The notes under the pieces were generated by a model. The model had not been told where the DNA came from, ran no database searches, and saw only the letters and a program-made list of their open reading frames with translations. Shown piece after piece: positions 1 to 64,000 of a DNA stretch of 64,000 nucleotides. Both the position numbers and the translations under genes were made by a program. Source of the DNA: Pseudobutyrivibrio ruminis CF1b (lineage in GTDB: Bacteria; Bacillota; Clostridia; Lachnospirales; Lachnospiraceae); assembly GCF_000424005.1 (NCBI RefSeq), contig NZ_AUJB01000008.1:186001-250000 (forward strand), read 5' to 3'. Positions within the stretch are counted from its first letter, which is position 1. Each line of letters opens with the position of its first letter.

Positions 1-1
1 C

Positions 2-913
2 GGTACAGTTGTCCTTACAGAAAGCTCTGAGGAGGTTAATTCGCAGCTTCAAATTGCAGATGACAACGTAACAAGTTCTTCTGCAGCTCTTGAGGAGCTT
101 TCAGCTAACATGGAATCTGTAGTTGGCATTCTTGCATCTATTAATCAGAGTGTAGAGGATGTTAAGGAAGCTGCTGAGAAGATTACAAATCAGGCTGAGG
201 AAGGCGCGCAGACAGCAAACGAAATTAAGACTGAGGCAGATGAGCTTCAGATTAAGGTTAATACCAAGAAGTCAGATGTAGGCATTAAGATGGCAAATCT
301 TTCAGAGACACTTGAAAAGTCAGTTAAGGATTCAGAGAAAGTTGATCAGATTAGTGATCTTACAAATGATATTTTGGACATTGCCAGCCAGACAAATCTT
401 CTTGCTCTTAATGCTTCTATTGAGGCTGCAAGAGCAGGTGAAGCAGGAAAGGGCTTCGCAGTTGTTGCTGATGAGATTAGTAAGCTTGCTGCTAATTCAA
501 GACAGACCGCAGCTACTATTCAGGAGATAGCCAGTGAAGTTACAGCGGCAGTTAAGACTTTGGCTTCCAGTGCAGAAGAGGTTCTTGATTTCATCAATGG
601 AACTGTAATCGGAGATTATGATGAGTTCGTTGATACTGGCGAGAAGTATGGACATACTGCAGAAGTTATGAACGAGATGCTTACTGAGTTTACAGAAAAA
701 GCTGAGAGCCTCAACGTGATAATGAAAGATATGGTTGATTCTGTAGATACAATTACAAATTCCGTTCAGGAGAGCTCTACAGCAATTACAATGAGTGCTG
801 AAAATTCGGCTGAGATTGTTACCGGTATCAAGAACATTTTCAAAGCAATGGACAAGAATACCGAGGTTACAGAGCAGCTGAACGATACAACTCAGAAATT
901 TACATCTCTGTAA
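2..913 (+). CDS. Methyl-accepting chemotaxis protein, C-terminal part (5' end outside window)
   Basis: The reading frame is open from the first bases of the window, so this is the 3' part of a longer gene and no true start is visible. The protein is a long, heptad-rich coiled coil carrying the highly conserved hairpin tip of chemoreceptors ([18 protein letters not shown] followed by [15 protein letters not shown], around codons 130-165 of the visible part). In this family the tip binds CheA and CheW and transmits ligand state from the membrane to the flagellar motor. The sensor domain, any membrane segments and HAMP domain lie upstream of the window. A strong terminator follows, so it ends its transcription unit. 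Confidence 0.95.
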
Positions 914-963
914 AATAATAGTTGCAATTAGATTTGGTGCAACGTATAATACGGACATGGGTT

Positions 964-1005
964 AAAAGGTTTTCGCTTATTATGGCGAAAACCTTTTGTT
1001 GTCTA
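964..1005 (+). terminator. Intrinsic terminator of the chemoreceptor gene
   Basis: A perfect 13-bp stem (AAAAGGTTTTCGC at 964-976 with its complement at 985-997) closes an 8-nt loop. It is followed by a T-rich stretch, though not an uninterrupted U-run. Confidence 0.75.
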
Positions 1006-1088
1006 AAATTCTTTTTTATCTCTTTTTATCCCCAACAAAAGGTTCGAGCTCTGTAATTATAGTTTTATGTAGTAGAGAGAGGTCGACG

Positions 1089-3341
1089 ATGACAATTGGA
1101 AATAAATATAGAATAACTGTGCTTACCAGCAGGCTTATTCGAATGGAGTATCAGGCTGATTATGATTTTGTTGATGCCCCAACTCAGATGGTGGTGAACA
1201 GATCATTTCCTAAGGTGGAGTACACAACCCTTCACAAGGATGGACTCCTTATTTTAGAGACAGATGATTTGATTTTTAAATACGATGGCAGGGAGTTTTC
1301 CACAGATGGTCTGACTATTGAGCTAAAAGAAAACGGCGAGGTTTGGCATTATAGCATCGTATATGGTAATTCTGACAGAAATCTTTACGGCACTGCCCGT
1401 ACACTTGATAACGCAGATGGTGGTGTCTGTCTTGAATATGGAATTTTTGGAGAAAAGGGTTTTGCTGTCCTTGATGACAGTGACAGTGCATTGCTGATTG
1501 ATGGAGAATTTGTAGCAAGAGAAAATAAAGGGCATGATCTTTATTTCTTTGGATATGGAAAGGATTACAGAGGCGGATTGAAGGATTTCTTCACACTCTG
1601 TGGAAAAACACCTATGCTGCCTAGATATGCGCTTGGCAACTGGTGGAGCCGTTATTATGCCTATTCAGCAGAGGAATACAATCAGCTTTTAGATAAAATG
1701 GAGCAGGAGAATATCCCTGTTTCAGTGGCAGTTTTGGATATGGACTGGCATGTTACAAATGTTGATCCAAAGTACGGAACTGGCTGGACAGGCTATACCT
1801 GGAATGAAGATTTATTTCCGGATTATAAGGGCTTTTTGAAGGGACTAAAAAATAGGGGACTTGCAACAACACTTAATTTACATCCAGCAGATGGAATCAG
1901 AGCATTTGAGTCAATGTATGAAAAGATGGCAAAGAGACTGGGAGTGGATCCTGCCAGTGAAAGACCAATTGAATTTGATTTTTCAGATGCTGAATTTAGA
2001 AAAGCTTATTTTGATATAGTAATGGATCCTTATGAGGATGAAGGTGTGGATTTCTGGTGGATTGACTGGCAGCAGGGCACCGGAGAGGAAAATGCTGTAG
2101 ACCCATTATTTCTTTTGAATCATTATCACTATGAGGATTCAAACAGAGGTACTCGCCGTGGAATGATTTTCTCTCGCTATGGTGGAGTGGGAAGCCACAG
2201 ATATCCTGTGGGATTTTCAGGAGATACTGTAGCTACATGGAAGAGTCTGGATTTCCAGCCTTATTTCACAGCGTTGTCTTCAAATATTGGATATGGCTGG
2301 TGGAGCCATGACATCGGTGGCCATATGATGGGAACAAAGGATGAGGAGCGTCTTATCAGATGGATTCAGTTTGGTGTGTTTTCACCAATTATGAGACTAC
2401 ACAGTAGCTGCAGCCCATTCTTTAACAAGGAGCCTTGGAATGTTTCTGAGCCTTATAGAAGAGTTATGGGAGAATTTATGCGCCTTCGTCATCAGCTGAT
2501 TCCATACATCTATTCTATGAATTATAAGATGTACACAGATGGTCAGATGCTTTTGGAACCAATGTATTATCGTATAAACGATAAGAAGGAAGCTTACGAG
2601 GTAGGAAATGAATATTTCTTTGGAGATAATCTTTTGGTAGGAGCAATTACTGAAAAGACAGATGATAATCTCCGTATGGCAAAGGCAAATATGCTTATTC
2701 CAGAGGGCGTCTGGTTCGATATTTTCACAGGCTACAGATATACAGAAGGCAGAAGAAATCTTTACAGAACAATTGATTCCATTCCAGTTCTTATTAAGGC
2801 TGGTGGAATAGTGCCATTATCATTGAATGTTGGAAATGATGTAAGTAATCCAGTAAACATTAAACTTCTTATCGGTGCTGGAGAAAATGGTGAGTTTACC
2901 ATGTTTGAGGATGATGGTTGCAGCAAGAACTTTGAAAATGGAGATTTTGTAACCACAAGATTTACCACTGAATATATTAGTGATAGGAATGTCACTCGTG
3001 TAGTTATCCATGGGGCAGAGGGCAATCTTGCACTTATTCCAGAAAAACGTATATACGAAATCCAGGTTATTGGTCTGGAAGGAAAAGTGGAGAACCATAT
3101 TACTCCTGAGATTCCAGTTCAGCAGGATTATATTTGGGAGATTGAAGGAAGGCTTAAAGAGGAAAATGATATTGAGCAAGCAGCTTTTTCTATCCTTGAG
3201 AATGGCTGGATGGATATCTTGGAAAAGGAGAGAACCTTTGATGCAGTCAGAAGCTGTAAGTCTATGGATGAGCTAAAGCAGTGGATTTCAGGTGCTAATA
3301 TTAACCTTATGGTTAAGGATGCTTTGCTTGAGTTAATGTAG
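1089..3341 (+). CDS. GH31 alpha-glucosidase
   Basis: This 750-residue protein has no signal peptide, so it probably hydrolyses imported maltodextrins or isomalto-oligosaccharides in the cytoplasm. The GH31 barrel is clear: NWWSRYYAYS and the region ending LDMDWH, then FWWIDWQQG with the expected nucleophile Asp326, and FSGDTVATW with the expected acid/base Asp379. A C-terminal beta-domain and an all-alpha tail follow. The frame is open further upstream, but ATG 1089 is chosen because a GAGAGAGG ribosome binding site lies 6 nt before it and the protein then starts at the N-terminal GH31 beta-sandwich. It lies just upstream of a LacI regulator and a maltodextrin ABC operon, which supports a role in starch-derived sugar use. 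Exact linkage specificity cannot be read from the sequence. Confidence 0.93.
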   Translation: MTIGNKYRITVLTSRLIRMEYQADYDFVDAPTQMVVNRSFPKVEYTTLHKDGLLILETDDLIFKYDGREFSTDGLTIELKENGEVWHYSIVYGNSDRNLYGTARTLDNADGGVCLEYGIFGEKGFAVLDDSDSALLIDGEFVARENKGHDLYFFGYGKDYRGGLKDFFTLCGKTPMLPRYALGNWWSRYYAYSAEEYNQLLDKMEQENIPVSVAVLDMDWHVTNVDPKYGTGWTGYTWNEDLFPDYKGFLKGLKNRGLATTLNLHPADGIRAFESMYEKMAKRLGVDPASERPIEFDFSDAEFRKAYFDIVMDPYEDEGVDFWWIDWQQGTGEENAVDPLFLLNHYHYEDSNRGTRRGMIFSRYGGVGSHRYPVGFSGDTVATWKSLDFQPYFTALSSNIGYGWWSHDIGGHMMGTKDEERLIRWIQFGVFSPIMRLHSSCSPFFNKEPWNVSEPYRRVMGEFMRLRHQLIPYIYSMNYKMYTDGQMLLEPMYYRINDKKEAYEVGNEYFFGDNLLVGAITEKTDDNLRMAKANMLIPEGVWFDIFTGYRYTEGRRNLYRTIDSIPVLIKAGGIVPLSLNVGNDVSNPVNIKLLIGAGENGEFTMFEDDGCSKNFENGDFVTTRFTTEYISDRNVTRVVIHGAEGNLALIPEKRIYEIQVIGLEGKVENHITPEIPVQQDYIWEIEGRLKEENDIEQAAFSILENGWMDILEKERTFDAVRSCKSMDELKQWISGANINLMVKDALLELM

Positions 3342-3350
3342 GTGAATTAA

Positions 3351-3402
3351 TTGACAATCAATTGGCAAAAGGCTTATAGTTATTAGTGGTTAATCGTTTA
3401 AT
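3351..3402 (+). promoter_or_regulatory. Promoter and LacI-type operator of the regulator gene
   Basis: TTGACA (3351-3356) and TTATAG (3374-3379) are separated by 17 nt. Immediately downstream, at the probable transcription start, is GTTAATCGTTTAAT (3389-3402), which matches the TTAAnCGnTTAA pattern of the operator upstream of the binding-protein gene at 4595. Placement suggests autorepression. Confidence 0.7.
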
Positions 3403-3421
3403 CTAAGAATGGGGAATAAAG

Positions 3422-4435
3422 ATGAATTTAAAAGATATTGCGGCACTTGCCGGGGTTAGTACCGCTACAGTGTCAAATGTTCTAAATGGTAACAATAGCA
3501 AGGTTTCTCAGGAAACCAGAGAAAAAATAGAAAAAATCATCAAAGAAGTAGACTATAAGCCAAATGCCATGGCCCGCTCTCTGGCTAAAAAGGAGAGTAA
3601 GATTCTGGGCCTGGTGGTTCCATATATAGGGGCTGAGGATGATTTCCTCATGAACCCATACTATGCCCGCATGGTGGCTGCCATCGAGCGTTTTGTAAGA
3701 AACAGGGATTATTATCTGATGTTAAGATGTGTTCCAGATTGCAGGGCGGTAATACCTCTGCTTTCTTCATGGAATGTGGATGGAGCATTTTTCCTTGGTG
3801 TAATGGAAAAGGATGTGGCAGAAATACAGGACGCTCTGGGTGCGCCTGTAGTATTTCTTGATACATATTCAGACATCAAGGATACAGTTAATGTTGGTCT
3901 GGATGACTATAGAGGTGGATATCTTTCTGCCAGATATCTGGCTGGAAAGGGGCATAGAAATATAGCTTTAGTCTGCCCTGACTATCATGAGGCAGGAGTA
4001 GTAAGAGAGCGATATCTGGGCTTTACTGCAGCCCTGAAGGAGCTTGATATAGATTTTACTGAGGATGATGTTTTCAAGGTAGATACTATATACAAAAACG
4101 CAGTAAGCGTAGGCCTGGATGTAATGCTGGCAAAGAAGAAATACACTGCGGTAGCCACTATGTCTGACGTGGTTGCCTTTGGTGTAGTGGAAGGAATAAA
4201 GCAGTGCGGTCTTAAGGTGCCGGAGGATATTTCCGTGGTAGGCTTTGATAATTTACCGGAGTGTGAATTTATGACACCTAAGCTTACTACAATCTCTCAG
4301 GATTTTGCTGCAAAGGCCAAGGCAGCTGTGGAAGGAATGTTCATGATTCTTGAGGGCCAAAAGGATGGCGGAGAGGATCTGCATCTGCCGGTACAGCTGA
4401 TAGAACGCCAGTCAGTTAAAGATATAAGTGAATAA
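3422..4435 (+). CDS. LacI-family transcriptional regulator (maltodextrin/starch locus)
   Basis: The 337-residue protein starts with a typical LacI helix-turn-helix (LKDIAALAGVSTATVSNVLNG) and hinge helix (YKPNAMARSLAKK), followed by a periplasmic-binding-protein-like sensor domain. A GGGGAA ribosome binding site precedes the ATG. It sits between a GH31 alpha-glucosidase and a sugar ABC transporter; matching palindromes with a central CG lie at its own promoter (3389-3402) and at the transporter promoter (4595-4608). The inference is a MalR-like repressor released by maltose or a maltodextrin. LacI members can also activate, so the direction of control is not certain. Confidence 0.92.
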   Translation: MNLKDIAALAGVSTATVSNVLNGNNSKVSQETREKIEKIIKEVDYKPNAMARSLAKKESKILGLVVPYIGAEDDFLMNPYYARMVAAIERFVRNRDYYLMLRCVPDCRAVIPLLSSWNVDGAFFLGVMEKDVAEIQDALGAPVVFLDTYSDIKDTVNVGLDDYRGGYLSARYLAGKGHRNIALVCPDYHEAGVVRERYLGFTAALKELDIDFTEDDVFKVDTIYKNAVSVGLDVMLAKKKYTAVATMSDVVAFGVVEGIKQCGLKVPEDISVVGFDNLPECEFMTPKLTTISQDFAAKAKAAVEGMFMILEGQKDGGEDLHLPVQLIERQSVKDISE

Positions 4436-4441
4436 AAAAGA

Positions 4442-4467
4442 GTCAGCGCAGCTGACGGATGAGGTGT
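4442..4467. repeat. Small hairpin element ending GGATGAGGTGT (possible REP-like copy)
   Basis: A short stem (GTCAGC, loop GCA, GCTGAC) is followed by GGATGAGGTGT directly before the terminator. A related arrangement, ending GGATGATGTGT, occurs before the terminator at 14663. The sequence resembles intergenic repeats seen in gut Firmicutes genomes, but this is from memory. Confidence 0.4.
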
Positions 4468-4500
4468 AAGGCTTCCCATTTTTGGGGAAGCCTTTTTTGT
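4468..4500 (+). terminator. Intrinsic terminator of the LacI gene
   Basis: AAGGCTTCCC (4468-4477) pairs with GGGAAGCCTT (4485-4494), and a T-run follows the stem. Confidence 0.9.
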
Positions 4501-4562
4501 ATTTTTTAGCCAAATTAAATTGGTCTCTTTTTGTCAATTAATCACAAAATAAAAAATCCCTC

Positions 4563-4608
4563 TTGACGATTTGGGGTTCGATGACTATATTTTAGTTAAG
4601 CGATTAAC
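4563..4608 (+). promoter_or_regulatory. Promoter and operator of the maltodextrin ABC operon
   Basis: TTGACG (4563-4568), a 17-nt spacer and TATATT (4586-4591) form a good sigma-A promoter. GTTAAGCGATTAAC (4595-4608), a near-perfect palindrome centred on CG, overlaps the expected start site. It shares TTAAnCGnTTAA with the site before the LacI gene. Confidence 0.8.
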
Positions 4609-4704
4609 CTAAAACAAACCCAATGAAACAAATGAAGAAGATTGTTTAACTTCTCAAATGGAGTTAAACGCAAAACCAAAGAAAAGGTATGGAGGGAACA
4701 AAGA

Positions 4705-5973
4705 ATGAAAATGAAAAGATTAGTAGCTACCATGCTTTCAGCTGCAATGGTAGCAGGCACAGTGACAGGCTGTGGAGCTAACAGCGGAAGTAGCGAGGGT
4801 AGCGCTACAGCTTCTACAGCTCAGGAGGGAGAGACACAGGATGTCACACTTAAGATCTGGGTACCTGAAGAAGAGGTAGAGATTACAGATGCAATGGTAA
4901 AAAAGTTTGATGAGATTCATGAACAATTTAACATCACTTATGAGATTGCAGTAGTCGGTATAGACGAGGCGCCACAGGCACTTGATACAGATGCTGATAC
5001 AGCAGCAGATATTTTCTATACGCCATCAGGTGGTGTAGCTGATCTTGCAGGAAAGGGACTTCTTCTTCCAATCACTAAGGATTACGAAGAAATCAAAGAT
5101 GAGCTTCCAGAGAGTGCATTAAATGCAGTTACAGTGGATGACATCACATATGCAGTTCCATTTTCACCAAACACATTCTTTATGTATTACAACAAAGATC
5201 TTCTTACAGAAGAAGAGGTGAAGGATCTGGATACTATCATGGCTAAGGATTTAGGAGATGGAAAGTACAACTTCAGTACACACATCACTGATTCATGGTA
5301 CTCAGAGATGTTCTTCCTTGGAAATGGATGTACATTATTCGGTGATGACGGTAAGGATGCAACAGATTGCACATTCAACAACGAAGCAGGTCTTGCAGCA
5401 GGTCAGTATGTAATTGATCTTGTTAAAAATCCTAAATACATCGAGGACTTGGATGGTGCAGGCGGTTCTGAATTTAAGGCAGGAAACCTTGGTGCTATCA
5501 CATCTGGTGCATGGTCAGCACCAGAGTTTAGAGAGGCTCTTGGCGATAAGCTCGGCGCAGTAGCGCTTCCTACAGCTACAATCGCAGGCAATAAGGTGCA
5601 GCTTTCAAACTTCGTTGATTTCAAGACAATCACTGTAAAGTCAAATACACAGTATCCACTTGCAGCACAGCAGCTTGCAGTATTTATGGGAAATGCAGAG
5701 AACTGTCTTACAAGATATGAGAATCAGGGAGATATTCCAGTGCTTGAGTCATTGGCTTCTAGCGACGCAATCTCAGCTGATTTCGTAGCAAAGGCACTTA
5801 ATGAGCAGGCATCTTACGCGACAAACCAGCCAAGCATTCCTAAGATGGGAGACTACTGGGATCCTATGAAGGCTCTTGGCGAAGGAATCTACTATGGTGA
5901 TATTACATCAGCAAACCTTCAGGCTCAGCTTGATTCATTAGTAGACAGCATTACAGGAACTCTTACAGAATAG
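4705..5973 (+). CDS. Maltodextrin-type ABC transporter substrate-binding lipoprotein
   Basis: This 422-residue extracellular solute-binding protein (family 1, MalE-like) captures a sugar for the two permeases encoded next. The N-terminus has a lysine-rich start, hydrophobic core and lipobox VTGC with lipidated Cys23, followed by a Ser/Gly/Thr linker. ATG 4705 is preferred over in-frame upstream codons because GGAGGG lies 8 nt before it and it gives a normal lipoprotein signal. No ATPase gene is in the operon. The substrate is inferred from the neighbouring alpha-glucosidase and amylase. Confidence 0.9.
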   Translation: MKMKRLVATMLSAAMVAGTVTGCGANSGSSEGSATASTAQEGETQDVTLKIWVPEEEVEITDAMVKKFDEIHEQFNITYEIAVVGIDEAPQALDTDADTAADIFYTPSGGVADLAGKGLLLPITKDYEEIKDELPESALNAVTVDDITYAVPFSPNTFFMYYNKDLLTEEEVKDLDTIMAKDLGDGKYNFSTHITDSWYSEMFFLGNGCTLFGDDGKDATDCTFNNEAGLAAGQYVIDLVKNPKYIEDLDGAGGSEFKAGNLGAITSGAWSAPEFREALGDKLGAVALPTATIAGNKVQLSNFVDFKTITVKSNTQYPLAAQQLAVFMGNAENCLTRYENQGDIPVLESLASSDAISADFVAKALNEQASYATNQPSIPKMGDYWDPMKALGEGIYYGDITSANLQAQLDSLVDSITGTLTE

Positions 5974-5984
5974 AAGAAATTATT

Positions 5985-7304
5985 ATGATTAAGGATATTT
6001 ATACAAAATTATCATATGTGGTCTGGGGTCTTTTAAATATTATCCACGGACAGATAGTTAAAGGTTTGATTTTTCTTTCATTAGAAATTTCATACATACT
6101 CTTCATGATTATTAGCGGGGCGAGAAATCTCGCCCAGCTAATCACTCTTGGTGACAAGCTGCAGGGTATGAATTTCAATGAGGAAATCGGAATATACGAA
6201 ATGACAGCTGGAGATAACTCCATGTTGATTCTTCTCTACGGAGTAATCACAATAGTCATTTCATGTGTTGTTATATCAATTGGATTATTTTCAGTTTCAT
6301 CTGGAAAGGCTGCCAGAGACAGAGCTTTGGCAGGAAAACATAACAACAACTTTTTGGAGGATGTAAGAAGTCTTTCAAACAATAACATCAGATTTTTATT
6401 ACTCAGTGTTCCAGTGGTTGGACTTATCGTATTTACGGTAATGCCACTTCTGTACATGATTCTGATGGCTTTTACAAACTACGATCAGAATCATCAGCCA
6501 CCGGGAAATCTTTTTGACTGGGTAGGAATAAAGAACTTTATAACATTGCTTTCTACAGGCGACAGACTGGCATCTACATTCTGGCCTGTACTTGGCTGGA
6601 CTCTTGTATGGGGATTTGCAGCCACATTTACCTGCTATTTTGGTGGAATGATTTTAGCAATGATTATCAATTCAAAAGGAATTAGATTTAAGAAGTTCTG
6701 GAGAACGATATTCGTATTTACCATGGCAATACCAGGTTTTATCTCACTCAGAGTAGTGGCTACTATGCTGGGTGAAAAAGGAATATTCAATGTGCTTCTT
6801 CAGCAGTGGGGATTTACCAATGCAGCACTTCCATTTTTATCAAATGCTACATGGGCCAGATTTTCAGTTATCATTGTAAATTTCTGGATAGGTGTTCCAG
6901 TTACAATGTTGATGGTGAGCGGCATATTAATGAATATTCCAGGGGAATTATATGAGGCAGCTAGAATCGATGGAGCAGGACCTGTGACCATGTTTAGGAA
7001 GATTACCTTCCCATATATGTGGTTCGTAACTACTCCATATCTGATTTCAAACCTGATTAGCAACTTTAATAATTTCAACACTATTTACTTCCTGACAGCA
7101 GGTGAACCACACACACTTGATTACTATAAGGGTGCAGGAAAGACAGACCTTTTAGTTACCTGGTTGTACAAGCTGACTAAGGATAGTAACGACTTTAATT
7201 TGGCGGCAACAATTGGAATTATTATCTTTGTTATTTCAGCGATTTTCACCCTGATTTCATTTTCAAGGTCGAATTCACTTAAGAATGAGGAGGGATTCAG
7301 CTGA
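5985..7304 (+). CDS. Maltodextrin ABC transporter permease (MalF-like)
   Basis: This 439-residue integral membrane protein has two N-terminal hydrophobic hairpins before the canonical MalF-type permease core. The cytoplasmic EAA loop that docks on the ATPase is visible as EAARIDGAGPVTMFRKITFP near residues 324-343. It starts 12 nt after the binding-protein stop with only a weak ribosome binding site, and its stop overlaps the next start, so it is translated within the operon. The partner ATPase must be encoded elsewhere. Confidence 0.9.
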   Translation: MIKDIYTKLSYVVWGLLNIIHGQIVKGLIFLSLEISYILFMIISGARNLAQLITLGDKLQGMNFNEEIGIYEMTAGDNSMLILLYGVITIVISCVVISIGLFSVSSGKAARDRALAGKHNNNFLEDVRSLSNNNIRFLLLSVPVVGLIVFTVMPLLYMILMAFTNYDQNHQPPGNLFDWVGIKNFITLLSTGDRLASTFWPVLGWTLVWGFAATFTCYFGGMILAMIINSKGIRFKKFWRTIFVFTMAIPGFISLRVVATMLGEKGIFNVLLQQWGFTNAALPFLSNATWARFSVIIVNFWIGVPVTMLMVSGILMNIPGELYEAARIDGAGPVTMFRKITFPYMWFVTTPYLISNLISNFNNFNTIYFLTAGEPHTLDYYKGAGKTDLLVTWLYKLTKDSNDFNLAATIGIIIFVISAIFTLISFSRSNSLKNEEGFS

Positions 7305-8566
7305 TGAAAAAAGCGGTTATAGGATTAAATATAAAGTATTTCACAAGGGCAGTTTTATTTGGCGTATTGCAGTTTATCTGCTTATTCCTCCCTTATGTGA
7401 ATTTAAACGGCGACAAGCTTAACTTTTTTAAGATAGCAGGAATGTTAGCAGGCGCAGATGGCGCAAGCAGACTCAATGTAGTGGTCTATGGAACTATCGT
7501 ATTTACGATATTATCTTTTGCATTTGTGGTTGTGAACTTAATCTCAAAATCAAAGGTAAAAGTACAGATATGGCAGTGCCTTCAGGCAATTAACACGGCT
7601 GCTATCACAATCTTATTGTTTTCTACAAAAACAATAGTTGAAAAGGCTGGACTGGCATCTGGATTTTTAAACAGAAATCTTGGAGCAGGTTATTTCGGCG
7701 GATTGATATTTGCTTTTTTGACATTAATCTTTGTTATGAAGGTAAATGAGACCAACACAGGCTACATTGTACTGACTATCATGGGAATAATCTGGATGTT
7801 TCCAATTCTTTGGATTTTACTTACAGCACTTCGTGCGGAACAGGGATATTATGTAGGATATTTCTTCCCAAAGGGACTTACACTTTCTAATTTTACAAAG
7901 TTATTTGCCAAGGATAGCGTAATTCCATTCGGAAAATGGTGGGTAAACACATTTATAGTGGCTATCTGTGGATGTGTGTTAAATACACTGATTATTCTTG
8001 CTACATCCTTTACACTGAGCCGTACAAGATTCGCAGGACGAAAAGCATTTATGAACGTGCTTATGATTATTGGTTTGTTCCCAGGATTTATGTCGCTGAT
8101 TGCAGTTTATAACATCCTTAAGGGAATCGGACTTAATCAGTCACTTGTGGCACTTATCATTGTAAGTGCAGCGGGAGCGGCTATGGGATATCACGTAAGC
8201 AAAGGATTCTTTGATACTATTCCAAGAGCTGTTGATGAGGCTGCAATAATTGACGGGGCATCACGCTTACAGATTTTTACTCACATTACATTGCCTCTTT
8301 CAAAGTCAATTATCGTATATACGGCACTTGTTAATTTCCTTGCAGCATGGTCGGATTACATTTTCCCAAGTATGCTGTTTGGCGATAAGCAAAGCTCGTA
8401 CACAGTTGCAGTAGGTTTATACTGGCTGACAGATTTCAGACGTATCGACAGATACTATACACAGTTTGCTGCCGGGGCAGTGATAGTAGCAATACCTATT
8501 GTCATTCTATTTATATGGTTACAGAAGTTTTATGTAGAAGGATTATCCGGTTCTGTAAAAGGTTAA
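7304..8566 (+). CDS. Maltodextrin ABC transporter permease (MalG-like, N-terminally extended)
   Basis: The 420-residue protein carries the MalG permease core in its C-terminal two thirds, with the EAA loop DEAAIIDGASRLQIFTHITL. It is about 130 residues longer than usual MalG proteins (around 280-300 residues); the extra N-terminus contains about four hydrophobic segments. ATG 7304 overlaps the preceding TGA by one base and has a GAGGAGGG ribosome binding site, indicating translational coupling. Confidence 0.9.
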   Translation: MKKAVIGLNIKYFTRAVLFGVLQFICLFLPYVNLNGDKLNFFKIAGMLAGADGASRLNVVVYGTIVFTILSFAFVVVNLISKSKVKVQIWQCLQAINTAAITILLFSTKTIVEKAGLASGFLNRNLGAGYFGGLIFAFLTLIFVMKVNETNTGYIVLTIMGIIWMFPILWILLTALRAEQGYYVGYFFPKGLTLSNFTKLFAKDSVIPFGKWWVNTFIVAICGCVLNTLIILATSFTLSRTRFAGRKAFMNVLMIIGLFPGFMSLIAVYNILKGIGLNQSLVALIIVSAAGAAMGYHVSKGFFDTIPRAVDEAAIIDGASRLQIFTHITLPLSKSIIVYTALVNFLAAWSDYIFPSMLFGDKQSSYTVAVGLYWLTDFRRIDRYYTQFAAGAVIVAIPIVILFIWLQKFYVEGLSGSVKG

Positions 8567-8571
8567 ATTAC

Positions 8572-8706
8572 ATGCGCAACTCTATTATGGGGTTGCGCAT
8601 TAAAATGACAAAATAATGCTATTGACCTTTTTGTGTCAAAGCCTTATATTTTAAATTAATGGGGGAAGGAAATCTCTAAAAATACTTATGCGCAAGTAGT
8701 TGCGCA
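8572..8706 (+). promoter_or_regulatory. Amylase promoter bracketed by two TGCGCAA inverted repeats
   Basis: TTGACC (8622-8627), a 17-nt spacer and TATATT (8645-8650) make an independent promoter for the amylase. Upstream, ATGCGCAAC (8572-8580) pairs with GTTGCGCAT (8592-8600); it has no U-run, so it is a poor terminator. Downstream, TGCGCAAGTAGTTGCGCA (8689-8706) lies in the 5' leader. The same heptamer therefore occurs four times around one promoter, which could be an operator pair or an RNA structure. Confidence 0.55.
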
Positions 8707-8757
8707 GATGCCTTAGGCAAGCATCAGAGAACCAGTATGTTTAGGGAGGTCAAATTA

Positions 8758-11700
8758 ATGAAAAGAATGGGTAAGATGGCGAAGAGATTCGTCGCAGTTG
8801 CCATGTCACTTGCCATGGTAGCAGGCATTCCTGGTGCAAATCTTAGTGTGTTTGCTACAAAGGGAATGGATTCAGTTCAGGCAGCATCTGCTGTCACTAG
8901 GTCATCAATTCATGATGGCACGATTCTACACGCATTTTGTTGGAATTTTAATACTATAAAGGAGAATATGCCAGAGATTGCAGCTGCAGGTTACACAGCA
9001 GTTCAGACATCTCCAATCAACGAATGTCTTTCTATCCATGATGGAATGGCTCTTTATGGAGACACAGAAGACGAAGGCCGTTGGTACTATCACTATCAGC
9101 CAACTGACTGGAAGATTGGAAACTATCAGCTGGGTTCACGAGATGAGTTCAAGGCTATGTGTGACGAGGCTGACAAGTACGGCATTGGTATCATCGTAGA
9201 TATCGCTCCTAACCACACAACACCTTTATATGATCAGGTTTCTGAGGATTTAAAGGCAGCTGCAGGTGGAGAGGATGCTCTCTATCACATCGGCGCAAAG
9301 GTTGAGAATGGCGATGATGGTGGAATGAAGTATGACAACCGTGTATCTGTTACATACGATGCAATGGGTGGTCTTCCAGACGTTGATACAGAGAATCCTG
9401 GATTCCAGCAGTATTTCTATGAGTTCCTTGAGGATTGTATCGACTGTGGAGCAGACGGTTTTAGAATTGATACTGCTAAGCACATTGCACTTCCTGATGA
9501 CAAGGTACCAGAGGAGTATGCAGGTCAGGATGACAGAAATAACTTCTATCCTAATATGAAGTCTGCCATTGATGCATATGGTTCAAAGGACTATGCAGAC
9601 CTTTTCGTATACGGCGAAGTACTTGATGGCGATGCATCACGTGTTGCTGCCTATCAGGATATGCTTGGCGGAACGGTTGCCAGCAATTACGGTGGAGCAA
9701 TCAGAAATGCTACATCTTCAGGCAATGTTTCTGTAAAGAAGCTTCAAAGCTACAAGATTAGTGATGACACATCTATGGGAACTACCTACACAGCTGATTC
9801 AAACAAGCTTGTAACTTGGGTAGAGTCTCACGATAACTACATCAATGACAAGAGCTACAACGAGGTTGATGACAGAGAGGTTATTCTTGGCTGGGCAATT
9901 ATTGCTGCACGTGCCGATGGAACTCCACTTTTCTTCAGCCGTCCAGAGGGAAGCTCAGCTGAGAACCCATGGGGTGCTAATCGCATCGGTGATGCAGGTA
10001 GCGATATCTACAAAGCACCTGAGGTAGCTGCTGTTAACAAGTTTAGAACAGCAATGGACGGACTTTCTGAGAATCTTAGAAATCCAGGAAATAACTCATC
10101 AATCTTAATGATTGAAAGAGGTACTAAGGGAGTTGTAATTGTAAATGCAAGCGAAAATGATTTTGCACTTGATTCGCAGACAAATCTGGAAGATGGAACT
10201 TATGTTGATTCAGTAGAGGGAAGAGAAGGACTTTATACAGTATCAGATGGAAACATCTACGGTACAGTTCCAGCTAAGTCAGTTGTTGTTCTTGATACAC
10301 CAGCTGACGGAGATTATTCCACGATATTCTTCCACAACACAGATAATTGGGCTAGCGTTAGCGCTCTTGCTCTCGGTGATAGTTTTGCTTGTGATTATAC
10401 ACAGGATAACTGGTGGAAAGTTACTATTCCAGCGAAGGAATACAAAGTAGTATTTACAGACGGAACAAATAAGTCTGCTGAGTTTGCTATTTCTGCTACA
10501 TCAGGCAAATTCATGACAGCTAAGTCAGATAAGGTATATGCTTCAAAGGCTGAGGCAGAGGATGCTCTTGGCATCGTTACAAAGACAGTTTACTTCCTCA
10601 ACACAGAGGAGTGGAAATCCGTATATGCGTATGCGTGGACAGACGGAACACAGCACTTTGGTGGATGGCCAGGTGCACCAATTGTTAATGAAGAGGGATA
10701 CTGGTGGAAAGCTGACGTAAAGATGGTTGGCGACCATGACTTCTCAATTATCTTTAACAACAACGACGGCGCTCAGACAGTTGACATTTCAATGTCAGAC
10801 ATGAGCAAGAATGTAATCGTAATTGCTGCAGAGCAGCCAGGTGGAAATCTTGCAGTAGAAAGATATTCATCTAAGGCAGAGGCAGAAGAAGCTACAGGTA
10901 TCAACGGTACATCCACAACAGTTCATTTCTATGATGCAGCTGGTTGGGGAAAAGTTGGTGTTTATACCTGGGGCGATGTGGATTTAGGCGGCTGGCCAGG
11001 AACAGAATGTGAATATGAAGGTGATGGCTGGTGGAAAAAGACTATTGAGTGCGCTCCAAGCTCAAACTTCAACATCATCTTTAACAATATGCCAACAAGC
11101 GATGATGACAAGCGCCAGACAGATGATATGAAGTGTGACAGCCTAAAGAAGGTTTACTTCATCGGTGCTAATTATAAGTATGGTTCAAAGGCGGCTGCTC
11201 TTGAGGCACTTGCAAATGACAATCTTAAGTTAGAGAAGAACCTTCATCCAGAGCTTAATCCAATCGACGAGCCAACAGACAGACCTGTTGAGGAAGAGCC
11301 AGCTCTTAATGATGGAGAGGTAAAGATTTACTATTACAACAAGGCTGACTGGGATGAAGTTAGCATGTATTGCTGGACAGACGGCGCCAACACAGAGTAC
11401 TTTGGCGGATGGCCAGGAAGACAGATGCAGCACATAGGTGGCAACTGGTATTCAGTAAGTGTCAGCGAGGCAGCATTAACACATGAAGGTTTACATCTCA
11501 TTGCCAACAACAATGGTGATGGTGAGCAGATTAACGATGTTGATCTTATTTCAGAGAGACCTGATGTAAATGATAAGCCACAGGAGCCAGAGGAGCCTGA
11601 AGAGCCAGAAGTAAAGGTTAAGCCAATTCAGGAGGAAGAGGCTGACAAGGAAGGTTACACAAAGGTTTACATTAAGCTTGATGTTGAAAAGTATCCAGAG

Positions 11701-12627
11701 GCTGCAAACTTCTATGCATGGGCTGACGGTATCGGAGACGTTGAAGGCGTAGGCGGATGGCCAGGGCTTGCAATGACTCACATCGGAAATGGATGGCATT
11801 CAGTAAATGTTCCTGACAGCATTTTGAGAGAAGTGGCTGAGGATGCAGCAGAAGACGAAGAAACAGCCGATGAAGCAGAAGTGGCTGAGACAGCAGATGA
11901 TGCTGAAGAGGTTGTGGAAGATGCTGAGGATGTTGTAGAGGAAGAGTCAGAGGAAGTAACAGAGGAACCAGAGGATGCTTCTGATGAGGATTCAGAGGAG
12001 ACAAGTGTACTTGAGGATGTAGTTGAGGAAATCAAGGAAGTTGTAACAGCAGTTGTAAACTTCATTTCATCAGCATTAAATCCTACATTAAAGGTAATGG
12101 CTGCAGAGAGTGACATCTTTGCAGATGGAATTCATGTTATTGTAAACAATGGCAATGGATTCCAGGAGGATGATGTAAACGCTAGATGCACATTAGATAG
12201 ACCAAGTGCAGAGGAGCTCAAGCAGGAAGAAGAGGCTGAGGAGCCAGTTCCAGCACCAGCTCCAGGCGGATCAGGAGAACCAGCTCCAGCAGAGCCAACA
12301 CCAACTCCAGAGCCAACACCAGTACCAACTCCAGAGCCAACACCAGTACCAACACCAGAACCTACACCAGTTCCAGAGCCTACTCCTACTCCAGTAGTAG
12401 AGCCAACCCCTACACCAGAGGTTGAGCCTACTCCAGTAGTTGAGCCAACCCCTACACCAACTCCAGTTGTAACACCAACACCAACACCTGAAGTTAAGCC
12501 AACACCAACTCCAGTTCCACAGAAGCCATCTAGGGAACAGGTAGAGCAGGTAGTTCGATATGTGGTTCAGCAGGTAATTATCTTTGTTAAAAAGGTTGTA
12601 GATTTCTTTAGAAGTTTTTGGAGATAA
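8758..12627 (+). CDS. Secreted GH13 alpha-amylase with tandem CBM26-like starch-binding modules
   Basis: The 1289-residue protein starts at ATG 8758, 8 nt after AGGGAGG, with a signal peptide. The GH13 domain (about residues 45-510) has [17 protein letters not shown] (nucleophile Asp238), YGEV (acid/base Glu287) and ESHDN (Asp359). Five starch-binding-like modules follow near residues 518, 609, 719, 854 and 966; the last four have the W-DG-GGWPG signature, the first is divergent. The fifth is split by an insert of about 95 residues (about 1022-1118) rich in Glu and Asp and ending in a hydrophobic helix. A Pro-Thr-Pro-Glu linker (about 1161-1256) and a hydrophobic/basic tail of about 32 residues end the protein. 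No LPXTG motif is present. It feeds the neighbouring maltodextrin importer. Confidence 0.95.
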
Positions 12628-12640
12628 TAAAATGATTTTA

Positions 12641-12670
12641 GCCTGAGGCACTTAGCCTCAGGCTTTTTTT
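12641..12670 (+). terminator. Intrinsic terminator of the amylase gene
   Basis: GCCTGAGGC (12641-12649) and GCCTCAGGC (12655-12663) form a 9-bp stem followed by seven T. Confidence 0.95.
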
Positions 12671-12691
12671 CTGAATTAATACAGGAAGCTG

Positions 12692-12700
12692 TGCTATAAT
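12692..12700 (+). promoter_or_regulatory. Extended -10 promoter for the HAD/methyltransferase pair
   Basis: TGCTATAAT is a perfect extended -10 element 31 nt before the next start codon. The -35 region is weak. Confidence 0.65.
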
Positions 12701-12731
12701 GTGATTACATTTTTGAAAGGACACAATTTAA

Positions 12732-13388
12732 ATGCCAAAGGAAATTAAAGCAGTTTTATTTGATTTAGATGGAACACTTACAGATACAGAGAAGATTTAC
12801 CAGGAGCAGTGGCCAAAGGCCATGGAGCATTTTGGATATGAAATGACTCCTGAAAAGCCGCTTATTTTAAGATCACTTGGTAGTGCTTTTGCTACAGAGC
12901 AGTTTAGAGAGTGGTATGGCGATGATTTTGATTACATTAAGGTTCGCAATTATCGCAGACAGCTGGTGGAGGATGTTGTATCGGAAACAGGTATTCCTTT
13001 GAAGCCTGGTGCAAAGGAAATTTTGCAATGGCTTAGAGAACATGATATATTTATTGCTCTTGTTACTGCCAACGTAAAGGAAAGAGCAGAACGTTATCTT
13101 AAGAAGATTGGTCTTTTCGAATATTTTAATGCAGTGGTATGTGCAGATATGGTTAAGGTGGGCAAGCCAGCTCCAGATATTTATGCATATGCATGCGAGA
13201 GCCTTGGCATCAGCCCAGAGGAGACTTATGCTGTGGAGGATTCTCCTAATGGCTGCATGAGTGCTTACGGAGCAGGATGCAATGTTATAATGATTCCAGA
13301 TTTGACTGAGCCAGATGAGGAGCTTAAGAGTAAGCTTTTTGCAAGACTTGATTGTCTTATGGATATAAAGAATTTATTTGAGGTATAG
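12732..13388 (+). CDS. HAD-superfamily hydrolase, beta-phosphoglucomutase/phosphatase-like
   Basis: The 218-residue protein has HAD motif I FDLDGTLTDTE (nucleophile Asp11, acid/base Asp13), motif II in LVTAN, the lysine of GKPAPDIY, and motif IV VEDSPNG. The helical cap after motif I places it with beta-phosphoglucomutase and small sugar-phosphate phosphatases. GAAAGGA precedes the ATG. A beta-phosphoglucomutase role beside maltodextrin genes is possible, but it is followed after 9 nt by an RNA methyltransferase, so a generic phosphatase is equally plausible. Confidence 0.88.
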   Translation: MPKEIKAVLFDLDGTLTDTEKIYQEQWPKAMEHFGYEMTPEKPLILRSLGSAFATEQFREWYGDDFDYIKVRNYRRQLVEDVVSETGIPLKPGAKEILQWLREHDIFIALVTANVKERAERYLKKIGLFEYFNAVVCADMVKVGKPAPDIYAYACESLGISPEETYAVEDSPNGCMSAYGAGCNVIMIPDLTEPDEELKSKLFARLDCLMDIKNLFEV

Positions 13389-13397
13389 GAGTAAAAT

Positions 13398-14609
13398 ATG
13401 TCAGAAGCAATTGTTACTTTGAAAAAGGGAGAGGGACGCACTATTAAGGCAGGCGGTGCTTGGATTTTTGATAATGAAATTGATAGTGTGGCTGGTTCCT
13501 TTGAGAACGGAGATATAGTTATCGTTCATGATTTTGATGGATACATGATGGGCCGTGGCTTCATCAATACTAATTCGAAAATACGAATCAGAATGATGAC
13601 TCGCAAAAAGGATCAGGTAATTGATGATGACTTTTTATATATGAGAGTGAAGAATGCATGGGAGTATCGTAAATCCGTATTACTTCCAGTGGATTTGAAT
13701 TGCTGTCGTGTAATATTTGGCGAGGCAGATTTCCTGCCAGGTCTTGTTATTGATAAGTATGATGATGTGCTTGTTGTGGAATCACTTGCACTTGGAATCG
13801 ACAAGCTGAAGCCTAAGATTGTAGATATGCTTAAGGAGATTATGGCTGCAGACGGCTTTAAGATTCGCGGTGTCTATGAGCGAAGCGATGCAAAGGTTCG
13901 TGTTAAGGAAGGTCTTGCTCCATACAAGGGATTTATTGGTGATGAGTTTGATACAAATGTGGAAATCGTGGAGAACGGTGTTCACTACATGGTTGATGTT
14001 GTTAATGGACAGAAGACTGGCTTCTTCCTTGACCAGAAGTACAATCGTCTCAGCATTCAGAGATTATGTAAGGATAAGAGGGTCCTGGATTGCTTCACAC
14101 ACATGGGAACCTTCGCACTTAACGCAGGTCTCGGTGGTGCAGCAGAAGTTACAGGTCTTGATATCTCAGAATTTGCTGTGGCTCAGGCTACTGCAAATGC
14201 CAAGCTCAATGGCCTTGATTCTACTGTAAAGTTTAAGCAGGCTAATGTTTTAGATGAGCTTCCAAAGCTTGCCGAGGCTGGAGAAAAGTTTGATGTGGTT
14301 ATTCTTGATCCACCTGCATTTACAAAGTCACGTGAGGCTACAAAGAACGCCATGAAGGGCTACCGCGAGATTAACATGAAGGGATTGAAGCTTGTAAAGG
14401 ATGGCGGATATCTTGCCACCTGTTCATGCTCACACTTCATGACTCAGGATTTATTTATAAAGGTAATCGGCCAGGCTGCACAGGCTGCACACAAGCGCCT
14501 CCGCCAGGTTGAGTTCCGCACCCAGGCTCCAGACCATCCAATTCTCTGGGCTGCAGATGAAAGCTACTACCTGAAGTTCTTAACATTCCAGGTTGTGGAT
14601 GAGAAATAA
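13398..14609 (+). CDS. RlmI-like class I rRNA large-subunit methyltransferase
   Basis: The 403-residue protein begins with a PUA-like RNA-binding domain (IKAGGAWIFDNEI), continues with the RlmI/RlmK middle domain and ends in a Rossmann methyltransferase. SAM motif I is LDCFTHMGTFALNAG, motif IV is VILDPPAF, and TCSCSHFM carries candidate catalytic Cys344. Homologues form 5-methylcytosine in 23S rRNA. It starts 9 nt after the HAD gene with a TAGGAG ribosome binding site, so the two are co-transcribed. The exact target base is not provable from sequence. Confidence 0.88.
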   Translation: MSEAIVTLKKGEGRTIKAGGAWIFDNEIDSVAGSFENGDIVIVHDFDGYMMGRGFINTNSKIRIRMMTRKKDQVIDDDFLYMRVKNAWEYRKSVLLPVDLNCCRVIFGEADFLPGLVIDKYDDVLVVESLALGIDKLKPKIVDMLKEIMAADGFKIRGVYERSDAKVRVKEGLAPYKGFIGDEFDTNVEIVENGVHYMVDVVNGQKTGFFLDQKYNRLSIQRLCKDKRVLDCFTHMGTFALNAGLGGAAEVTGLDISEFAVAQATANAKLNGLDSTVKFKQANVLDELPKLAEAGEKFDVVILDPPAFTKSREATKNAMKGYREINMKGLKLVKDGGYLATCSCSHFMTQDLFIKVIGQAAQAAHKRLRQVEFRTQAPDHPILWAADESYYLKFLTFQVVDEK

Positions 14610-14611
14610 AA

Positions 14612-14662
14612 AGCTTTACCCTCGAGAGGAAGGGGGACCGCTTTGGCTGTGGATGATGTGTC
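14612..14662. repeat. REP-like intergenic element ending GGATGATGTGT
   Basis: A segment containing CCCTCGAGAGGAAGGGGGAC and a degraded short stem is followed by GGATGATGTGT just before a terminator, as at 4442-4467. The composition is unlike the surrounding AT-rich spacer. Confidence 0.45.
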
Positions 14663-14690
14663 AAAAGGACTCTGTAAAGAGTCCTTTTTT
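14663..14690 (+). terminator. Intrinsic terminator of the methyltransferase gene
   Basis: AAAAGGACTCT (14663-14673), loop GTAA, and AGAGTCCTTTT (14678-14688) with further T residues. Confidence 0.95.
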
Positions 14691-14752
14691 TAATTTCACA
14701 TTCTTAAAACAAATGAGGAGTATTATTTTCATAGGGAGAGTGGAGGAAGACT

Positions 14753-15484
14753 ATGACTAGAATGATGAAGAGAGCTCTAATTAACTTCTTTTTTAGAGTA
14801 TTTGTATTCTTCTTTGTATTTGGAATATATTTGACTGAAAAAGAGCGACTGATAGATTTCATGACCCATGAGTTTACATTTGGTATCTCTGAGTATGGAA
14901 TTAGTCCACTTCATGTTCTCTGGTTTGTTTTCATGGTGATGATGATTCATCATATTTTCCCGAATAAGCAATTATCCATGGCTCATAAGAAGGGGAAGAT
15001 TGAGGAGTTTAAAGAGGTTCCAGGATATTCCAGATTGGAGCTTTTAGAGTTTGTGCAGAACATGAATGTTAAGGCCTGGATTGTAATGCTAAGCTGGCTT
15101 ATATTTAATTCTGTATTTGCGGTTCTCTATCTGTTTAAGATAATAGATGTGGCGGACATGCTAATGCTGACGGTGTTCTTTTATCTTAGTGATTATCTGT
15201 GCATTTTGTTTTTCTGTCCATTCCAGACAGTCATCATGCACAACAGATGCTGTATCAATTGCCGAATCTATGACTGGGGACATTTCATGATGTTTACACC
15301 TATGTTGTTTATAAAGAACTTCTTCTCATGGAGCCTGTTTTTTACATCACTGATAGTGTTAATCAGATGGGAAGTAAATTATGCCAAGCATCCAGAGCGT
15401 TTTTGGTACGGAAGCAATCAGCGGTTACAGTGTAGTCAGTGTAAAGAAAAGCTTTGTGTCATAAAGAATAAACTGAAAAAATAA
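14753..15484 (+). CDS. Hypothetical multi-pass membrane protein with Cys clusters
   Basis: The family was not recognised. The 243-residue protein has about five hydrophobic segments (near residues 10-25, 55-75, 105-130, 135-160 and 180-205). Two cysteine clusters stand out: HNRCCINCRIYDWGHFM between hydrophobic segments and CSQCKEKLC near the cytoplasm-like C-terminus, which suggest metal or iron-sulfur binding. A GGAGGA ribosome binding site lies 5 nt before the ATG. It stands alone between a terminator and a convergent gene, so context gives no functional clue. Confidence 0.8.
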   Translation: MTRMMKRALINFFFRVFVFFFVFGIYLTEKERLIDFMTHEFTFGISEYGISPLHVLWFVFMVMMIHHIFPNKQLSMAHKKGKIEEFKEVPGYSRLELLEFVQNMNVKAWIVMLSWLIFNSVFAVLYLFKIIDVADMLMLTVFFYLSDYLCILFFCPFQTVIMHNRCCINCRIYDWGHFMMFTPMLFIKNFFSWSLFFTSLIVLIRWEVNYAKHPERFWYGSNQRLQCSQCKEKLCVIKNKLKK

Positions 15485-15515
15485 TAAAAAAAAACAGGTC
15501 GCTTTTGGCGGCCTG
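15485..15515 (-). terminator. Intrinsic terminator of the minus-strand PTS-EIIC-like gene
   Basis: Read on the minus strand, CAGGCCGC and GCGACCTG form an 8-bp stem with one wobble pair, followed by a run of nine T. It may also work weakly for the convergent plus-strand gene. Confidence 0.85.
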
Positions 15516-15532
15516 CTTTCGTATATGCGATA

Positions 15533-16615
15533 TTAATTTAATTTCATATCTCCACTCTTTACCCAGCCAATTTTCTTGAGCCAGTTGTTGATAGCAGGGC
15601 AGATTATAGCAGGAAGTACAAAGCAGATAAGTACGAGACCTACCCAGTCCATTGTAGTGATAGCTGATTTTGTACCAGCTGCAATATCATTTACCCAACC
15701 TGTGTAGACACCAATCTGTCCAACGAGACCGCAGGTACCCATTCCTGAAGAAACTGCAGCGCCGTTCATCTCCATCTTGAAGATGCAGGTAGCAATAGGT
15801 CCTGTGATTGCAGAGCAGAGGATTGGTGCAATCCAAATGCGAGGGTTCTTGATGATGTTTGGCATCTGAAGCATGGAAGTTCCGATACCCTGTGAAACAA
15901 GGCCACCCCATTTATTTTCCTTAAAGCTCATTACAGCAAAGCCAACCATCTGTGCACAGCAGCCTGCTACGGCAGCACCACCAGCAAGACCAGTAAGTGA
16001 AAGGGCTGCGCATATTGCAGCAGATGAAATAGGAAGTGTAAGAGCGATTCCTACGATTACTGAAACAAGAATACCCATTAAGAATGGCTGCTTTGTGGTA
16101 GCCCACATAATAAGAGTACCTACTGAGCTGGCAGCTTTGCCAAGGGCTGGAGCCCACCATGCAGAAAGGGCGATACCAACACCGATAGTAACAAGTGGAG
16201 TCACAAGGATATCAATCTTTGTTTCCTTTGAAACAGCCTTTCCAACCTCAGCTGAGATGATTGCTACAAAAAGTACTGCAAGTGGACCGCCTGCACCACC
16301 TAGCGCATTTGAAGCAAAACCTACAGTGATGAGAGAGAAGAGAACAAGTGGTGGAGCCTGAAGGGCATATCCGATAGCCACAGCCATGGCAGGACCACTC
16401 ATTGCCACTGCAAGACCTCCTACTGTGTACTCAACCCCGGCTACAACAGCTACTGGAGTAGTCAAAAAACTAATACCAAACTGTGCGCCTATAGTATTGA
16501 TGATAGTACCAATAAGAAGGGAGCAGAATAATCCCTGTGCCATGGCACCTAAAGCATCAATAAGGTATCTCTTAACAGATATCTCGATATTTTTTCTTTT
16601 CAAAAATTCTTTCAT
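15533..16615 (-). CDS. PTS EIIC-like membrane protein (PTS_EIIC_2/PfoR family)
   Basis: The 360-residue protein is highly hydrophobic, with about nine membrane segments rich in Gly and Ala. The repeated GGxxG, PISSAAICAALSLTGLAGGAA and MQMPNIIKNPRIWIAP-like stretches fit the PF13303 family, which includes the putative regulator PfoR. No EIIA or EIIB gene is next to it, so a phosphotransferase role is not demonstrated. The start follows AGGAG on the minus strand. It is transcribed alone, divergent from the flagellin-like gene. Confidence 0.8.
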   Translation of the reverse strand: MKEFLKRKNIEISVKRYLIDALGAMAQGLFCSLLIGTIINTIGAQFGISFLTTPVAVVAGVEYTVGGLAVAMSGPAMAVAIGYALQAPPLVLFSLITVGFASNALGGAGGPLAVLFVAIISAEVGKAVSKETKIDILVTPLVTIGVGIALSAWWAPALGKAASSVGTLIMWATTKQPFLMGILVSVIVGIALTLPISSAAICAALSLTGLAGGAAVAGCCAQMVGFAVMSFKENKWGGLVSQGIGTSMLQMPNIIKNPRIWIAPILCSAITGPIATCIFKMEMNGAAVSSGMGTCGLVGQIGVYTGWVNDIAAGTKSAITTMDWVGLVLICFVLPAIICPAINNWLKKIGWVKSGDMKLN

Positions 16616-16687
16616 GATAAGATTTTCTCCTTATACAAATTACTTTAATATTCTATATGAAAAATAATGTGTTCACAATCTCTTCAC

Positions 16688-16716
16688 ATGACAAAAATAT
16701 GAGTGGATGTTATAAT
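16688..16716 (+). promoter_or_regulatory. Promoter of the flagellin-like gene
   Basis: ATGACA (16688-16693), a 17-nt spacer and TATAAT (16711-16716), with TG one base before the -10. It looks like sigma-A; no sigma-28 pattern was seen. Confidence 0.75.
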
Positions 16717-16781
16717 TCGGGATACAAAAAGAGAGATACGGCATAAATATAACGATGTAAAGATTGAGAAAGGTTTTAGAT

Positions 16782-17468
16782 ATGAGGATTCAATCAAATA
16801 TGAATACATCACTTATTAAGAATACAAATAACCATATGAAGGTTACAGAACATAATCACAATAAATCAGCCAAGGAACTTGCATCAGGCAAGAAGGTTAA
16901 TACAGCAGCCGATGATGCAGTGGCACTTTCAATCAGCCAGAAATTATTAAAGGAAGCATCATCACTTAAGGCTGGAACCAATAACATTTCTTATGGTATT
17001 GATGCTACAAATATTGCTGATGGAGCACTTGCAGGTATTTCAGATTCATTAGGAGATATGGAGCAGAACACTGTTAGAGCTATGAATGGTCTTTATTCAG
17101 AAAGTGATCGTCAGATTATGCAGGAAGCAAATAAGCAGTCTGTAGAGACAATTAATCAGACAATCAACCAGGCTAAATATAATGAGAAGAATCTCTTAGA
17201 TGGCAGCACAGGTGATATCAATATCTACACAGGTGCCGGAAGTTCTACAATCAAGGAGACAGACGCCAGAGCATTAGCAGCAGATTTAGAGAACTTTGAT
17301 ATCTCGGGGAATCCAGATAAGATTTCTACTGATACACTTGATAAGGCATACTCATCACTTAATTCTATGAGAAGCCAGATTGGTGCTGAGGCAAACGGAC
17401 TTGCTGCAGCATACAACACAAATAACAACACAGCTGAGAATCTGGTTAATAAGCTTTTTGAAGCATAA
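16782..17468 (+). CDS. Short flagellin-like protein
   Basis: The 228-residue protein starts MRIQSNMNTSLIKN and contains KSAKELASGKKVNTAADDAV, the conserved flagellin D0/D1 N-terminal pattern, followed by the D1 helix (QSVETINQTINQ, NEKNLLDG). The C-terminal half keeps a D1-like helix (SLNSMRSQIGAEANGL) but stops at NLVNKLFEA, without the usual C-terminal D0 helix ending in a Gln/Leu-rich sequence. ATG 16782 is preferred over an in-frame ATG 18 nt upstream because GAGAAAGG lies 8 nt before it. It is monocistronic. It may be a minor or non-polymerising flagellin, or a hook-associated protein; filament assembly without a normal D0 tail is doubtful. Confidence 0.85.
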   Translation: MRIQSNMNTSLIKNTNNHMKVTEHNHNKSAKELASGKKVNTAADDAVALSISQKLLKEASSLKAGTNNISYGIDATNIADGALAGISDSLGDMEQNTVRAMNGLYSESDRQIMQEANKQSVETINQTINQAKYNEKNLLDGSTGDINIYTGAGSSTIKETDARALAADLENFDISGNPDKISTDTLDKAYSSLNSMRSQIGAEANGLAAAYNTNNNTAENLVNKLFEA

Positions 17469-17492
17469 ATTTTAAGTATATGATAGGTTCCA

Positions 17493-17525
17493 AAGCCTCA
17501 CGTTTTCTTGCGTGAGGCTTTTTCT
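17493..17525 (+). terminator. Intrinsic terminator of the flagellin-like gene
   Basis: AAGCCTCACG (17493-17502) and CGTGAGGCTT (17511-17520) followed by T5. Confidence 0.95.
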
Positions 17526-17529
17526 ACAG

Positions 17530-17583
17530 CAGGAAACTGTTTTCGGGGAATTAGTTTATTTTCAAAACGTTATATGATATAAT
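17530..17583 (+). promoter_or_regulatory. Promoter region with CAGGAAACTGTTTTC motif
   Basis: CAGGAAACTGTTTTC (17530-17544) lies 48 nt upstream of an extended -10, TGATATAAT (-10 at 17578-17583). The same motif and spacing recur at 19937, before a remnant gene. Confidence 0.6.
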
Positions 17584-17621
17584 GCCCGAGATAAGATTTT
17601 TATCAAGGGAGGAAATAATTA

Positions 17622-19874
17622 ATGAAAAAGCATTGCAAAGCTGCTTCTTTGGCACTTGCAGGAGTACTTGCTACACAAGTACTTATTCCTATGTCAGCTA
17701 TGGCTGAAGAAGAGGAAATCCAGGTATTAGTAGAGAATGATGCGATAGAAGATTCAGTTGTAGAACAGGCAGAGCCATCTACAGAGGAGACAAGCAGTAT
17801 TGAGACCACAGAAGTAGCTGTTGATCTTTCTAATAATACTGAAGAGACAAATTCAGAAAATGATTCAGAAGAATCTGATTCACATACACCTTCTACAGAA
17901 GCACCAGAAGAGGATGCTTTAGAAAATCTAGTCGAAGATGTTACCCCAGAAGACGAAGAAGTTCAGATTGAAGTGGATGAAGCTGAAAAGCAGAAGGAAG
18001 AGGAGCTTTTAAATGACGAAGAGCTTGAGCTTCTTGAAGCAAAGGCAGATGAGGATTTCAATGGCGACGGCATCAGTGATTTACACACAAAGATGCTCTG
18101 CGAAGGTCAGATTCTCACAGAGACTGGAAAGAGAGTATTTGGAGATTATTCATATCTTCATGTACAGGGCTCAAATGACTTAGACAGTGACGGTTTATCA
18201 AATGGTCAGGAAGTAGTCATCCAGGAAAGAGAAGATGGTTCTTTATATGCCATTCTTTCTTCAGATCCATGCAAGGCAGATACTGATAATGATGGTATCA
18301 GCGACAGCGATGATACAGACAAGTGGCATCGCGGATTACTTGGTGGCGTTATCGGAAATGTAAGACTTGTTGCTCGTCATGATGATGAGAAAGATTTCCA
18401 TGATGGTCACGTTTACATTGTTTACACAAGCTATGTAGATAACAATAAGATTTCAGTTAGCAATCTTTACGGATATTACATCTCCAGTCCAGAATATAAG
18501 GACGACCTCAGAAAAGCATGCGAAGGCGAAAATGAGGATGTAGTTTCATGGAGAAGTACACTTGCTGAAATCGAGGAGTCAGAAAAGACTGATGCCAATG
18601 AAGCTGTCAGATTAGCAGCTGCAGAAGGCATGTATGTGGAGCAGCCACATACTCAGCATGATGGTGGTTACGTTGTACTTAACCGTGGTGATTATGTTTC
18701 TATCGGAAACTACGGTATGGCTACCACCAAGGAGATTATTTGCAACGATTACATTCCATTTTTAATGACAGAAGGCAACATGTCTCAGGTAGATATACAT
18801 AAACTTACAGCCTTTGCAAGCAAGGTACTTAACCACCAGCTTACAGAGGAATATGTAGTTGAGAACCTTGATGAGATACTTGCTTTATTAGGTACTAATG
18901 GTGAGTTGTTCTTTGATCACATTACAAACGAAACTACTAAGGGTGGAGTTTATATTAACAGAGAGCTCTTCAATCAGAAGTATGCTTATGATCAGGGACC
19001 AAATGAGATAGTAGAGCAGGAAGCTACAGCAGATCAGTTAAATGTTATGCTTAACTACTTCAGTTCACACAGCTACTTCAATGAATTCACTCACAACTGT
19101 ACAACAGTAGGTGCTGGTGCATGGAATGAAGTGTATGGTACAACAACTGATGAGAATGGCGACAAAGTTAAGACAGAGTATTATGTAAATTCAGGCACTC
19201 CTATCAAGACTACATTCAACAACCCATACACAAACAGCGAAGTAAACATCGATACACAGATTGATCATCCAGGTGCGGTTAAGAATTCTATTAAGAGCAT
19301 GAAGGATATTCCAGGATATATCGGAAGCAAAGTGTACGTTACAGGTAAGAAGGTAGTAGACACTATTGCAAATGTGGTTAAGTTTGATATCTCAAATCTC
19401 TTCAGAAGAAAGGCTGCTTCGCCTGTTTCACCAGCTGAGAGATTTGCAGAAAACAGAACTACACCATCACAGAGTTCAGCTGGTTCTTCAAGCACATTAA
19501 ACAATGTGGGAACAGTTGATGTTATCACAAGTGTCCCTGGCTCAGAGGACTTAGTTGGTGAAGAGGTTGAGGTTACAATCAATGCAGCTTCAGCTTTAAA
19601 AAATAATACAGTTAAGAAGACAGCTTCTGTTGAGACTACTGAGGAAGAGAATGCAGAGGATGTAACAGAAGATACAGCAGATACAGACGATACTCAGGTT
19701 TCAGAAGATGAGATTGAAAAGAAATCTTCAGTAGATGAACAGATTGAGGATACACCAGTACCTCTTTCTACTGAGAACCGTAATCCATTATTATGGGTAT
19801 GGCTCACTCTACTTGGTATCATCGCTGTTGGTGGTATCACTACAGCTATTGTATTCGCAAGAAAGAAGAAATAA
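17622..19874 (+). CDS. Cell-surface protein with Ca-binding repeats, papain-like domain and C-terminal anchor
   Basis: The 750-residue protein has a signal peptide (cleavage near MSAMAEEEE), a very acidic Ser/Thr/Glu stretch (about 28-140), and thrombospondin type 3/EF-hand-like repeats DFNGDGISD, DLDSDGLSN and DTDNDGISDSDD (about 145-230). The central domain has GHVYIVYTSY (His263) and HNCTTVGAGAW (Cys493); this His-before-Cys order resembles permuted NlpC/P60 papain-fold enzymes. A second acidic linker precedes a hydrophobic segment and FARKKK at the C-terminus, without LPXTG. GGGAGG precedes the ATG. Peptidase or amidase activity is inferred from the motif alone. Confidence 0.85.
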   Translation: MKKHCKAASLALAGVLATQVLIPMSAMAEEEEIQVLVENDAIEDSVVEQAEPSTEETSSIETTEVAVDLSNNTEETNSENDSEESDSHTPSTEAPEEDALENLVEDVTPEDEEVQIEVDEAEKQKEEELLNDEELELLEAKADEDFNGDGISDLHTKMLCEGQILTETGKRVFGDYSYLHVQGSNDLDSDGLSNGQEVVIQEREDGSLYAILSSDPCKADTDNDGISDSDDTDKWHRGLLGGVIGNVRLVARHDDEKDFHDGHVYIVYTSYVDNNKISVSNLYGYYISSPEYKDDLRKACEGENEDVVSWRSTLAEIEESEKTDANEAVRLAAAEGMYVEQPHTQHDGGYVVLNRGDYVSIGNYGMATTKEIICNDYIPFLMTEGNMSQVDIHKLTAFASKVLNHQLTEEYVVENLDEILALLGTNGELFFDHITNETTKGGVYINRELFNQKYAYDQGPNEIVEQEATADQLNVMLNYFSSHSYFNEFTHNCTTVGAGAWNEVYGTTTDENGDKVKTEYYVNSGTPIKTTFNNPYTNSEVNIDTQIDHPGAVKNSIKSMKDIPGYIGSKVYVTGKKVVDTIANVVKFDISNLFRRKAASPVSPAERFAENRTTPSQSSAGSSSTLNNVGTVDVITSVPGSEDLVGEEVEVTINAASALKNNTVKKTASVETTEEENAEDVTEDTADTDDTQVSEDEIEKKSSVDEQIEDTPVPLSTENRNPLLWVWLTLLGIIAVGGITTAIVFARKKK

Positions 19875-19897
19875 GCATTTATAACGTTTAAGCTTCA

Positions 19898-19935
19898 ATA
19901 CCCCAAGGAAAAAAGCCTTGGGGTATTTTGTTATT
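19898..19935 (+). terminator. Intrinsic terminator of the surface protein gene
   Basis: ATACCCCAAGG (19898-19908) and CCTTGGGGTAT (19916-19926), followed by a T-rich tract. Confidence 0.95.
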
Positions 19936-19936
19936 T

Positions 19937-20126
19937 CAGGAAACTATTTTCTTTAAATCAGTTTACAACCGAAAAAATTATGCATAATGCCAAAGCATAT
20001 TTTTTTGGAGGATTATTTAGATGAAAAAGATTTTCAGGTATGGATTGGCTCTATATGTCTGTAATTGCAGTTGTTACATTAACAGCTATTGCAGTAGTTG
20101 CATTATTTAAGAAGAGAAACTCTTAA
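19937..20126 (+). pseudogene. Remnant of a second anchored surface-protein gene
   Basis: The 5' region repeats that of the preceding gene: CAGGAAACTATTTTC (19937-19951), a -10-like CATAAT (19983-19988) at the same distance, and GGAGGA before ATG 20021. The frame from 20021 reads MKKIFRYGLA and then becomes a cysteine-rich nonsense sequence ending after 29 codons. In another frame, from 20040 to 20126, there is a hydrophobic segment, VIAVVTLTAIAVVALFKKRN, resembling a C-terminal anchor. The simplest reading is a paralogue that lost its body and frame. An intact 28-residue membrane peptide from ATG 20040 is possible but lacks its own good ribosome binding site. Confidence 0.6.
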
Positions 20127-20170
20127 AAAGCATTTAACAAAATATTCAATTATTGATAATATAATTGATA

Positions 20171-20206
20171 AAGGCTTTGGGATATCAAGTCCTAAAGCCT
20201 TTTTTA
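20171..20206 (+). terminator. Intrinsic terminator after the remnant gene
   Basis: AAGGCTTTGGGA (from 20171) pairs with TCCTAAAGCCTT with one wobble, then a T-run. Confidence 0.9.
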
Positions 20207-20222
20207 AAATTTAAAAACACTG

Positions 20223-20278
20223 TTGACAAAAACAATTTAATTGTGTACAATTCAATTATAAAATAATTGTACGCAATT
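20223..20278 (+). promoter_or_regulatory. Promoter with two OhrR/MarR-type operators (redox operon)
   Basis: TTGACA (20223-20228), 17 nt, and TACAAT (20246-20251). AATTGTGTACAATT (20239-20252) covers the -10, and AATTGTACGCAATT (20265-20278) lies downstream. The reverse complement of the second site, AATTGCGTACAATT, differs by one base from AATTGCGTGCAATT at 40818. The likely ligand is the OhrR-like protein encoded three genes on. Confidence 0.8.
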
Positions 20279-20307
20279 TAATCGAGATGTCAATGGAGGT
20301 ATTAAAT

Positions 20308-21168
20308 ATGGAAAGGTACGATGTAGCAATAATAGGTACTGGACCTGCAGGTCTTGAAGCAGCTATTACAGCAAAGGTTAGAAATAAGTCAGTTCTTCTT
20401 ATTGGAGGAAAGGGTTCATCAGATAAGGTTTCAAAAGCTCACACTATCCAAAATTATCTTGGTTTACCAGATATTGCTGGAGAGGATATGGCTAAGACAT
20501 TCTTAGATCACGCCGCTAAGATGGGTGTTGAAATTACAGAGGATAAGGTAAATGCAATCTACTCTATGGGACAGTATTTCGCAATCCAGTGCCATAATGG
20601 AGATTATGAAGCGAGCTCTGTAGTTGTTGCAGCTGGTATGACAGCCATGAAGCCATTCCCAGGTGAGATGGAAAATCTTGGTAGAGGAGTAAGCTACTGC
20701 GCTACATGTGATGCAGCTCTTTACAAAGGAAAGACCGCTGTTATAGTTGCTTACAGTGCAGACGAGGAGCCAGAGGCAGAGTTCCTTGCAGAGAGAGCAG
20801 AGAAGGTTTACTACCTTCCACAGTACGAATATGCTGGTAATTTAGGTGGTAACATTGAGGTTACTTTAGATGTTAAGCCAGAGTCAATTGAAATGAAGGA
20901 TGGTCAAGCAGTTGTAAATGCCAAGGATACTTCATTTACAGCAGACGGAATATTCATTTTGAGAGAACAGATTGCTCCTTCTCAGCTTGTTCCAGGTCTT
21001 GAGATGGATGGTAACCACATTAAGGTTGACCGTTCAATGGCTACAAACATCAAAGGCTTATTCGCAGCTGGAGATATTACAGGGGCTCCTTATCAATACA
21101 TCAAGGCAGCCGGTGAAGGAAATGTGGCAGCACTTTCAGCTGTAACATATTTAAATAGCTTAAAATAA
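20308..21168 (+). CDS. Thioredoxin reductase-like flavoprotein lacking the NADPH motif
   Basis: The 286-residue protein has the FAD dinucleotide motif IIGTGPAGLEAA, the active-site pair Cys131-Ala-Thr-Cys134, and the C-terminal FAD motif GLFAAGDITG. In the second nucleotide-binding domain the expected GGGDSA-type loop and HRRxxxR motif are replaced by IVAYSADEEPEAEF and YLPQY, so NADPH binding is unlikely. This is the hallmark of pyridine-nucleotide-independent reductases such as the ferredoxin-linked FFTR family of clostridia. ATG 20308 is chosen because GGAGG is 8 nt upstream. It is followed by thioredoxin and probably reduces it. Confidence 0.88.
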   Translation: MERYDVAIIGTGPAGLEAAITAKVRNKSVLLIGGKGSSDKVSKAHTIQNYLGLPDIAGEDMAKTFLDHAAKMGVEITEDKVNAIYSMGQYFAIQCHNGDYEASSVVVAAGMTAMKPFPGEMENLGRGVSYCATCDAALYKGKTAVIVAYSADEEPEAEFLAERAEKVYYLPQYEYAGNLGGNIEVTLDVKPESIEMKDGQAVVNAKDTSFTADGIFILREQIAPSQLVPGLEMDGNHIKVDRSMATNIKGLFAAGDITGAPYQYIKAAGEGNVAALSAVTYLNSLK

Positions 21169-21219
21169 CAATAAATTCACAAAATTAAATTGATTAAAAT
21201 TGAAAGGAGATTTATTATT

Positions 21220-21531
21220 ATGGTAAAGAAAATTACAACAGATGAGTTTAATTCAATGGATAAGGCAGGGGTTTCAGTTTTAGATTTTAATGCTGTATGG
21301 TGCGGCCCATGTAAGATGCTTGGCCCAGTTTTGGAAGAAGTCTCTGAAGAAATGGCTGACGATGCAAAGTTCTACAGCATCGATACTGATGAGAATCCAG
21401 ATTTAGCAAAAGAATTTGGAATTATGAACATTCCTGCAGTTGTTATCTTGAAGGACGGACAGAAGGTTGATATGAATGTTGGCTTTGTTCCAAAGGATGC
21501 TCTTAAGGACTTCGTTACAAAGAACCTTTAA
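21220..21531 (+). CDS. trxA: Thioredoxin
   Basis: The 103-residue protein contains the canonical WCGPC active site (Cys28, Cys31) and the cis-proline region MNIPAVVILKDG. It is full length for a cytosolic thioredoxin. AAAGGAGA lies 9 nt before ATG 21220; upstream in-frame ATG 21190 lacks this. It is probably reduced by the preceding flavoprotein and supplies electrons for disulfide and peroxide repair. Confidence 0.95.
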   Translation: MVKKITTDEFNSMDKAGVSVLDFNAVWCGPCKMLGPVLEEVSEEMADDAKFYSIDTDENPDLAKEFGIMNIPAVVILKDGQKVDMNVGFVPKDALKDFVTKNL

Positions 21532-21584
21532 TTTGTCCCCAATTAAGCTCTGATAAAAATTTTTAAACGATGAGGTGATAAATA

Positions 21585-22025
21585 ATGGGTGATAAGTACG
21601 ATTGCTTAAAAATTTCAAATCAATTATGTTTTCCACTTTATGCCTGCTCAAAGGAGATTGTTAAGAGATACAAGCCATATCTCGATCCAATCGACCTTAC
21701 CTACACTCAGTATATTACTATGATGGTAATATGGGAGGAAAAGGAGATTACAGTTAAGGCTCTTGGAGACAAGTTATTCCTTGATTCAGGAACTCTGACT
21801 CCAGTACTTAAGAAATTGGAGCAGAAGGGCTATGTTAAGCGCAGCAGATCAAAGGATGATGAGAGAAATCTTATTATTACTTTGACAAAGGATGGAGAAG
21901 AATTAAAAAAGCAGGCATCTGCGATACCTGCTAAAATGGGTAAATGTGTGAGCCTTTCTCCAGAGGAGTCAGAACAGTTATATAAATTGCTCTACAAGAT
22001 TTTAGGTACTTTCGAACAGGAATAA
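21585..22025 (+). CDS. OhrR-like MarR-family redox regulator
   Basis: The 146-residue winged-helix protein aligns with OhrR: LKISNQLCFPLYACSKEIVKRY at the N-terminus, YTQYITMMVIWE, and the recognition region LDSGTLTPVLKKLEQKGYVKR. Cys15 occupies the position of the reactive cysteine of one-Cys OhrR proteins. In that family oxidation of this cysteine releases the repressor from DNA. It is encoded after trxR-trx and inverted repeats of the expected size lie at the operon promoter and before the flavodoxin gene at 40888. Confidence 0.88.
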   Translation: MGDKYDCLKISNQLCFPLYACSKEIVKRYKPYLDPIDLTYTQYITMMVIWEEKEITVKALGDKLFLDSGTLTPVLKKLEQKGYVKRSRSKDDERNLIITLTKDGEELKKQASAIPAKMGKCVSLSPEESEQLYKLLYKILGTFEQE

Positions 22026-22029
22026 ATCA

Positions 22030-23226
22030 CTAATTGAAAAAGTTTAAAATATTTACATTTTCACGAGCTTGAGAAATGACATCGTCTACGAATGAGGCGG
22101 TGTCATTTTTTATTCTGTTCCAATCGATAATAGTGACATCTGATAAATCGGCATGAGCGTTTTTGAAAACATCACCCATGTCTTCTTTAGTTGTAATGCG
22201 ACCATTGATATAACCTTCTGCAAGAACAGTGCTGTCCTGATTTACAGATATATCTGTGGCCTCGAATTTAATGCCGTCATCAACATAATTCATTAACATA
22301 TTGAAATCAATAGAATAACTGCCACCTATGTCAGTGATATAGGTAATGTTATTAGTGAATGAATTAGTGTAATTGTTTTGACCATTACGAGTGATTGTGG
22401 CAACGACTCTTTCGTTATCTGGAAGAGGAGCAAAAATCTCGATTTTGTTAAAGTTCTTTCCAACGATGGAAATGTATGCTCCCGGTGTCTTATAAGAAAG
22501 GTCAAATGTAATCTTTCTGGTGTGATTGAATCTGTCCAGGAAGAGAGAGCATTTAATGTCATGGTCTGGAGCTTCCATACCTAAAAGATCCCAAATGAAA
22601 CCGCCTTCGCCCTCAGGAATGGCGATTCTGAATTCGTTACTTTCAGTGCCGTCCTCGTCAACAAAGATAACATCGGTTTGTTCTATCTGAATCTTCTTAA
22701 CAAAATTATAGATATTGCGTTTGTTCTTATGGAACCACTCATGGTTGATATCGTTATTCAGATTTGGCGCAGTCGGAAATAAATCAGAGCCTGTGTCAAA
22801 ACCGTAGGAGATGCCACCCATAAGAGGCGCAACAAGATATACAGTCTCATCCTGAGCATATATATCCATTTCTCCTACATCTAAAATGAGTACGTCTAAA
22901 TTAGATTTGCATGAGAACTTCTTTTGAGAAGCAGAGCGCTGACCCTTGATGCCGCCACTGATAGAATAAGGGAATCCCTTTAATTTTTTAATGTAGGCGT
23001 TTCCAGAGTAATCGATATCTGCGTTTGTGTAATTTCTAAACAAATCCTTCAAATCGATATTGTAGGCCAGATAGTCTGGATTATTTAAAGTACTCTCAGA
23101 AAAATGAAAAACTGAGGCAAGAATTCTCGCTGAAGGATTATAAATCAGCTCTGCTTTTGCAAGTATGGTCAGAGCCAGAACCATAACAACTATTATCCCA
23201 ATTTTTTTCTTATTCATAAAATTCAT
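22030..23226 (-). CDS. Exported or membrane-anchored protein of unknown function
   Basis: The family was not recognised. The 398-residue protein starts with a short basic segment and one hydrophobic helix (KKKIGIIVVMVLALTILA), then a soluble, beta-strand-rich region with many Asp, Asn and Thr residues and no obvious catalytic motif. Its start overlaps the stop of the upstream TPR gene by one base (TAATG), so the two are translationally coupled. The pair is divergent from a hybrid histidine kinase, which suggests, but does not show, a role in envelope sensing. Confidence 0.8.
   Translation of the reverse strand: MNFMNKKKIGIIVVMVLALTILAKAELIYNPSARILASVFHFSESTLNNPDYLAYNIDLKDLFRNYTNADIDYSGNAYIKKLKGFPYSISGGIKGQRSASQKKFSCKSNLDVLILDVGEMDIYAQDETVYLVAPLMGGISYGFDTGSDLFPTAPNLNNDINHEWFHKNKRNIYNFVKKIQIEQTDVIFVDEDGTESNEFRIAIPEGEGGFIWDLLGMEAPDHDIKCSLFLDRFNHTRKITFDLSYKTPGAYISIVGKNFNKIEIFAPLPDNERVVATITRNGQNNYTNSFTNNITYITDIGGSYSIDFNMLMNYVDDGIKFEATDISVNQDSTVLAEGYINGRITTKEDMGDVFKNAHADLSDVTIIDWNRIKNDTASFVDDVISQARENVNILNFFN
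22075..22112 (+). terminator. Plus-strand terminator embedded in the convergent gene
   Basis: AATGACATCGTC (22075-22086) pairs with GGCGGTGTCATT (22096-22107) using two wobble pairs, followed by a T-run. The two convergent genes are only 4 bp apart, so the terminator lies within the 3' coding part of the minus-strand gene. Confidence 0.75.
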
Positions 23227-24173
23227 TATAGTAATTCTAGTGGAGTGTCTGCAATAGACAAAGCAATCGATGTGTCCATCTCCATCAGGTGCTCTGCATC
23301 CTGAGCTTTCTGATAAGCTATGTTTTCTTCAGCATAAAGAACGCAGGCCTGGCGGTATTTATCCTCATCCCCACTTCTTTTATAGATATTCATATAAAGT
23401 TTTGCTGTCTCAAGCTTCAGGTGGTGATTATCTGTAATTGTGGCAGAGGACTCCAAATTTCTGGCAACAGCCTCAGCCCTTTCATATTCTTTCATACTAC
23501 AGAAGGTCTCCACCAACAGTTTTAAATCCTCCAGATAATCGTGAATGGTTATGGAAGGATCTTTCATAAGACCAGCCAGCTCATCAAGGTGGTCATATAT
23601 GTATTTATCATCACCCATTTGATGATGTAAGCTTGCATTTAAAACGGTAAGACTGAAGTCGTGATAATGCATGTCATTTTTGGTGGCAATGTCACTGGCT
23701 CTTCTAAGATATTTTTCAGCATCATTAAAACGGTGAGTCTGCAAATAACAATAGGCAAGATTGAGACATGCTACCAGATATGAGTGAGGTTTATTGTCGA
23801 AAGAATCACCATAATCCTCCAAATCCTGCATGGCCATCTTTCCGTAGTTGATGGCACTGTCATAGTCGCCCAGTAACATGTATCTGTTGCAGATAGTGGC
23901 ATAGAAGAAATGCTTTGCACCACGAATTCTATTTTTATCTATAAAATCAAAAGCGTTGAGACACTTGTAGAGCATTTTAGAATCGTAGCCCATGATTCCA
24001 TATGCAATGGCCAGTCCGCGGAGGGTCATAATGTAGTTTGTGGAGTCGTCTAATTCCTCATAAATACTTTTAGCCATATTGAGATTGTCAATTCCAAGCT
24101 CAATGCTATTTACGCGAATAAGCTCCATTCCTTTTTCATAATATTCTTTTGCAATTTGCTCTGAACTTGCCAT
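23226..24173 (-). CDS. TPR-repeat protein
   Basis: The 315-residue cytoplasmic protein is nearly all helical, with repeated 34-residue TPR-like units (for example GLAIAYGIMGY, CNRYMLLGDYDSAINYGKMA and LNLAYCYLQTHRFNDAEKYL). Such arrays are protein-binding scaffolds. No output domain is attached. AGGAGGT lies just before the start. It is the first gene of a two-gene operon with the exported protein at 22030. Confidence 0.85.
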   Translation of the reverse strand: MASSEQIAKEYYEKGMELIRVNSIELGIDNLNMAKSIYEELDDSTNYIMTLRGLAIAYGIMGYDSKMLYKCLNAFDFIDKNRIRGAKHFFYATICNRYMLLGDYDSAINYGKMAMQDLEDYGDSFDNKPHSYLVACLNLAYCYLQTHRFNDAEKYLRRASDIATKNDMHYHDFSLTVLNASLHHQMGDDKYIYDHLDELAGLMKDPSITIHDYLEDLKLLVETFCSMKEYERAEAVARNLESSATITDNHHLKLETAKLYMNIYKRSGDEDKYRQACVLYAEENIAYQKAQDAEHLMEMDTSIALSIADTPLELL

Positions 24174-24181
24174 AATGACCT

Positions 24182-24279
24182 CCTGAGAATAAGCCCATAA
24201 TTCAATATGTTATAAGTATAAGAAAACTTTGTGACAATTTTCGTAAATTGTTGTTTATTCTCAGGCAAAATTTTATACT
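24182..24279. promoter_or_regulatory. Divergent promoters flanked by an 11-bp inverted repeat
   Basis: Minus promoter: TTGTCA (complement of 24232-24237), 17 nt, TATAAC (complement of 24209-24214). Plus promoter: TTGTTT (24251-24256), 17 nt, TATACT (24274-24279). CCTGAGAATAA (24182-24192) and TTATTCTCAGG (24255-24265) are exact inverted copies. One overlaps the ribosome binding site of the TPR gene and the other the plus promoter, so one DNA-binding protein could control both units. Confidence 0.65.
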
Positions 24280-24318
24280 ATAAAGTGATATTATGTATAA
24301 ACTACGGGGATTTTTAGT

Positions 24319-26658
24319 ATGAAAAAAACTAGTACATTTTTATATGGATTGATTCTAATTGTAGGACTTGGAATATTTACCTTTGTAATCGGTCTGGTTT
24401 TTATAGGGGAATTTACTCTTTCAGATGAGAGAACCTACACAGATACAACAGTTGAAAATTATAGTGATGGATGGGAAAGGGTTCATTGGGATGGCAGTAC
24501 TGAAAGTATAGCCTTGCCAGGAAATTATGAGCCGGAGGGTTCCCACGAGTTTACGCTGAGAAAAAAGCTACATGTGTGGCAGAATCAGGACAGCTACATC
24601 AGCTTCAATTCTAACAAGCAGGATGTAGATGCCTATATTGATGATGAACTGAGATATTCTTTCTCTACAAAATCTACAAGAATATTGGGAAGCAATACAC
24701 CAGGAACAATGGTGTTCATTCCATTACATCCATCAGATGAAGGTAAGACAATCAGGATTGTTCTTACCGGTGACAATAATTATTCTGGAGTATTAGATGA
24801 GATTATAGTAGGTACTCAGGTGGGTATAGTTATGCACACCTATAATCGTGAGCGATATACCCTGTTGCTTACATTATTCCTGTTGGTACTTGGCGTAATC
24901 GCATTTATTATTGGTGTAAGCGTAAAGATAGCATATAAAAAGACATTGTCATTATTCTTTATTGGATGGGCAATGATTTGTGCTTCCTTATGGTCTTTGG
25001 CAGAGACGGATTGCAGGCAGTTCTTTGTGCCAAACTTCTCGCTACTTTCATACATGACATATCTTAGTTTGATAATGTTGCCGTACACAGTGGCGTTGTA
25101 CTTCGACCGTCTGCAGGAAGGCAGATATAGAGCATTATATATGGGACTTGCTGTACTTGAAGAATTCAGTGCTATGATTGCCATATTGCTCCAGTTCTTC
25201 AACAATACAGATTTGATAGGAATCCTGCCAATAGCGTTTGTTTCTATCGGATTGACTATGATTACATATATCATTACGGTAATTCCGGATATTATTCATG
25301 GCAGGGTTAAATCTTACTGGTTTGAGTTTATTGGCATTTGTGGCGCCATTATAATGGGTATCATGCAGATGTGCGATTACGCATTCCTGCATCCAACTAA
25401 TATTGAACAATTGTATTTGATTATTGGTCTTTTGTTCCTGACAATCATGGCATATTTCCGCGCGTTGAAGGATATTAGAAATACTGAGCGAGAGATGTAT
25501 GCAGCAGTACAGGCTCAGGATGCCAGCACAGCATTTATGACAAGAATGTCTCATGAAATGAGGACACCTATCAATGCTATTCTCGGAATGAACAAAATGA
25601 TTCTGAGAGAGAGCAAGGATGAAAATATACTGGAATATTCCAGAGATGTTAACAGTGCAGGAAATTACCTGCTTGGAATCGTTAATGAGGTTTTAGACCT
25701 TGCAAAAGTTAGTGCTGGAAAGATAGAAATCGTTCCTGAAGATTACGATTTGATGGATATGATCCGAGAATGTTATTCTCTGGCACGACCAAGAGCGAAA
25801 GCCAGCAGACTTTCATTTGAGGTAGATATGAGTGATGTACTTCCTTCCAGACTTCGCGGTGACAAGGAAAGAATCATTCAGATAATAACAAATCTTTTGA
25901 CCAATGCTGTTAAGTATACTCCTGAGGGACGTGTTACTCTTTCTGTGCAGGGTAAGATATCAGAAGGAAAGCTGATGCTTATCGTCACAGTAACAGATAC
26001 AGGTATTGGTGTGGCAGAGGAAAATATTCCTTATCTCTTCGATACATTTACCAGAGTTGGTGAATTTAATAAGAAGAGAATTGAAGGCACTGGACTTGGA
26101 CTTACAATTACAAAGCAGCTGGTTGATTTGATGGATGGTACAATTTCAGTTGAATCAGAGCTTGGAAAGGGGTCTTCATTTACAGTAATGATTCCACAGG
26201 AGATTCGTTCAGTGGAGCCATGTGGAATGTTCTCCATGGGACCAAATGGAGACCGTCGTGTTGCTGATCGTCACGAGATATTCGATGTACTTGGAAGAAT
26301 TCTTGTAGTAGATGATGTGGCAATTAACCTTAGAGTTTTTTCTGTTCTGTTAAGTAATACGGACATTACTGTGGATACAGCTATCAGTGGTCCGGAGGCT
26401 CTTGAGAAGATTAAGAGAAATAAGTATGACATTATTTTTATCGATCATCTTATGCCAGGCATGGATGGACTCGAGCTGAAGAAGCTCATAGATTCAATGG
26501 AAGATAATCCTAATAGCAATACACCGCTTGTAATGCAAACCGCAAATGCGGTAGTAGGTGCAAAGGAAGAATACGAAAGACTTGGATTTACTGATTATAT
26601 TGCCAAGCCAATTAAGGAAGAAGAGTTGCGAAAGCTGCTAAGAAAATATATTCTATAA
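24319..26658 (+). CDS. Hybrid sensor histidine kinase/response regulator
   Basis: The 779-residue protein has an N-terminal membrane segment, an extracellular beta-sandwich domain (about 45-170) and seven or so membrane helices (about 175-385), the layout of 7TMR-DISM receptors. Then come HisKA (MSHEMRTPINAILG, phospho-acceptor His412), HATPase_c (NLLTNAVKYT, DTGIGV, GTGLGLTI) and a receiver domain (VVDDVAINLRV, IFIDHLMPGMDG with Asp709, and KPI). Signals sensed outside would be passed by internal phosphorelay. No HPt or DNA-binding output is next to it. The extracellular domain often binds carbohydrate in this receptor class. Confidence 0.93.
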   Translation: MKKTSTFLYGLILIVGLGIFTFVIGLVFIGEFTLSDERTYTDTTVENYSDGWERVHWDGSTESIALPGNYEPEGSHEFTLRKKLHVWQNQDSYISFNSNKQDVDAYIDDELRYSFSTKSTRILGSNTPGTMVFIPLHPSDEGKTIRIVLTGDNNYSGVLDEIIVGTQVGIVMHTYNRERYTLLLTLFLLVLGVIAFIIGVSVKIAYKKTLSLFFIGWAMICASLWSLAETDCRQFFVPNFSLLSYMTYLSLIMLPYTVALYFDRLQEGRYRALYMGLAVLEEFSAMIAILLQFFNNTDLIGILPIAFVSIGLTMITYIITVIPDIIHGRVKSYWFEFIGICGAIIMGIMQMCDYAFLHPTNIEQLYLIIGLLFLTIMAYFRALKDIRNTEREMYAAVQAQDASTAFMTRMSHEMRTPINAILGMNKMILRESKDENILEYSRDVNSAGNYLLGIVNEVLDLAKVSAGKIEIVPEDYDLMDMIRECYSLARPRAKASRLSFEVDMSDVLPSRLRGDKERIIQIITNLLTNAVKYTPEGRVTLSVQGKISEGKLMLIVTVTDTGIGVAEENIPYLFDTFTRVGEFNKKRIEGTGLGLTITKQLVDLMDGTISVESELGKGSSFTVMIPQEIRSVEPCGMFSMGPNGDRRVADRHEIFDVLGRILVVDDVAINLRVFSVLLSNTDITVDTAISGPEALEKIKRNKYDIIFIDHLMPGMDGLELKKLIDSMEDNPNSNTPLVMQTANAVVGAKEEYERLGFTDYIAKPIKEEELRKLLRKYIL

Positions 26659-26691
26659 CTAGATTTGTTATATGAGAAGGAGTGAACTATC

Positions 26692-26931
26692 ATGGCATTT
26701 AATCCAGCTGACTTATTTAAAGTAAAATCTGCAGCAGAGACATTTAACAGTAATCATCCAAAGCTTGTACCATTTTTCCATGCTATTCAGGGCAAGGCGA
26801 TGACTCCTGGCACAGTTATTGAGATGGCTGTTACAGATCCAAGCGGAGAGCGAGTAGAGACAAATCTTCGCGTGCAGGAATCAGATATTGAATTGATCAA
26901 ACTTTTAATGGAGATTGGTTCTAAAGGATAA
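26692..26931 (+). CDS. Small conserved-type protein, unknown function
   Basis: The 79-residue acidic, soluble protein follows the kinase after 33 nt with a good AGAAGGAG ribosome binding site. The sequence contains LFKVKSAAETFNSNHPKLV and a compact beta region around TVIEMAVTDPSGE. No motif or family was recognised. It may be co-transcribed with the kinase. Confidence 0.75.
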   Translation: MAFNPADLFKVKSAAETFNSNHPKLVPFFHAIQGKAMTPGTVIEMAVTDPSGERVETNLRVQESDIELIKLLMEIGSKG

Positions 26932-26945
26932 TCTAAGAATAACAA

Positions 26946-27120
26946 AAGCCAACCAGTTACGGCTACAAGCCTAATGATTTCTAAGTTCAGCTGAAGTTTA
27001 ATGATACTCGCCCATTTTAAAATTGCTTCGCAATGGGCGAGTCATGTTCTAGATTTGCTTAGCAAATCTAGAAGTTTTTCACTTTAGAAATATTAGAGCT
27101 TGTTGCCTACTGGTTGGCTT
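26946..27120. repeat. Long palindromic intergenic element, copy 1 (three-stem structure)
   Basis: AAGCCAACCAGT (26946-26957) is perfectly complementary to 27109-27120, and pairing continues imperfectly to about 26985/27083. Inside are two strong hairpins: ACTCGCCCATT/AATGGGCGAGT (27006-27016/27032-27042) and TCTAGATTTGC/GCAAATCTAGA (27048-27058/27062-27072). The outer arms are homologous to the element at 34143-34236. It lies between convergent genes and overlaps the stop codon of the minus-strand thioesterase. Confidence 0.75.
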
Positions 27121-27574
27121 ATTTAAATTCAAAAAATTTTGTATCTAATTCCGGATACGCACGCTTCATGGAAATAGGGATGCCGGCTTTGCCTACAAAG
27201 CAGTGCACAGTTCTTGCAACAGCTCTGTCTTCACCAGTGGCTTTATCGTATATACGGTATGCTATTTCCATTTCATGTCCGTCATAAGAAATTAATTTCG
27301 TATCTATAATGACAGTCTCATCAAATTTGATGGCGCTTCTGTGCTCAATAGATGAAGATACGATAGGAGAGCTAATCTCCATATCAAGCATCTGCTTGAA
27401 ACCAAGGCCCATCTGTTCCATTAAATCCATGCGGGCATCTTCCAGCCAGTTAGCATAATTAGATGTATGGATAATTCCCTGCTGATCTGTCTCATGATAT
27501 TTTGTGTGATGCTCAAAAGGGGTAATCTTAATCTGCCTCTTAGCACCAGCAACTTCAATTTCTTGTTTTGCCAT
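27119..27574 (-). CDS. Hotdog-fold acyl-CoA thioesterase (4HBT/YbgC-like)
   Basis: The 151-residue protein has the hotdog signature YHETDQQGIIHTSNYANWLEDARM, with Asp30 at the position of the catalytic aspartate in the 4-hydroxybenzoyl-CoA thioesterase family. It should cleave acyl-CoA; the chain length is unknown. AGGAGGT precedes the start. It is divergent from butyryl-CoA:acetate CoA-transferase, which fits a role in short-chain acyl-CoA balance. Confidence 0.88.
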   Translation of the reverse strand: MAKQEIEVAGAKRQIKITPFEHHTKYHETDQQGIIHTSNYANWLEDARMDLMEQMGLGFKQMLDMEISSPIVSSSIEHRSAIKFDETVIIDTKLISYDGHEMEIAYRIYDKATGEDRAVARTVHCFVGKAGIPISMKRAYPELDTKFFEFK

Positions 27575-27658
27575 AGTCTTACCTCCTGATGAAATTCCTA
27601 TCTATATTATAACACTAGAATTAAAAATCGATTAAAAAAATTAGTGAAATAAAAGACG

Positions 27659-27687
27659 TTGAATAGAGATTGTATAAGTGATAGAAT
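27659..27687 (+). promoter_or_regulatory. Promoter of the CoA-transferase gene
   Basis: TTGAAT (27659-27664), 17 nt, TAGAAT (27682-27687). On the opposite strand an extended -10 (TGTTATAAT, complement of 27606-27614) serves the thioesterase. Confidence 0.65.
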
Positions 27688-27725
27688 ATAATTAATTGAT
27701 AATTTTTTAACGAGCGGAGGTTATT

Positions 27726-29066
27726 ATGGATTTTCAAGCTGAGTATAAGAAGAAACTTACTACAGCAGCAGAGGCTGTAAAGGTAGTAAAGAGCGGTGAC
27801 TGGGTTGATTACGGTTGGTGCACAGGCACACCTGATGCTTTAGATAAGGCACTTGCAGCCCGCACAGACGAGCTTAAAGACATTAAGGTTCGCGGTGGTA
27901 TCTTAATGAAGCTTCCAGCAATTTTTGAGCGCGAGGATGCTGGTGAGCACTTTACATGGAACTCATGGCACATGGGTGGTATTGAAAGAAAGCTTATCGC
28001 TAGAGGATGCTCTTTCTATGCACCTATCAGATACTCTGAGCTTCCTAGATATTATAGAGAGCACATCGAGCCAAACGATGTACTTATGATTCAGACTACA
28101 ACAATGGACAATCACGGATATTTCAACTTCGGTCCTAACGCATCACACCTTATGGCTGCAGTAGAGAAGTCAAAGCACATCATTGTAGAGGTTAACGAGA
28201 ACATGCCTCGTTGTCTTGGTGGTTTCGAAGAGGGCGTTCACATTTCTAAGGTTGATGCTATCGTTGAGGGCAGCAATCCAGCTATCCTTGAGATGGGTGG
28301 CGGCGGAGCTCCTACAGACGTTGATAAGGCAGTTGCAAAGCTTATCGTTGAGGAGATTCCAAACGGTGCCTGCTTACAGCTTGGTATCGGTGGAATGCCT
28401 AACACAGTTGGTGCTATGATTGCTGAGTCAGATCTTAAGGATCTCGGTGTTCATACAGAGATGTATGTTGATGCGTTCGTTGACATTGCCAAAGCTGGCA
28501 AGATTACTGGTGCTAAGAAGAACATCGATCGCTTCCGTCAGACATATGCTTTCGGTGCTGGTACAAAGAAGATGTACGATTATATGGATGAGAATCCAGA
28601 GCTTATGAGTGCACCTGTTGATTATACAAATGACATCCGTCAGATTTCTGCACTTGATAACTTCATTTCTATTAATAATGCAGTTGATGTAGACTTATTC
28701 GGTCAGATTAATGCTGAGTCTGCTGGAACAAAGCACATTTCAGGAGCAGGCGGACAGCTTGATTTCGTACTTGGCGCTTATCTTTCAAACGGTGGAAAGA
28801 GCTTTGTATGTCTTTCATCTACATTTACAACAAAGGATGGTACTGTAAAGAGCCGTATTCGTCCTACTCTTGCAGAAGGTTCTATCGTTACAGATACTCG
28901 TGCTAACACACATTACCTTGTTACAGAGTATGGTAAGGTTTGCCTTAAGGGACTTTCAGCTTGGGAGCGTGCAGAGGCTATCATCTCTATCGCTCACCCA
29001 GATTTCAGAGACGAGCTTATCGCAGAAGCTGAGAAGATGAATATCTGGAGAATATCAAATAAATAA
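27726..29066 (+). CDS. but: Butyryl-CoA:acetate CoA-transferase
   Basis: The 446-residue protein matches family I-type butyryl-CoA:acetate/4-hydroxybutyrate CoA-transferases in length and motifs: [26 protein letters not shown], and [24 protein letters not shown] with candidate catalytic Glu331. It transfers CoA from butyryl-CoA to acetate, the last step of butyrate formation in many Lachnospiraceae. GGAGG precedes the ATG, and codon use is typical of a highly expressed gene. A related 4-hydroxybutyrate CoA-transferase is the main alternative. Confidence 0.9.
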
Positions 29067-29080
29067 TCGGATTTTAATGA

Positions 29081-29116
29081 GGCCAGATGGGTTGCAAGAC
29101 TCATCTGGTCTTTTTT
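29081..29116 (+). terminator. Intrinsic terminator of the CoA-transferase gene
   Basis: GGCCAGATGGGT (29081-29092) pairs with ACTCATCTGGTC (29099-29110) with wobbles, then T6. Confidence 0.9.
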
Positions 29117-29250
29117 GTTTCTTAAAATACACACTCGTGTAAAACGTTATTTCAGACATAGATTTTTCATAATTTACATATAGTTATAACACAACTTCAA
29201 AGTAGAATCTCTATGTTTTTTGTAATGGTTTTTACGAGTGAGAGGGTTTT

Positions 29251-31140
29251 ATGACAAAAGAAAAATTGTCTAAGATAGATAAGATAGATTTGATTAAATG
29301 CTTTATTAAAGCTCTGATAAAGAGTGCCCGACGGGCAGTTCGCCAGAGCAATCTTCGATATTTAATTCCATATAGAAAAATAATCAAGCATGCTTTTGGC
29401 ACCCTTGTTATTATGGTAGTAATTATAAGCATGGCGTTGCCAAATTCTCTTGCGGCAGATATTGATGAAACAACTGCAGCTGGCACAAATGCACCTGCAG
29501 TTATGTCTGAAGAGGAGGCATTAGAGGCGTCTATCAGAGAGTTTACAGTCTATGGAATGTATTTGAAGGATGAAGAGACTGAAAGCCAGGCAGTAGAAGC
29601 GACTTTGCCAGTAGGTGATATTGGTAATAATGGATATCCATATGCCAAGAAAGCCGAAGAAGGAGTGACTCTTTCTATTAAATTAAATGATGGCGTCGCA
29701 GAGCCAACATATCAGTGGCAGTACAGCGATGATAAGACCCAATGGTCAGATATAGAAGGTGCTACAGATCAGACATTTGCGAATACATCACCTAAGGATG
29801 GAAGATGGTATAGATGTGTAGTCAATGGGCAGGAGAGTCAGCCTGTTCAGGTGGTAGGTCAGTTTAAATGTGAGTCTGCCAGTGAGAAGGATTCCCAGGG
29901 AAGAATTTGGACCAACCCACTTATGAAATGGTATGTCAGCAACGGAACAGTAGCCTATGGCATTAATGCTGCCGGTACAGTATTTGATGTAGTTGGTTTA
30001 TATAGCAAAAGCGGCAACACATACATGATTCAGACAGCATATTCCGATGGGTGGAAAATGGTAACATCAGCCTCGGATGCTCCAGCGGTGGACTACACTG
30101 CGGCGCAGCTGGATGATTTGATTTGCAGCTTTAATGAAACAAATCCTTATGAGATATATTTAAATGCTGATCTTGCAGCAGGACAGTCTGCATTTGCCTT
30201 TGGATGTGATACTATGCTCGGCAATGATTCAACATCAAGAGCTCACTCTGATTTTGCAGCTCTTGAAGTTAACAAGAATCAGGATAATACAGTGGCAAAT
30301 ATTGCCATGGTAGGAGCAGGTTCATCCAGCCAGGCTGTGGGAAGTAATCCGGCATTTATGATTACACCTATCACATCAGAAGAGTTGGAATTCTGGCTTG
30401 GTCAGTACGATGAGAGACAGTATTTCAGCTTCAACTCTGGCACAGGAAATATCACTGTGGATGGAGAATACATTGACAACATAACCACTAAAACACAGGG
30501 CATTGACGCAGGAATGACTATGTCCTGGTTCAATGTCTCAGATGGTGGAGATGTTAGTTTCAAGTTTGCAGTTGGAGATGCATCAAGCATTGGTGTAGCA
30601 ACTAACGGTGGAAATCTCAATTATATTGCAGAGCTAATTGAGGGACTCAAGCAGGATACAGATTATACGGTAACTATAGAGGGTGACGAAACTGCTTATT
30701 CAGTTAAGTCAAACGCCTTAGGTCATATTACATTAACAGGAGTGGATACAAATGGAAATTATTTCGATTTTACTGGTAAAACTATTCATATTACAAAGAA
30801 TGGTAGTGAGAGTGAGAAAAGCACTGTCAATGTAAGTTCTCGCCCTTACAATGTACAGGAGATTCCGGATTCAGATGAAGTGGTTTCTATCGGAGATACT
30901 TCAATCAATGTAAGCATTCCACTTGGAAGTCTTCAGATGTTTGCTCAGGAATATCGTATCTGTGACCAGGATGGAAAAGAAATTGAAGGTTTTGGATGGA
31001 CAAGGCTTTCAGGTGATGGAAGTCTTTTGTTCTCAGGACTTCAGTCTGGTACAACTTATATTATTAAGGCAAGAGTCTTTGCAAATGAGACTACACCAGC
31101 ATCTATTGGACGCATTGTTTACAAGTTCATAACAAATTAA
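29251..31140 (+). CDS. Exported Ig-like surface protein with long basic N-terminus
   Basis: The 629-residue protein has an unusual leader: about 46 Lys/Arg-rich residues before the hydrophobic core FGTLVIMVVIISMALPN and a probable cleavage after SLAA. Residues about 145-210 form an Ig-like domain with YQWQYSDDKTQWSDIEGAT and WYRCVVNG. The rest is beta-rich with many Asp, Asn, Gly and Thr residues and no catalytic motif, suggesting an adhesin or binding protein. No C-terminal anchor is visible. The long basic leader makes it a candidate, though only a candidate, substrate of the accessory Sec system at 47.4-55.9 kb. Confidence 0.8.
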   Translation: MTKEKLSKIDKIDLIKCFIKALIKSARRAVRQSNLRYLIPYRKIIKHAFGTLVIMVVIISMALPNSLAADIDETTAAGTNAPAVMSEEEALEASIREFTVYGMYLKDEETESQAVEATLPVGDIGNNGYPYAKKAEEGVTLSIKLNDGVAEPTYQWQYSDDKTQWSDIEGATDQTFANTSPKDGRWYRCVVNGQESQPVQVVGQFKCESASEKDSQGRIWTNPLMKWYVSNGTVAYGINAAGTVFDVVGLYSKSGNTYMIQTAYSDGWKMVTSASDAPAVDYTAAQLDDLICSFNETNPYEIYLNADLAAGQSAFAFGCDTMLGNDSTSRAHSDFAALEVNKNQDNTVANIAMVGAGSSSQAVGSNPAFMITPITSEELEFWLGQYDERQYFSFNSGTGNITVDGEYIDNITTKTQGIDAGMTMSWFNVSDGGDVSFKFAVGDASSIGVATNGGNLNYIAELIEGLKQDTDYTVTIEGDETAYSVKSNALGHITLTGVDTNGNYFDFTGKTIHITKNGSESEKSTVNVSSRPYNVQEIPDSDEVVSIGDTSINVSIPLGSLQMFAQEYRICDQDGKEIEGFGWTRLSGDGSLLFSGLQSGTTYIIKARVFANETTPASIGRIVYKFITN

Positions 31141-31215
31141 TCAGTTATAGATTAGTTCTACTTTTTTGGTTCAGACTATGATAGAGTAGTGAAAGAATCA
31201 AAAGGGGTGGAACAG

Positions 31216-31464
31216 ATGACTGAAAAAAGAGTATGTACCCGATGTCTGCTTCGCGACATGATTGATGCAGACATGGGAATGATAGAAAAATATAAGGCAG
31301 CCTTGAAGGCTGAGGATACAGTGGACGATGCCGAGTATGAAAGACGTCTTGGTATATGTACCAGCTGTGAGAAATTAAATGAAGGCACCTGCATGTCATG
31401 TGGGTGTTATGTGGAGCTTAGGGCTGCAGCAAAGATTTCTAAATGTCCTACCAAGAAATGGTAG
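31216..31464 (+). CDS. Small Cys-rich protein (DUF6171-like)
   Basis: The 82-residue protein has cysteine pairs CTRC, CTSCEK, CMSCGC and a final C before PTKKW, a likely zinc or iron-sulfur ligand set. The N-terminal CTRCLLRDM and central helix fit the small DUF6171 family of clostridia. ATG 31216 has GGGGTGG upstream and is preferred over the in-frame ATG at 31189. Function unknown. Confidence 0.8.
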   Translation: MTEKRVCTRCLLRDMIDADMGMIEKYKAALKAEDTVDDAEYERRLGICTSCEKLNEGTCMSCGCYVELRAAAKISKCPTKKW

Positions 31465-31509
31465 GGCATTTATTTTAGATATTTATTTTAATTAAAATTA
31501 AAATAGTTA

Positions 31510-31602
31510 TTGAAAATCTAAAGATATTTTGATATATTCTAAATGGATGCAGGTAGATACCTCATCCAAACTAAGCATATTATTTAGGGGCTTGATGCTT
31601 AG
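31510..31602 (+). promoter_or_regulatory. Promoter and structured leader of the arabinanase gene
   Basis: TTGAAA (31510-31515), 17 nt, TATATT (31533-31538). The leader holds two stems: GGATG-AGGTA with TACCT-CATCC (31545-31567), and CTAAGCAT (31571-31578) with ATGCTTAG (31595-31602). No known riboswitch was recognised. Confidence 0.6.
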
Positions 31603-31629
31603 CGATAAGACAATTATGGAGGAGGAACC

Positions 31630-33165
31630 ATGAAAAGATTTCTTTCATGTGTTCTGGCTATTTCTATGGCAGGTGGTCTTGTGGCATGCTCAGGCTCAGA
31701 TTCAGAAGTGAAAAACTATACGGTCAGCTATGATGGCATTGCCACTGGCGACGTTTCTTCGGGCGTTTCTGTCCATGACCCATCTATACTAGAAGTAGAC
31801 GGAACATATTATATTTATGGCTCTCATATGACAGCAGCAAAAAGTGATGATTTGCTAAGCTGGAAAAAGGTGGCCGACGGCTACAACAAGACTAATCCTG
31901 TTTACGGACAGATTTATGATGTAAAAGAAAAATCTTTTGCTTATTCTGGTAGCAAGGACAGTATTATCAAAACCGACGATGGAAAGACTCACGTGTGGGC
32001 TCCAGATGTGATTTACAACGAGACCATGGGGAAATATGTGATGTACTACTGTACCACAAGTACATTTAATGCATCAAACCTCTGCTTTGGAATCAGTGAT
32101 TCTCCAGAGGGACCATTTGAGTGGCAGGGAGCTTTAATCTATTCAGGTTTTACAAACAAAAATATAGACGCCACAGATGTTCTTGATTATGTGGATGAAG
32201 ACTATGCGAAGAAGCACTACATAAAAGGTGGTGCATATAATTTCGAGGATTATCCAAATGCCATCGATCCAACAGTTTTTTATGACAAGGATGGCAGAAT
32301 GTGGATGACCTATGGTTCTTGGTCTGGTGGTATTTATCTGCTAGAACTTGATCCGGTAACTGGTCTTGTGATTCATCCTGAGGCTAATGAAGCAGCACGT
32401 GTGGATGCTTATTTTGGTAAAAAGCTTTTAGGTGGTGGGCACATTTCCATTGAAGGTCCATATATTATGTATGATGCTAAAACAGATTACTATTATCTGT
32501 TTGTATCTTATGGCGGACTTACAAGCAATGGTGGATACCAGATGCGAGTTTTCCGTTCTAAGACAGTGGATGGAGACTATGTGGATATGAATGACACATA
32601 TCCTGAAAAGAGTGCTCTTCATCAGAATTTTGGACTTAAGCTTTCAGGAAATTATAAGCTTCCAAGTATAGACAAGGCATACATGGCAACAGGTCATAAC
32701 TCAGCCTTTGTAGATTCGGATGGAAAAGAGTATATCGTTTATCACACCCGCTTTAATGACGGCGGTGAGGGGCATTCTCCAAGAGTGCATCAGATGCTGA
32801 TGAATGAAGAGGGATGGCCATGCGAACTTCCATATCAGACTCAGGGTGAGACTGTTTCTGAAGCAGGATATGACAAAAAAGATGTTGTTGGCCGTTACTT
32901 TATGATTAATCAGGGAATGGATATCTCAAGTGATATCGCAAATCCGATAATTGTTTATCTTAACAAGGATGGAAGCTGTGATGGCAAGGAAGTAAGTGGT
33001 AAATGGGAAATGAAGGATGGCACTTACTATATGACTATTACTATTGATGGTCAGGACTACAGTGGTGTTTTTTGCCAGATGAAAGATGAAGCTGGCACAG
33101 ATGTAATGACATTCTCGGCTGTTGGGAACAATCAGTCGGTTTGGGGCGTAATGTATGATAAATAA
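31630..33165 (+). CDS. GH43 arabinanase-like lipoprotein
   Basis: The 511-residue protein has a lipoprotein signal with lipobox LVAC (Cys20). The five-bladed GH43 propeller shows all three acidic residues: HDPSILE (Asp50), AIDPTVF (Asp213) and SIEGPY (Glu275). A small C-terminal beta-domain follows. Members with this length and surface location are typically endo-1,5-alpha-arabinanases. GGAGGAGG precedes the ATG. It releases arabino-oligosaccharides for the importer at 35.5 kb and is co-transcribed with the next GH43 gene. Confidence 0.92.
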   Translation: MKRFLSCVLAISMAGGLVACSGSDSEVKNYTVSYDGIATGDVSSGVSVHDPSILEVDGTYYIYGSHMTAAKSDDLLSWKKVADGYNKTNPVYGQIYDVKEKSFAYSGSKDSIIKTDDGKTHVWAPDVIYNETMGKYVMYYCTTSTFNASNLCFGISDSPEGPFEWQGALIYSGFTNKNIDATDVLDYVDEDYAKKHYIKGGAYNFEDYPNAIDPTVFYDKDGRMWMTYGSWSGGIYLLELDPVTGLVIHPEANEAARVDAYFGKKLLGGGHISIEGPYIMYDAKTDYYYLFVSYGGLTSNGGYQMRVFRSKTVDGDYVDMNDTYPEKSALHQNFGLKLSGNYKLPSIDKAYMATGHNSAFVDSDGKEYIVYHTRFNDGGEGHSPRVHQMLMNEEGWPCELPYQTQGETVSEAGYDKKDVVGRYFMINQGMDISSDIANPIIVYLNKDGSCDGKEVSGKWEMKDGTYYMTITIDGQDYSGVFCQMKDEAGTDVMTFSAVGNNQSVWGVMYDK

Positions 33166-33186
33166 TAAGGGAGATTATAAGTAATT

Positions 33187-34131
33187 ATGGATAAGAATTT
33201 TGAATACAATAAACCGTGGATATTGCATCGTGCAGATCCATATGTATACAGACACACAGATGGAAAGTATTATTTTACTGCTTCAGTGCCAGAGTATGAC
33301 AGGATAGTTTTGCGCTGTAGCGACACTCTTGAAGGGCTTAAGGATGAGTCAGAACTTGAGGTTTGGCATAGACATGAGTCAGGTCCGATGTCCAAGCATA
33401 TTTGGGCTCCAGAAATCCACTTCCTTTTTGGGAAATGGTATATCTATTTCGCCGGAGGTGAAATGGAGGATATATGGAAAATTCGTCCATACGTATTGGA
33501 ATGCCAGGGACCAGATCCTATGAAAGATCCTTGGGTTGAAAAGGGAAAGATTACCAGAGCTGAGACAGACGAATTCTCTTTTGAAGCCTTTTCTTTGGAT
33601 GCTACTGTATTTGAGAATAAGGGTGTCTGGTATTATATTTGGGCTGAGAAAGTTGGTGTTGGAAAACAGATTTCAAATCTTTATATCGCCCGTATGAAAA
33701 ATGGATATACTTTGGAGACTGACCAGGTGCTTCTCACTACTCCTGATTATGATTGGGAGCGTCATGGATACTGGGTAAATGAAGGACCATCTGTAATTAT
33801 TAGAGATGGCAAAGTGTTTATGACATATTCAGCCAGCGATACAGGTGTAAATTATTGCATGGGAATGCTGACTGCTGATGCAGACAGTGATTTGCTTGAT
33901 CCACTTTCGTGGAAGAAGGAGAGATATCCTGTATTGGCATCATCACCTGAACATGTGGTATATGGTCCAGGCCATAATTCATTTACTGTGGATGAGGAAG
34001 GCAATGATATTCTTGTTTATCATGCCAGAACTGAAACAGAGATAGTGGGAGATCCACTGTATAATCCTAACAGGCATGCGATGCTAATGCGTTTTACGTT
34101 TGTGGATGGTAAGCCAGTATTTAAGTTTTAG
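33187..34131 (+). CDS. Cytoplasmic GH43 arabinofuranosidase (GH43_26-like)
   Basis: The 314-residue protein has no signal peptide. GH43 acidic residues are ADPYVY (Asp17), SLDATVF (Asp138) and NEGPSV (Glu199), with the GPGHNSFT motif near the end. The closest pattern is the exo-alpha-1,5-L-arabinofuranosidase group. It starts 21 nt after the lipoprotein GH43 gene and probably degrades imported arabino-oligosaccharides. Confidence 0.9.
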   Translation: MDKNFEYNKPWILHRADPYVYRHTDGKYYFTASVPEYDRIVLRCSDTLEGLKDESELEVWHRHESGPMSKHIWAPEIHFLFGKWYIYFAGGEMEDIWKIRPYVLECQGPDPMKDPWVEKGKITRAETDEFSFEAFSLDATVFENKGVWYYIWAEKVGVGKQISNLYIARMKNGYTLETDQVLLTTPDYDWERHGYWVNEGPSVIIRDGKVFMTYSASDTGVNYCMGMLTADADSDLLDPLSWKKERYPVLASSPEHVVYGPGHNSFTVDEEGNDILVYHARTETEIVGDPLYNPNRHAMLMRFTFVDGKPVFKF

Positions 34132-34142
34132 GACAATAAAGA

Positions 34143-34236
34143 AGCCAGTCTGTAGTTGACAAGCTCATAGATTTCTCAAGCGAGACGTGTTGTCGAGCGG
34201 AGAAATACTATGGCTTGTCAGCGTAACAGGCTGGCT
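34143..34236. repeat. Long palindromic intergenic element, copy 2
   Basis: The left arm (34143-34177) pairs with the right arm (34200-34236) over about 33 bp with a few mismatches, leaving a 22-nt inner loop. Arms share AGCCA, ACAAGC and ATTTCT on the left and AGAAATA, GCTTGT and TGGCT on the right with the copy at 26946-27120. It lies between convergent genes and probably acts as a bidirectional terminator. Confidence 0.75.
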
Positions 34237-34244
34237 ATTTTTAA

Positions 34245-35165
34245 TTATTCTATAGGCATATAATTTAATGACACTCTGATGTCCTGACTGTAATTTCCGA
34301 AAGTCTTTCCGAAGAGTGTTACACCTCCGATGTGCTCTGCATCATCATCTACAGCAATTCTGAAATCTAAAGGCTGGCCCTGTTTGATGTTTAAATCAGC
34401 GATAGTGAGATCTGAAATCTGAAGACCATCAATAAATGTGCCGTGCTTGTTTATAACAAGCAGCTTAAGCAATCCGTACTGATTCCAGTTCTGTGGCCAC
34501 CAGTCTGGTGTAAACATTCCTAAGATATCTCCACCAAAATCTCCAGGGCTGGTCCACATACCAAGCTTGGTTCCGTTAAGATAGAAGCTGATATCGGAAG
34601 GCCAGTTGTTATCAACCCCTGGTGCCTCAGAGGAAATCTCAAAAGAGATGGAAATCTGAGTGATGCGGTTGTTGCTAGGTACAAGATTAGGGAAAGAGTA
34701 CTCCACAAATCCCTTTGTAAACCACATAATATCTGCATTGAATCTGTCCGGATGACTAAAGTATCGTGCATCGTCGATTTCACCAATAACAGAGGTGCTG
34801 TTAGCAAGACCACAGGTAGGGCAGATATCATATTTTGAAAACTGTCCAACCTTTATGTCTGTAGTGAATACATTTGAAAGGTCGACAGGCTTTTCGATTT
34901 CTACAACTATTTTATCTTGAATAACAGAACATATTTTGGAATTTCCGTGACTAGCTGATTCATTGGATGTGGATATAAGTCCGCATTCTTCTAATTTCTT
35001 GATATGGCCAGTGAGTGCACCATTACTGAGGTTTAGCTGTGTTGCAAGCTGGTTCATACTCATGTGGTCATTCTCTAATAAGATATTAAGTATCTGGATT
35101 CGCACGTCTGAGCCTAATGCTTTAAATAATTCTAGTCCTTCGTCTAGTGAAGTGATATGAATCAT
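34245..35165 (-). CDS. ArsR-type regulator with large C-terminal sensor domain (arabinan locus)
   Basis: The 306-residue protein starts with an ArsR-like winged helix (LFKALGSDVRIQILNILLEN, MSMNQLATQLNLSNGALTGHIKKLEECGLIS). After a CPTC pair, residues about 150-305 form a beta-rich domain (SFYLNGTKLGMWTSPGDFGG, WWPQNWNQYG, FRIAVDDDAEHIGG) that may bind a sugar. It is divergent from the arabino-oligosaccharide ABC operon and convergent with the GH43 pair, so it is the probable local regulator. The C-terminal ligand is inferred from context only. Confidence 0.85.
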   Translation of the reverse strand: MIHITSLDEGLELFKALGSDVRIQILNILLENDHMSMNQLATQLNLSNGALTGHIKKLEECGLISTSNESASHGNSKICSVIQDKIVVEIEKPVDLSNVFTTDIKVGQFSKYDICPTCGLANSTSVIGEIDDARYFSHPDRFNADIMWFTKGFVEYSFPNLVPSNNRITQISISFEISSEAPGVDNNWPSDISFYLNGTKLGMWTSPGDFGGDILGMFTPDWWPQNWNQYGLLKLLVINKHGTFIDGLQISDLTIADLNIKQGQPLDFRIAVDDDAEHIGGVTLFGKTFGNYSQDIRVSLNYMPIE

Positions 35166-35561
35166 CGTACTGCTCCTTTTTGTTAATAATAAATTACTTC
35201 ATATAATTATAAAATTTGCTAATAACGCTGTCAATATGGGTGTGTAGAAAGGATTAAATATTTCAATTAGAATTAAAAGTAGAAGCACTTTGACGTGCTA
35301 AAGTCAATTAATTTGATGTCAATTAGTGAAATTTACTAAAAACAATGTGAAGTATTTGTGTATATTAAAAGAATATCCAAAATAGTTTAGTTTTTCCTAA
35401 AATAAATATTGACGTTGAGAACATCCAGCTTTATTATAATACCATAATCGTTAATGAGTTGTGCAGTTTCCGATTCATGTGGCTAACAAGCCTCAGCCTA
35501 TTGAAGTAATAAACTGCAAAACCAAACGCAAAACATTTCTTTTTTTACAAGGAGGAGAAGA
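35166..35561. promoter_or_regulatory. Divergent regulatory region of the arabinan locus
   Basis: This 396-bp AT-rich region has no gene. A clear TATAAT (35435-35440) precedes the binding-protein gene; its -35 is uncertain (TTGACG at 35409 would give a 20-nt spacer). Candidate operators are the 17-bp palindrome TTAGTGAAATTTACTAA (35323-35339) and overlapping inverted repeats GCAC/GTGC and TTGAC/GTCAA at 35285-35307. A GGAGGAGAAG ribosome binding site ends it. Confidence 0.55.
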
Positions 35562-36992
35562 ATGAAGAAGAAATTGGTTAGTGCATTACTTTGCACATCA
35601 ATGGCAGCTAGCATGCTTGTTGGCTGTGGGGGAGCAGCTTCAGAAGGAGGAGTTGATCCAGACGCTGCAGAAGCAACAGAGGAGACTGCAGAAGAATCAG
35701 CAGAAGCTGAGGTAGTAACAAACACATTTGGTGATCCAAATGGTACTCATCTTGAGATGTGGACATTCGTTGAGCTTCACGGACAGCATTACGGTGTAAT
35801 GGCTGAGGAGTGGAACAAGCAGCATCCAGATAACACAATCGAAATTACATGTACAACATATCCATATGGCGATATGCACACAAAGCTTCTTACAGCTCTT
35901 GAAGCAGGAACAGGTGCTCCAGACATCTGTGACGTAGAAGTAGGTCAGTTCCCTAACGTAGTTGAAGGTCTTGATCAGTGGTTAGTTCCACTTAATGACT
36001 ACGCAAAGGATTATCTTGATACAATGGTTACATCTCGTATGGAGACATACCAGGGCGAGGATGGAAATTACTATGGTGCTCCTTATCACGTAGGTGCAAC
36101 AGTAATGTACTACAACGTAGCTGCTATGTCAGAGGCAATGGGAATTAGCCAGGAAGAAGTTATTGCAAAGATTGACGCTGTTAAGACTTGGGATGATTAT
36201 TCAAAGCTCGGCGAAGAATATCTTGGATCAGTTAATGAAGATGGAAAATACTGGACATCAGTTGATACAGGCGGAGTTGATTGGCTCTGGATTGCTATGG
36301 CTGAAAACGGAGATGACTGGACAGGTGGATTTGATAATCCAGCAAACGTAAATATTGATTCAGTAAAGACAATGCTTGAGATGCAGCAGGGATGGTTAAA
36401 GAGTGGTCTTGCAGAGGTTTCTCCTGATGGACACGTTGACCTTGAGGCTGGTTTCCAGAATATTATGGATCACAACATCGTTTCATTCCCTAAGGCAATG
36501 TGGTACATGTCACGTTTCACAAACTATATGCCTGATGAGAAGGGCAACTGGTACATTGCTAAGTGTCCTGTATTCAAGGCTGGACAGAAGTGCTCTGTAG
36601 GTATCGGTGGTACAGGTACAGTAGTAACACAGCAGTCTGAAAATAAGGATCTTGCAGCTGAGTTTACTTGCTGGGCAAAGATGTCTGAAGAAGGCGAGCA
36701 GCACATTTGGGATACACTTGGATTTGATGTATGTAATTCAGCTTTATGGAATGATGATGCATTCGCACATGATGACAACAACCAGTACAATCAGTTCTTT
36801 ATAAATTATCCATATGATGTACTTAGCGATATTGGAATGGAAAACATCGGAAAGATTTCTGTTGTATCTATCAGCCCAACAATCAATGAGTACTTCTGCA
36901 CAACAACACTTAATCAGGTTCTTGAGGATCCAGATTACTCTGTTGATGATGCACTTGAGGAAGCTCAGAATGCAGTGGACATGGAGCAATAA
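35562..36992 (+). CDS. Arabino-oligosaccharide-type ABC substrate-binding lipoprotein
   Basis: The 476-residue family 1 solute-binding protein has a lipoprotein signal with lipobox LVGC (Cys22), then an acidic Ala/Glu linker before the mature two-lobed domain. Aromatic residues typical of sugar stacking are abundant. Location upstream of two permeases and a GH51 arabinofuranosidase, and across from an ArsR-type regulator, supports AraN-like function. Stronger expression than the permeases is expected because a hairpin follows the gene. Confidence 0.9.
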   Translation: MKKKLVSALLCTSMAASMLVGCGGAASEGGVDPDAAEATEETAEESAEAEVVTNTFGDPNGTHLEMWTFVELHGQHYGVMAEEWNKQHPDNTIEITCTTYPYGDMHTKLLTALEAGTGAPDICDVEVGQFPNVVEGLDQWLVPLNDYAKDYLDTMVTSRMETYQGEDGNYYGAPYHVGATVMYYNVAAMSEAMGISQEEVIAKIDAVKTWDDYSKLGEEYLGSVNEDGKYWTSVDTGGVDWLWIAMAENGDDWTGGFDNPANVNIDSVKTMLEMQQGWLKSGLAEVSPDGHVDLEAGFQNIMDHNIVSFPKAMWYMSRFTNYMPDEKGNWYIAKCPVFKAGQKCSVGIGGTGTVVTQQSENKDLAAEFTCWAKMSEEGEQHIWDTLGFDVCNSALWNDDAFAHDDNNQYNQFFINYPYDVLSDIGMENIGKISVVSISPTINEYFCTTTLNQVLEDPDYSVDDALEEAQNAVDMEQ

Positions 36993-37028
36993 TAAAAAAG
37001 GAAGATTTCTATGGATATAAATACAGCA

Positions 37029-37061
37029 AGGATGCCTGCCAGAGGGCAGGCATCCTCTTTT
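37029..37061 (+). terminator. Attenuating terminator between binding-protein and permease genes
   Basis: AGGATGCCTGCC (37029-37040), loop AGAG, and GGCAGGCATCCT (37045-37056) make a perfect 12-bp GC-rich stem followed by CTTTT. It lies in the spacer if the permease starts at 37089, and would reduce transcription of the downstream genes. Confidence 0.8.
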
Positions 37062-37088
37062 AAAAAGGTAGAAGGAGCAAAAGGCTTT

Positions 37089-37985
37089 ATGAAGTTTAAG
37101 AAGTTATTCTATTCTCAAAAGGTTGCACCATATGTTTTTGTTGTGCCTTTTGTCCTCAGTTTCTTTTTCTTTTGGGTTTATCCTCTTATCACAGCTTTTA
37201 CTATGAGCTTTCAGGATATAGGAGCGATAAAATCTGATTGGGTTGGTTTTGCAAATTACGCAAAGCTTTTAAAGGATAATGTATTTCATATTGCAGTTTT
37301 TAACAGTGTAAAATACATGTTCTTCACATTAGTACTTCTTATTCCATTCCCAATGCTTTTTGCTGTTTTGATGGATAGCAATTTAGTAAAGGCAAAGGGT
37401 GTATGGAAAGCCGTTCTTTATATGCCAGCTTTAACATCAGTAGTTATTTCTGGTACATTATTCCGTCTCATGTTTACAGAGTACACAACAGGTCAGATGA
37501 ATATGGTAACAGCGGCTCTTGGCCTTGGAACATATAAATGGTTAAAGATGGGCTGGTCAGGAATGCTTGCTCTTTTAATCGTAGCTTGCTGGAGATGGAC
37601 AGGAGTAAATATGCTTTACTTCCTTTCAGGACTTAAATCTATTGATACAGCTCTCTATGAGGCTGCAGATATAGATGGAGCGTCAAGCTGGCAGAAGTTT
37701 AGATTTGTAACACTGCCTCTTTTAAAGCCAACAACAGTATACGTACTTACAATATCTGTATATGCAGGTCTTGCAATGTTCCTCGAGTCATACATGTTAT
37801 GGGCAGGAAATTCATCACCAAACAATATCGGTCTTACTATCGTAGGATACCTGTATAAACGTGGTATTGAAAAGAATGATATGGGTTATGCCTGCGCTGT
37901 TGGTGTAGTGCTTCTAGTTGTAGCTCTCATCATCAACTTCGCACAGTTAATTTTTAATGGAACATTTAAGAAGGAGGAGCAGTAG
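37089..37985 (+). CDS. ABC transporter permease (AraP-like)
   Basis: The 298-residue protein has six membrane segments and the EAA loop YEAADIDGASSWQKFRFVTL. Start 37089 (MKFKKLFYSQKVAPYVF) is chosen because homologues begin this way, GAAGGAG lies upstream, and the longer in-frame start at 37011 would translate through the perfect terminator hairpin. It pairs with the next permease; no ATPase is encoded in the operon. Confidence 0.88.
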   Translation: MKFKKLFYSQKVAPYVFVVPFVLSFFFFWVYPLITAFTMSFQDIGAIKSDWVGFANYAKLLKDNVFHIAVFNSVKYMFFTLVLLIPFPMLFAVLMDSNLVKAKGVWKAVLYMPALTSVVISGTLFRLMFTEYTTGQMNMVTAALGLGTYKWLKMGWSGMLALLIVACWRWTGVNMLYFLSGLKSIDTALYEAADIDGASSWQKFRFVTLPLLKPTTVYVLTISVYAGLAMFLESYMLWAGNSSPNNIGLTIVGYLYKRGIEKNDMGYACAVGVVLLVVALIINFAQLIFNGTFKKEEQ

Positions 37986-37986
37986 T

Positions 37987-38856
37987 ATGGCAAAGCAGAA
38001 AACTATGGCAGCCACTCCTCAAAGAAGAATAGGAACAATTCTAGGAACAGGCTTCTTTCTGATTCTTAGCTTGATTATCGTATTTCCGGTATTTGCAGGA
38101 TTATTGGCATCATTTCGACCAGGCACACAGCTCATTCGTAGAGGTTTATCTATAGATTTAGATTTCTCTACAATGAATTTAAATAATTATACCTATTTAT
38201 TTAGTGGTAATGCAGACAGCCAGAAGTACTTTATGTGGTACAAAAACTCACTCGTTATCACAGTACTATCAGTGGCTCTTACACTTATTATTTGCTACTT
38301 TGTTGCATATGGACTTACAATGTACGATTTCAAATTTAAGAATTTACTTTTTACAATCGTACTTGCAACAATGATGGTACCATTTGAGATCCTTATGCTT
38401 CCATTATATAAGGAAATCATTGCACTTAAGTTGATTGACACCTACACAGGTGTAATCATAATAGGCGTGTGCAGCGCTTCAACAATTTTCTTCTTCAAGC
38501 AGTACCTGTCGGGTTTGCCAAAGGATTTATTGGATGCAGCGCGCATTGATGGCTGCAGTGAATATGGCATTTCGGTAAGAATAATCCTTCCACTTGCCAA
38601 ACCAGCTTTTGCATCCATGGGTATTTTATGTGCAATGGGCAGCTGGAATGCCATCCTTTGGCCACTGCTTGTACTTAAAGGCGCAGAGAAGTTTACACTT
38701 CCAATTGGACTGAACACACTCCTTACACCATACGGAAATAACTATGATGTTCTTATTGCCGGTTCGATGTTCGGAATTTTACCTATTTTGGTAATTTTCT
38801 TAATCTTTAACAGATACATTATTGACGGAATGACTGCCGGTGCGGTAAAAGGTTAA
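37987..38856 (+). CDS. ABC transporter permease (AraQ-like)
   Basis: The 289-residue protein has six membrane segments and an EAA-type loop (LLDAARIDGCSEYGISVRIIL). ATG 37987 starts 1 nt after the previous stop, with AAGGAGGAG upstream. It forms the second half of the importer channel. Confidence 0.92.
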   Translation: MAKQKTMAATPQRRIGTILGTGFFLILSLIIVFPVFAGLLASFRPGTQLIRRGLSIDLDFSTMNLNNYTYLFSGNADSQKYFMWYKNSLVITVLSVALTLIICYFVAYGLTMYDFKFKNLLFTIVLATMMVPFEILMLPLYKEIIALKLIDTYTGVIIIGVCSASTIFFFKQYLSGLPKDLLDAARIDGCSEYGISVRIILPLAKPAFASMGILCAMGSWNAILWPLLVLKGAEKFTLPIGLNTLLTPYGNNYDVLIAGSMFGILPILVIFLIFNRYIIDGMTAGAVKG

Positions 38857-38905
38857 TAAACAATCGGAGATTGTTTATTAACCCTAATTGAAGGAGAAGA
38901 ATTTA

Positions 38906-40426
38906 ATGGCAAAATTAGTAATCAATAACGAAAATAAGAAAAGCACAATCGCTCCAGAAATCTACGGCCATTTCTCAGAGCATCTGGGCAGATGTATCTA
39001 CGAGGGACTTTATGTAGGAGAGAACTCAGACATTCCAAATGTAAATGGAATGCGTACAGATGTAGTTGAGGCTCTTAAAGAGATGAAGGTTCCTGTACTT
39101 CGTTGGCCAGGTGGATGCTTCGCAGATGAGTATCACTGGATGGATGGAATCGGTCCAAAGGAAAAGCGTAAGAAGATGATTAACACCCACTGGGGCGGTG
39201 TAGTAGAAGATAACAGCTTCGGTACACACGAGTTCTTCGAGCTTTGTCGTCAGCTTGGATGTAAGACATACGTAAATGCGAATGTTGGCTCAGGCACAGT
39301 TCGTGAGATGAGTGAGTGGGTTGAGTATATGACATTTAACGGAGTATCTCCAATGGCAGATCTTCGTAAGGAAAATGGTCATGAAGAGCCATGGGTAGTT
39401 GATTACCTTGGCGTTGGTAATGAGAACTGGGGATGCGGCGGAAATATGCGCCCACAGTTCTATGCTGATGAATACAGACGTTATCAGACATATGTTAGAA
39501 ATTACAACGGCAATCAGCCAATCGCAAAGATTTGCTGCGGTGCCAATGTAGATGATTATCACTGGACAAAAGAGGTTCTCGATACCTGTTTTGATCATAC
39601 ACCAGAGCACTTCCATGGATTTATGGATGGTCTTTCTCTTCATTATTATACCCTCCCAGAGACAGAGGATGACTGGAACTTCAAGGGAAGTGCAACAGAT
39701 TTCACTGAGGAGGTATTCTACCAGACTCTTAAGAGATCTTACTTTATGGAAGAGCTTATCAATAAGCATGGTGCAATCATGGATCAGTACGACCCTGATA
39801 AGAAGATTGGCATGATGATTGATGAGTGGGGTATCTGGACAGATGTTGAGCCAGGTACAAATCCAGGTTTCTTATATCAGCAGAATACAATGCGTGATGC
39901 CTTAGTAGCTGGTATGAACCTTAATATCTTCAACAAGCATTCAGACAGAGTTAAACTTGCATGTATTGCGCAGATGATTAACGTACTTCAGTCTGTAATG
40001 CTTACAGATGGCGAAAAGATGATTAAAACCCCTACATATTACGTCTTCAAAATGTATCGTCATCACCAGGGAGCGACACTTCTTGATTCAAGCCTTGTTG
40101 GAAACAGCACAGTTGGATCAGAGAAGAATGAACTTCCAAAAGTATTCGAATCAGTATCAGAAGATGCTGATGGTGTTATCACAATTACTCTTACAAACAA
40201 TTCACTTGAGTCTGGAGAGGAAGTAGATATCCAGCTTACAAAGGATGGAAATTCTTACAATGTATGTGAGGCAGTATTCGTATCTGGAAAGATGAATGCT
40301 CACAATACATTTGAGAATCCTGAGGTTGTTAAGGAAGAAGAGTTCAAGGATTACAGCAGAACTCCTCTTGGAATCACAGTTAAGCTTCCTGCTTGCTCTG
40401 TTGTTAGCATCAGAATCAAGAAGTAA
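38906..40426 (+). CDS. abfA: GH51 alpha-L-arabinofuranosidase
   Basis: The 506-residue cytoplasmic enzyme has the GH51 acid/base motif GVGNENWGCGG (Glu173) and nucleophile motif MMIDEWGIW (Glu307), with the usual N-terminal IYGHFSEHLGRCIYEG. Length and domain order match bacterial GH51. It removes terminal L-arabinose from imported oligosaccharides. AAGGAGAAG is upstream of ATG 38906; an in-frame TTG at 38888 is less likely. It is the last gene of the ABC operon. Confidence 0.95.
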   Translation: MAKLVINNENKKSTIAPEIYGHFSEHLGRCIYEGLYVGENSDIPNVNGMRTDVVEALKEMKVPVLRWPGGCFADEYHWMDGIGPKEKRKKMINTHWGGVVEDNSFGTHEFFELCRQLGCKTYVNANVGSGTVREMSEWVEYMTFNGVSPMADLRKENGHEEPWVVDYLGVGNENWGCGGNMRPQFYADEYRRYQTYVRNYNGNQPIAKICCGANVDDYHWTKEVLDTCFDHTPEHFHGFMDGLSLHYYTLPETEDDWNFKGSATDFTEEVFYQTLKRSYFMEELINKHGAIMDQYDPDKKIGMMIDEWGIWTDVEPGTNPGFLYQQNTMRDALVAGMNLNIFNKHSDRVKLACIAQMINVLQSVMLTDGEKMIKTPTYYVFKMYRHHQGATLLDSSLVGNSTVGSEKNELPKVFESVSEDADGVITITLTNNSLESGEEVDIQLTKDGNSYNVCEAVFVSGKMNAHNTFENPEVVKEEEFKDYSRTPLGITVKLPACSVVSIRIKK

Positions 40427-40452
40427 CTAAACTTTTTTTCATTCTTAAATTG

Positions 40453-40485
40453 GAAAGGCAGTCCTTAGGGGCTGTCTTTTCTTTT
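40453..40485 (+). terminator. Terminator of the arabino-oligosaccharide operon
   Basis: AAAGGCAGTCC pairs with GGGCTGTCTTT through several wobbles, then a T-rich tract. Confidence 0.75.
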
Positions 40486-40504
40486 TGGGGATTGTGGAAG
40501 AGCC

Positions 40505-40735
40505 CACAACCTTATCAGGCAGATAATATAAGTGAGATTGTAAATATATCTGCTAAATCATCAATATCTGGCAGATAAAAACAAAGTTATTTTATACTTA
40601 TCTGCTGAATCATCTGTAATCGGCAGATAAAATAAATGGTATTTTAAATATATCTGTTAAAAGCTCTTTATCAGGCAGATAGATTAGGAAGTATTACAAT
40701 TATATCTGCTGGGAGTCCCATATTCAGATGATAGA
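40505..40735. repeat. 52-bp tandem array with alternating TATCTGC / GCAGATA arms (array 1)
   Basis: TATCTG-type arms start at 40547, 40599, 40651 and 40703, exactly 52 bp apart. GCAGATA arms start at 40519, 40571, 40623 and 40675, also 52 bp apart; the next, at 40727, is degenerate. About 4.5 units are present. Units are diverged between arms (roughly half the positions differ), while arm positions are strictly kept. It occupies most of the 461-bp gap before the flavodoxin gene; no coding potential is seen. Confidence 0.9.
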
Positions 40736-40810
40736 ATGAACAGAGTTTATCGCAATTCATATAGAAAATGCGGGGGGCCAATAACTTTTGTGATTATAAA
40801 AAAAGAATAC

Positions 40811-40839
40811 TTGATTTAATTGCGTGCAATTGATATAAT
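40811..40839 (+). promoter_or_regulatory. Promoter with OhrR-type operator (flavodoxin/nitroreductase)
   Basis: TTGATT (40811-40816), 17 nt, TATAAT (40834-40839) with TG one base before it. AATTGCGTGCAATT (40818-40831) fills the spacer and differs by one base from the reverse complement of 20265-20278. Confidence 0.8.
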
Positions 40840-40887
40840 GGCCATAGTTAGTTTAGTGAAACATTTAATTTTATAAAGGAGGTCATG

Positions 40888-41277
40888 ATGGGTAAGGCAG
40901 TTAGATATTATTCAAGAAGTGGTAACACAAAGGCTTTAGCAGCGGCTATTGCAAATGGCGCCAGCTGTACAGCAGTTTCTGTTGATGAGGCAGGGGCAGA
41001 GATTAAAGAGCCAGTAGAAATGTTATTTATAGGTGGTGGACTTTATGCCTATGGAATTGATAAGAAGCTTAAGGCTTATATCAGAACATTAGATGGAAAT
41101 AAGGTTAAGAAAGCAGCTGTATTTTCTACATCATGGCTTTCAAAGCACGCTCTTGATTTACTTAAGGATGCGTTAAAGGGACGTGGAATAGAAGTAGTAG
41201 AGGAGACATGCTACGCTAAGAATATGCCAGGAGTAGAGGAACTTAAGGCAGCAGAGGAATTTGGAAAGAGGTATTAA
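40888..41277 (+). CDS. Flavodoxin-like protein
   Basis: The 129-residue protein has the FMN phosphate-binding loop YSRSGNTKALA and the GGGLYAYG loop, followed by FSTSWLS. It is slightly shorter than usual flavodoxins. ATG 40888 is preferred to ATG 40885 because AAAGGAGGT ends only 1 nt before the latter. It may carry single electrons, for instance to the NADPH-motif-less thioredoxin reductase whose promoter shares the same operator; this link is inferred. Confidence 0.85.
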   Translation: MGKAVRYYSRSGNTKALAAAIANGASCTAVSVDEAGAEIKEPVEMLFIGGGLYAYGIDKKLKAYIRTLDGNKVKKAAVFSTSWLSKHALDLLKDALKGRGIEVVEETCYAKNMPGVEELKAAEEFGKRY

Positions 41278-41278
41278 A

Positions 41279-42097
41279 ATGGGAGATTTTCTTGAACTTG
41301 CCAAGACCAGAAGAAGTGTAAGAACTTTTGATGGTAATAATGTGGATGAAAAGATTGTAGCGGAATTAAAGTCGTTTGCCGAAGGCATTGAGAATCCTTA
41401 CGGCATTAATATTCGTTTTGAATTTTTGGACGGTGAGGCTAATAAATTATCAAGCCCTGTTTTAACAGGAGAAAAGCTTTATATAGCAGCTCTTATGGAG
41501 CCAGGCACACATGCAGAGGAAGCCTATGGCTATTCATTTGAGGCACTTCTTATGAAGGCTCATGAGATGGGGCTTGGCACTGTTTGGATTGGTGGAACAC
41601 TTCCAAGAGAAAAATTCGAAAAGGCTTCTGAATTAAGTGGTAAAGAGGTTATGCCTTGCATGAGCCCTATAGGTGGAATTGCAAAGAGCATGTCACTTAA
41701 AGAAGGCCTTATGAGAAAGGGAGTTAAAGCAGATAAAAGATTAGATTTTGAAGAGTTATTCTATCTTGATAGTTTTGACAATCCATTATCAGAGCAGAAG
41801 GCTGATGGACTTGATATTAGAAAAGCACTTGAGGCGGTAAGAGTGGCACCATCTGCGGTAAACAAGCAGCCTTGGAGAGTAGTTATCTCTGACAATATGG
41901 CGCACTTCTTCGAAAAGCATGATAGAGGTTACGATAATGGTACCTATGATTTACAGAAGATTGATCTTGGAATTGCATTATTCCATTTTGAAAGTCAGAT
42001 GAAATCAGAGGGAAGACCTCTTGAATTAGTAGTAGAAGATCCAAAAATTAATCTTCCTAAAGATGTTGAATATGTTGCATCATACAGATGTAAATAA
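41279..42097 (+). CDS. Nitroreductase-family protein
   Basis: The 272-residue protein starts with LAKTRRSVRTFDG and has VAPSAVNKQPWRVVIS in its second half, typical of TM1586-like two-domain nitroreductases that bind FMN. AAAGAGG lies just upstream and the ATG follows the flavodoxin stop by 1 nt, so it is in the same operon. It probably reduces quinone- or nitro-type substrates or acts in flavin-dependent redox defence. Confidence 0.88.
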   Translation: MGDFLELAKTRRSVRTFDGNNVDEKIVAELKSFAEGIENPYGINIRFEFLDGEANKLSSPVLTGEKLYIAALMEPGTHAEEAYGYSFEALLMKAHEMGLGTVWIGGTLPREKFEKASELSGKEVMPCMSPIGGIAKSMSLKEGLMRKGVKADKRLDFEELFYLDSFDNPLSEQKADGLDIRKALEAVRVAPSAVNKQPWRVVISDNMAHFFEKHDRGYDNGTYDLQKIDLGIALFHFESQMKSEGRPLELVVEDPKINLPKDVEYVASYRCK

Positions 42098-42102
42098 AAA
42101 AG

Positions 42103-42321
42103 ATGGCGGCAATAGCAGTAGCTTCGGAGTTGTCCACAGATGCTCTTAAAGATGGTACATTTACTGGCGAAGGAATGGGTAATAATGGTACAATAGCAGT
42201 TGAAGTAACCATTACTGGTGGAGAAATTTCTGATATCGTCTTTACGAAGTTTAGTGATGATGCAGAATATTTTGATGTGGAAAAAGATGGCAAGGAGATG
42301 ATTGACCAGGCCGGTCAGTAA
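42103..42321 (+). pseudogene. Truncated FMN-binding-domain fragment
   Basis: The 72-codon frame contains DGTFTGEGMGNNGTIAVEVTITGGEISDI, the N-terminal half of the FMN_bind domain, and stops at MIDQAGQ. The C-terminal half with the flavinylated SGATxT-type motif is absent, and there is no complete signal sequence. It sits directly before ApbE, the transferase for that motif. A functional small protein is possible, but a broken gene is more likely. Confidence 0.7.
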
Positions 42322-42353
42322 CAATAATGTTTTTGAATTGTAATTCTTTTAAA

Positions 42354-43403
42354 ATGAATTTTAAGAAAATGGGCGCAGGTTTACTTTGCGCCCTGCTTTT
42401 ATGTGGTTGTGGTGCTGAGAAGAAAGTTCAGGAAAAGCTTACTGACACCAGTTCAACCACTTTTTTTGCAATGGATACAGTTATGGAAATCCAGATTACT
42501 GGAGATCAGGAGCTTTTATCTGAGGCAGAACAGAAGGTGGTTGCTCTTGAAAAGCAGCTTTCTGTTACAGAGGAGAATAGTGAGGTCAGCCAGATTAACA
42601 AAAATAAGATTGGGCGACTGACAGGAGCTGGCGCTGAGATTTTCAAAGGTGGTATGGATATTTGTGCAGCCACAGATGGAGCGCTGGATTTGACCATCTA
42701 TCCTGTATTAAAGGAGTGGGGTTTTACAACTGGTGAATATAAGGTGCCAGATGATGAAGACATTAATCAGCTTTTAGAAGCTGTTGATTATAATAAAGTA
42801 GAGATATCTGATATGGAGAATGATTATATTGACATAGTTCTCCCTGAGGATATGGAGATAGATTTAGGAAGTATTACAAAGGGTTACACCAGCCAGATGC
42901 TTCATGATTATTTTGAGGAAAATGGTGTAGAATCAGCACTTATAAATCTTGGTGGAAACGTTCAGTGCCTTGGTGGAAAACTCACTGGAGATCCATGGAA
43001 GATTGCTATTAAAAGTCCTTTCCCTGACAGTAAGGACGGAATCCTTGGAGTGCTTCAGGCGAAAGATTTGGCCATAGTTACTTCAGGTGGATATGAGCGT
43101 TACTTTGAAGAGGATGGAAAAGTTTACTGGCATATTTTAGATCCAACCACAGGCAAGCCTGCAGACAAAGGCATTGCAAGTGTTACAATAGTGGGTAAGG
43201 ACGGTCTGAGATGTGACGGATTATCTACAGCACTTTTTGTTAAGGGCTTGGATGAGGCTGTGGAGTATTGGAAGAATAGTGATGATTTTGACATGATTAT
43301 TGTTATGTCAAATGGGGATGTACATATCACTGAGGGGATAGCAGAGGATTTTGCTTTGGCTCAGGAGTATGCCACATCAAAGCTTATTGTAGAGACGAGA
43401 TAA
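42354..43403 (+). CDS. apbE: FAD:protein FMN transferase lipoprotein
   Basis: The 349-residue exported lipoprotein (lipobox LCGC, Cys19) has ApbE motifs: FFAMDTVMEIQI, LDLTIYPVLKEWGF, IDLGSITKGYTSQ, NLGGNVQCLGG and HILDPTTGKPA. ApbE attaches FMN to Thr/Ser of FMN-binding domains outside the membrane. No good ribosome binding site is seen; 42354 gives a normal signal peptide, whereas an in-frame ATG at 42327 is possible. The nearby FMN-binding target is truncated. Confidence 0.9.
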   Translation: MNFKKMGAGLLCALLLCGCGAEKKVQEKLTDTSSTTFFAMDTVMEIQITGDQELLSEAEQKVVALEKQLSVTEENSEVSQINKNKIGRLTGAGAEIFKGGMDICAATDGALDLTIYPVLKEWGFTTGEYKVPDDEDINQLLEAVDYNKVEISDMENDYIDIVLPEDMEIDLGSITKGYTSQMLHDYFEENGVESALINLGGNVQCLGGKLTGDPWKIAIKSPFPDSKDGILGVLQAKDLAIVTSGGYERYFEEDGKVYWHILDPTTGKPADKGIASVTIVGKDGLRCDGLSTALFVKGLDEAVEYWKNSDDFDMIIVMSNGDVHITEGIAEDFALAQEYATSKLIVETR

Positions 43404-43407
43404 TATT

Positions 43408-43785
43408 ATGAAAAAGAACGATTTGATATTAATAGGGGCTCTGCTTATTATCGCATTTACGATACTAGGGATTACCAGAGTATGGCAGAAGAATAATACT
43501 GATGAAACAGCTATGGTAATCGTCACTGTAGATGGGCAGGAAATGGGGAGATTTCCTCTTAATGAGGACATGGAGCAGCGTTTTGATTTCCAGGACGGAA
43601 GCTATAATGTTCTTCGTATATACGATGGTAAAGCAGAAATATCAGAGGCTTCATGCCCAGATCAAATATGCGTAAAACATCACAAGATTCACTATACAAA
43701 GGAGACTATTGTATGTCTTCCAAACAAGCTGGTGGTGGAAATCGCCGGCGGTGAAGAAAGCGATATTGATGCTGTGGCAAATTAA
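43408..43785 (+). CDS. NusG domain II-containing exported protein
   Basis: The 125-residue protein has one N-terminal membrane helix and a small beta-domain with VDGQEMGRFPL and ASCPDQICVKHHKI, the NusG domain II pattern common in clostridial flavin/Gx clusters. It starts 4 nt after apbE and is followed by a Gx-type protein, an order seen in predicted extracytosolic flavin systems. Function is not defined. Confidence 0.88.
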   Translation: MKKNDLILIGALLIIAFTILGITRVWQKNNTDETAMVIVTVDGQEMGRFPLNEDMEQRFDFQDGSYNVLRIYDGKAEISEASCPDQICVKHHKIHYTKETIVCLPNKLVVEIAGGEESDIDAVAN

Positions 43786-43797
43786 GGGGGGTAAGAT

Positions 43798-44298
43798 ATG
43801 AGTATGAACACCAGAAAAATTGCATATCTCGGACTGCTAATTGCCCTTGCATTTGTACTCAGCTATGTGGAGGTGCTTTTACCATTAAATATAGGCATTC
43901 CTGGGGCAAAGGTGGGACTTGCAAACATTGTTATCGTAGTGGCCCTTTATACCATTGGCGGGAAAAATGCCGGGATGCTTTCGCTGGTTCGTGTGATTCT
44001 TGTGGGACTTACCTTTGGCAATTTTGCAATGATGATGTATAGCCTTGCAGGAGCAACTTTATCATTCGTGATGATGTATGTGGCTAAACGTACAAAGAAG
44101 CTTTCAATAACAGGTGTCAGCGTAGTTGGAGGAGTGTTTCATAATGTTGGACAAATCATAGTTGCCATCTTTGTTTTAGAGACAAGTCAGCTGGTTTATT
44201 ATTTACCATTTTTGATTGTTATAGGAACAATTTCAGGTGTGGTAATAGGTATACTTTCAGGTATGATTTGTAGGCGCGTAAAGGTTGCATTTGCATAA
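43798..44298 (+). CDS. Gx transporter-family / heptaprenyl diphosphate synthase component I-like membrane protein
   Basis: The 166-residue protein has about five membrane segments and the conserved start RKIAYLGLLIALAFVLSYVE, GIPGAKVGLANIV and VGGVFHNVGQ. It belongs to the Gx (Hpre_diP_synt_I) family; a transport role is suspected rather than a prenyl synthase role. A GGGGGG ribosome binding site lies upstream. It completes the apbE-NusG-II-Gx cluster. Confidence 0.88.
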   Translation: MSMNTRKIAYLGLLIALAFVLSYVEVLLPLNIGIPGAKVGLANIVIVVALYTIGGKNAGMLSLVRVILVGLTFGNFAMMMYSLAGATLSFVMMYVAKRTKKLSITGVSVVGGVFHNVGQIIVAIFVLETSQLVYYLPFLIVIGTISGVVIGILSGMICRRVKVAFA

Positions 44299-44355
44299 GC
44301 ATATGGAGTATACTCTAACAGATTAAAAAGATTATTAATAGAATAGGATATTAGT

Positions 44356-45243
44356 ATGAGCGATTATGTTATTAGCTGTTGTTCCACAGTAGATGTTACT
44401 GAAGAGTTTTTAAAAGAGAGAAATATTGAACACGTATGCTTCCATTATTATATGGACGAAGTGGCTTACACAGACGATTTGTTTAAGTCTATGTCAGCAA
44501 AGGACTTTTATCAGGCTATGGTTGACGGAGCAATGACTCGTACATCACAGGTTAATGCGGAAGAGTACACAGCTTACTTTAGAAAATTCTTAGAGCAGGG
44601 TAAGGATATTATTCATCTTACACTTTCAGGCGGTATCTCAGGAACTATTAATTCTGCACGTATTGCAGCTGAGGCACTTCAGGAAGAGTTCCCAGACAGA
44701 AAGCTTGTTGTATTTGACAGTCTTACAGCATCAGCAGGCTATGCCCTTATGATGGATAAGCTTGCATCACTCAGAGATGAGGGATACGATTTTGACAGAC
44801 TTGTTAACTGGACAAATGGCCATATCCAGAATCAGAATACATGGTTCTTCACAACAGATCTTACATTCTTTATCAGAGGTGGACGTGTTTCAAAGCTTTC
44901 AGGATGGTTCGGAACAGCGCTTAATATTTGCCCATTGTTAAATATTAACGATGAAGGAAAGCTTATTCCTAGACAGAAGTGTCGTGGCAAGAAGATGGTT
45001 AAGAGAGCAGCTCTTGATGCAGTCAAGGCACGAATTGATGATGGAGAGAATTATAGTGAGAACATCATCATTACACATTCTGTTTGCTATGATGACGCCA
45101 GAGAGATGGCAGATATGCTTGAGTTTGCCTTCCCTCACATGAAAGAGAAGATTCGTATTTTCGATATAGGACCTACTATCGGTTCTCACACAGGCCCTGG
45201 AACAGTTGCAATCGGCTTCTGGGGCTCATTAAAGGAGCATTAA
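44356..45243 (+). CDS. DegV family protein
   Basis: The 295-residue protein shows DegV motifs: ISCCSTVDVTEEFL, TSQVNAEEY, IIHLTLSGGISGTINSARIA and VFDSLTASAGYALMM, followed by FIRGGRVSKLSGWFG and IGSHTGPGTVAIGFWG. DegV proteins bind fatty acids, often as FakB partners of the FakA kinase. No kinase is adjacent. Confidence 0.93.
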   Translation: MSDYVISCCSTVDVTEEFLKERNIEHVCFHYYMDEVAYTDDLFKSMSAKDFYQAMVDGAMTRTSQVNAEEYTAYFRKFLEQGKDIIHLTLSGGISGTINSARIAAEALQEEFPDRKLVVFDSLTASAGYALMMDKLASLRDEGYDFDRLVNWTNGHIQNQNTWFFTTDLTFFIRGGRVSKLSGWFGTALNICPLLNINDEGKLIPRQKCRGKKMVKRAALDAVKARIDDGENYSENIIITHSVCYDDAREMADMLEFAFPHMKEKIRIFDIGPTIGSHTGPGTVAIGFWGSLKEH

Positions 45244-45255
45244 TAAGTAGTACAA

Positions 45256-45289
45256 AAGTGTTGAGTTTATTATAATGAACTCAGCACTT
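45256..45289 (+). terminator. Hairpin after degV, containing TATAAT in its loop
   Basis: AAGTGTTGAGTT (45256-45267) pairs with AACTCAGCACTT (45278-45289) with one wobble. The loop contains TATAAT (45271-45276), so it could be a weak terminator, a promoter for the next gene, or both. No strong U-run follows. Confidence 0.55.
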
Positions 45290-45310
45290 ATTATATTGGA
45301 GGGAGAAATA

Positions 45311-45880
45311 ATGAAAGAAAAAATCAAAGGCTTACGTCTAAACATCACAATCTCAGGAATCATCAGTGTTGTAATAGGTATTCTTCTCTTGGTATACCCA
45401 ACAGAGAGTCTTACTACAATCAGCAGAGTTATTGCTGCCATTGTTATTCTTTCGGGTATCTTTGTCATTATCAGCCAGGTATTTGAAAAAGGCTTTAATG
45501 CTATGGGAATAGCAGTTGGTGGAGTTCTTGCAATTATCGGATTATGGATTTTCCTTGCACCAGGTTCTATTGTTTCAATTATTCCAATTGCCATTGGTGT
45601 ACTTCTGGTAGTTCACGGTCTTCAGGATTTAGGTCTTGCTATCGAGGCTATTAAGACAAAGGCTCCAAGACCATGGCTTACATTTATAATTGCTATTGTC
45701 ACAATTCTTCTTGGTGCAGTTTGTATCGCAAATGCATTCCATTTAGTAGAGATTGCTACAAGACTTATTGGTTTAATGCTTATTTATGATGGCGTTACAG
45801 ATGTCTTTACTGTTCACAAGGTTAACAAGGCAGAAAAGATTATTGATGTTGAGCTTTTACGCGAGGAAGATGTTATATAA
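45311..45880 (+). CDS. DUF308/HdeD-family membrane protein
   Basis: The 189-residue protein has six membrane segments in HdeD-like pairs (IISVVIGILLLVYPTESL is typical). ATG 45311 follows GGAGGGAG. HdeD homologues are linked to acid stress in enterobacteria, but the clostridial role is unknown. It is translationally coupled to the next gene. Confidence 0.85.
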   Translation: MKEKIKGLRLNITISGIISVVIGILLLVYPTESLTTISRVIAAIVILSGIFVIISQVFEKGFNAMGIAVGGVLAIIGLWIFLAPGSIVSIIPIAIGVLLVVHGLQDLGLAIEAIKTKAPRPWLTFIIAIVTILLGAVCIANAFHLVEIATRLIGLMLIYDGVTDVFTVHKVNKAEKIIDVELLREEDVI

Positions 45881-46113
45881 TGGGTCAGATGGAATTTAAA
45901 ATGGAACGCACCGGTCTTCTTGAAGAAGGAGAGGTGCTTCCAATTACTGAATATGCCCTTTCCAACTCATATTACTATGTGTTGGGAAGGTCATTTGCCA
46001 TGTCGGGTAATTACACTACTTTAGAGCGAATCAAAGCAAAAGAAGGTAAGGTAATCGACATTAAAGAAACACCAAAAGGATTCTATGTTACAGTAGAATA
46101 CGAGGATTCTTAA
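45880..46113 (+). CDS. Small protein of unknown function
   Basis: The 77-residue soluble protein starts by a TAATG overlap with the DUF308 gene. Sequence includes LPITEYALSNSYYYVLGRS and a beta-like C-terminus (GKVIDIKETPKGFYVTVEY). No family recognised. Tight coupling to the HdeD-like gene and the following TetR regulator suggests one operon. Confidence 0.75.
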   Translation: MGQMEFKMERTGLLEEGEVLPITEYALSNSYYYVLGRSFAMSGNYTTLERIKAKEGKVIDIKETPKGFYVTVEYEDS

Positions 46114-46122
46114 GGAGCAATA

Positions 46123-46695
46123 ATGAACAATCAATCACAAAATGCTATTGATATTGTGCTTGCTGAGAGTTTGAAGGAGCTTGCAGCCACCAAGCCAATT
46201 GAAAAGATTACAATAAAAGAAATTACAGATAAGGCAGGAGTTATTCGTCCTACCTTTTATAATCATTTTCAGGACAAATATGAATTGCTTGAGTGGATCA
46301 CTGTAAATGAGCTTTTTGCGCCTGTAGAGCCATTTTTGTCTAACGGTATGTTGAAGGAAGCGGTGACGTTTATCCTTACAACAATGGAAAAGGAAAAAGA
46401 TTTTTATAAGAGAGCTGCCTTGTTGGAAGGGCAGAATTCTTTTAATGAGATTTTTAACAGATGCGTTGCCAATGCAGTGCAGAAGTATCTTGATTTGGAA
46501 AGTCTTGCAAAGGTTGCAAATTATCCATGGCTGAAGGAGGAGCTTGTGGCGGACTTTTTAGCTCACTCTATTAGCTGGGTTACAATCCAGTGGATAATGT
46601 GCGGAATGAAAGTTCCGGTAGAGGAGCTTACTGACGTTTACGTTAAGATTTTCCACAGTCCATTCATAGAAATTGTTTCCAGTCTTAAAAAATAA
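46123..46695 (+). CDS. TetR-family regulator (DhaS-like C-terminus)
   Basis: The 190-residue protein has a TetR helix-turn-helix (IEKITIKEITDKAGVIRPTFYNHFQDKYELL) and an all-helical C-terminal domain of the TetR_C_8 type. AAGGAGC precedes the ATG. It is in the same operon as the DUF308 gene and may control it; no operator was identified with confidence. Confidence 0.9.
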   Translation: MNNQSQNAIDIVLAESLKELAATKPIEKITIKEITDKAGVIRPTFYNHFQDKYELLEWITVNELFAPVEPFLSNGMLKEAVTFILTTMEKEKDFYKRAALLEGQNSFNEIFNRCVANAVQKYLDLESLAKVANYPWLKEELVADFLAHSISWVTIQWIMCGMKVPVEELTDVYVKIFHSPFIEIVSSLKK

Positions 46696-46776
46696 TACAA
46701 ACTAAATGCATTGTATCTTGTACACTAACTGGGTTTAGTGGTTGAATATTAGATATAGGGAAATGTGTAAAATATG

Positions 46777-46789
46777 CGAACAATGTTCG
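46777..46789. promoter_or_regulatory. Palindrome CGAACAATGTTCG
   Basis: Five-base arms CGAAC/GTTCG around a 3-nt centre. It resembles a Firmicute LexA box (GAACnnnnGTTC) but the centre is one base short. Confidence 0.3.
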
Positions 46790-46819
46790 TATTTTAATGG
46801 ATTGGAGTATAATAATTCT

Positions 46820-47404
46820 ATGAGTTTATTAGAAGACTTGCTAATTATAGTAGGTGTGCTTTTAGATGTGTTTGCCACAATGGAAATACAGGGGGCTATG
46901 ATAGCTCAGATTAAAAAGAAGACGCTGTTTATTGCCTGCGGCGTGGTTGCAGCTATTGAACTGTCCTTCTTTTTCGCAGGATATACCATCTGCTGGCTGT
47001 TAGCCGGAAGAGGAGCTATCGATAATCCGTATTATTATGGTGAGACTGTGGCGGTCATTGTCCTGACTATTCTTGGAATCAGACTTATTGTAAAGGCTGT
47101 TAAACAGGAATTTGTTCAGGAACATTTAAGAGATTCACTTAGAGTTTGGGACTATGTGAGATTTATCGTAGTTTCCAGTTTTTATACAGCCGCAGCGGGC
47201 TGTGTTTGCGGATTGGTTGGTATTACAGTATGGCACGTAATAGTCATTATTACTGTTATATCGATTCTCATGGTTATAATGGGCTTATATACAGGCCTTC
47301 ATTTTGGCTTTGAGAACAAGACTATTGCCTATGTTATCGGGGCAATATTGTTATGGGGAGTAAGCTTGGAAATGTTATTGCATAGGATATTTGAGGTTAT
47401 CTAG
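46820..47404 (+). CDS. Possible MntP-like (DUF204) membrane protein
   Basis: The 194-residue protein has six membrane segments in two three-helix halves, with LLDVFATMEIQGAM in the first and RFIVVSSFYTAAAGCVCGLVG in the second, resembling the duplicated DUF204/MntP fold but with several changes at the usual DAFAVS motif. ATG 46820 begins at the first helix; a GGAG lies 12 nt upstream. Earlier in-frame starts (46742, 46763) would add Cys-rich residues without a convincing ribosome binding site. It ends 24 nt before secY2, so it may share that transcript. Confidence 0.6.
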   Translation: MSLLEDLLIIVGVLLDVFATMEIQGAMIAQIKKKTLFIACGVVAAIELSFFFAGYTICWLLAGRGAIDNPYYYGETVAVIVLTILGIRLIVKAVKQEFVQEHLRDSLRVWDYVRFIVVSSFYTAAAGCVCGLVGITVWHVIVIITVISILMVIMGLYTGLHFGFENKTIAYVIGAILLWGVSLEMLLHRIFEVI

Positions 47405-47428
47405 TAGGACATTTTTAGGGGCAGGAGT

Positions 47429-48634
47429 TTGAAAAAACATTATTTTCCTAAAACATTATTTCAAAAGCTGATTTTTACATTTATCATTATGGCGGCTTAT
47501 TTGGTAGGTAGAGAGCTGCCGCTTTATGGTGTGGATTTAGCAGCTTATGATGCTTTTAGGGATAAAAGTGCGGATTTAATAATGCAGACTATTGGAGGAG
47601 ATAGGTACAAGACAAGCTTGCTTGCTCTTGGAATATCTCCTTTTATGTTTTCTACACTGTTTGTACAGATGATAGTGGCTTTTAAAAGTGCAGACAGCAA
47701 ATCACATACATCACCTAAGAAAATTACAAGAGCCACTCTTATTCTTATGGTTATCTGGGCCAGCGTTCAGGCCTATCTCACAACGAAATCTACAATTTAC
47801 ATTTATGACGGTGGTACAGAGCTGATCCTTGCCAAGGTTATTTCAGGTATTGAAATGGTGACAGGAGCCTTTGTTATTCTGTGGCTTGCTACAAGGAATG
47901 GAAAGTATGGAGTGGGCGGTCAGACTATTTTGATTTACGTTAATATCCTGGATAGTGTTGTTAATACCGTTAAAAATATTGAGTTTAAAGAGCTAAAGGT
48001 GGTAGGAATTCTATCTGTGATAGCCCTGGTATTTACCATTATTTTTGAAAATACCGAATACAGAATCCCTATGCAGCGCATCTCAATTCACAGTATTTTC
48101 TCAGATAAGAATTATATTCCTATTAAGCTTAATCCTATTGGTATGATGCCAGTAATGTTTGCTTCAGCCTTTTTCCAGTTGCCAGCATATATAATTACCT
48201 GGCTTGCTGAATCCTTCCAGGATAATGGAGATTTGCAGTGGCTTAGTGAAAACATGGATACAAATCATCCTCTTGGAATCGGGATTTATATTGTGGTTTT
48301 ATACGTAATTACGATAATATTCTCATTTATTTTTATCAGCCCGAAGAATCTGGCAGAGTCTTTGCAGAAGGCTGGAGATAGTATCACAGGATTAAAAGCT
48401 GGAAGAAAGACAAGGGTTTACATCAGGAATCGACTGCTGATTATAGCTATTTTTTCAGCTACGTTTTTGAGTTTGTTCATTGCATTGCCATTGTATTTGC
48501 ATATGGAGGGAATGATTCCGGCAGCTGGTATGAGCCTTCCTTCAATCCTCATAGCAATGGCCAGTATTAATTGTAATTTGTACCGAGAGTTCAGGGCGGT
48601 TAAAGAGTACGACGCATACATTCCGTTTATATAA
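47429..48634 (+). CDS. secY2: Accessory Sec translocase channel SecY2
   Basis: The 401-residue protein has the ten-helix SecY plan with reduced loops, including LFQKLIFTFIIMAAYLVGREL, PIGMMPVMFASAFFQLP and the final GMIPAAGMSLPSILIAMASI. Length and loop reduction are typical of SecY2 rather than housekeeping SecY (about 430 residues). A TTG start is used, with AGGGG 7 nt upstream. It is the first gene of a tight operon with asp1, asp3, secA2, gtfA and gtfB. Confidence 0.92.
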   Translation: MKKHYFPKTLFQKLIFTFIIMAAYLVGRELPLYGVDLAAYDAFRDKSADLIMQTIGGDRYKTSLLALGISPFMFSTLFVQMIVAFKSADSKSHTSPKKITRATLILMVIWASVQAYLTTKSTIYIYDGGTELILAKVISGIEMVTGAFVILWLATRNGKYGVGGQTILIYVNILDSVVNTVKNIEFKELKVVGILSVIALVFTIIFENTEYRIPMQRISIHSIFSDKNYIPIKLNPIGMMPVMFASAFFQLPAYIITWLAESFQDNGDLQWLSENMDTNHPLGIGIYIVVLYVITIIFSFIFISPKNLAESLQKAGDSITGLKAGRKTRVYIRNRLLIIAIFSATFLSLFIALPLYLHMEGMIPAAGMSLPSILIAMASINCNLYREFRAVKEYDAYIPFI

Positions 48635-48646
48635 TTGGGGGAGCCT

Positions 48647-50272
48647 ATGCTTTACTTCATTCCTGCATGGTACCAACAGAATAAGTGGAAAGAGCTGGAG
48701 CAGAGCTGGCACACCAGAAGAATGCATACTGAGTTTGATGATACCGTAAAACAGGTGCAGATGTTCCACAGAAGTGGAATGCACGACTTCAGAATTCTTC
48801 TTTTGAGCCACACTCCAAACTTCAGACATTTCCTTCATCGCCAGGGTGTTTTGCATGCATCTTACTGGTCTTGTTTTGATGCCATTCAGGAAGTTACAAA
48901 GAAGAAGGCAGTGGTTTTCTCTTTCCACAATTTAAACTGGCCTGAAGGAATTGAATTCGTATATACCCCATTTGTTGTGGTGGCTTATTTGAAAAATGAA
49001 AAATATGCTCAGATAGAATTTGGTGAAGCGGGAAATCCTATCGAAGTGGCCATGTATAAAAATGGTCTGGTGAGCAAAAGAAATATATATGATGACAGAG
49101 GATTTGTGTCTGCCATGGAAGTATATGATCAGGGCAAGCTTTTGTACACTGACTATCTTACAGAAGCAGGCGTTGCCAAACTCAGAGAGTATGCAGATGA
49201 TGGTCGCGTGGAAATCAATCCGCAAAATAATACATTCCTGGTTTTTGTCGATGATGAAGTGGAAACAGTAGAATTTAGTTCTCTTAATTACCAAAATCTG
49301 GGAGAGGTGATCCGAGAGGTTTTCTACACTCATATTTTGATGAACAACGAGGATGACATTTTCTGCATTGCCATGCATGACCAGAATGTTTTGGTTGCCA
49401 ATGAACTGATTGGACGAGAAAAATGTATTCTGTCATTTTATGGAGACAGATATCGTATAAAGGATCATCCTGAGGCAAAGGAACTGGTAAAGAAGGCTGG
49501 ATACATCATCACTGATTCGGAGGCTACCAGTAGATATCTGGTGAGAGAGCTTGGTGAGGAAATCGAGAATCTGATTGACATTTCTCCATATGATTCACGA
49601 ATGGATTTTGGTATCAGTGGAGAATTAACTGTGCAGAAGGTACTGGTGCCTGTTGATGATTTACCTGAGGACAGATTTAAGGCGTTGATAATTCAGCTGG
49701 CCACATATCTTCCTCAGAATGAGAATGCAATGATTCATCTGTTTACCAGAAATGCTACCTACAACTGGCCGGATGTGCTTTTGAACAGGGTGGCAGATAT
49801 AGTTGAGGAAGCAGGATTTGACAGAAGGATGGTCATTCCGGAAGAAATCGAAGATGATACAGCAGAAAATGACCTGGATCTGGAAGACGAAGATGAAGAA
49901 GAGATTCCAGTAAGATTTTTTGTAGAACAATGTGTGGATGAACTTTCTGTAAGTAAATGTATCCGTGAGCAGCGAATCATGGTTGATATGAGACATAATC
50001 CGGATTTGTACTTACAGATAAACTGCATCAGTACTGCAATACCTCAGATTATCAGGCGCGAGACTCAGTACATGCAGAATATGTACAACGGTTTTGTTGT
50101 GAAGGATTTTGAGCAGATTCCAGCAGCCCTGGACTATTTCCTTGGTTCGCTTGCAAATTGGAATCAGGCTAAGGTTTATTCCTATGAGATAGCCCAAAAA
50201 TTTACAACCAGAAAACTTTTGGAAAAGTGGAAGGAAGTAAGGGCCTATATGGAAGGTCAGGAAAGTAAGTAA
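48647..50272 (+). CDS. asp1: Accessory Sec system protein Asp1
   Basis: The 541-residue protein begins MLYFIPAWYQQNKW and contains HDFRILLLSHTPNFRHFLHRQG, the characteristic Asp1 N-terminal region; it has a glycosyltransferase-like fold without an obvious catalytic site in known members. A GGGGGAG site precedes ATG 48647. In streptococci, Asp1 works with Asp2 and Asp3 to guide a glycosylated adhesin to SecA2; asp2 is absent here. Confidence 0.9.
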   Translation: MLYFIPAWYQQNKWKELEQSWHTRRMHTEFDDTVKQVQMFHRSGMHDFRILLLSHTPNFRHFLHRQGVLHASYWSCFDAIQEVTKKKAVVFSFHNLNWPEGIEFVYTPFVVVAYLKNEKYAQIEFGEAGNPIEVAMYKNGLVSKRNIYDDRGFVSAMEVYDQGKLLYTDYLTEAGVAKLREYADDGRVEINPQNNTFLVFVDDEVETVEFSSLNYQNLGEVIREVFYTHILMNNEDDIFCIAMHDQNVLVANELIGREKCILSFYGDRYRIKDHPEAKELVKKAGYIITDSEATSRYLVRELGEEIENLIDISPYDSRMDFGISGELTVQKVLVPVDDLPEDRFKALIIQLATYLPQNENAMIHLFTRNATYNWPDVLLNRVADIVEEAGFDRRMVIPEEIEDDTAENDLDLEDEDEEEIPVRFFVEQCVDELSVSKCIREQRIMVDMRHNPDLYLQINCISTAIPQIIRRETQYMQNMYNGFVVKDFEQIPAALDYFLGSLANWNQAKVYSYEIAQKFTTRKLLEKWKEVRAYMEGQESK

Positions 50273-50274
50273 TT

Positions 50275-50718
50275 ATGGAAAAAGCCAGTTGGACAGTTTA
50301 TTGGAATGAATATAGTTCGGATACCTATCTCTATGGCTCTGAAATAGAGTATGTGGCCAGGAATAATGTGCGCTTCAAAAATGAGCTGATGCCACCGGGA
50401 ACTGTTATTAAACAGTGGTATTCCCTTACAAATTATCAGGCCCAGAGAATAGAGCCGTCATTGCCTATCATCGATGGAGAAAGCAGGTATCGAATAAAGG
50501 TAAATGTGGAGACTCCTGGCGATACAGGTTGTCTTATCCGCCTGGTATTTCTGGACAGATACGAGAGAGAGGCGGGAGATTTTACATTGAGAGGCAAGGA
50601 GGCAGAATTTTCCTGCCCATTAAAAACCTACAGCTACAGAATGCAGTTGATAAATGCAGGTATGACAGAGTTTGTTTATCATTCAGTAATCATTGAAGAG
50701 ATAGAAAACGAGAAGTAA
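50275..50718 (+). CDS. asp3: Accessory Sec system protein Asp3
   Basis: The 147-residue protein is a compact beta-rich domain (WTVYWNEYSSDTYLYGS, LMPPGTVIKQW, FVYHSVIIEEI) of the Asp3 family, whose carbohydrate-binding-like fold bridges Asp1 and SecA2 in streptococci. It starts 2 nt after asp1 and its stop overlaps secA2 by one base. Confidence 0.88.
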   Translation: MEKASWTVYWNEYSSDTYLYGSEIEYVARNNVRFKNELMPPGTVIKQWYSLTNYQAQRIEPSLPIIDGESRYRIKVNVETPGDTGCLIRLVFLDRYEREAGDFTLRGKEAEFSCPLKTYSYRMQLINAGMTEFVYHSVIIEEIENEK

Positions 50719-53066
50719 TGAAAATCAAAAAGACCAAGGGTATCGTAAAGCAACTTTATAAGGAGCTGAAGAAGGTAAAAAGCTACAAGGAAGAGATGGC
50801 GGCTCTCACTGACGAGGAGCTGAAGGCTAAAACTGGGGAATTCAGACAACGTTTTGAGAACGGGGAGAGTCTGGATAAAATGCTTCCTGAGGCTTTTGCT
50901 GCTATGTGTGAGGCAGACATGCGAGTGCTTCACATGTTTCCTTTTGATGTTCAGATTTTGGCGGGTATTGCTTTGCATTTAGGATATCTGGCCGAGATGA
51001 ATACGGGAGAGGGAAAGACCCTTACTGCGACCTGTCCTATGTACCTTAATGGTCTTACAGGAAAAGGCGCCATACTGGTTACAAATAACGAGTATCTGGC
51101 TCTTCGTGATGCTGAGGAGATGGGACCTGCTTATGAATTTATGGGTCTTACTATTTCAGCCGGTGTAAAGCGAGATGCTGATGATAAATTTGAAAATGAT
51201 GAGAAGAAGGAAATCTACAATTCAGATATCGTATATACCACACATTCTGCTTTGGGATTCGATTATCTGATTAACAATCTGGTGAAGTCTGCAGAAGAGC
51301 GGTTCATGAGAGATTTCTATTACATCATCATCGATGAGGCAGATTCGGTACTATTGGACAGTGCCAGCACTCCTCTTGTTATTTCTGGCGCACCACGTGT
51401 CCAGTCTAATCTTTATGATATGGCAGACTTTTTTGTACGAACACTTCAGGAGGATGTGGACTATGAGGTGGAGGAAAAGAATGTCTGGTTTACAGAAAAG
51501 GGGCTGGAATATGCTGAGAGTTATTTTGGAATAGATAATATTTTTAGCCCAGATTATTTTGAGATATACAGGCATCTGGTGCTTGCCCTTAGGGCTCATA
51601 AGATAATTGAAAAGGGAACGGAGTATATGATTTCTGAGTCTGGTGAGGTGGCCCTTATCGACGCCAGCTCAGGTCGTATGTTAAAGGGTGTAAAACTTCG
51701 TGGAGGACAGCATCAGGCTCTTGAATGTAAAGAGAAGGTGGAGATTACCCAGGAGAACCGTTCCATGGCATCTATCACTTATCAGAATTTCTTCTCTATG
51801 TTCCCAAAGATGGCGGGCATGAGTGGAACTATTTATGATGCCAGAGACGAGCTATATGACGTGTATGGAAAGAAGGTTGTGGTTATACCTACCAACAATC
51901 CAATCCAGCGTGTGGACTGTCCGGACTGGTTCTTTAGTGATTCTGAAAAACAGTTTGAGGCAGCCATTAAACTGGCGGTTAAAAAGCATGAGACGGGGCA
52001 GCCTGTTCTTATAGTTACCACTATGATTTCGGATACAGAGATAATATCTCATCTTCTGGTAAAGGAAGGATTGGCTCATTCGGTTTTGAATGCCAACAAC
52101 GCATTCTGGGAGGCTGAGATTATTAAAGAGGCTGGTCAGATGGGAGCTATGACAGTGGCTACATCCATGGCTGGTCGTGGAACTGATATTAAGCTGGGAC
52201 CTGGTGTAAAAGAGCTTGGTGGACTGGCTGTTATCGGTGTAGGCCGCATGCTTAACATTCGTGATGAACGTCAGGCCAGAGGAAGAGCAGGCCGTCAGGG
52301 TGACCCTGGATACAGTAGATTTCTTGTATCTCTTGAGGATGACATTGTGGAGAAGGGTACTGACCCTGAGAAACTAAAAAAATATATTGATGGTAAAAAA
52401 CGTATAAGCGATAGAAGGATTAAAAAGATTGTAAACGGCGCCCAGCGAACCAACGAGGAAATGGGTGTAACAAACAGAAAGAATTCCAAGGATTATGATG
52501 TAGTTCTCCAGCTGGAAAGAAAGCTTATGTATGATACCAGAGATATGCTTTTGGATGGTGGTACAGTTGAAAAAGAAAAGCTTATGGCCATTGCAGGGGA
52601 AAACATAGATGAGTTCCTTAGGGAAAATCGAAAGCTCGATGCATCAACTTTAAACAGATATCTTCTGGATAACATTTCATACAGGATGGAGAAGGAAAGC
52701 AGCCTGATTAATCTTTCGAACAAGGCCAGAGTAAAGGCTTATATTCTGGCTAGAGTGGAAAGGTCTTTAGAGGAAAAGAAGGAGGCCATTGGCTCTGAAA
52801 ATGGAATGAATGATTTTATCAGGGTCTCAGCTCTTTCAGCCATAGATGAAGCCTGGATTGAACAGGTTGACTATTTGCAACAGCTTCAGGGAGCTGTCTC
52901 AGGAAGAAGCTCCGCCCAGAGAAATCTTATGTTTGAGTACCAGGGCGAGGCTTTGGAATCCTTCAGAAAGATGGAAAGCAGAATTAAGAGAAACATAATC
53001 AGAAATGTATTGTTGTCGGAAGTCAGCATGGATAAGAAAAATAAGTTAAGGATAATTCTTCCATAG
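50718..53066 (+). CDS. secA2: Accessory Sec translocase ATPase SecA2
   Basis: The 782-residue protein has Walker A MNTGEGKT (Lys100), DEAD-like IIDEADSVLLDSASTPL, motif TVATSMAGRGTDIKLG and RQARGRAGRQGDPG. It lacks the zinc-binding C-terminal tail of housekeeping SecA (about 840 or more residues), as SecA2 does. The TAATG overlap couples it to asp3. It powers export of the specialised substrate through SecY2. Confidence 0.95.
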   Translation: MKIKKTKGIVKQLYKELKKVKSYKEEMAALTDEELKAKTGEFRQRFENGESLDKMLPEAFAAMCEADMRVLHMFPFDVQILAGIALHLGYLAEMNTGEGKTLTATCPMYLNGLTGKGAILVTNNEYLALRDAEEMGPAYEFMGLTISAGVKRDADDKFENDEKKEIYNSDIVYTTHSALGFDYLINNLVKSAEERFMRDFYYIIIDEADSVLLDSASTPLVISGAPRVQSNLYDMADFFVRTLQEDVDYEVEEKNVWFTEKGLEYAESYFGIDNIFSPDYFEIYRHLVLALRAHKIIEKGTEYMISESGEVALIDASSGRMLKGVKLRGGQHQALECKEKVEITQENRSMASITYQNFFSMFPKMAGMSGTIYDARDELYDVYGKKVVVIPTNNPIQRVDCPDWFFSDSEKQFEAAIKLAVKKHETGQPVLIVTTMISDTEIISHLLVKEGLAHSVLNANNAFWEAEIIKEAGQMGAMTVATSMAGRGTDIKLGPGVKELGGLAVIGVGRMLNIRDERQARGRAGRQGDPGYSRFLVSLEDDIVEKGTDPEKLKKYIDGKKRISDRRIKKIVNGAQRTNEEMGVTNRKNSKDYDVVLQLERKLMYDTRDMLLDGGTVEKEKLMAIAGENIDEFLRENRKLDASTLNRYLLDNISYRMEKESSLINLSNKARVKAYILARVERSLEEKKEAIGSENGMNDFIRVSALSAIDEAWIEQVDYLQQLQGAVSGRSSAQRNLMFEYQGEALESFRKMESRIKRNIIRNVLLSEVSMDKKNKLRIILP

Positions 53067-53073
53067 GTGTCGT

Positions 53074-54570
53074 ATGATTTATAACTTTAACCTTGGCATT
53101 GGCTGGGCGTCTTCAGGTGTTGAGTATGCCCAAAGCTACAGAGCCAACATTCTAAGAAAAATAAATAAGCCTGCCAAATTCATTTTCACCGATATGTTTC
53201 CAAGGGATAACCTTATCGATATGACAAGAAACATAGGCTTTGAGGATGATGAGATTATCTGGCTGTACACTTTCTTTACTGACTTTGTTCCTGAGCCGGT
53301 GACCTATGAGCTAAAGGATTTTAAAGCATCCATAGGTCATGATGAATACACTTACGAGAGAGAAGGAAAGATAGGCAGGGTAATTTTTGGTGGAAGCAAT
53401 AATTTTTTTAGAATCTATTTTTTGAATGAAACTGAAGAAAAGATACATAGAGTGGAGATGGTTTCCGCAGGTTGTCTGATTCGAAAAGATTACTTCATGT
53501 CTAAGAGAGTTTTTACGGAATACTATGCGCCTCTTGATGGCAAGGCACATCTTTACCAGAGAAGATTTTTCAACAGGGATGGTTCCGTAGCCTACGAGGA
53601 AGCCATTGATGACGATTCTGTAATGTATAAATTCCCTGATAAACTGATTTGCTCGAAGGAAGAGTTGATAGGTTATATGACCCAAAGGCTTAACCTTACA
53701 AAAAATGACATTGTCATAATTGACAGAGCTACCGGGCAGGCGCAGGCAATCCTTGAAAATTCTGGTGAGGCCAGAATAGGTGTAGTTATTCATGCAGATC
53801 ATTTTAGCGAAGGTTCAACAGACGAGAATTATATTCTCTGGAACAACTATTATGAGTACACATTCTCAATGAACAGGCATATTGATTTTTATATTACGGC
53901 CACTGATGATCAACGTACTCTTTTGATAAGTCAGTTTGAAGAGTATATGGGAGTGACTCCTACCGTATATACGATACCTGTAGGAAGTCTCACAGGGTTA
54001 ATGTATCCAACTGAGCCTAGAAAGAAGCATTCCTTCATTACAGCTTCACGACTGGCTACAGAAAAGCATGTAGACTGGCTGGTTGCAGCAGTTGTGGATG
54101 CCCGTAAGAGGGTGCCGGATATCAGTCTTGATATCTATGGCAAAGGCGGTGCTGAAGAGGAACTGAAAAAACAGATTGAAAAGCTTGGGGCTGAAGATTA
54201 TATAAAGCTCATGGGTCAGCATGATTTAACAGATGTTTACAAGAACTATGAGGGATATTTATCTGCATCCACAAGCGAGGGCTTTGGATTGACATTGATG
54301 GAGGCCATCGGTTCGGGACTTCCGATAATTGGTTTTGATGTAAGGTACGGAAATCAGAATTTTATAGACCAGGGATTAAATGGCTATAAACTGCCATATC
54401 TGATTGGAATGGAAAGAGCAAGACGCCAGGAGAAACTGGTTCAGGCAATAGTAAAGCTGTGCACAGAAGACGATATAGAAGCCTTTAGTAAGCATTCATA
54501 CGAAAAGGCAAAACAGTATTTAACTGAAGAGGTAGAGTTGAAATGGAAAAAGCTGATAGAGATGAAATAA
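53074..54570 (+). CDS. gtfA: Accessory Sec glycosyltransferase GtfA
   Basis: The 498-residue protein starts MIYNFNLGIGWASSGVEYAQ and has the GT4 catalytic region STSEGFGLTLMEAIGSGLPI around residue 400-420. In the aSec system GtfA, with GtfB, adds the first N-acetylglucosamine to Ser/Thr of the adhesin in the cytoplasm. It starts 7 nt after secA2, and its 3' end overlaps gtfB by 28 nt. Confidence 0.93.
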   Translation: MIYNFNLGIGWASSGVEYAQSYRANILRKINKPAKFIFTDMFPRDNLIDMTRNIGFEDDEIIWLYTFFTDFVPEPVTYELKDFKASIGHDEYTYEREGKIGRVIFGGSNNFFRIYFLNETEEKIHRVEMVSAGCLIRKDYFMSKRVFTEYYAPLDGKAHLYQRRFFNRDGSVAYEEAIDDDSVMYKFPDKLICSKEELIGYMTQRLNLTKNDIVIIDRATGQAQAILENSGEARIGVVIHADHFSEGSTDENYILWNNYYEYTFSMNRHIDFYITATDDQRTLLISQFEEYMGVTPTVYTIPVGSLTGLMYPTEPRKKHSFITASRLATEKHVDWLVAAVVDARKRVPDISLDIYGKGGAEEELKKQIEKLGAEDYIKLMGQHDLTDVYKNYEGYLSASTSEGFGLTLMEAIGSGLPIIGFDVRYGNQNFIDQGLNGYKLPYLIGMERARRQEKLVQAIVKLCTEDDIEAFSKHSYEKAKQYLTEEVELKWKKLIEMK

Positions 54571-55904
54571 TTTTATTATTTGATTATTTTAACAGAGGCA
54601 GCCAGAATCTCTTTGAGTCTTTTTCCAATGCAGAGATTCCAGTGAAGGCGTTTGTTATCAACGATGATGGTTTTCTTCCTGATGGTGTAATCAATATTTA
54701 TGAACACTTTTTGGGGGATTATCGTAAATGCGATAGTTGTCCGGGAAAGCCGCTGTATTTTAATCAGATTACTGTGCCTGACTACTGGGAGATTAGTGCA
54801 AATAACACCAGTGGAAGTATTCATGATAAGGACAAGGAAAGGGGCAGAATATTCTTTGCACAGCCTACCCACAAACGCTATGTCAGACTTGTGGATTATC
54901 TTGATGAAGTGGGGAATGTTCGGTGTACAGAGCACTACAACAAATATGGCGCCCTATATGCCCGCACTATGTTTAACAAGAAATCAGAGAAGGTGAACAA
55001 AACCTTTTTTGATATTGAGGGCAGAGAGGTAATCGTAGAAAACTATGTTACCTCAGACATTATTTTAAACTATCAGGGCAAGACTTTTATTTTTAAAAAC
55101 AGGACGGACTTTATCTGTTTCTTCCTGAAGCTGAGAGGGCTGGAAAACAACAGAATTTATTTTAATTCTCTTTCTGTTCCATTCTTTGTTTCCAATACGT
55201 TAAAGTCTCCGGGGCAGCCAAAAGAAGACCTGCTTTTCTGGCAGGAGCCACCGAGGGATGATATCCCTGGAAATATGCAGGTGATTTTCGACGGGAAGGC
55301 CAATAGCTGCGGCAGGGTGGTAGTTCAGAATCGACAGGCATATGAGAAGCTGCTGGAGCTTGGAGCACCAGAGGAAATGATGACTCAGATGGGATTCATT
55401 TACACCTTCCACAAGAAAAACATGGGAAGACCGGAGGCTTTGATTTGCACCAATACAGAAAATGTGGAGAAGCTGAAGGAGATTGTAGAAGGATTGCCAC
55501 AGGTGACATTCCATGTGACAGCCATAACAGAAATGTCCGCGAAACTTTTGTCCCATGAAAAATATGACAATGTGATCATGTACCCGAATATAAAGGCTAT
55601 AACCCTTGAAAGATTGTTTAATAGATGCGATTTTTACCTGGATATTAACCATGAAGGGGAAATTGTGGAGGCAACAAGAAGGGCTTTTGTATATAATCTT
55701 CTGATACTTTCCTTTAAAGATACACAACATGGAGTATATACAGCCAAGGAAAACCTATTTGAAAGTACAAATTATACTGCATTAATCCATAGATTGAATA
55801 ATCTGTTAAAAGACAAATCAATGCTAGATGAGGCAATAACCACACAGCATTCGGAAGGTTCAACAACTAGCACAAAAGAATTTAAACAAATTTGTGAACA
55901 TTAA
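54543..55904 (+). CDS. gtfB: Accessory Sec glycosylation chaperone GtfB
   Basis: The 453-residue protein opens with IILLFDYFNRGSQNLFESFS and carries the degenerate glycosyltransferase fold of GtfB, the co-activator that binds acceptor and stimulates GtfA. The 28-nt overlap with gtfA indicates strict coupling. It ends the operon at a strong terminator; no serine-rich repeat gene follows. Confidence 0.92.
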   Translation: MEKADRDEIILLFDYFNRGSQNLFESFSNAEIPVKAFVINDDGFLPDGVINIYEHFLGDYRKCDSCPGKPLYFNQITVPDYWEISANNTSGSIHDKDKERGRIFFAQPTHKRYVRLVDYLDEVGNVRCTEHYNKYGALYARTMFNKKSEKVNKTFFDIEGREVIVENYVTSDIILNYQGKTFIFKNRTDFICFFLKLRGLENNRIYFNSLSVPFFVSNTLKSPGQPKEDLLFWQEPPRDDIPGNMQVIFDGKANSCGRVVVQNRQAYEKLLELGAPEEMMTQMGFIYTFHKKNMGRPEALICTNTENVEKLKEIVEGLPQVTFHVTAITEMSAKLLSHEKYDNVIMYPNIKAITLERLFNRCDFYLDINHEGEIVEATRRAFVYNLLILSFKDTQHGVYTAKENLFESTNYTALIHRLNNLLKDKSMLDEAITTQHSEGSTTSTKEFKQICEH

Positions 55905-55908
55905 CGAA

Positions 55909-55959
55909 TACGGCCCATTTTGTGAAGTAAAATTGCACAAAAATGAGGGCCGTTTTTTT
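55909..55959 (+). terminator. Terminator of the accessory Sec operon
   Basis: ACGGCCCATTTTGTG (from 55910) pairs with CACAAAAATGAGGGCCGT (to 55953) with a small bulge, followed by T7. Confidence 0.92.
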
Positions 55960-55981
55960 ATGTTCCATACAACCAAATTCC

Positions 55982-56010
55982 TTGAATTGGGGTGCAATCT
56001 GTGTTTAAAT
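55982..56010 (+). promoter_or_regulatory. Probable ppdK promoter
   Basis: TTGAAT (55982-55987), 17 nt, TTAAAT (56005-56010). Confidence 0.55.
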
Positions 56011-56084
56011 AATAGCGGACTGTCTGTAACCCCTTAATTGCAGACGGTAATTTTCAGTTTTTTTATTTTTAGGAGGATATTGTA

Positions 56085-58721
56085 ATGGCTAACAAATGGG
56101 TGTATATGTTTAGCGAAGGTGACATGTCAATGCGCAACCTTCTCGGCGGAAAGGGTGCTAATCTTGCAGAGATGACAAGCATTGGCTTACCAGTACCACA
56201 GGGTTTCACAATCACAACAGAGGCTTGTACTCAGTACTATGAGGATGGCCGTAAAATTAACGACGAGATCATGGCTCAGGCTATGGAGGGTGTTAAGAAA
56301 ATGGAAGAGATCAACGGCAAGAAGTTCGGCGATCTTAAGAACCCACTTCTCGTTTCAGTTCGTTCAGGTGCTCGTGCATCTATGCCAGGTATGATGGATA
56401 CAATCCTTAACCTTGGTCTTAATGATGAAGTAGTTGCAGCTATGATCGCTGGTAACCCAGATCCAGCTTTCGAGCGTTTCGTATATGATTCATACAGAAG
56501 ATTTATCCAGATGTTCTCAGATGTAGTTATGGAAGTAGGTAAGAAGTACTTCGAGCAGCTCATCGATGAGATGAAGGAAAAGAAGGGTGTTAAGTTTGAC
56601 GTAGACCTTACAGCTGCTGACCTTAAGGAACTTGCAGAGCAGTTCAAGGCAGAGTACAAGAATCAGCTTGGTTCTGACTTCCCTTCAGATCCAGTAGAGC
56701 AGTTAAAGCTCGCTATCGAGGCAGTATTCCGTTCATGGGACAACCCTCGTGCAAACGTTTACAGAAGAGACAACGATATCCCTTATTCATGGGGTACAGC
56801 AGTTAACGTAATGCCAATGGTATTCGGTAACTTAAATAATGAGTCTGGTACTGGTGTTGCATTCACTCGTGACCCAGCTACAGGCGAGAACAAGCTTATG
56901 GGTGAGTTCCTTATCAACGCACAGGGCGAGGACGTAGTTGCTGGTGTTCGTACACCAATGCCAATCGCTCAGATGGAGAAGGAGTTCCCAGAGGCATACG
57001 CAGAGTTCATCAAGGTATGTGAGACTCTTGAGAATCACTACCATGATATGCAGGATATGGAGTTCACAGTAGAGAACAAGAAGCTTTACATGCTCCAGTG
57101 CCGTAACGGTAAGAGAACAGCTCCAGCTGCTCTTAAGATTGCTTGCGACCTCGTTGATGAGGGACACAAGACTCCAGAAGAGGCTGTAGCAATGATCGAC
57201 CCACGTAACCTTGATACACTTCTTCACCCACAGTTCGAGGCTGCTGCTCTTAAGGCTGCAACTCCACTTGGTAAGGGCCTTGGTGCTTCTCCAGGTGCTG
57301 CATGTGGTAAGGTTGTATTTACAGCAGACGATGCTGAGGCATGGGCTGCTAGAGGAGAGAAGGTAGTTCTTGTACGTCTTGAGACATCTCCAGAAGATAT
57401 CACAGGTATGAAGGCTGCTCAGGGTATCCTTACAGTTCGTGGTGGTATGACATCACACGCTGCAGTAGTTGCTCGTGGTATGGGTACATGCTGCGTTTCT
57501 GGTTGTGGCGACATCAACATGGATGAGGAGAACAAGAAGTTCACTCTTGCAGGCACAACATTTACAGAGGGGTCTGAAATCTCTATCGATGGTACAACAG
57601 GTAACATCTACGCTGGTATCATTCCAACAGTTGACGCTGTTATCGCTGGCGAGTTCGGTCGAGTAATGGCTTGGGCAGATGAGTTCAGAAGACTTAAGGT
57701 TAGAACAAATGCAGATACTCCAGCTGATGCTAAGAAGGCTAGAGAGCTTGGTGCAGAAGGTATCGGTCTTTGCCGTACAGAGCACATGTTCTTCGAGGCT
57801 GACAGAATTGCAGCATTCCGCGAGATGATCTGCTCAGATACAGAGGAAGAGAGAGAAGTTGCTCTTGATAAGATTCTTCCTTACCAGCAGGGAGACTTCA
57901 AGGCTCTTTACGAAGCACTTGAGGGATGCCCAGTTACAATCAGATTCCTTGATCCACCACTTCACGAGTTCGTTCCTACAGAGGATGCTGATATCGAGAA
58001 GCTTGCAAAGGCTAAGAATAAGTCAGTAGAGGAAATCAGAAACATCTGCGAGTCACTCCACGAGTTCAACCCAATGATGGGTCACAGAGGATGCCGTCTT
58101 GCAGTTACATATCCTTCAATTGCTAAGATGCAGACAAAGGCTGTTATCCGTGCAGCACTTGAAGTACAGAAGGCTCATCCAGATTGGAATGTTAAGCCTG
58201 AAATCATGATTCCACTTGTATGTGAGGTTAAGGAGCTTAAGTATGTTAAGGACGTTGTTGTAGAGACAGCTGATGCTGAAATCGCAGCAGCAGGCGCTAA
58301 GCTTGAGTACGAAGTTGGTACAATGATCGAGATCCCACGTGCAGCTCTTACAGCTGATGAGATTGCTAAGGAAGCTGACTTCTTCTGCTTCGGTACAAAC
58401 GACCTTACACAGATGACATTTGGTTTCTCTCGTGATGATGCTGGTAAGTTCTTAAATGCTTACTATGATACAAAGATTTTCGAGAACGATCCATTTGCTA
58501 AGCTTGACCAGACAGGTGTTGGTAAGCTTATGGAGACAGCTATTAAGCTTGGTAAGCCAGTAAATCCAAACCTTCACGTAGGTATCTGCGGTGAGCACGG
58601 TGGAGACCCATCTTCAGTAGAGTTCTGCCACAAGATTGGTCTTGACTATGTATCATGCTCTCCATTTAGAGTACCAATCGCTAGACTTGCAGCTGCACAG
58701 GCAGCTATCGCTAACAAGTAA
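56085..58721 (+). CDS. ppdK: Pyruvate, phosphate dikinase
   Basis: The 878-residue protein is full length. The N-terminal ATP-grasp region includes VSVRSGARASMPGMMDTILN, the central phosphohistidine motif is GGMTSHAAVVARGMG (His458), and the C-terminal PEP/pyruvate domain has GICGEHGGDPSS with acid/base Cys835. It interconverts pyruvate and PEP with PPi and AMP, and in anaerobes often works as the glycolytic step. AGGAGG is 8 nt before the ATG, and codon use is strongly biased as for abundant proteins. The final 25 bp are duplicated at 62949. Confidence 0.97.
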   Translation: MANKWVYMFSEGDMSMRNLLGGKGANLAEMTSIGLPVPQGFTITTEACTQYYEDGRKINDEIMAQAMEGVKKMEEINGKKFGDLKNPLLVSVRSGARASMPGMMDTILNLGLNDEVVAAMIAGNPDPAFERFVYDSYRRFIQMFSDVVMEVGKKYFEQLIDEMKEKKGVKFDVDLTAADLKELAEQFKAEYKNQLGSDFPSDPVEQLKLAIEAVFRSWDNPRANVYRRDNDIPYSWGTAVNVMPMVFGNLNNESGTGVAFTRDPATGENKLMGEFLINAQGEDVVAGVRTPMPIAQMEKEFPEAYAEFIKVCETLENHYHDMQDMEFTVENKKLYMLQCRNGKRTAPAALKIACDLVDEGHKTPEEAVAMIDPRNLDTLLHPQFEAAALKAATPLGKGLGASPGAACGKVVFTADDAEAWAARGEKVVLVRLETSPEDITGMKAAQGILTVRGGMTSHAAVVARGMGTCCVSGCGDINMDEENKKFTLAGTTFTEGSEISIDGTTGNIYAGIIPTVDAVIAGEFGRVMAWADEFRRLKVRTNADTPADAKKARELGAEGIGLCRTEHMFFEADRIAAFREMICSDTEEEREVALDKILPYQQGDFKALYEALEGCPVTIRFLDPPLHEFVPTEDADIEKLAKAKNKSVEEIRNICESLHEFNPMMGHRGCRLAVTYPSIAKMQTKAVIRAALEVQKAHPDWNVKPEIMIPLVCEVKELKYVKDVVVETADAEIAAAGAKLEYEVGTMIEIPRAALTADEIAKEADFFCFGTNDLTQMTFGFSRDDAGKFLNAYYDTKIFENDPFAKLDQTGVGKLMETAIKLGKPVNPNLHVGICGEHGGDPSSVEFCHKIGLDYVSCSPFRVPIARLAAAQAAIANK

Positions 58722-58767
58722 TTGGCGGTTTTGTTGTTTGGCTAGTGAAATATAATTGAGTATTGGG

Positions 58768-58807
58768 CCCAGCCCTTCGGTTCTGCCGAGGGCTGGGTCT
58801 TTTTTTG
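58768..58807 (+). terminator. ppdK terminator
   Basis: CCCAGCCCTTCGG (58768-58780) and CCGAGGGCTGGG (58786-58797) with T7 after TC. A duplicate lies at 63020-63059. Confidence 0.95.
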
Positions 58808-58834
58808 TGGGTTTGCCTAGGCGTTTCCGGTGGC

Positions 58835-59105
58835 GCGGGCAGTGCTGGCGGCGGTTTTAGGATTTGCACTGCCTGGAAACAGCTGCACAGGCAGTGCAGA
58901 TTGGGAGATTTATGATTTGAACTGCCCTTATAGAGCGATTCGAGCAGTGCTGGAAAAGAAAATGAAATTAGCACTGCTTTAGAGAAGAGATTGGAGCAGT
59001 GCAAAGGGAGAAAATGAATTCAGCACTGCTCTGGAGAAGTGAAAAGGGCAGTGGTAGAAAAGAAAAAGAATCCAGTACTGCTTTAAAAGATAAGGAAGAT
59101 GTGGC
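58835..59105. repeat. 52-bp tandem array with alternating GCAGTGC / GCACTGC arms (array 2), insertion-like
   Basis: GCAGTG-type arms start at 58839, 58891, 58944, 58996 and 59048 (52, 53, 52, 52 bp apart). Opposite arms start at 58866, 58919, 58971, 59023 and 59075. Arms thus alternate orientation every 25-28 bp. GTGGC occurs at 58830-58834 and 59101-59105, and only once (63082-63086) in the array-free copy. Confidence 0.9.
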
Positions 59106-59258
59106 CTGGGTATTGAAACAGAGAATAGCGGGACTAATATAGATTCGGTATTTCATGAAGACTAAGGAATCTGTATAATTAAAGGCAGTGAAATTTACAA
59201 AACGAGATTTTTAGAGGCAAATTATATTTCAGTAAAACTTTCCATGGAGAGAAAAAGA

Positions 59259-60005
59259 ATGAAGTTTCATTCATATGGAGATAAAAAGAATAAGACGATA
59301 CTGGCATTGCACGGAATGCTTTGCGACTGGCAGAAATTCCGGGAATTGCTTAAACCGTTGGAAGAAACATATTATGTCATATATCCCGCAATGACCGGAT
59401 GCTATGACGGTTCAGAGAATTTTGTTTCTTTTGCAAAAGAAAGTGAGCAGATTGAGGCCTATGTTACGGAGAATCTTGGCGGCGAACTCTATGCCGTTTG
59501 GGACGCTTCTCAGGGTGCAACCGTACTGACAGAGCTTCTTGCAAGAAACAGGATTAGTATAGAAAAAGCAATCCTCGACGGAGTATATCTGGCGCATCAG
59601 GGGAAAATATGTGCCAAGCTGGGGCTGAAGGCATTTCTGAAGATGCAGAAAAACGGCGGACAGATTTCAAAACGAATGCAGGTCGTGAGTAAACTTATGG
59701 GACTTGGCAAAGAAGATCTCGCTGAGTTTTCGTTACTGTACTGGGGAAGTAGCAAAGAGTGTATGCAGGCTAATCTTATCGAGAATTATACATATCGCGT
59801 GAATGAAGATATCAGCAAGACCGAAACAAAAGTATATCTTTGGTGTGGCAGCAAGGAACCTTATGCCATAAAATCCCATGAGATTTTGAAAAAGTACTTA
59901 AAGAACTATGAAGAACATATTTGGCCGAATGTCGGTCATGGAGTCATGCTGTATTTTCATACGGATGAGTATGTTGATGCAGTAAGAGAAAAATTGAAGG
60001 AATAA
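59259..60005 (+). CDS. Alpha/beta-hydrolase fold protein
   Basis: The 248-residue protein has the oxyanion motif LALHGMLCDW, a nucleophile elbow AVWDASQGATV (Ser with Asp at the first GxSxG position) and a catalytic-His candidate in NVGHGVML. Substrate unknown. GGAGAG lies 7 nt before ATG 59259. GC content is visibly higher than in resident genes, and it opens the repeat-flanked island. Confidence 0.85.
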   Translation: MKFHSYGDKKNKTILALHGMLCDWQKFRELLKPLEETYYVIYPAMTGCYDGSENFVSFAKESEQIEAYVTENLGGELYAVWDASQGATVLTELLARNRISIEKAILDGVYLAHQGKICAKLGLKAFLKMQKNGGQISKRMQVVSKLMGLGKEDLAEFSLLYWGSSKECMQANLIENYTYRVNEDISKTETKVYLWCGSKEPYAIKSHEILKKYLKNYEEHIWPNVGHGVMLYFHTDEYVDAVREKLKE

Positions 60006-60051
60006 CTTACAGGATAATGAAATAAGCAAATCGGGATTAGTGGAGTAGAAC

Positions 60052-61254
60052 ATGGATAAAAAAAAGGCTTTGTCTGGCGCCATAACATTTATAACCCTGA
60101 TGGGAATCGTAAGTCTGTTTTCGGACATGACTCATGAAGGCGCAAGAAGCATATTGGGCGAATATCTGAACCTCGCAGGGGCATCCGCTGCAACCATCGG
60201 ATTTGTGTCCGGTATAGGAGAATTGTGCGGGTATTCACTAAGGCTCATATCTGGATTTATAGCAGATAAAACAAAGAAATACTGGACATTTGTTATCACA
60301 GGCTATGTAATACAGGCTCTGGCGATTCCTGCACTGGCACTCGTACCTGAACATGGCTGGATTTGGGCCTGCGGTCTTGTGATCCTGGAGCGTATCGGAA
60401 AAGCGATAAAAAAGCCTGCCAAAAACACATTGGTAAGCTTTGCGGCAAGCGAGATCGGAACCGGAAAAGGCTTTGCCTATCAGGAGTTTCTGGATCAGCT
60501 TGGCGCGTTTCTCGGACCGGTACTGCTTTTTGTAACAGCTCTTGTAAAAGGTACAGACGACCTTTTTACAACATATAGAATCTCTTTTGCGATACTGCTT
60601 GTTCCTGCAATGATCACCATAGCTCTTGTTTTGACAGCAAAGATAAGATACCCTGATCCGGAGATCTTTGAAAAGCAGGAAGATAAACCGGCAAGCTTTG
60701 AATTCAGGAAGTCATTTGTTCTGTTCATGGCGGCCATCTGCTTTTTTGCTTTTGGCTTTGCAGACTTCACCCTGATCACACTTCATTCGGCTAAAACCGG
60801 AGCATTTAATGAATCCATGCTCAGCCTGCTATATGCTGGGGCAATGGCTGTGGATGCCTTTGCTGCACTATTCTTTGGCTGGCTTTATGATAAGGTCGGG
60901 CTGAAGGCTCTGATCATTTCCACACTATGCAGCACATTCTTCTCATGTTTTGTTTTTATGACTGGAAATGCCTGGTTGATCGGAGCTGGGATAATTCTGT
61001 GGGGGATTGGAATGGGTGCGCAGGAAAGTATTATGAAAGCAGCTGTCAGCGGAATCGTCCCGCGTTCCATGCGAAGCACCGGTTTCGGAATATTTGAGAC
61101 AGGATTTGGTATTGCGTGGTTTCTGGGCAGTTGGCTTCTCGGTGCCCTGTATGATTTGAATCCTGTGTATCTTGTCACTGTGTCTGTGGTATCACAGTTT
61201 CTGGCGATTGCATTTTATGCTTTATGCCTCCGGTGCAATAAGACAGAGTGTTAA
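60052..61254 (+). CDS. Major facilitator superfamily transporter
   Basis: The 400-residue protein has about 12 membrane helices. The loop between helices 2 and 3 reads RLISGFIADKTKKYW, and GWLYDKVGLKALI repeats the pattern in the second half. Substrate unknown. It follows the hydrolase by 46 nt and shares its higher GC, suggesting joint transfer. Confidence 0.9.
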   Translation: MDKKKALSGAITFITLMGIVSLFSDMTHEGARSILGEYLNLAGASAATIGFVSGIGELCGYSLRLISGFIADKTKKYWTFVITGYVIQALAIPALALVPEHGWIWACGLVILERIGKAIKKPAKNTLVSFAASEIGTGKGFAYQEFLDQLGAFLGPVLLFVTALVKGTDDLFTTYRISFAILLVPAMITIALVLTAKIRYPDPEIFEKQEDKPASFEFRKSFVLFMAAICFFAFGFADFTLITLHSAKTGAFNESMLSLLYAGAMAVDAFAALFFGWLYDKVGLKALIISTLCSTFFSCFVFMTGNAWLIGAGIILWGIGMGAQESIMKAAVSGIVPRSMRSTGFGIFETGFGIAWFLGSWLLGALYDLNPVYLVTVSVVSQFLAIAFYALCLRCNKTEC

Positions 61255-61325
61255 CAATTCCAGTTTGTTGGAATGAGCATTATATCGGAAGTTAATCGCA
61301 CAACTTCCAGTTTGCGGAGGTAAAG

Positions 61326-61847
61326 ATGGTAATAATTATAACGGGAGCATCCCATGTCGGGAAAACGATTCTGGCACAACGGATGCTTGAGAAATACAAA
61401 TACCCTTATTTTTCAATTGACCATTTGAAAATGGGACTTATTCGTAGCGGCATTACTCATCTCACCCCAGAAGACGATGATGAACTTACTGACTATCTTT
61501 GGCCAATCGTTCGAGAGATAATAAAGACTGCTATTGAGAATGAGCAGAACCTTATTGTTGAAGGCTGCTATATACCTTTTGATTGGAGGAATAGTTTTGG
61601 TGAACAGTATCTTCAGTCGATAAGATTCATCTGTCTTGCTATGTCAGATGAATATATAGACACGCATTTTGAAGAGATAAAGTCACATGGTTCAGATATT
61701 GAAACAAGACTAGATGATTCTTATTGCACAGTCGAACAGCTGAAGCAAGACAATCACCAGGTCATAGATGGTTGCAAGTCTAATGGAGAAAAGATTACTC
61801 TGATCACCGAAAGCTATGAGGATTCTATAAAACACGTTTTGGATTAA
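61326..61847 (+). CDS. P-loop kinase-like protein
   Basis: The 173-residue protein has Walker A GASHVGKT (residues 7-14), followed by YFSIDHLKMGLIRSG and a Walker B-like NLIVEGCYIP, the pattern of small nucleoside/2-phosphoglycerate kinase-like NTPases. The substrate is not identifiable. GCGGAGG precedes the ATG. A hairpin (GGAAGTT/AACTTCC, 61289-61310) separates it from the transporter. Confidence 0.8.
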   Translation: MVIIITGASHVGKTILAQRMLEKYKYPYFSIDHLKMGLIRSGITHLTPEDDDELTDYLWPIVREIIKTAIENEQNLIVEGCYIPFDWRNSFGEQYLQSIRFICLAMSDEYIDTHFEEIKSHGSDIETRLDDSYCTVEQLKQDNHQVIDGCKSNGEKITLITESYEDSIKHVLD

Positions 61848-61893
61848 CAAATTCAAGTTTGTCCAGCTCTTAATTGAATAATGAACATTACAT

Positions 61894-61927
61894 ATGGCAG
61901 TTATCGAAAGATAACTGCCATTTTTTA
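61894..61927 (+). terminator. Terminator after the P-loop kinase gene
   Basis: ATGGCAGTTATC (61894-61905), GAAA loop, GATAACTGCCAT (61910-61921), then T6. Confidence 0.95.
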
Positions 61928-62090
61928 CTTTCAAAAAAATAAATATATTTAAAGTTTTGAAAATGCGGCGTAAAAATTTACGTTGCACTTGCGTCGGGTT
62001 TAATAGTTTTCGCCTGTAAAAATGTATTTCTACACTAATTTAAAAGACTGCGCGGATATAAATCGAAATATATGCCGATATATGTTAAAA

Positions 62091-62096
62091 TATAAT
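62091..62096 (+). promoter_or_regulatory. -10 element of the VbhA-Fic operon
   Basis: TATAAT lies 20 nt before the antitoxin start; no clear -35 was found. The preceding AT-rich spacer has repeated ATATATG words that could bind a regulator. Confidence 0.4.
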
Positions 62097-62115
62097 AGAA
62101 AAGGAGGCGGATATT

Positions 62116-62292
62116 ATGACTAATGCTGACGCATGGAATTATGCAATAGGTATGATTAAAGTAGACGGTCTAGAGCCAACTAAAGATTTTAAAGAATATA
62201 TAGAAAAAGAAAAACGTGGTGAAGTAACAATGGAGGATGCAAAGCGTTTTTTAGATAAGAAATATAAGATGAAGGAGTCCACAAATGCGTGA
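62116..62292 (+). CDS. VbhA-like antitoxin
   Basis: The 58-residue protein starts after AAGGAGGCGG and overlaps the fic gene by 8 nt. The sequence WNYAIGMIKVDGLEPTKDF, GEVTMEDAKRFL and DKKY match the small VbhA antitoxin pattern. The inhibitory motif expected as (S/T)xxxE(G/N) is replaced by MIKVDG, so inhibition may depend on a different contact or be weak. Confidence 0.75.
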   Translation: MTNADAWNYAIGMIKVDGLEPTKDFKEYIEKEKRGEVTMEDAKRFLDKKYKMKESTNA

Positions 62293-62908
62293 TCCTTATC
62301 TTTATGAGGACGTTCCTGTACTAAAAAATATTCTTGGTATAAAATCTCAAGAATTGCTGGATGAAGCTGAGGCTGATTATGTTGTATATCGATTAAAAGA
62401 TGTAGCAATTAATCCATTGCCTGGAGATTATCACACGGAACATTTTCTTAAGATGCATCAGGTTATCTTTCAAGATATATTTGATTGGGCGGGTTCGCCT
62501 CGAACTATTTCGATTTATAAAGAGGAAGATGTTTTAGGTGGACAATCTGTAGAGTATTCTGATCCGTTTGATATTGTTTCTGATATTCATCATGTATTGA
62601 AAGACATGAGAGAAAAAGAATGGGATGCATTTAATCATGAAGAATTAGCAAATCAATTCTGCGATTCTTTAGCGGCATTGTGGAAAATTCATCCATTTAG
62701 AGAAGGAAATACTCGAACTACAATAACTTTTTGCTGTCAATTCATTGAAGCACAAGGAATAATGATTAATCGAAAGCTTTTTGAAGAAAATGCTGGCTAT
62801 GTTAGAACTGCTCTTGTTGCATACAATGCATTCTTTTCTGATGGAAGTGATTTTAGCAAAAAAGAGTATTTATATAAAATTGTTTATGATGCTTTTTCTG
62901 AGCAATAA
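62285..62908 (+). CDS. Fic-domain AMP-transferase-type toxin
   Basis: The 207-residue protein has the complete Fic motif HPFREGNTRT (His136), the preceding FGWAGSPRTI-like region (DWAGSPRTISIYK) and a beta-hairpin flap. Fic proteins modify targets with AMP or other nucleotides. Arrangement with VbhA identifies a class I Fic toxin-antitoxin pair. Lower GC than the hydrolase/MFS pair suggests a different origin within the island. Confidence 0.92.
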   Translation: MRDPYLYEDVPVLKNILGIKSQELLDEAEADYVVYRLKDVAINPLPGDYHTEHFLKMHQVIFQDIFDWAGSPRTISIYKEEDVLGGQSVEYSDPFDIVSDIHHVLKDMREKEWDAFNHEELANQFCDSLAALWKIHPFREGNTRTTITFCCQFIEAQGIMINRKLFEENAGYVRTALVAYNAFFSDGSDFSKKEYLYKIVYDAFSEQ

Positions 62909-62948
62909 TGTGAACGTTGCAAAAAGTGTCGTAGGATAGCACACCACT

Positions 62949-63176
62949 ACAGGCAGCTATCGCTAACAAGTAATTGGCGGTTTTGTTGTTTGGCTAGTGA
63001 AATATAATTGAGTATTGGGCCCAGCCCTTCGGTTCTGCCGAGGGCTGGGACTTTTTTTGTGGGTTTGCCTAGGCGTTTCCGGTGGCCTGGGTTTTGAAAC
63101 AGAGAATAGCGGGACTAATATAGATTTGGTATTTCATGAAGACTAAGGATTCTGTATAATTAAAGGCAGTGAAATT
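62949..63176. repeat. Direct repeat copy 2 (array-free)
   Basis: It begins with the last 25 bp of ppdK, includes the duplicated terminator, and continues to GGCAGTGAAATT. Relative to copy 1 it lacks 271 bp and has about four substitutions. The copies bracket 59196-62948. Confidence 0.95.
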
Positions 63177-63558
63177 ATCAAATCGTCTTGGATTTGAATT
63201 GAAATCATATGAGGAAGTGGCAGACGTCAATTTATACGATACAATTATTTATGTTGGTGCATTATATGCTGGCGGAGTACTGGGGATGAAAAAGACATTT
63301 AAGGGCATGAAGAATCAACTGCCAACAGAAGTATATGATAAAGCTTCTATTTTCCATTTGAGAGGTGGAATAGATTATTCAAAGTTAGGATTTAAGCACA
63401 AAACCATGATGGGAATGCTTTATAAAAAAGCTGTAACACTGCCGGAAGACAAGAAAACTTCTGAAGTAAGGGCAATGATAGAAACCTATAATAAACAGGT
63501 GGATTTTGTGGATTTAATCACGATAGAGCCAATTGTCAAAGCATGTTTTGAAATATAA
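63169..63558 (+). pseudogene. 5'-truncated flavodoxin-like gene
   Basis: A 129-codon frame contains NLYDTIIYVGALYAGGVLGMKK and FHLRGGIDYSKLGF, typical of flavodoxin_5 proteins, but lacks the N-terminal FMN phosphate-binding loop (TSKYGTT-type) and a ribosome binding site. It begins at GTG within the right end of direct repeat 2, so the repeat appears to have replaced its 5' end. Confidence 0.75.
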
Positions 63559-63688
63559 TTCCTGTTTATTGACATAAATAATTATGAGATTTGATTGCAA
63601 GGCAATTTGTATTAAACTTATATGATGATTAGTAATTTAAGAAGCTGGAATTTATTATGTGAAGAGAGGGCGGGTTTTTCGATTATTT

Positions 63689-63904
63689 ATGTTTTTCAAG
63701 AAAAAAATTGAGAAAAAAGAATATGATAAATCAACCAAGAAACCTGTTATTAAGGCTAGTATATGCACTGGTGAACAGGTTGCGGGTTTTAAAGATATTT
63801 CCACAGGGGTATTTGAAGATGTAATGTTGATTAAAACTCCTGAAGATCTTGCAGTCTTTAAAGAAATGTATGATATAAAAGAAGAAATAGAAAAGATATA
63901 TTAA
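63689..63904 (+). CDS. Small protein of unknown function
   Basis: The 71-residue basic-start protein reads MFFKKKIEKKEYDKS, then PVIKASICTGEQVAGFKD and an acidic helix. Similar small proteins are widespread in clostridia, but no function is assigned from the sequence. ATG 63689 has no close ribosome binding site; an in-frame GTG at 63659 is possible. Confidence 0.65.
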   Translation: MFFKKKIEKKEYDKSTKKPVIKASICTGEQVAGFKDISTGVFEDVMLIKTPEDLAVFKEMYDIKEEIEKIY

Positions 63905-63910
63905 AAAGAT

Positions 63911-63949
63911 AAAACATATTTTTGCTCAAGCGAATATGTTTTATTTTTT
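63911..63949 (+). terminator. Terminator of the small gene
   Basis: AAAACATATT (63911-63920) pairs with AATATGTTTT (63933-63942), followed by a T-run. Confidence 0.85.
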
Positions 63950-63962
63950 TATCAAATAATAG

Positions 63963-63991
63963 TTGACACAGTGTCAAGAAGGTGATATGAT
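63963..63991 (+). promoter_or_regulatory. Promoter with perfect TTGACACAGTGTCAA operator
   Basis: TTGACA (63963-63968), 17 nt, TATGAT (63986-63991). TTGACACAGTGTCAA (63963-63977), a perfect 7-1-7 palindrome, covers the -35. Such sites are typical of TetR-type regulators; the controlled gene is beyond the window. Confidence 0.75.
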
Positions 63992-64000
63992 GCAATCATC

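Follow-up and report, generated by a model that had tools for sequence, protein, structure and literature searches.

Arrays of short alternating words at near-constant spacing precede most examined genes of a nuclease-like family and recur as solo arrays in Pseudobutyrivibrio

The window analysed here is a stretch of 64,000 nucleotides from Pseudobutyrivibrio ruminis CF1b, positions 186001-250000 of contig C1 in an assembly of 3.27 Mb (G000; G, C and L numbers are our handles for genomes, contigs and loci). It carries two arrays of short arms in alternating orientation, each preceded by a terminator-like hairpin of the upstream gene (Table 1). By reading of its sequence, the gene upstream of array 1 would encode an alpha-L-arabinofuranosidase, and the gene on its 3' side (40885-41277) a flavodoxin-like protein; the scan that gave the promoter-like site of the latter found 4 such sites in the region against 2.2 expected. 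Array 2 follows a putative pyruvate phosphate dikinase (ppdK)-like gene, and a stretch resembling the hairpin between them is also present in L112 and L183/L253.

Array 1 consists of eight arms, four on the + strand (40518, 40570, 40622 and 40674) and four on the - strand (40547, 40599, 40651 and 40703), with a same-orientation step of exactly 52 bp in 6/6 cases and half-gaps of 29 and 23. Array 2 has ten, at 58838, 58890, 58943, 58995 and 59047 (+) and at 58866, 58919, 58971, 59023 and 59075 (-); its step is 52 bp apart from one of 53 on each strand, and its half-gaps are 28-29 and 24. The initial annotation had recognised both arrays, their alternating arms and their 52-bp period, all of which hold, but had array 1 begin at 40505, 13 bp ahead of its first arm. 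Its statement that the two share no arm sequence does not stand: GCAG is common to both arm sets (GGCAG followed by ATA in array 1, [AG]GCAG followed by TGC in array 2), and the word of array 2 occurs again in a third array at C6:21531-21720.

An exact repeat of the final ~29 bp of the ppdK-like gene lies ~4.2 kb further downstream (62949-62977, 100%), and G003 and G009 each have near-exact copies at three more sites. Array 2 and the array of L097 follow such copies, which resemble attachment sites of islands inserted in series.

Table 1. Features around the two arrays of the window, and arrays in the leaders of nuclease-like genes of the same genome. Locations are window positions; for leader arrays, the nuclease-like gene that the array precedes is given by contig and position.
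Feature	Location	Strand	Remarks
Intrinsic terminator of upstream gene	40452..40481	+	Scan: 1 found, 0.1 expected; array 1 starts just 3'
Array 1, solo, orphan word	40518..40710	.	Arms GGCAGATA / TATCTGCT, period 52 (29+23)
Promoter-like site of next gene	40811..40839	+	TTGATT-17-TATAAT, 10/12; scan
3' end of pyruvate phosphate dikinase-like gene (name by reading)	58697..58725	+	att-like short repeat
Terminator-like hairpin and T-run after dikinase-like gene	58765..58806	+	Read from sequence; array 2 next
Array 2, solo	58838..59082	.	[AG]GCAGTGC / GCACTGC[CT], period 52-53 (28+24)
Leader array, GCAGTG	C2:252469
Leader array, AGGTAGTA	C1:653389
Leader array, CTACGG	C7:22957
Leader array, TTTACGGGT	C7:55955
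Leader array, TTGACAAA	C6:38585
Leader array, CTACGTGAGG	C3:69728
Leader array, GGCATAAA	C2:370635

In G008 the genes flanking array 1 are collinear, and counterparts of the terminator hairpin and the promoter-like site can be read there, but array 1 is absent; the alignment resumes at window position 40802. G008 does carry an orthologue of array 2 after the same gene (86% over 611 bp). After the same terminator, G011 has an array with another word and period (GGATGCAT, 31/32 = 63), next to which come a scrap resembling a GCAGTGC array (CTGCTTCTAGCACTGC) and then an apparent homologue of the sequence that follows array 2. Among 20 loci of the ppdK-like gene that were scanned, several of them cut short, an array of this kind was seen in three (G000, G008 and G011), and one (L189) has a short unrelated chain.

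Copy number varies between arrays with shared flanks: G014 holds a single arm pair (by eye), G022 has five units, and the two copies of G003 have nine and eleven (L102 600-800, L110, L095 4620-5095 and 8880-9460). At L259, on contig C8 of our genome, a GGTAGTA array and the end of its upstream gene are duplicated ~8 kb away with 88% identity over 336 bp (3789-4086 and 12170-12543). By eye, a miniature element whose inverted ends resemble TTTCAA(N)CCTGCTTG adjoins several arrays (L020 7520-7650, L046 13160-13190, L057 19665-19800) and interrupts that of L226 (1850-1990).

The 52-bp period, which the initial annotation had proposed to seek elsewhere, recurs in the genome and in the genus. Scanned for 8-mer chains, the window together with 60 further stretches of 20 kb (1.264 Mb in all) gave 16 places, whereas a first-order Markov copy of this sequence gave 0. 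The 16 include L065, described next, as well as L048 and L074, which have no clear assignment. Three scanner matches were set aside: L161 looks like coding sequence, L255 consists of short-loop inverted repeats, and L065 is a cluster of TTATCCACA boxes (DnaA-box-like) that served as a positive control and that we take to be oriC-like, next to an apparent rpmH. A DNA search with array 3 gave matches in 19/61 genomes, all within the 29 genomes of the genus and none among the 32 others, and 314 kb from two other genera held no alternating array of such kind. One genome of another genus (G036) has recent whole-unit triplications around short hairpins with a 78-79 bp period (L177 17817-17992 and L180 163-360), a distinct phenomenon, and G032 has one 7-mer chain. 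The exact GCAGATA pair of array 1 at exactly 52 bp is present in 2/29 genus genomes; outside array 1 it occurs once in G000 and once in G008, as single pairs.

Arms differ by locus or family, as the initial annotation had suggested for its two cases, and the genus uses at least 15 words. Our catalogue of 38 arrays, some of which are orthologues of each other and some nuclease leaders, with arm cores chosen by eye, comprises GGCAGATA, RGCAGTRC, AGCAGTAA, AGRTAGTA, GGCATAAA, TGCTATAA, TTACGGGT, CTACGTGAGG, GGATGCAT, TTGAYAAA, GCGATAAA, AGGTATAAC, AGTATCACTT, AGTTAAGT and TTGACACATA; nuclease leaders add CTACGGTC, CTACGTGA, TTACGGAA, AACTGTAC and one palindromic GGTACC core. The words of the 52-bp class (RGCAGTRC, AGCAGTAA, AGRTAGTA and GGCAGATA) are similar and may share ancestry. 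With Rfam 15 at the gathering score, no match fell on an array in the window and 13 further loci, and three matches fell off arrays (6S, lysine riboswitch and TwoAYGGAY). The titles and abstract openings of the open-licence papers searched contained nothing describing such arrays or the nuclease-like family introduced below.

Across 50 arrays with exact cores, 252/275 gaps lie within 1 bp of the family mode while the spacers have diverged, which extends to the genus what had been noted for arrays 1 and 2. Counting adjacent opposite-orientation gaps in 37 arrays with exact cores, the figure is 200/213. Periods are mostly near 52, 62-65 and 72-76 bp, with single ones of 83-85 and irregular arrays at L253b (AGTTAAGT) and L142. 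The median periods of 11 families (52 in four families, 63, 65, 72.5 in two, 73, 74 and 75) concentrate on a 10.5-bp cycle with R = 0.854, a value reached by 0/20000 uniform draws, although R overstates independence, since kinship is possible among the four 52-bp families and between the families of TTGACAAA and TTGATAAA.

The earlier suggestion that arms recur on similar faces of the helix gains from the family periods, which lie near whole turns, whereas phasing of the irregular gaps is moderately supported and its test depends on how families are grouped. In the set of 37 arrays, 11 gaps deviate from the mode by more than 3 bp, eight of them by an amount that matches a multiple of 10.5 to within 0.5 bp (p 0.0007), the three misses being +24, +29 and +4; allowing one mismatch in the arms gives 19 such deviations and p 0.019. 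In the set of 50, grouping L230 with GCAGTA by their shared core yields 21 deviations and p 0.62, because eight gaps of L230 are then counted as deviant: this array keeps the 52-bp period, but as 23+29 instead of 28+24. With L230 as its own family, 8/13 deviations fall within 0.5 bp of a multiple (p 0.003).

In the clearest cases, one gap varies and the other stays nearly fixed. In the TTACGGGT family the distance from + to - arm is fixed at 31-32 and that from - to + is 21, 31, 41, 52 or 63; in the leader of C2:252469, + to - is 28-30 and - to + is 13, 34 or 55, versus 24 in solo arrays of the same word. These cases suggest a fixed inverted pair and whole-turn steps from one pair to the next. 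Such a pair, with its arms ~28-32 bp apart in families where one gap varies and ~43 in GCGATAAA arrays, is probably the functional unit.

The words are tied to one family of nuclease-like genes, a link that, like the shared GCAG, the initial annotation had missed. Reading the neighbours of rare-word arrays revealed similar proteins beside four of them (L028, L044, L050 and L252). In the CF1b genome this family has nine paralogues, seven of which have a clear upstream array, each with its own word (Table 1). The leader of an eighth, C3:142632, holds scattered GCGATA words, some at 74 bp, with a chain score of 0, and an array there is only possible; upstream of C8:85598, and of G003:2403310 in a relative, there is none. 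Eight leaders from same-genus relatives, picked among the matches listed (L098 is one of them), comprise by eye seven with an array and one without.

We scored leaders by a fixed 6-mer chain over the 700 bp upstream, with a threshold of at least 5. This score was reached by 12/17 same-genus nuclease genes (7/9 own paralogues and 5/8 relatives' genes from the protein list) versus 17/954 other ORF starts (ORFs of at least 150 aa; Mann-Whitney p 1e-41), and by 9/14 when three own genes that had been met through their arrays are left out. Searching the collected loci with tblastn gave further linked genes: the products of L099 and L108 are 52% identical to that of C2:252469 and go with GCAGTAC arrays, and that of L238 is 97% identical to the product of C1:653389 and goes with a AGGTAGTA array. 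L103 has a partial nuclease-like gene with the array on its 3' side. By eye, a promoter-like site lies before the array in six leaders (L028, L260, L261, L268, L269 and L271); at C6:38585 the array precedes the promoter-like site. The leaders of L261, L269 and L271 also share, by eye, TTTATCACTT..TGGCA..TCGCCA(C)AGTTTTC between promoter-like site and array. The only leader read outside the genus (L272, in G078) contains many 14-bp direct repeats TCCAACAGGCAAAT and no alternating arms.

Judged from their sequences, the proteins form an undescribed family of ~265 aa with a PD-(D/E)XK-like C-terminal domain. Ten aligned members have invariant RSKSE, PDF and EH.G motifs. For the four of these ten that were submitted, Pfam and NCBIfam returned nothing over the cut-off, and the PADLOC model PDC-S68 matched the C-terminal part in 4/4 (best E 3.5e-28 to 5.9e-22), with a weaker match of HEAT_CxxC_PDDEXK to the same proteins. 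A structure predicted from 10 sequences (pLDDT 85, pTM 0.56) suggests an N-terminal part with a helix, three strands and a long helix, followed by a mixed C-terminal domain. Foldseek ranked DrdV, Bax1, R2 retrotransposon proteins and MunI among its best matches to this model; several of the best are nucleases of PD-(D/E)XK type, but with E values of 0.0076 and up, all above 0.001, the resemblance is weak. The N-terminal part alone had no informative match, and the single match of a PDB profile search, a chorismate mutase chain aligned to this part (E 0.0048), was taken as chance. Three paralogues of one subfamily are without ATG, GTG or TTG at their conserved N-terminus and may start at ATA, ATC or ATT (L263 ~985, L264 ~987 and L050 ~19343).

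The family is present in at least 28/29 genomes of the genus and at least 12/60 outside it. Seven plasmid records have only the C-terminal domain in common with it, as do nine viral loci, where this domain sits inside longer frames with no 8-mer chain or array nearby.

Several words are common to linked and solo arrays: GCAGTG/GCAGTA, AGGTAGTA, TTACGGGT and TTGACAAA. Solo arrays 2 and 3 have the word of the C2:252469 leader, which is itself mixed (three GTGC, three GTAC); L020a, L073 and L259a have that of C1:653389, L049 and L057 that of C7:55955, and L030 that of C6:38585, and L020b and L046 may go with C3:142632. The word of array 1 is in none of the nine leaders of its own genome. In G003 the linked array L099 has GTAC in 6/7 arms and the chromosomal solo arrays have it in 11/18 (L095a), 18/22 (L095b) and 15/16 (L096), by counts from the arm table; an alternative word count has GCAGTACTGC twice. 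A copy on an 89 kb contig of G003 is 94% identical to array 3 over 385 bp and has GTGC in 6/8 arms.

Over nine protein-array pairs, protein identity correlates with similarity of period (r 0.54, permutation p 0.0076) and shows no correlation with similarity of word (r 0.11, p 0.27), in a comparison that has n=9, a crude word metric and the doubtful C3:142632 as one of its pairs. We read this as spacing being set by protein architecture while the word changes fast.

We consider it reasonably probable that the arrays serve as DNA lattices with many sites, each family of arrays being recognised by its own cognate, self-associated nuclease. Dimers of the nuclease would read inverted arm pairs and, with the pairs phased by whole helical turns, bound dimers would assemble on one face of the DNA. 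Most nuclease genes examined in the genus have an array just upstream, and in six leaders this array follows a promoter-like site; most simply, each protein would bind the array of its own leader and thereby control itself. Solo arrays, arrays 1 and 2 included, would derive from such leaders, either as non-coding copies that dispersed or as relics.

The arrays might instead act as RNA, transcribed as tandem hairpins in leaders and intercistronic regions in the manner of REP hairpins in mRNA, which we regard as improbable. Both arrays of the window do fold better than shuffled sequences on the + strand (z -4.0 for array 1 and -8.5 for array 2; on the - strand, -1.6 and -8.1), and several leaders come after promoter-like sites. 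Among the 32/38 arrays with both neighbouring ORFs found by crude ORF calls, 25 lie between codirectional, 6 between convergent and 1 between divergent ORFs. On one strand, mostly that of the upstream ORF, purines make up ~60-80% of the spacers in many 52-bp arrays, with L230 as an exception; this skew is not explained by a DNA lattice and leaves room for a role at transcript level. Within the variable core columns, + - partners agree slightly more often than distant arms (183/257 vs 741/1175; - + partners 161/244), a small excess that could come from duplication of neighbours. Against an RNA role, the core-flanking bases in 27 arrays show no preference for pairing with the adjacent arm over the remaining arms of the array, whether as contiguous pairs (+ -, 1.03 vs 0.91; - +, 0.91 vs 0.90) or as the total of six (2.14 vs 2.25; 1.70 vs 1.81). 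Transitions in the arms are wobble-tolerated in 47 cases and non-tolerated in 59, with 60 G.U against 75 A.C pairs, in 34/38 arrays (all but L020b, L030, L050b and L142) whose orientation was taken from gene direction or the purine strand. Nor is there an evident cause for gap changes of ~10.5 bp if the loops are single-stranded. On the pairing and transition counts we reject RNA hairpins as the conserved feature, and they do not support the structured RNA that the initial annotation had listed as a possibility; weak support from core identity remains. The compensatory change between arms that it had named as a check is likewise missing, which counts against RNA pairing and not against a protein lattice.

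It is also unlikely that the arrays are neutral satellites, in which tandem duplication of an inverted pair built the array while template switching or gene conversion homogenised the arms. Units are clearly duplicated, being near-identical in array 3 and L095, copy number varies at one locus, and array 1 is missing from G008 despite collinear genes; yet spacers have diverged under near-constant gaps, direct partners have no pairing signal of their own, and the arrays are strongly associated with one gene family. Binding by a general host factor (gyrase-, IHF- or HU-like) is the reading to which we give very little weight. It would follow the precedent of BIMEs, which are reported to bind gyrase and IHF (PMC2817692), and alternating geometry and intergenic placement are as in BIMEs, but one factor explains neither the many words nor their link to nuclease genes.

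REP/BIME elements with RAYTs (REP-associated tyrosine transposases) are among the closest known systems: they are regular, alternating extragenic units with dispersed copies, and the product of an adjacent gene coevolves with the repeats (PMC2817692). The arrays have this alternation, regular extragenic spacing and dispersal, and lie beside a gene, but the enzyme is PD-(D/E)XK-like where RAYT is a Y1 transposase; Y1_Tnp (PF01797) had 0 matches in G000, and the control was positive in 5/14 genomes. The REP unit, as defined in PMC3733652, is a palindrome of 20-40 bp with a GTAG or CGTC tag, whereas the arms here are words of 6-12 bp, many per genome; on inspection, GTAG or its complement is in 4/20 words (AGGTAGTA, CTACGTGAGG, CTACGGTC and CTACGTGA) and CGTC in 0/20. 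With no Y1_Tnp match and arms that are not REP palindromes, we do not place the arrays in REP/RAYT.

The proteins share a C-terminal domain of ~100-130 aa with PDC-S68 and HEAT_CxxC_PDDEXK, candidate defence proteins of PADLOC, but the PDC-S68 models have ~1200 positions and the proteins here ~265 aa. CRISPR arrays also have short repeats and diverged spacers of near-constant length; the repeats here alternate in orientation, and the spacers of several arrays are diverged copies of each other. Iterons are usually direct repeats at origins, in front of a Rep gene, phased by whole turns and involved in self-control. Own-word arrays before the gene of their presumed reader, whole-turn phasing and putative self-control would be alike, and alternating arms, a nuclease-like protein and scattered solo copies would be different. 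The logic thus resembles that of RAYT-REP/BIME or iteron-Rep pairs, by analogy and with no claim of homology.

More tentatively, at slightly under an even chance, we propose a chromosomal element whose PD-(D/E)XK-like nuclease reads, within the leader of its gene, a lattice built from a word of its own, the protein clade setting the spacing and the word being rewritten fast, with many distinct pairs and solo lattices per genome. Such an element could be a selfish family or a system for marking self versus foreign DNA. If true, it would be an answer to the origin of BIME-like arrays that does not involve RAYT. It would also supply a natural collection of protein-DNA pairs whose recognised word has changed many times under an almost constant geometry. 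Coevolution of reader and site, and the part of phasing in cooperative binding, would then be testable with the ~ten paralogues of one genome.
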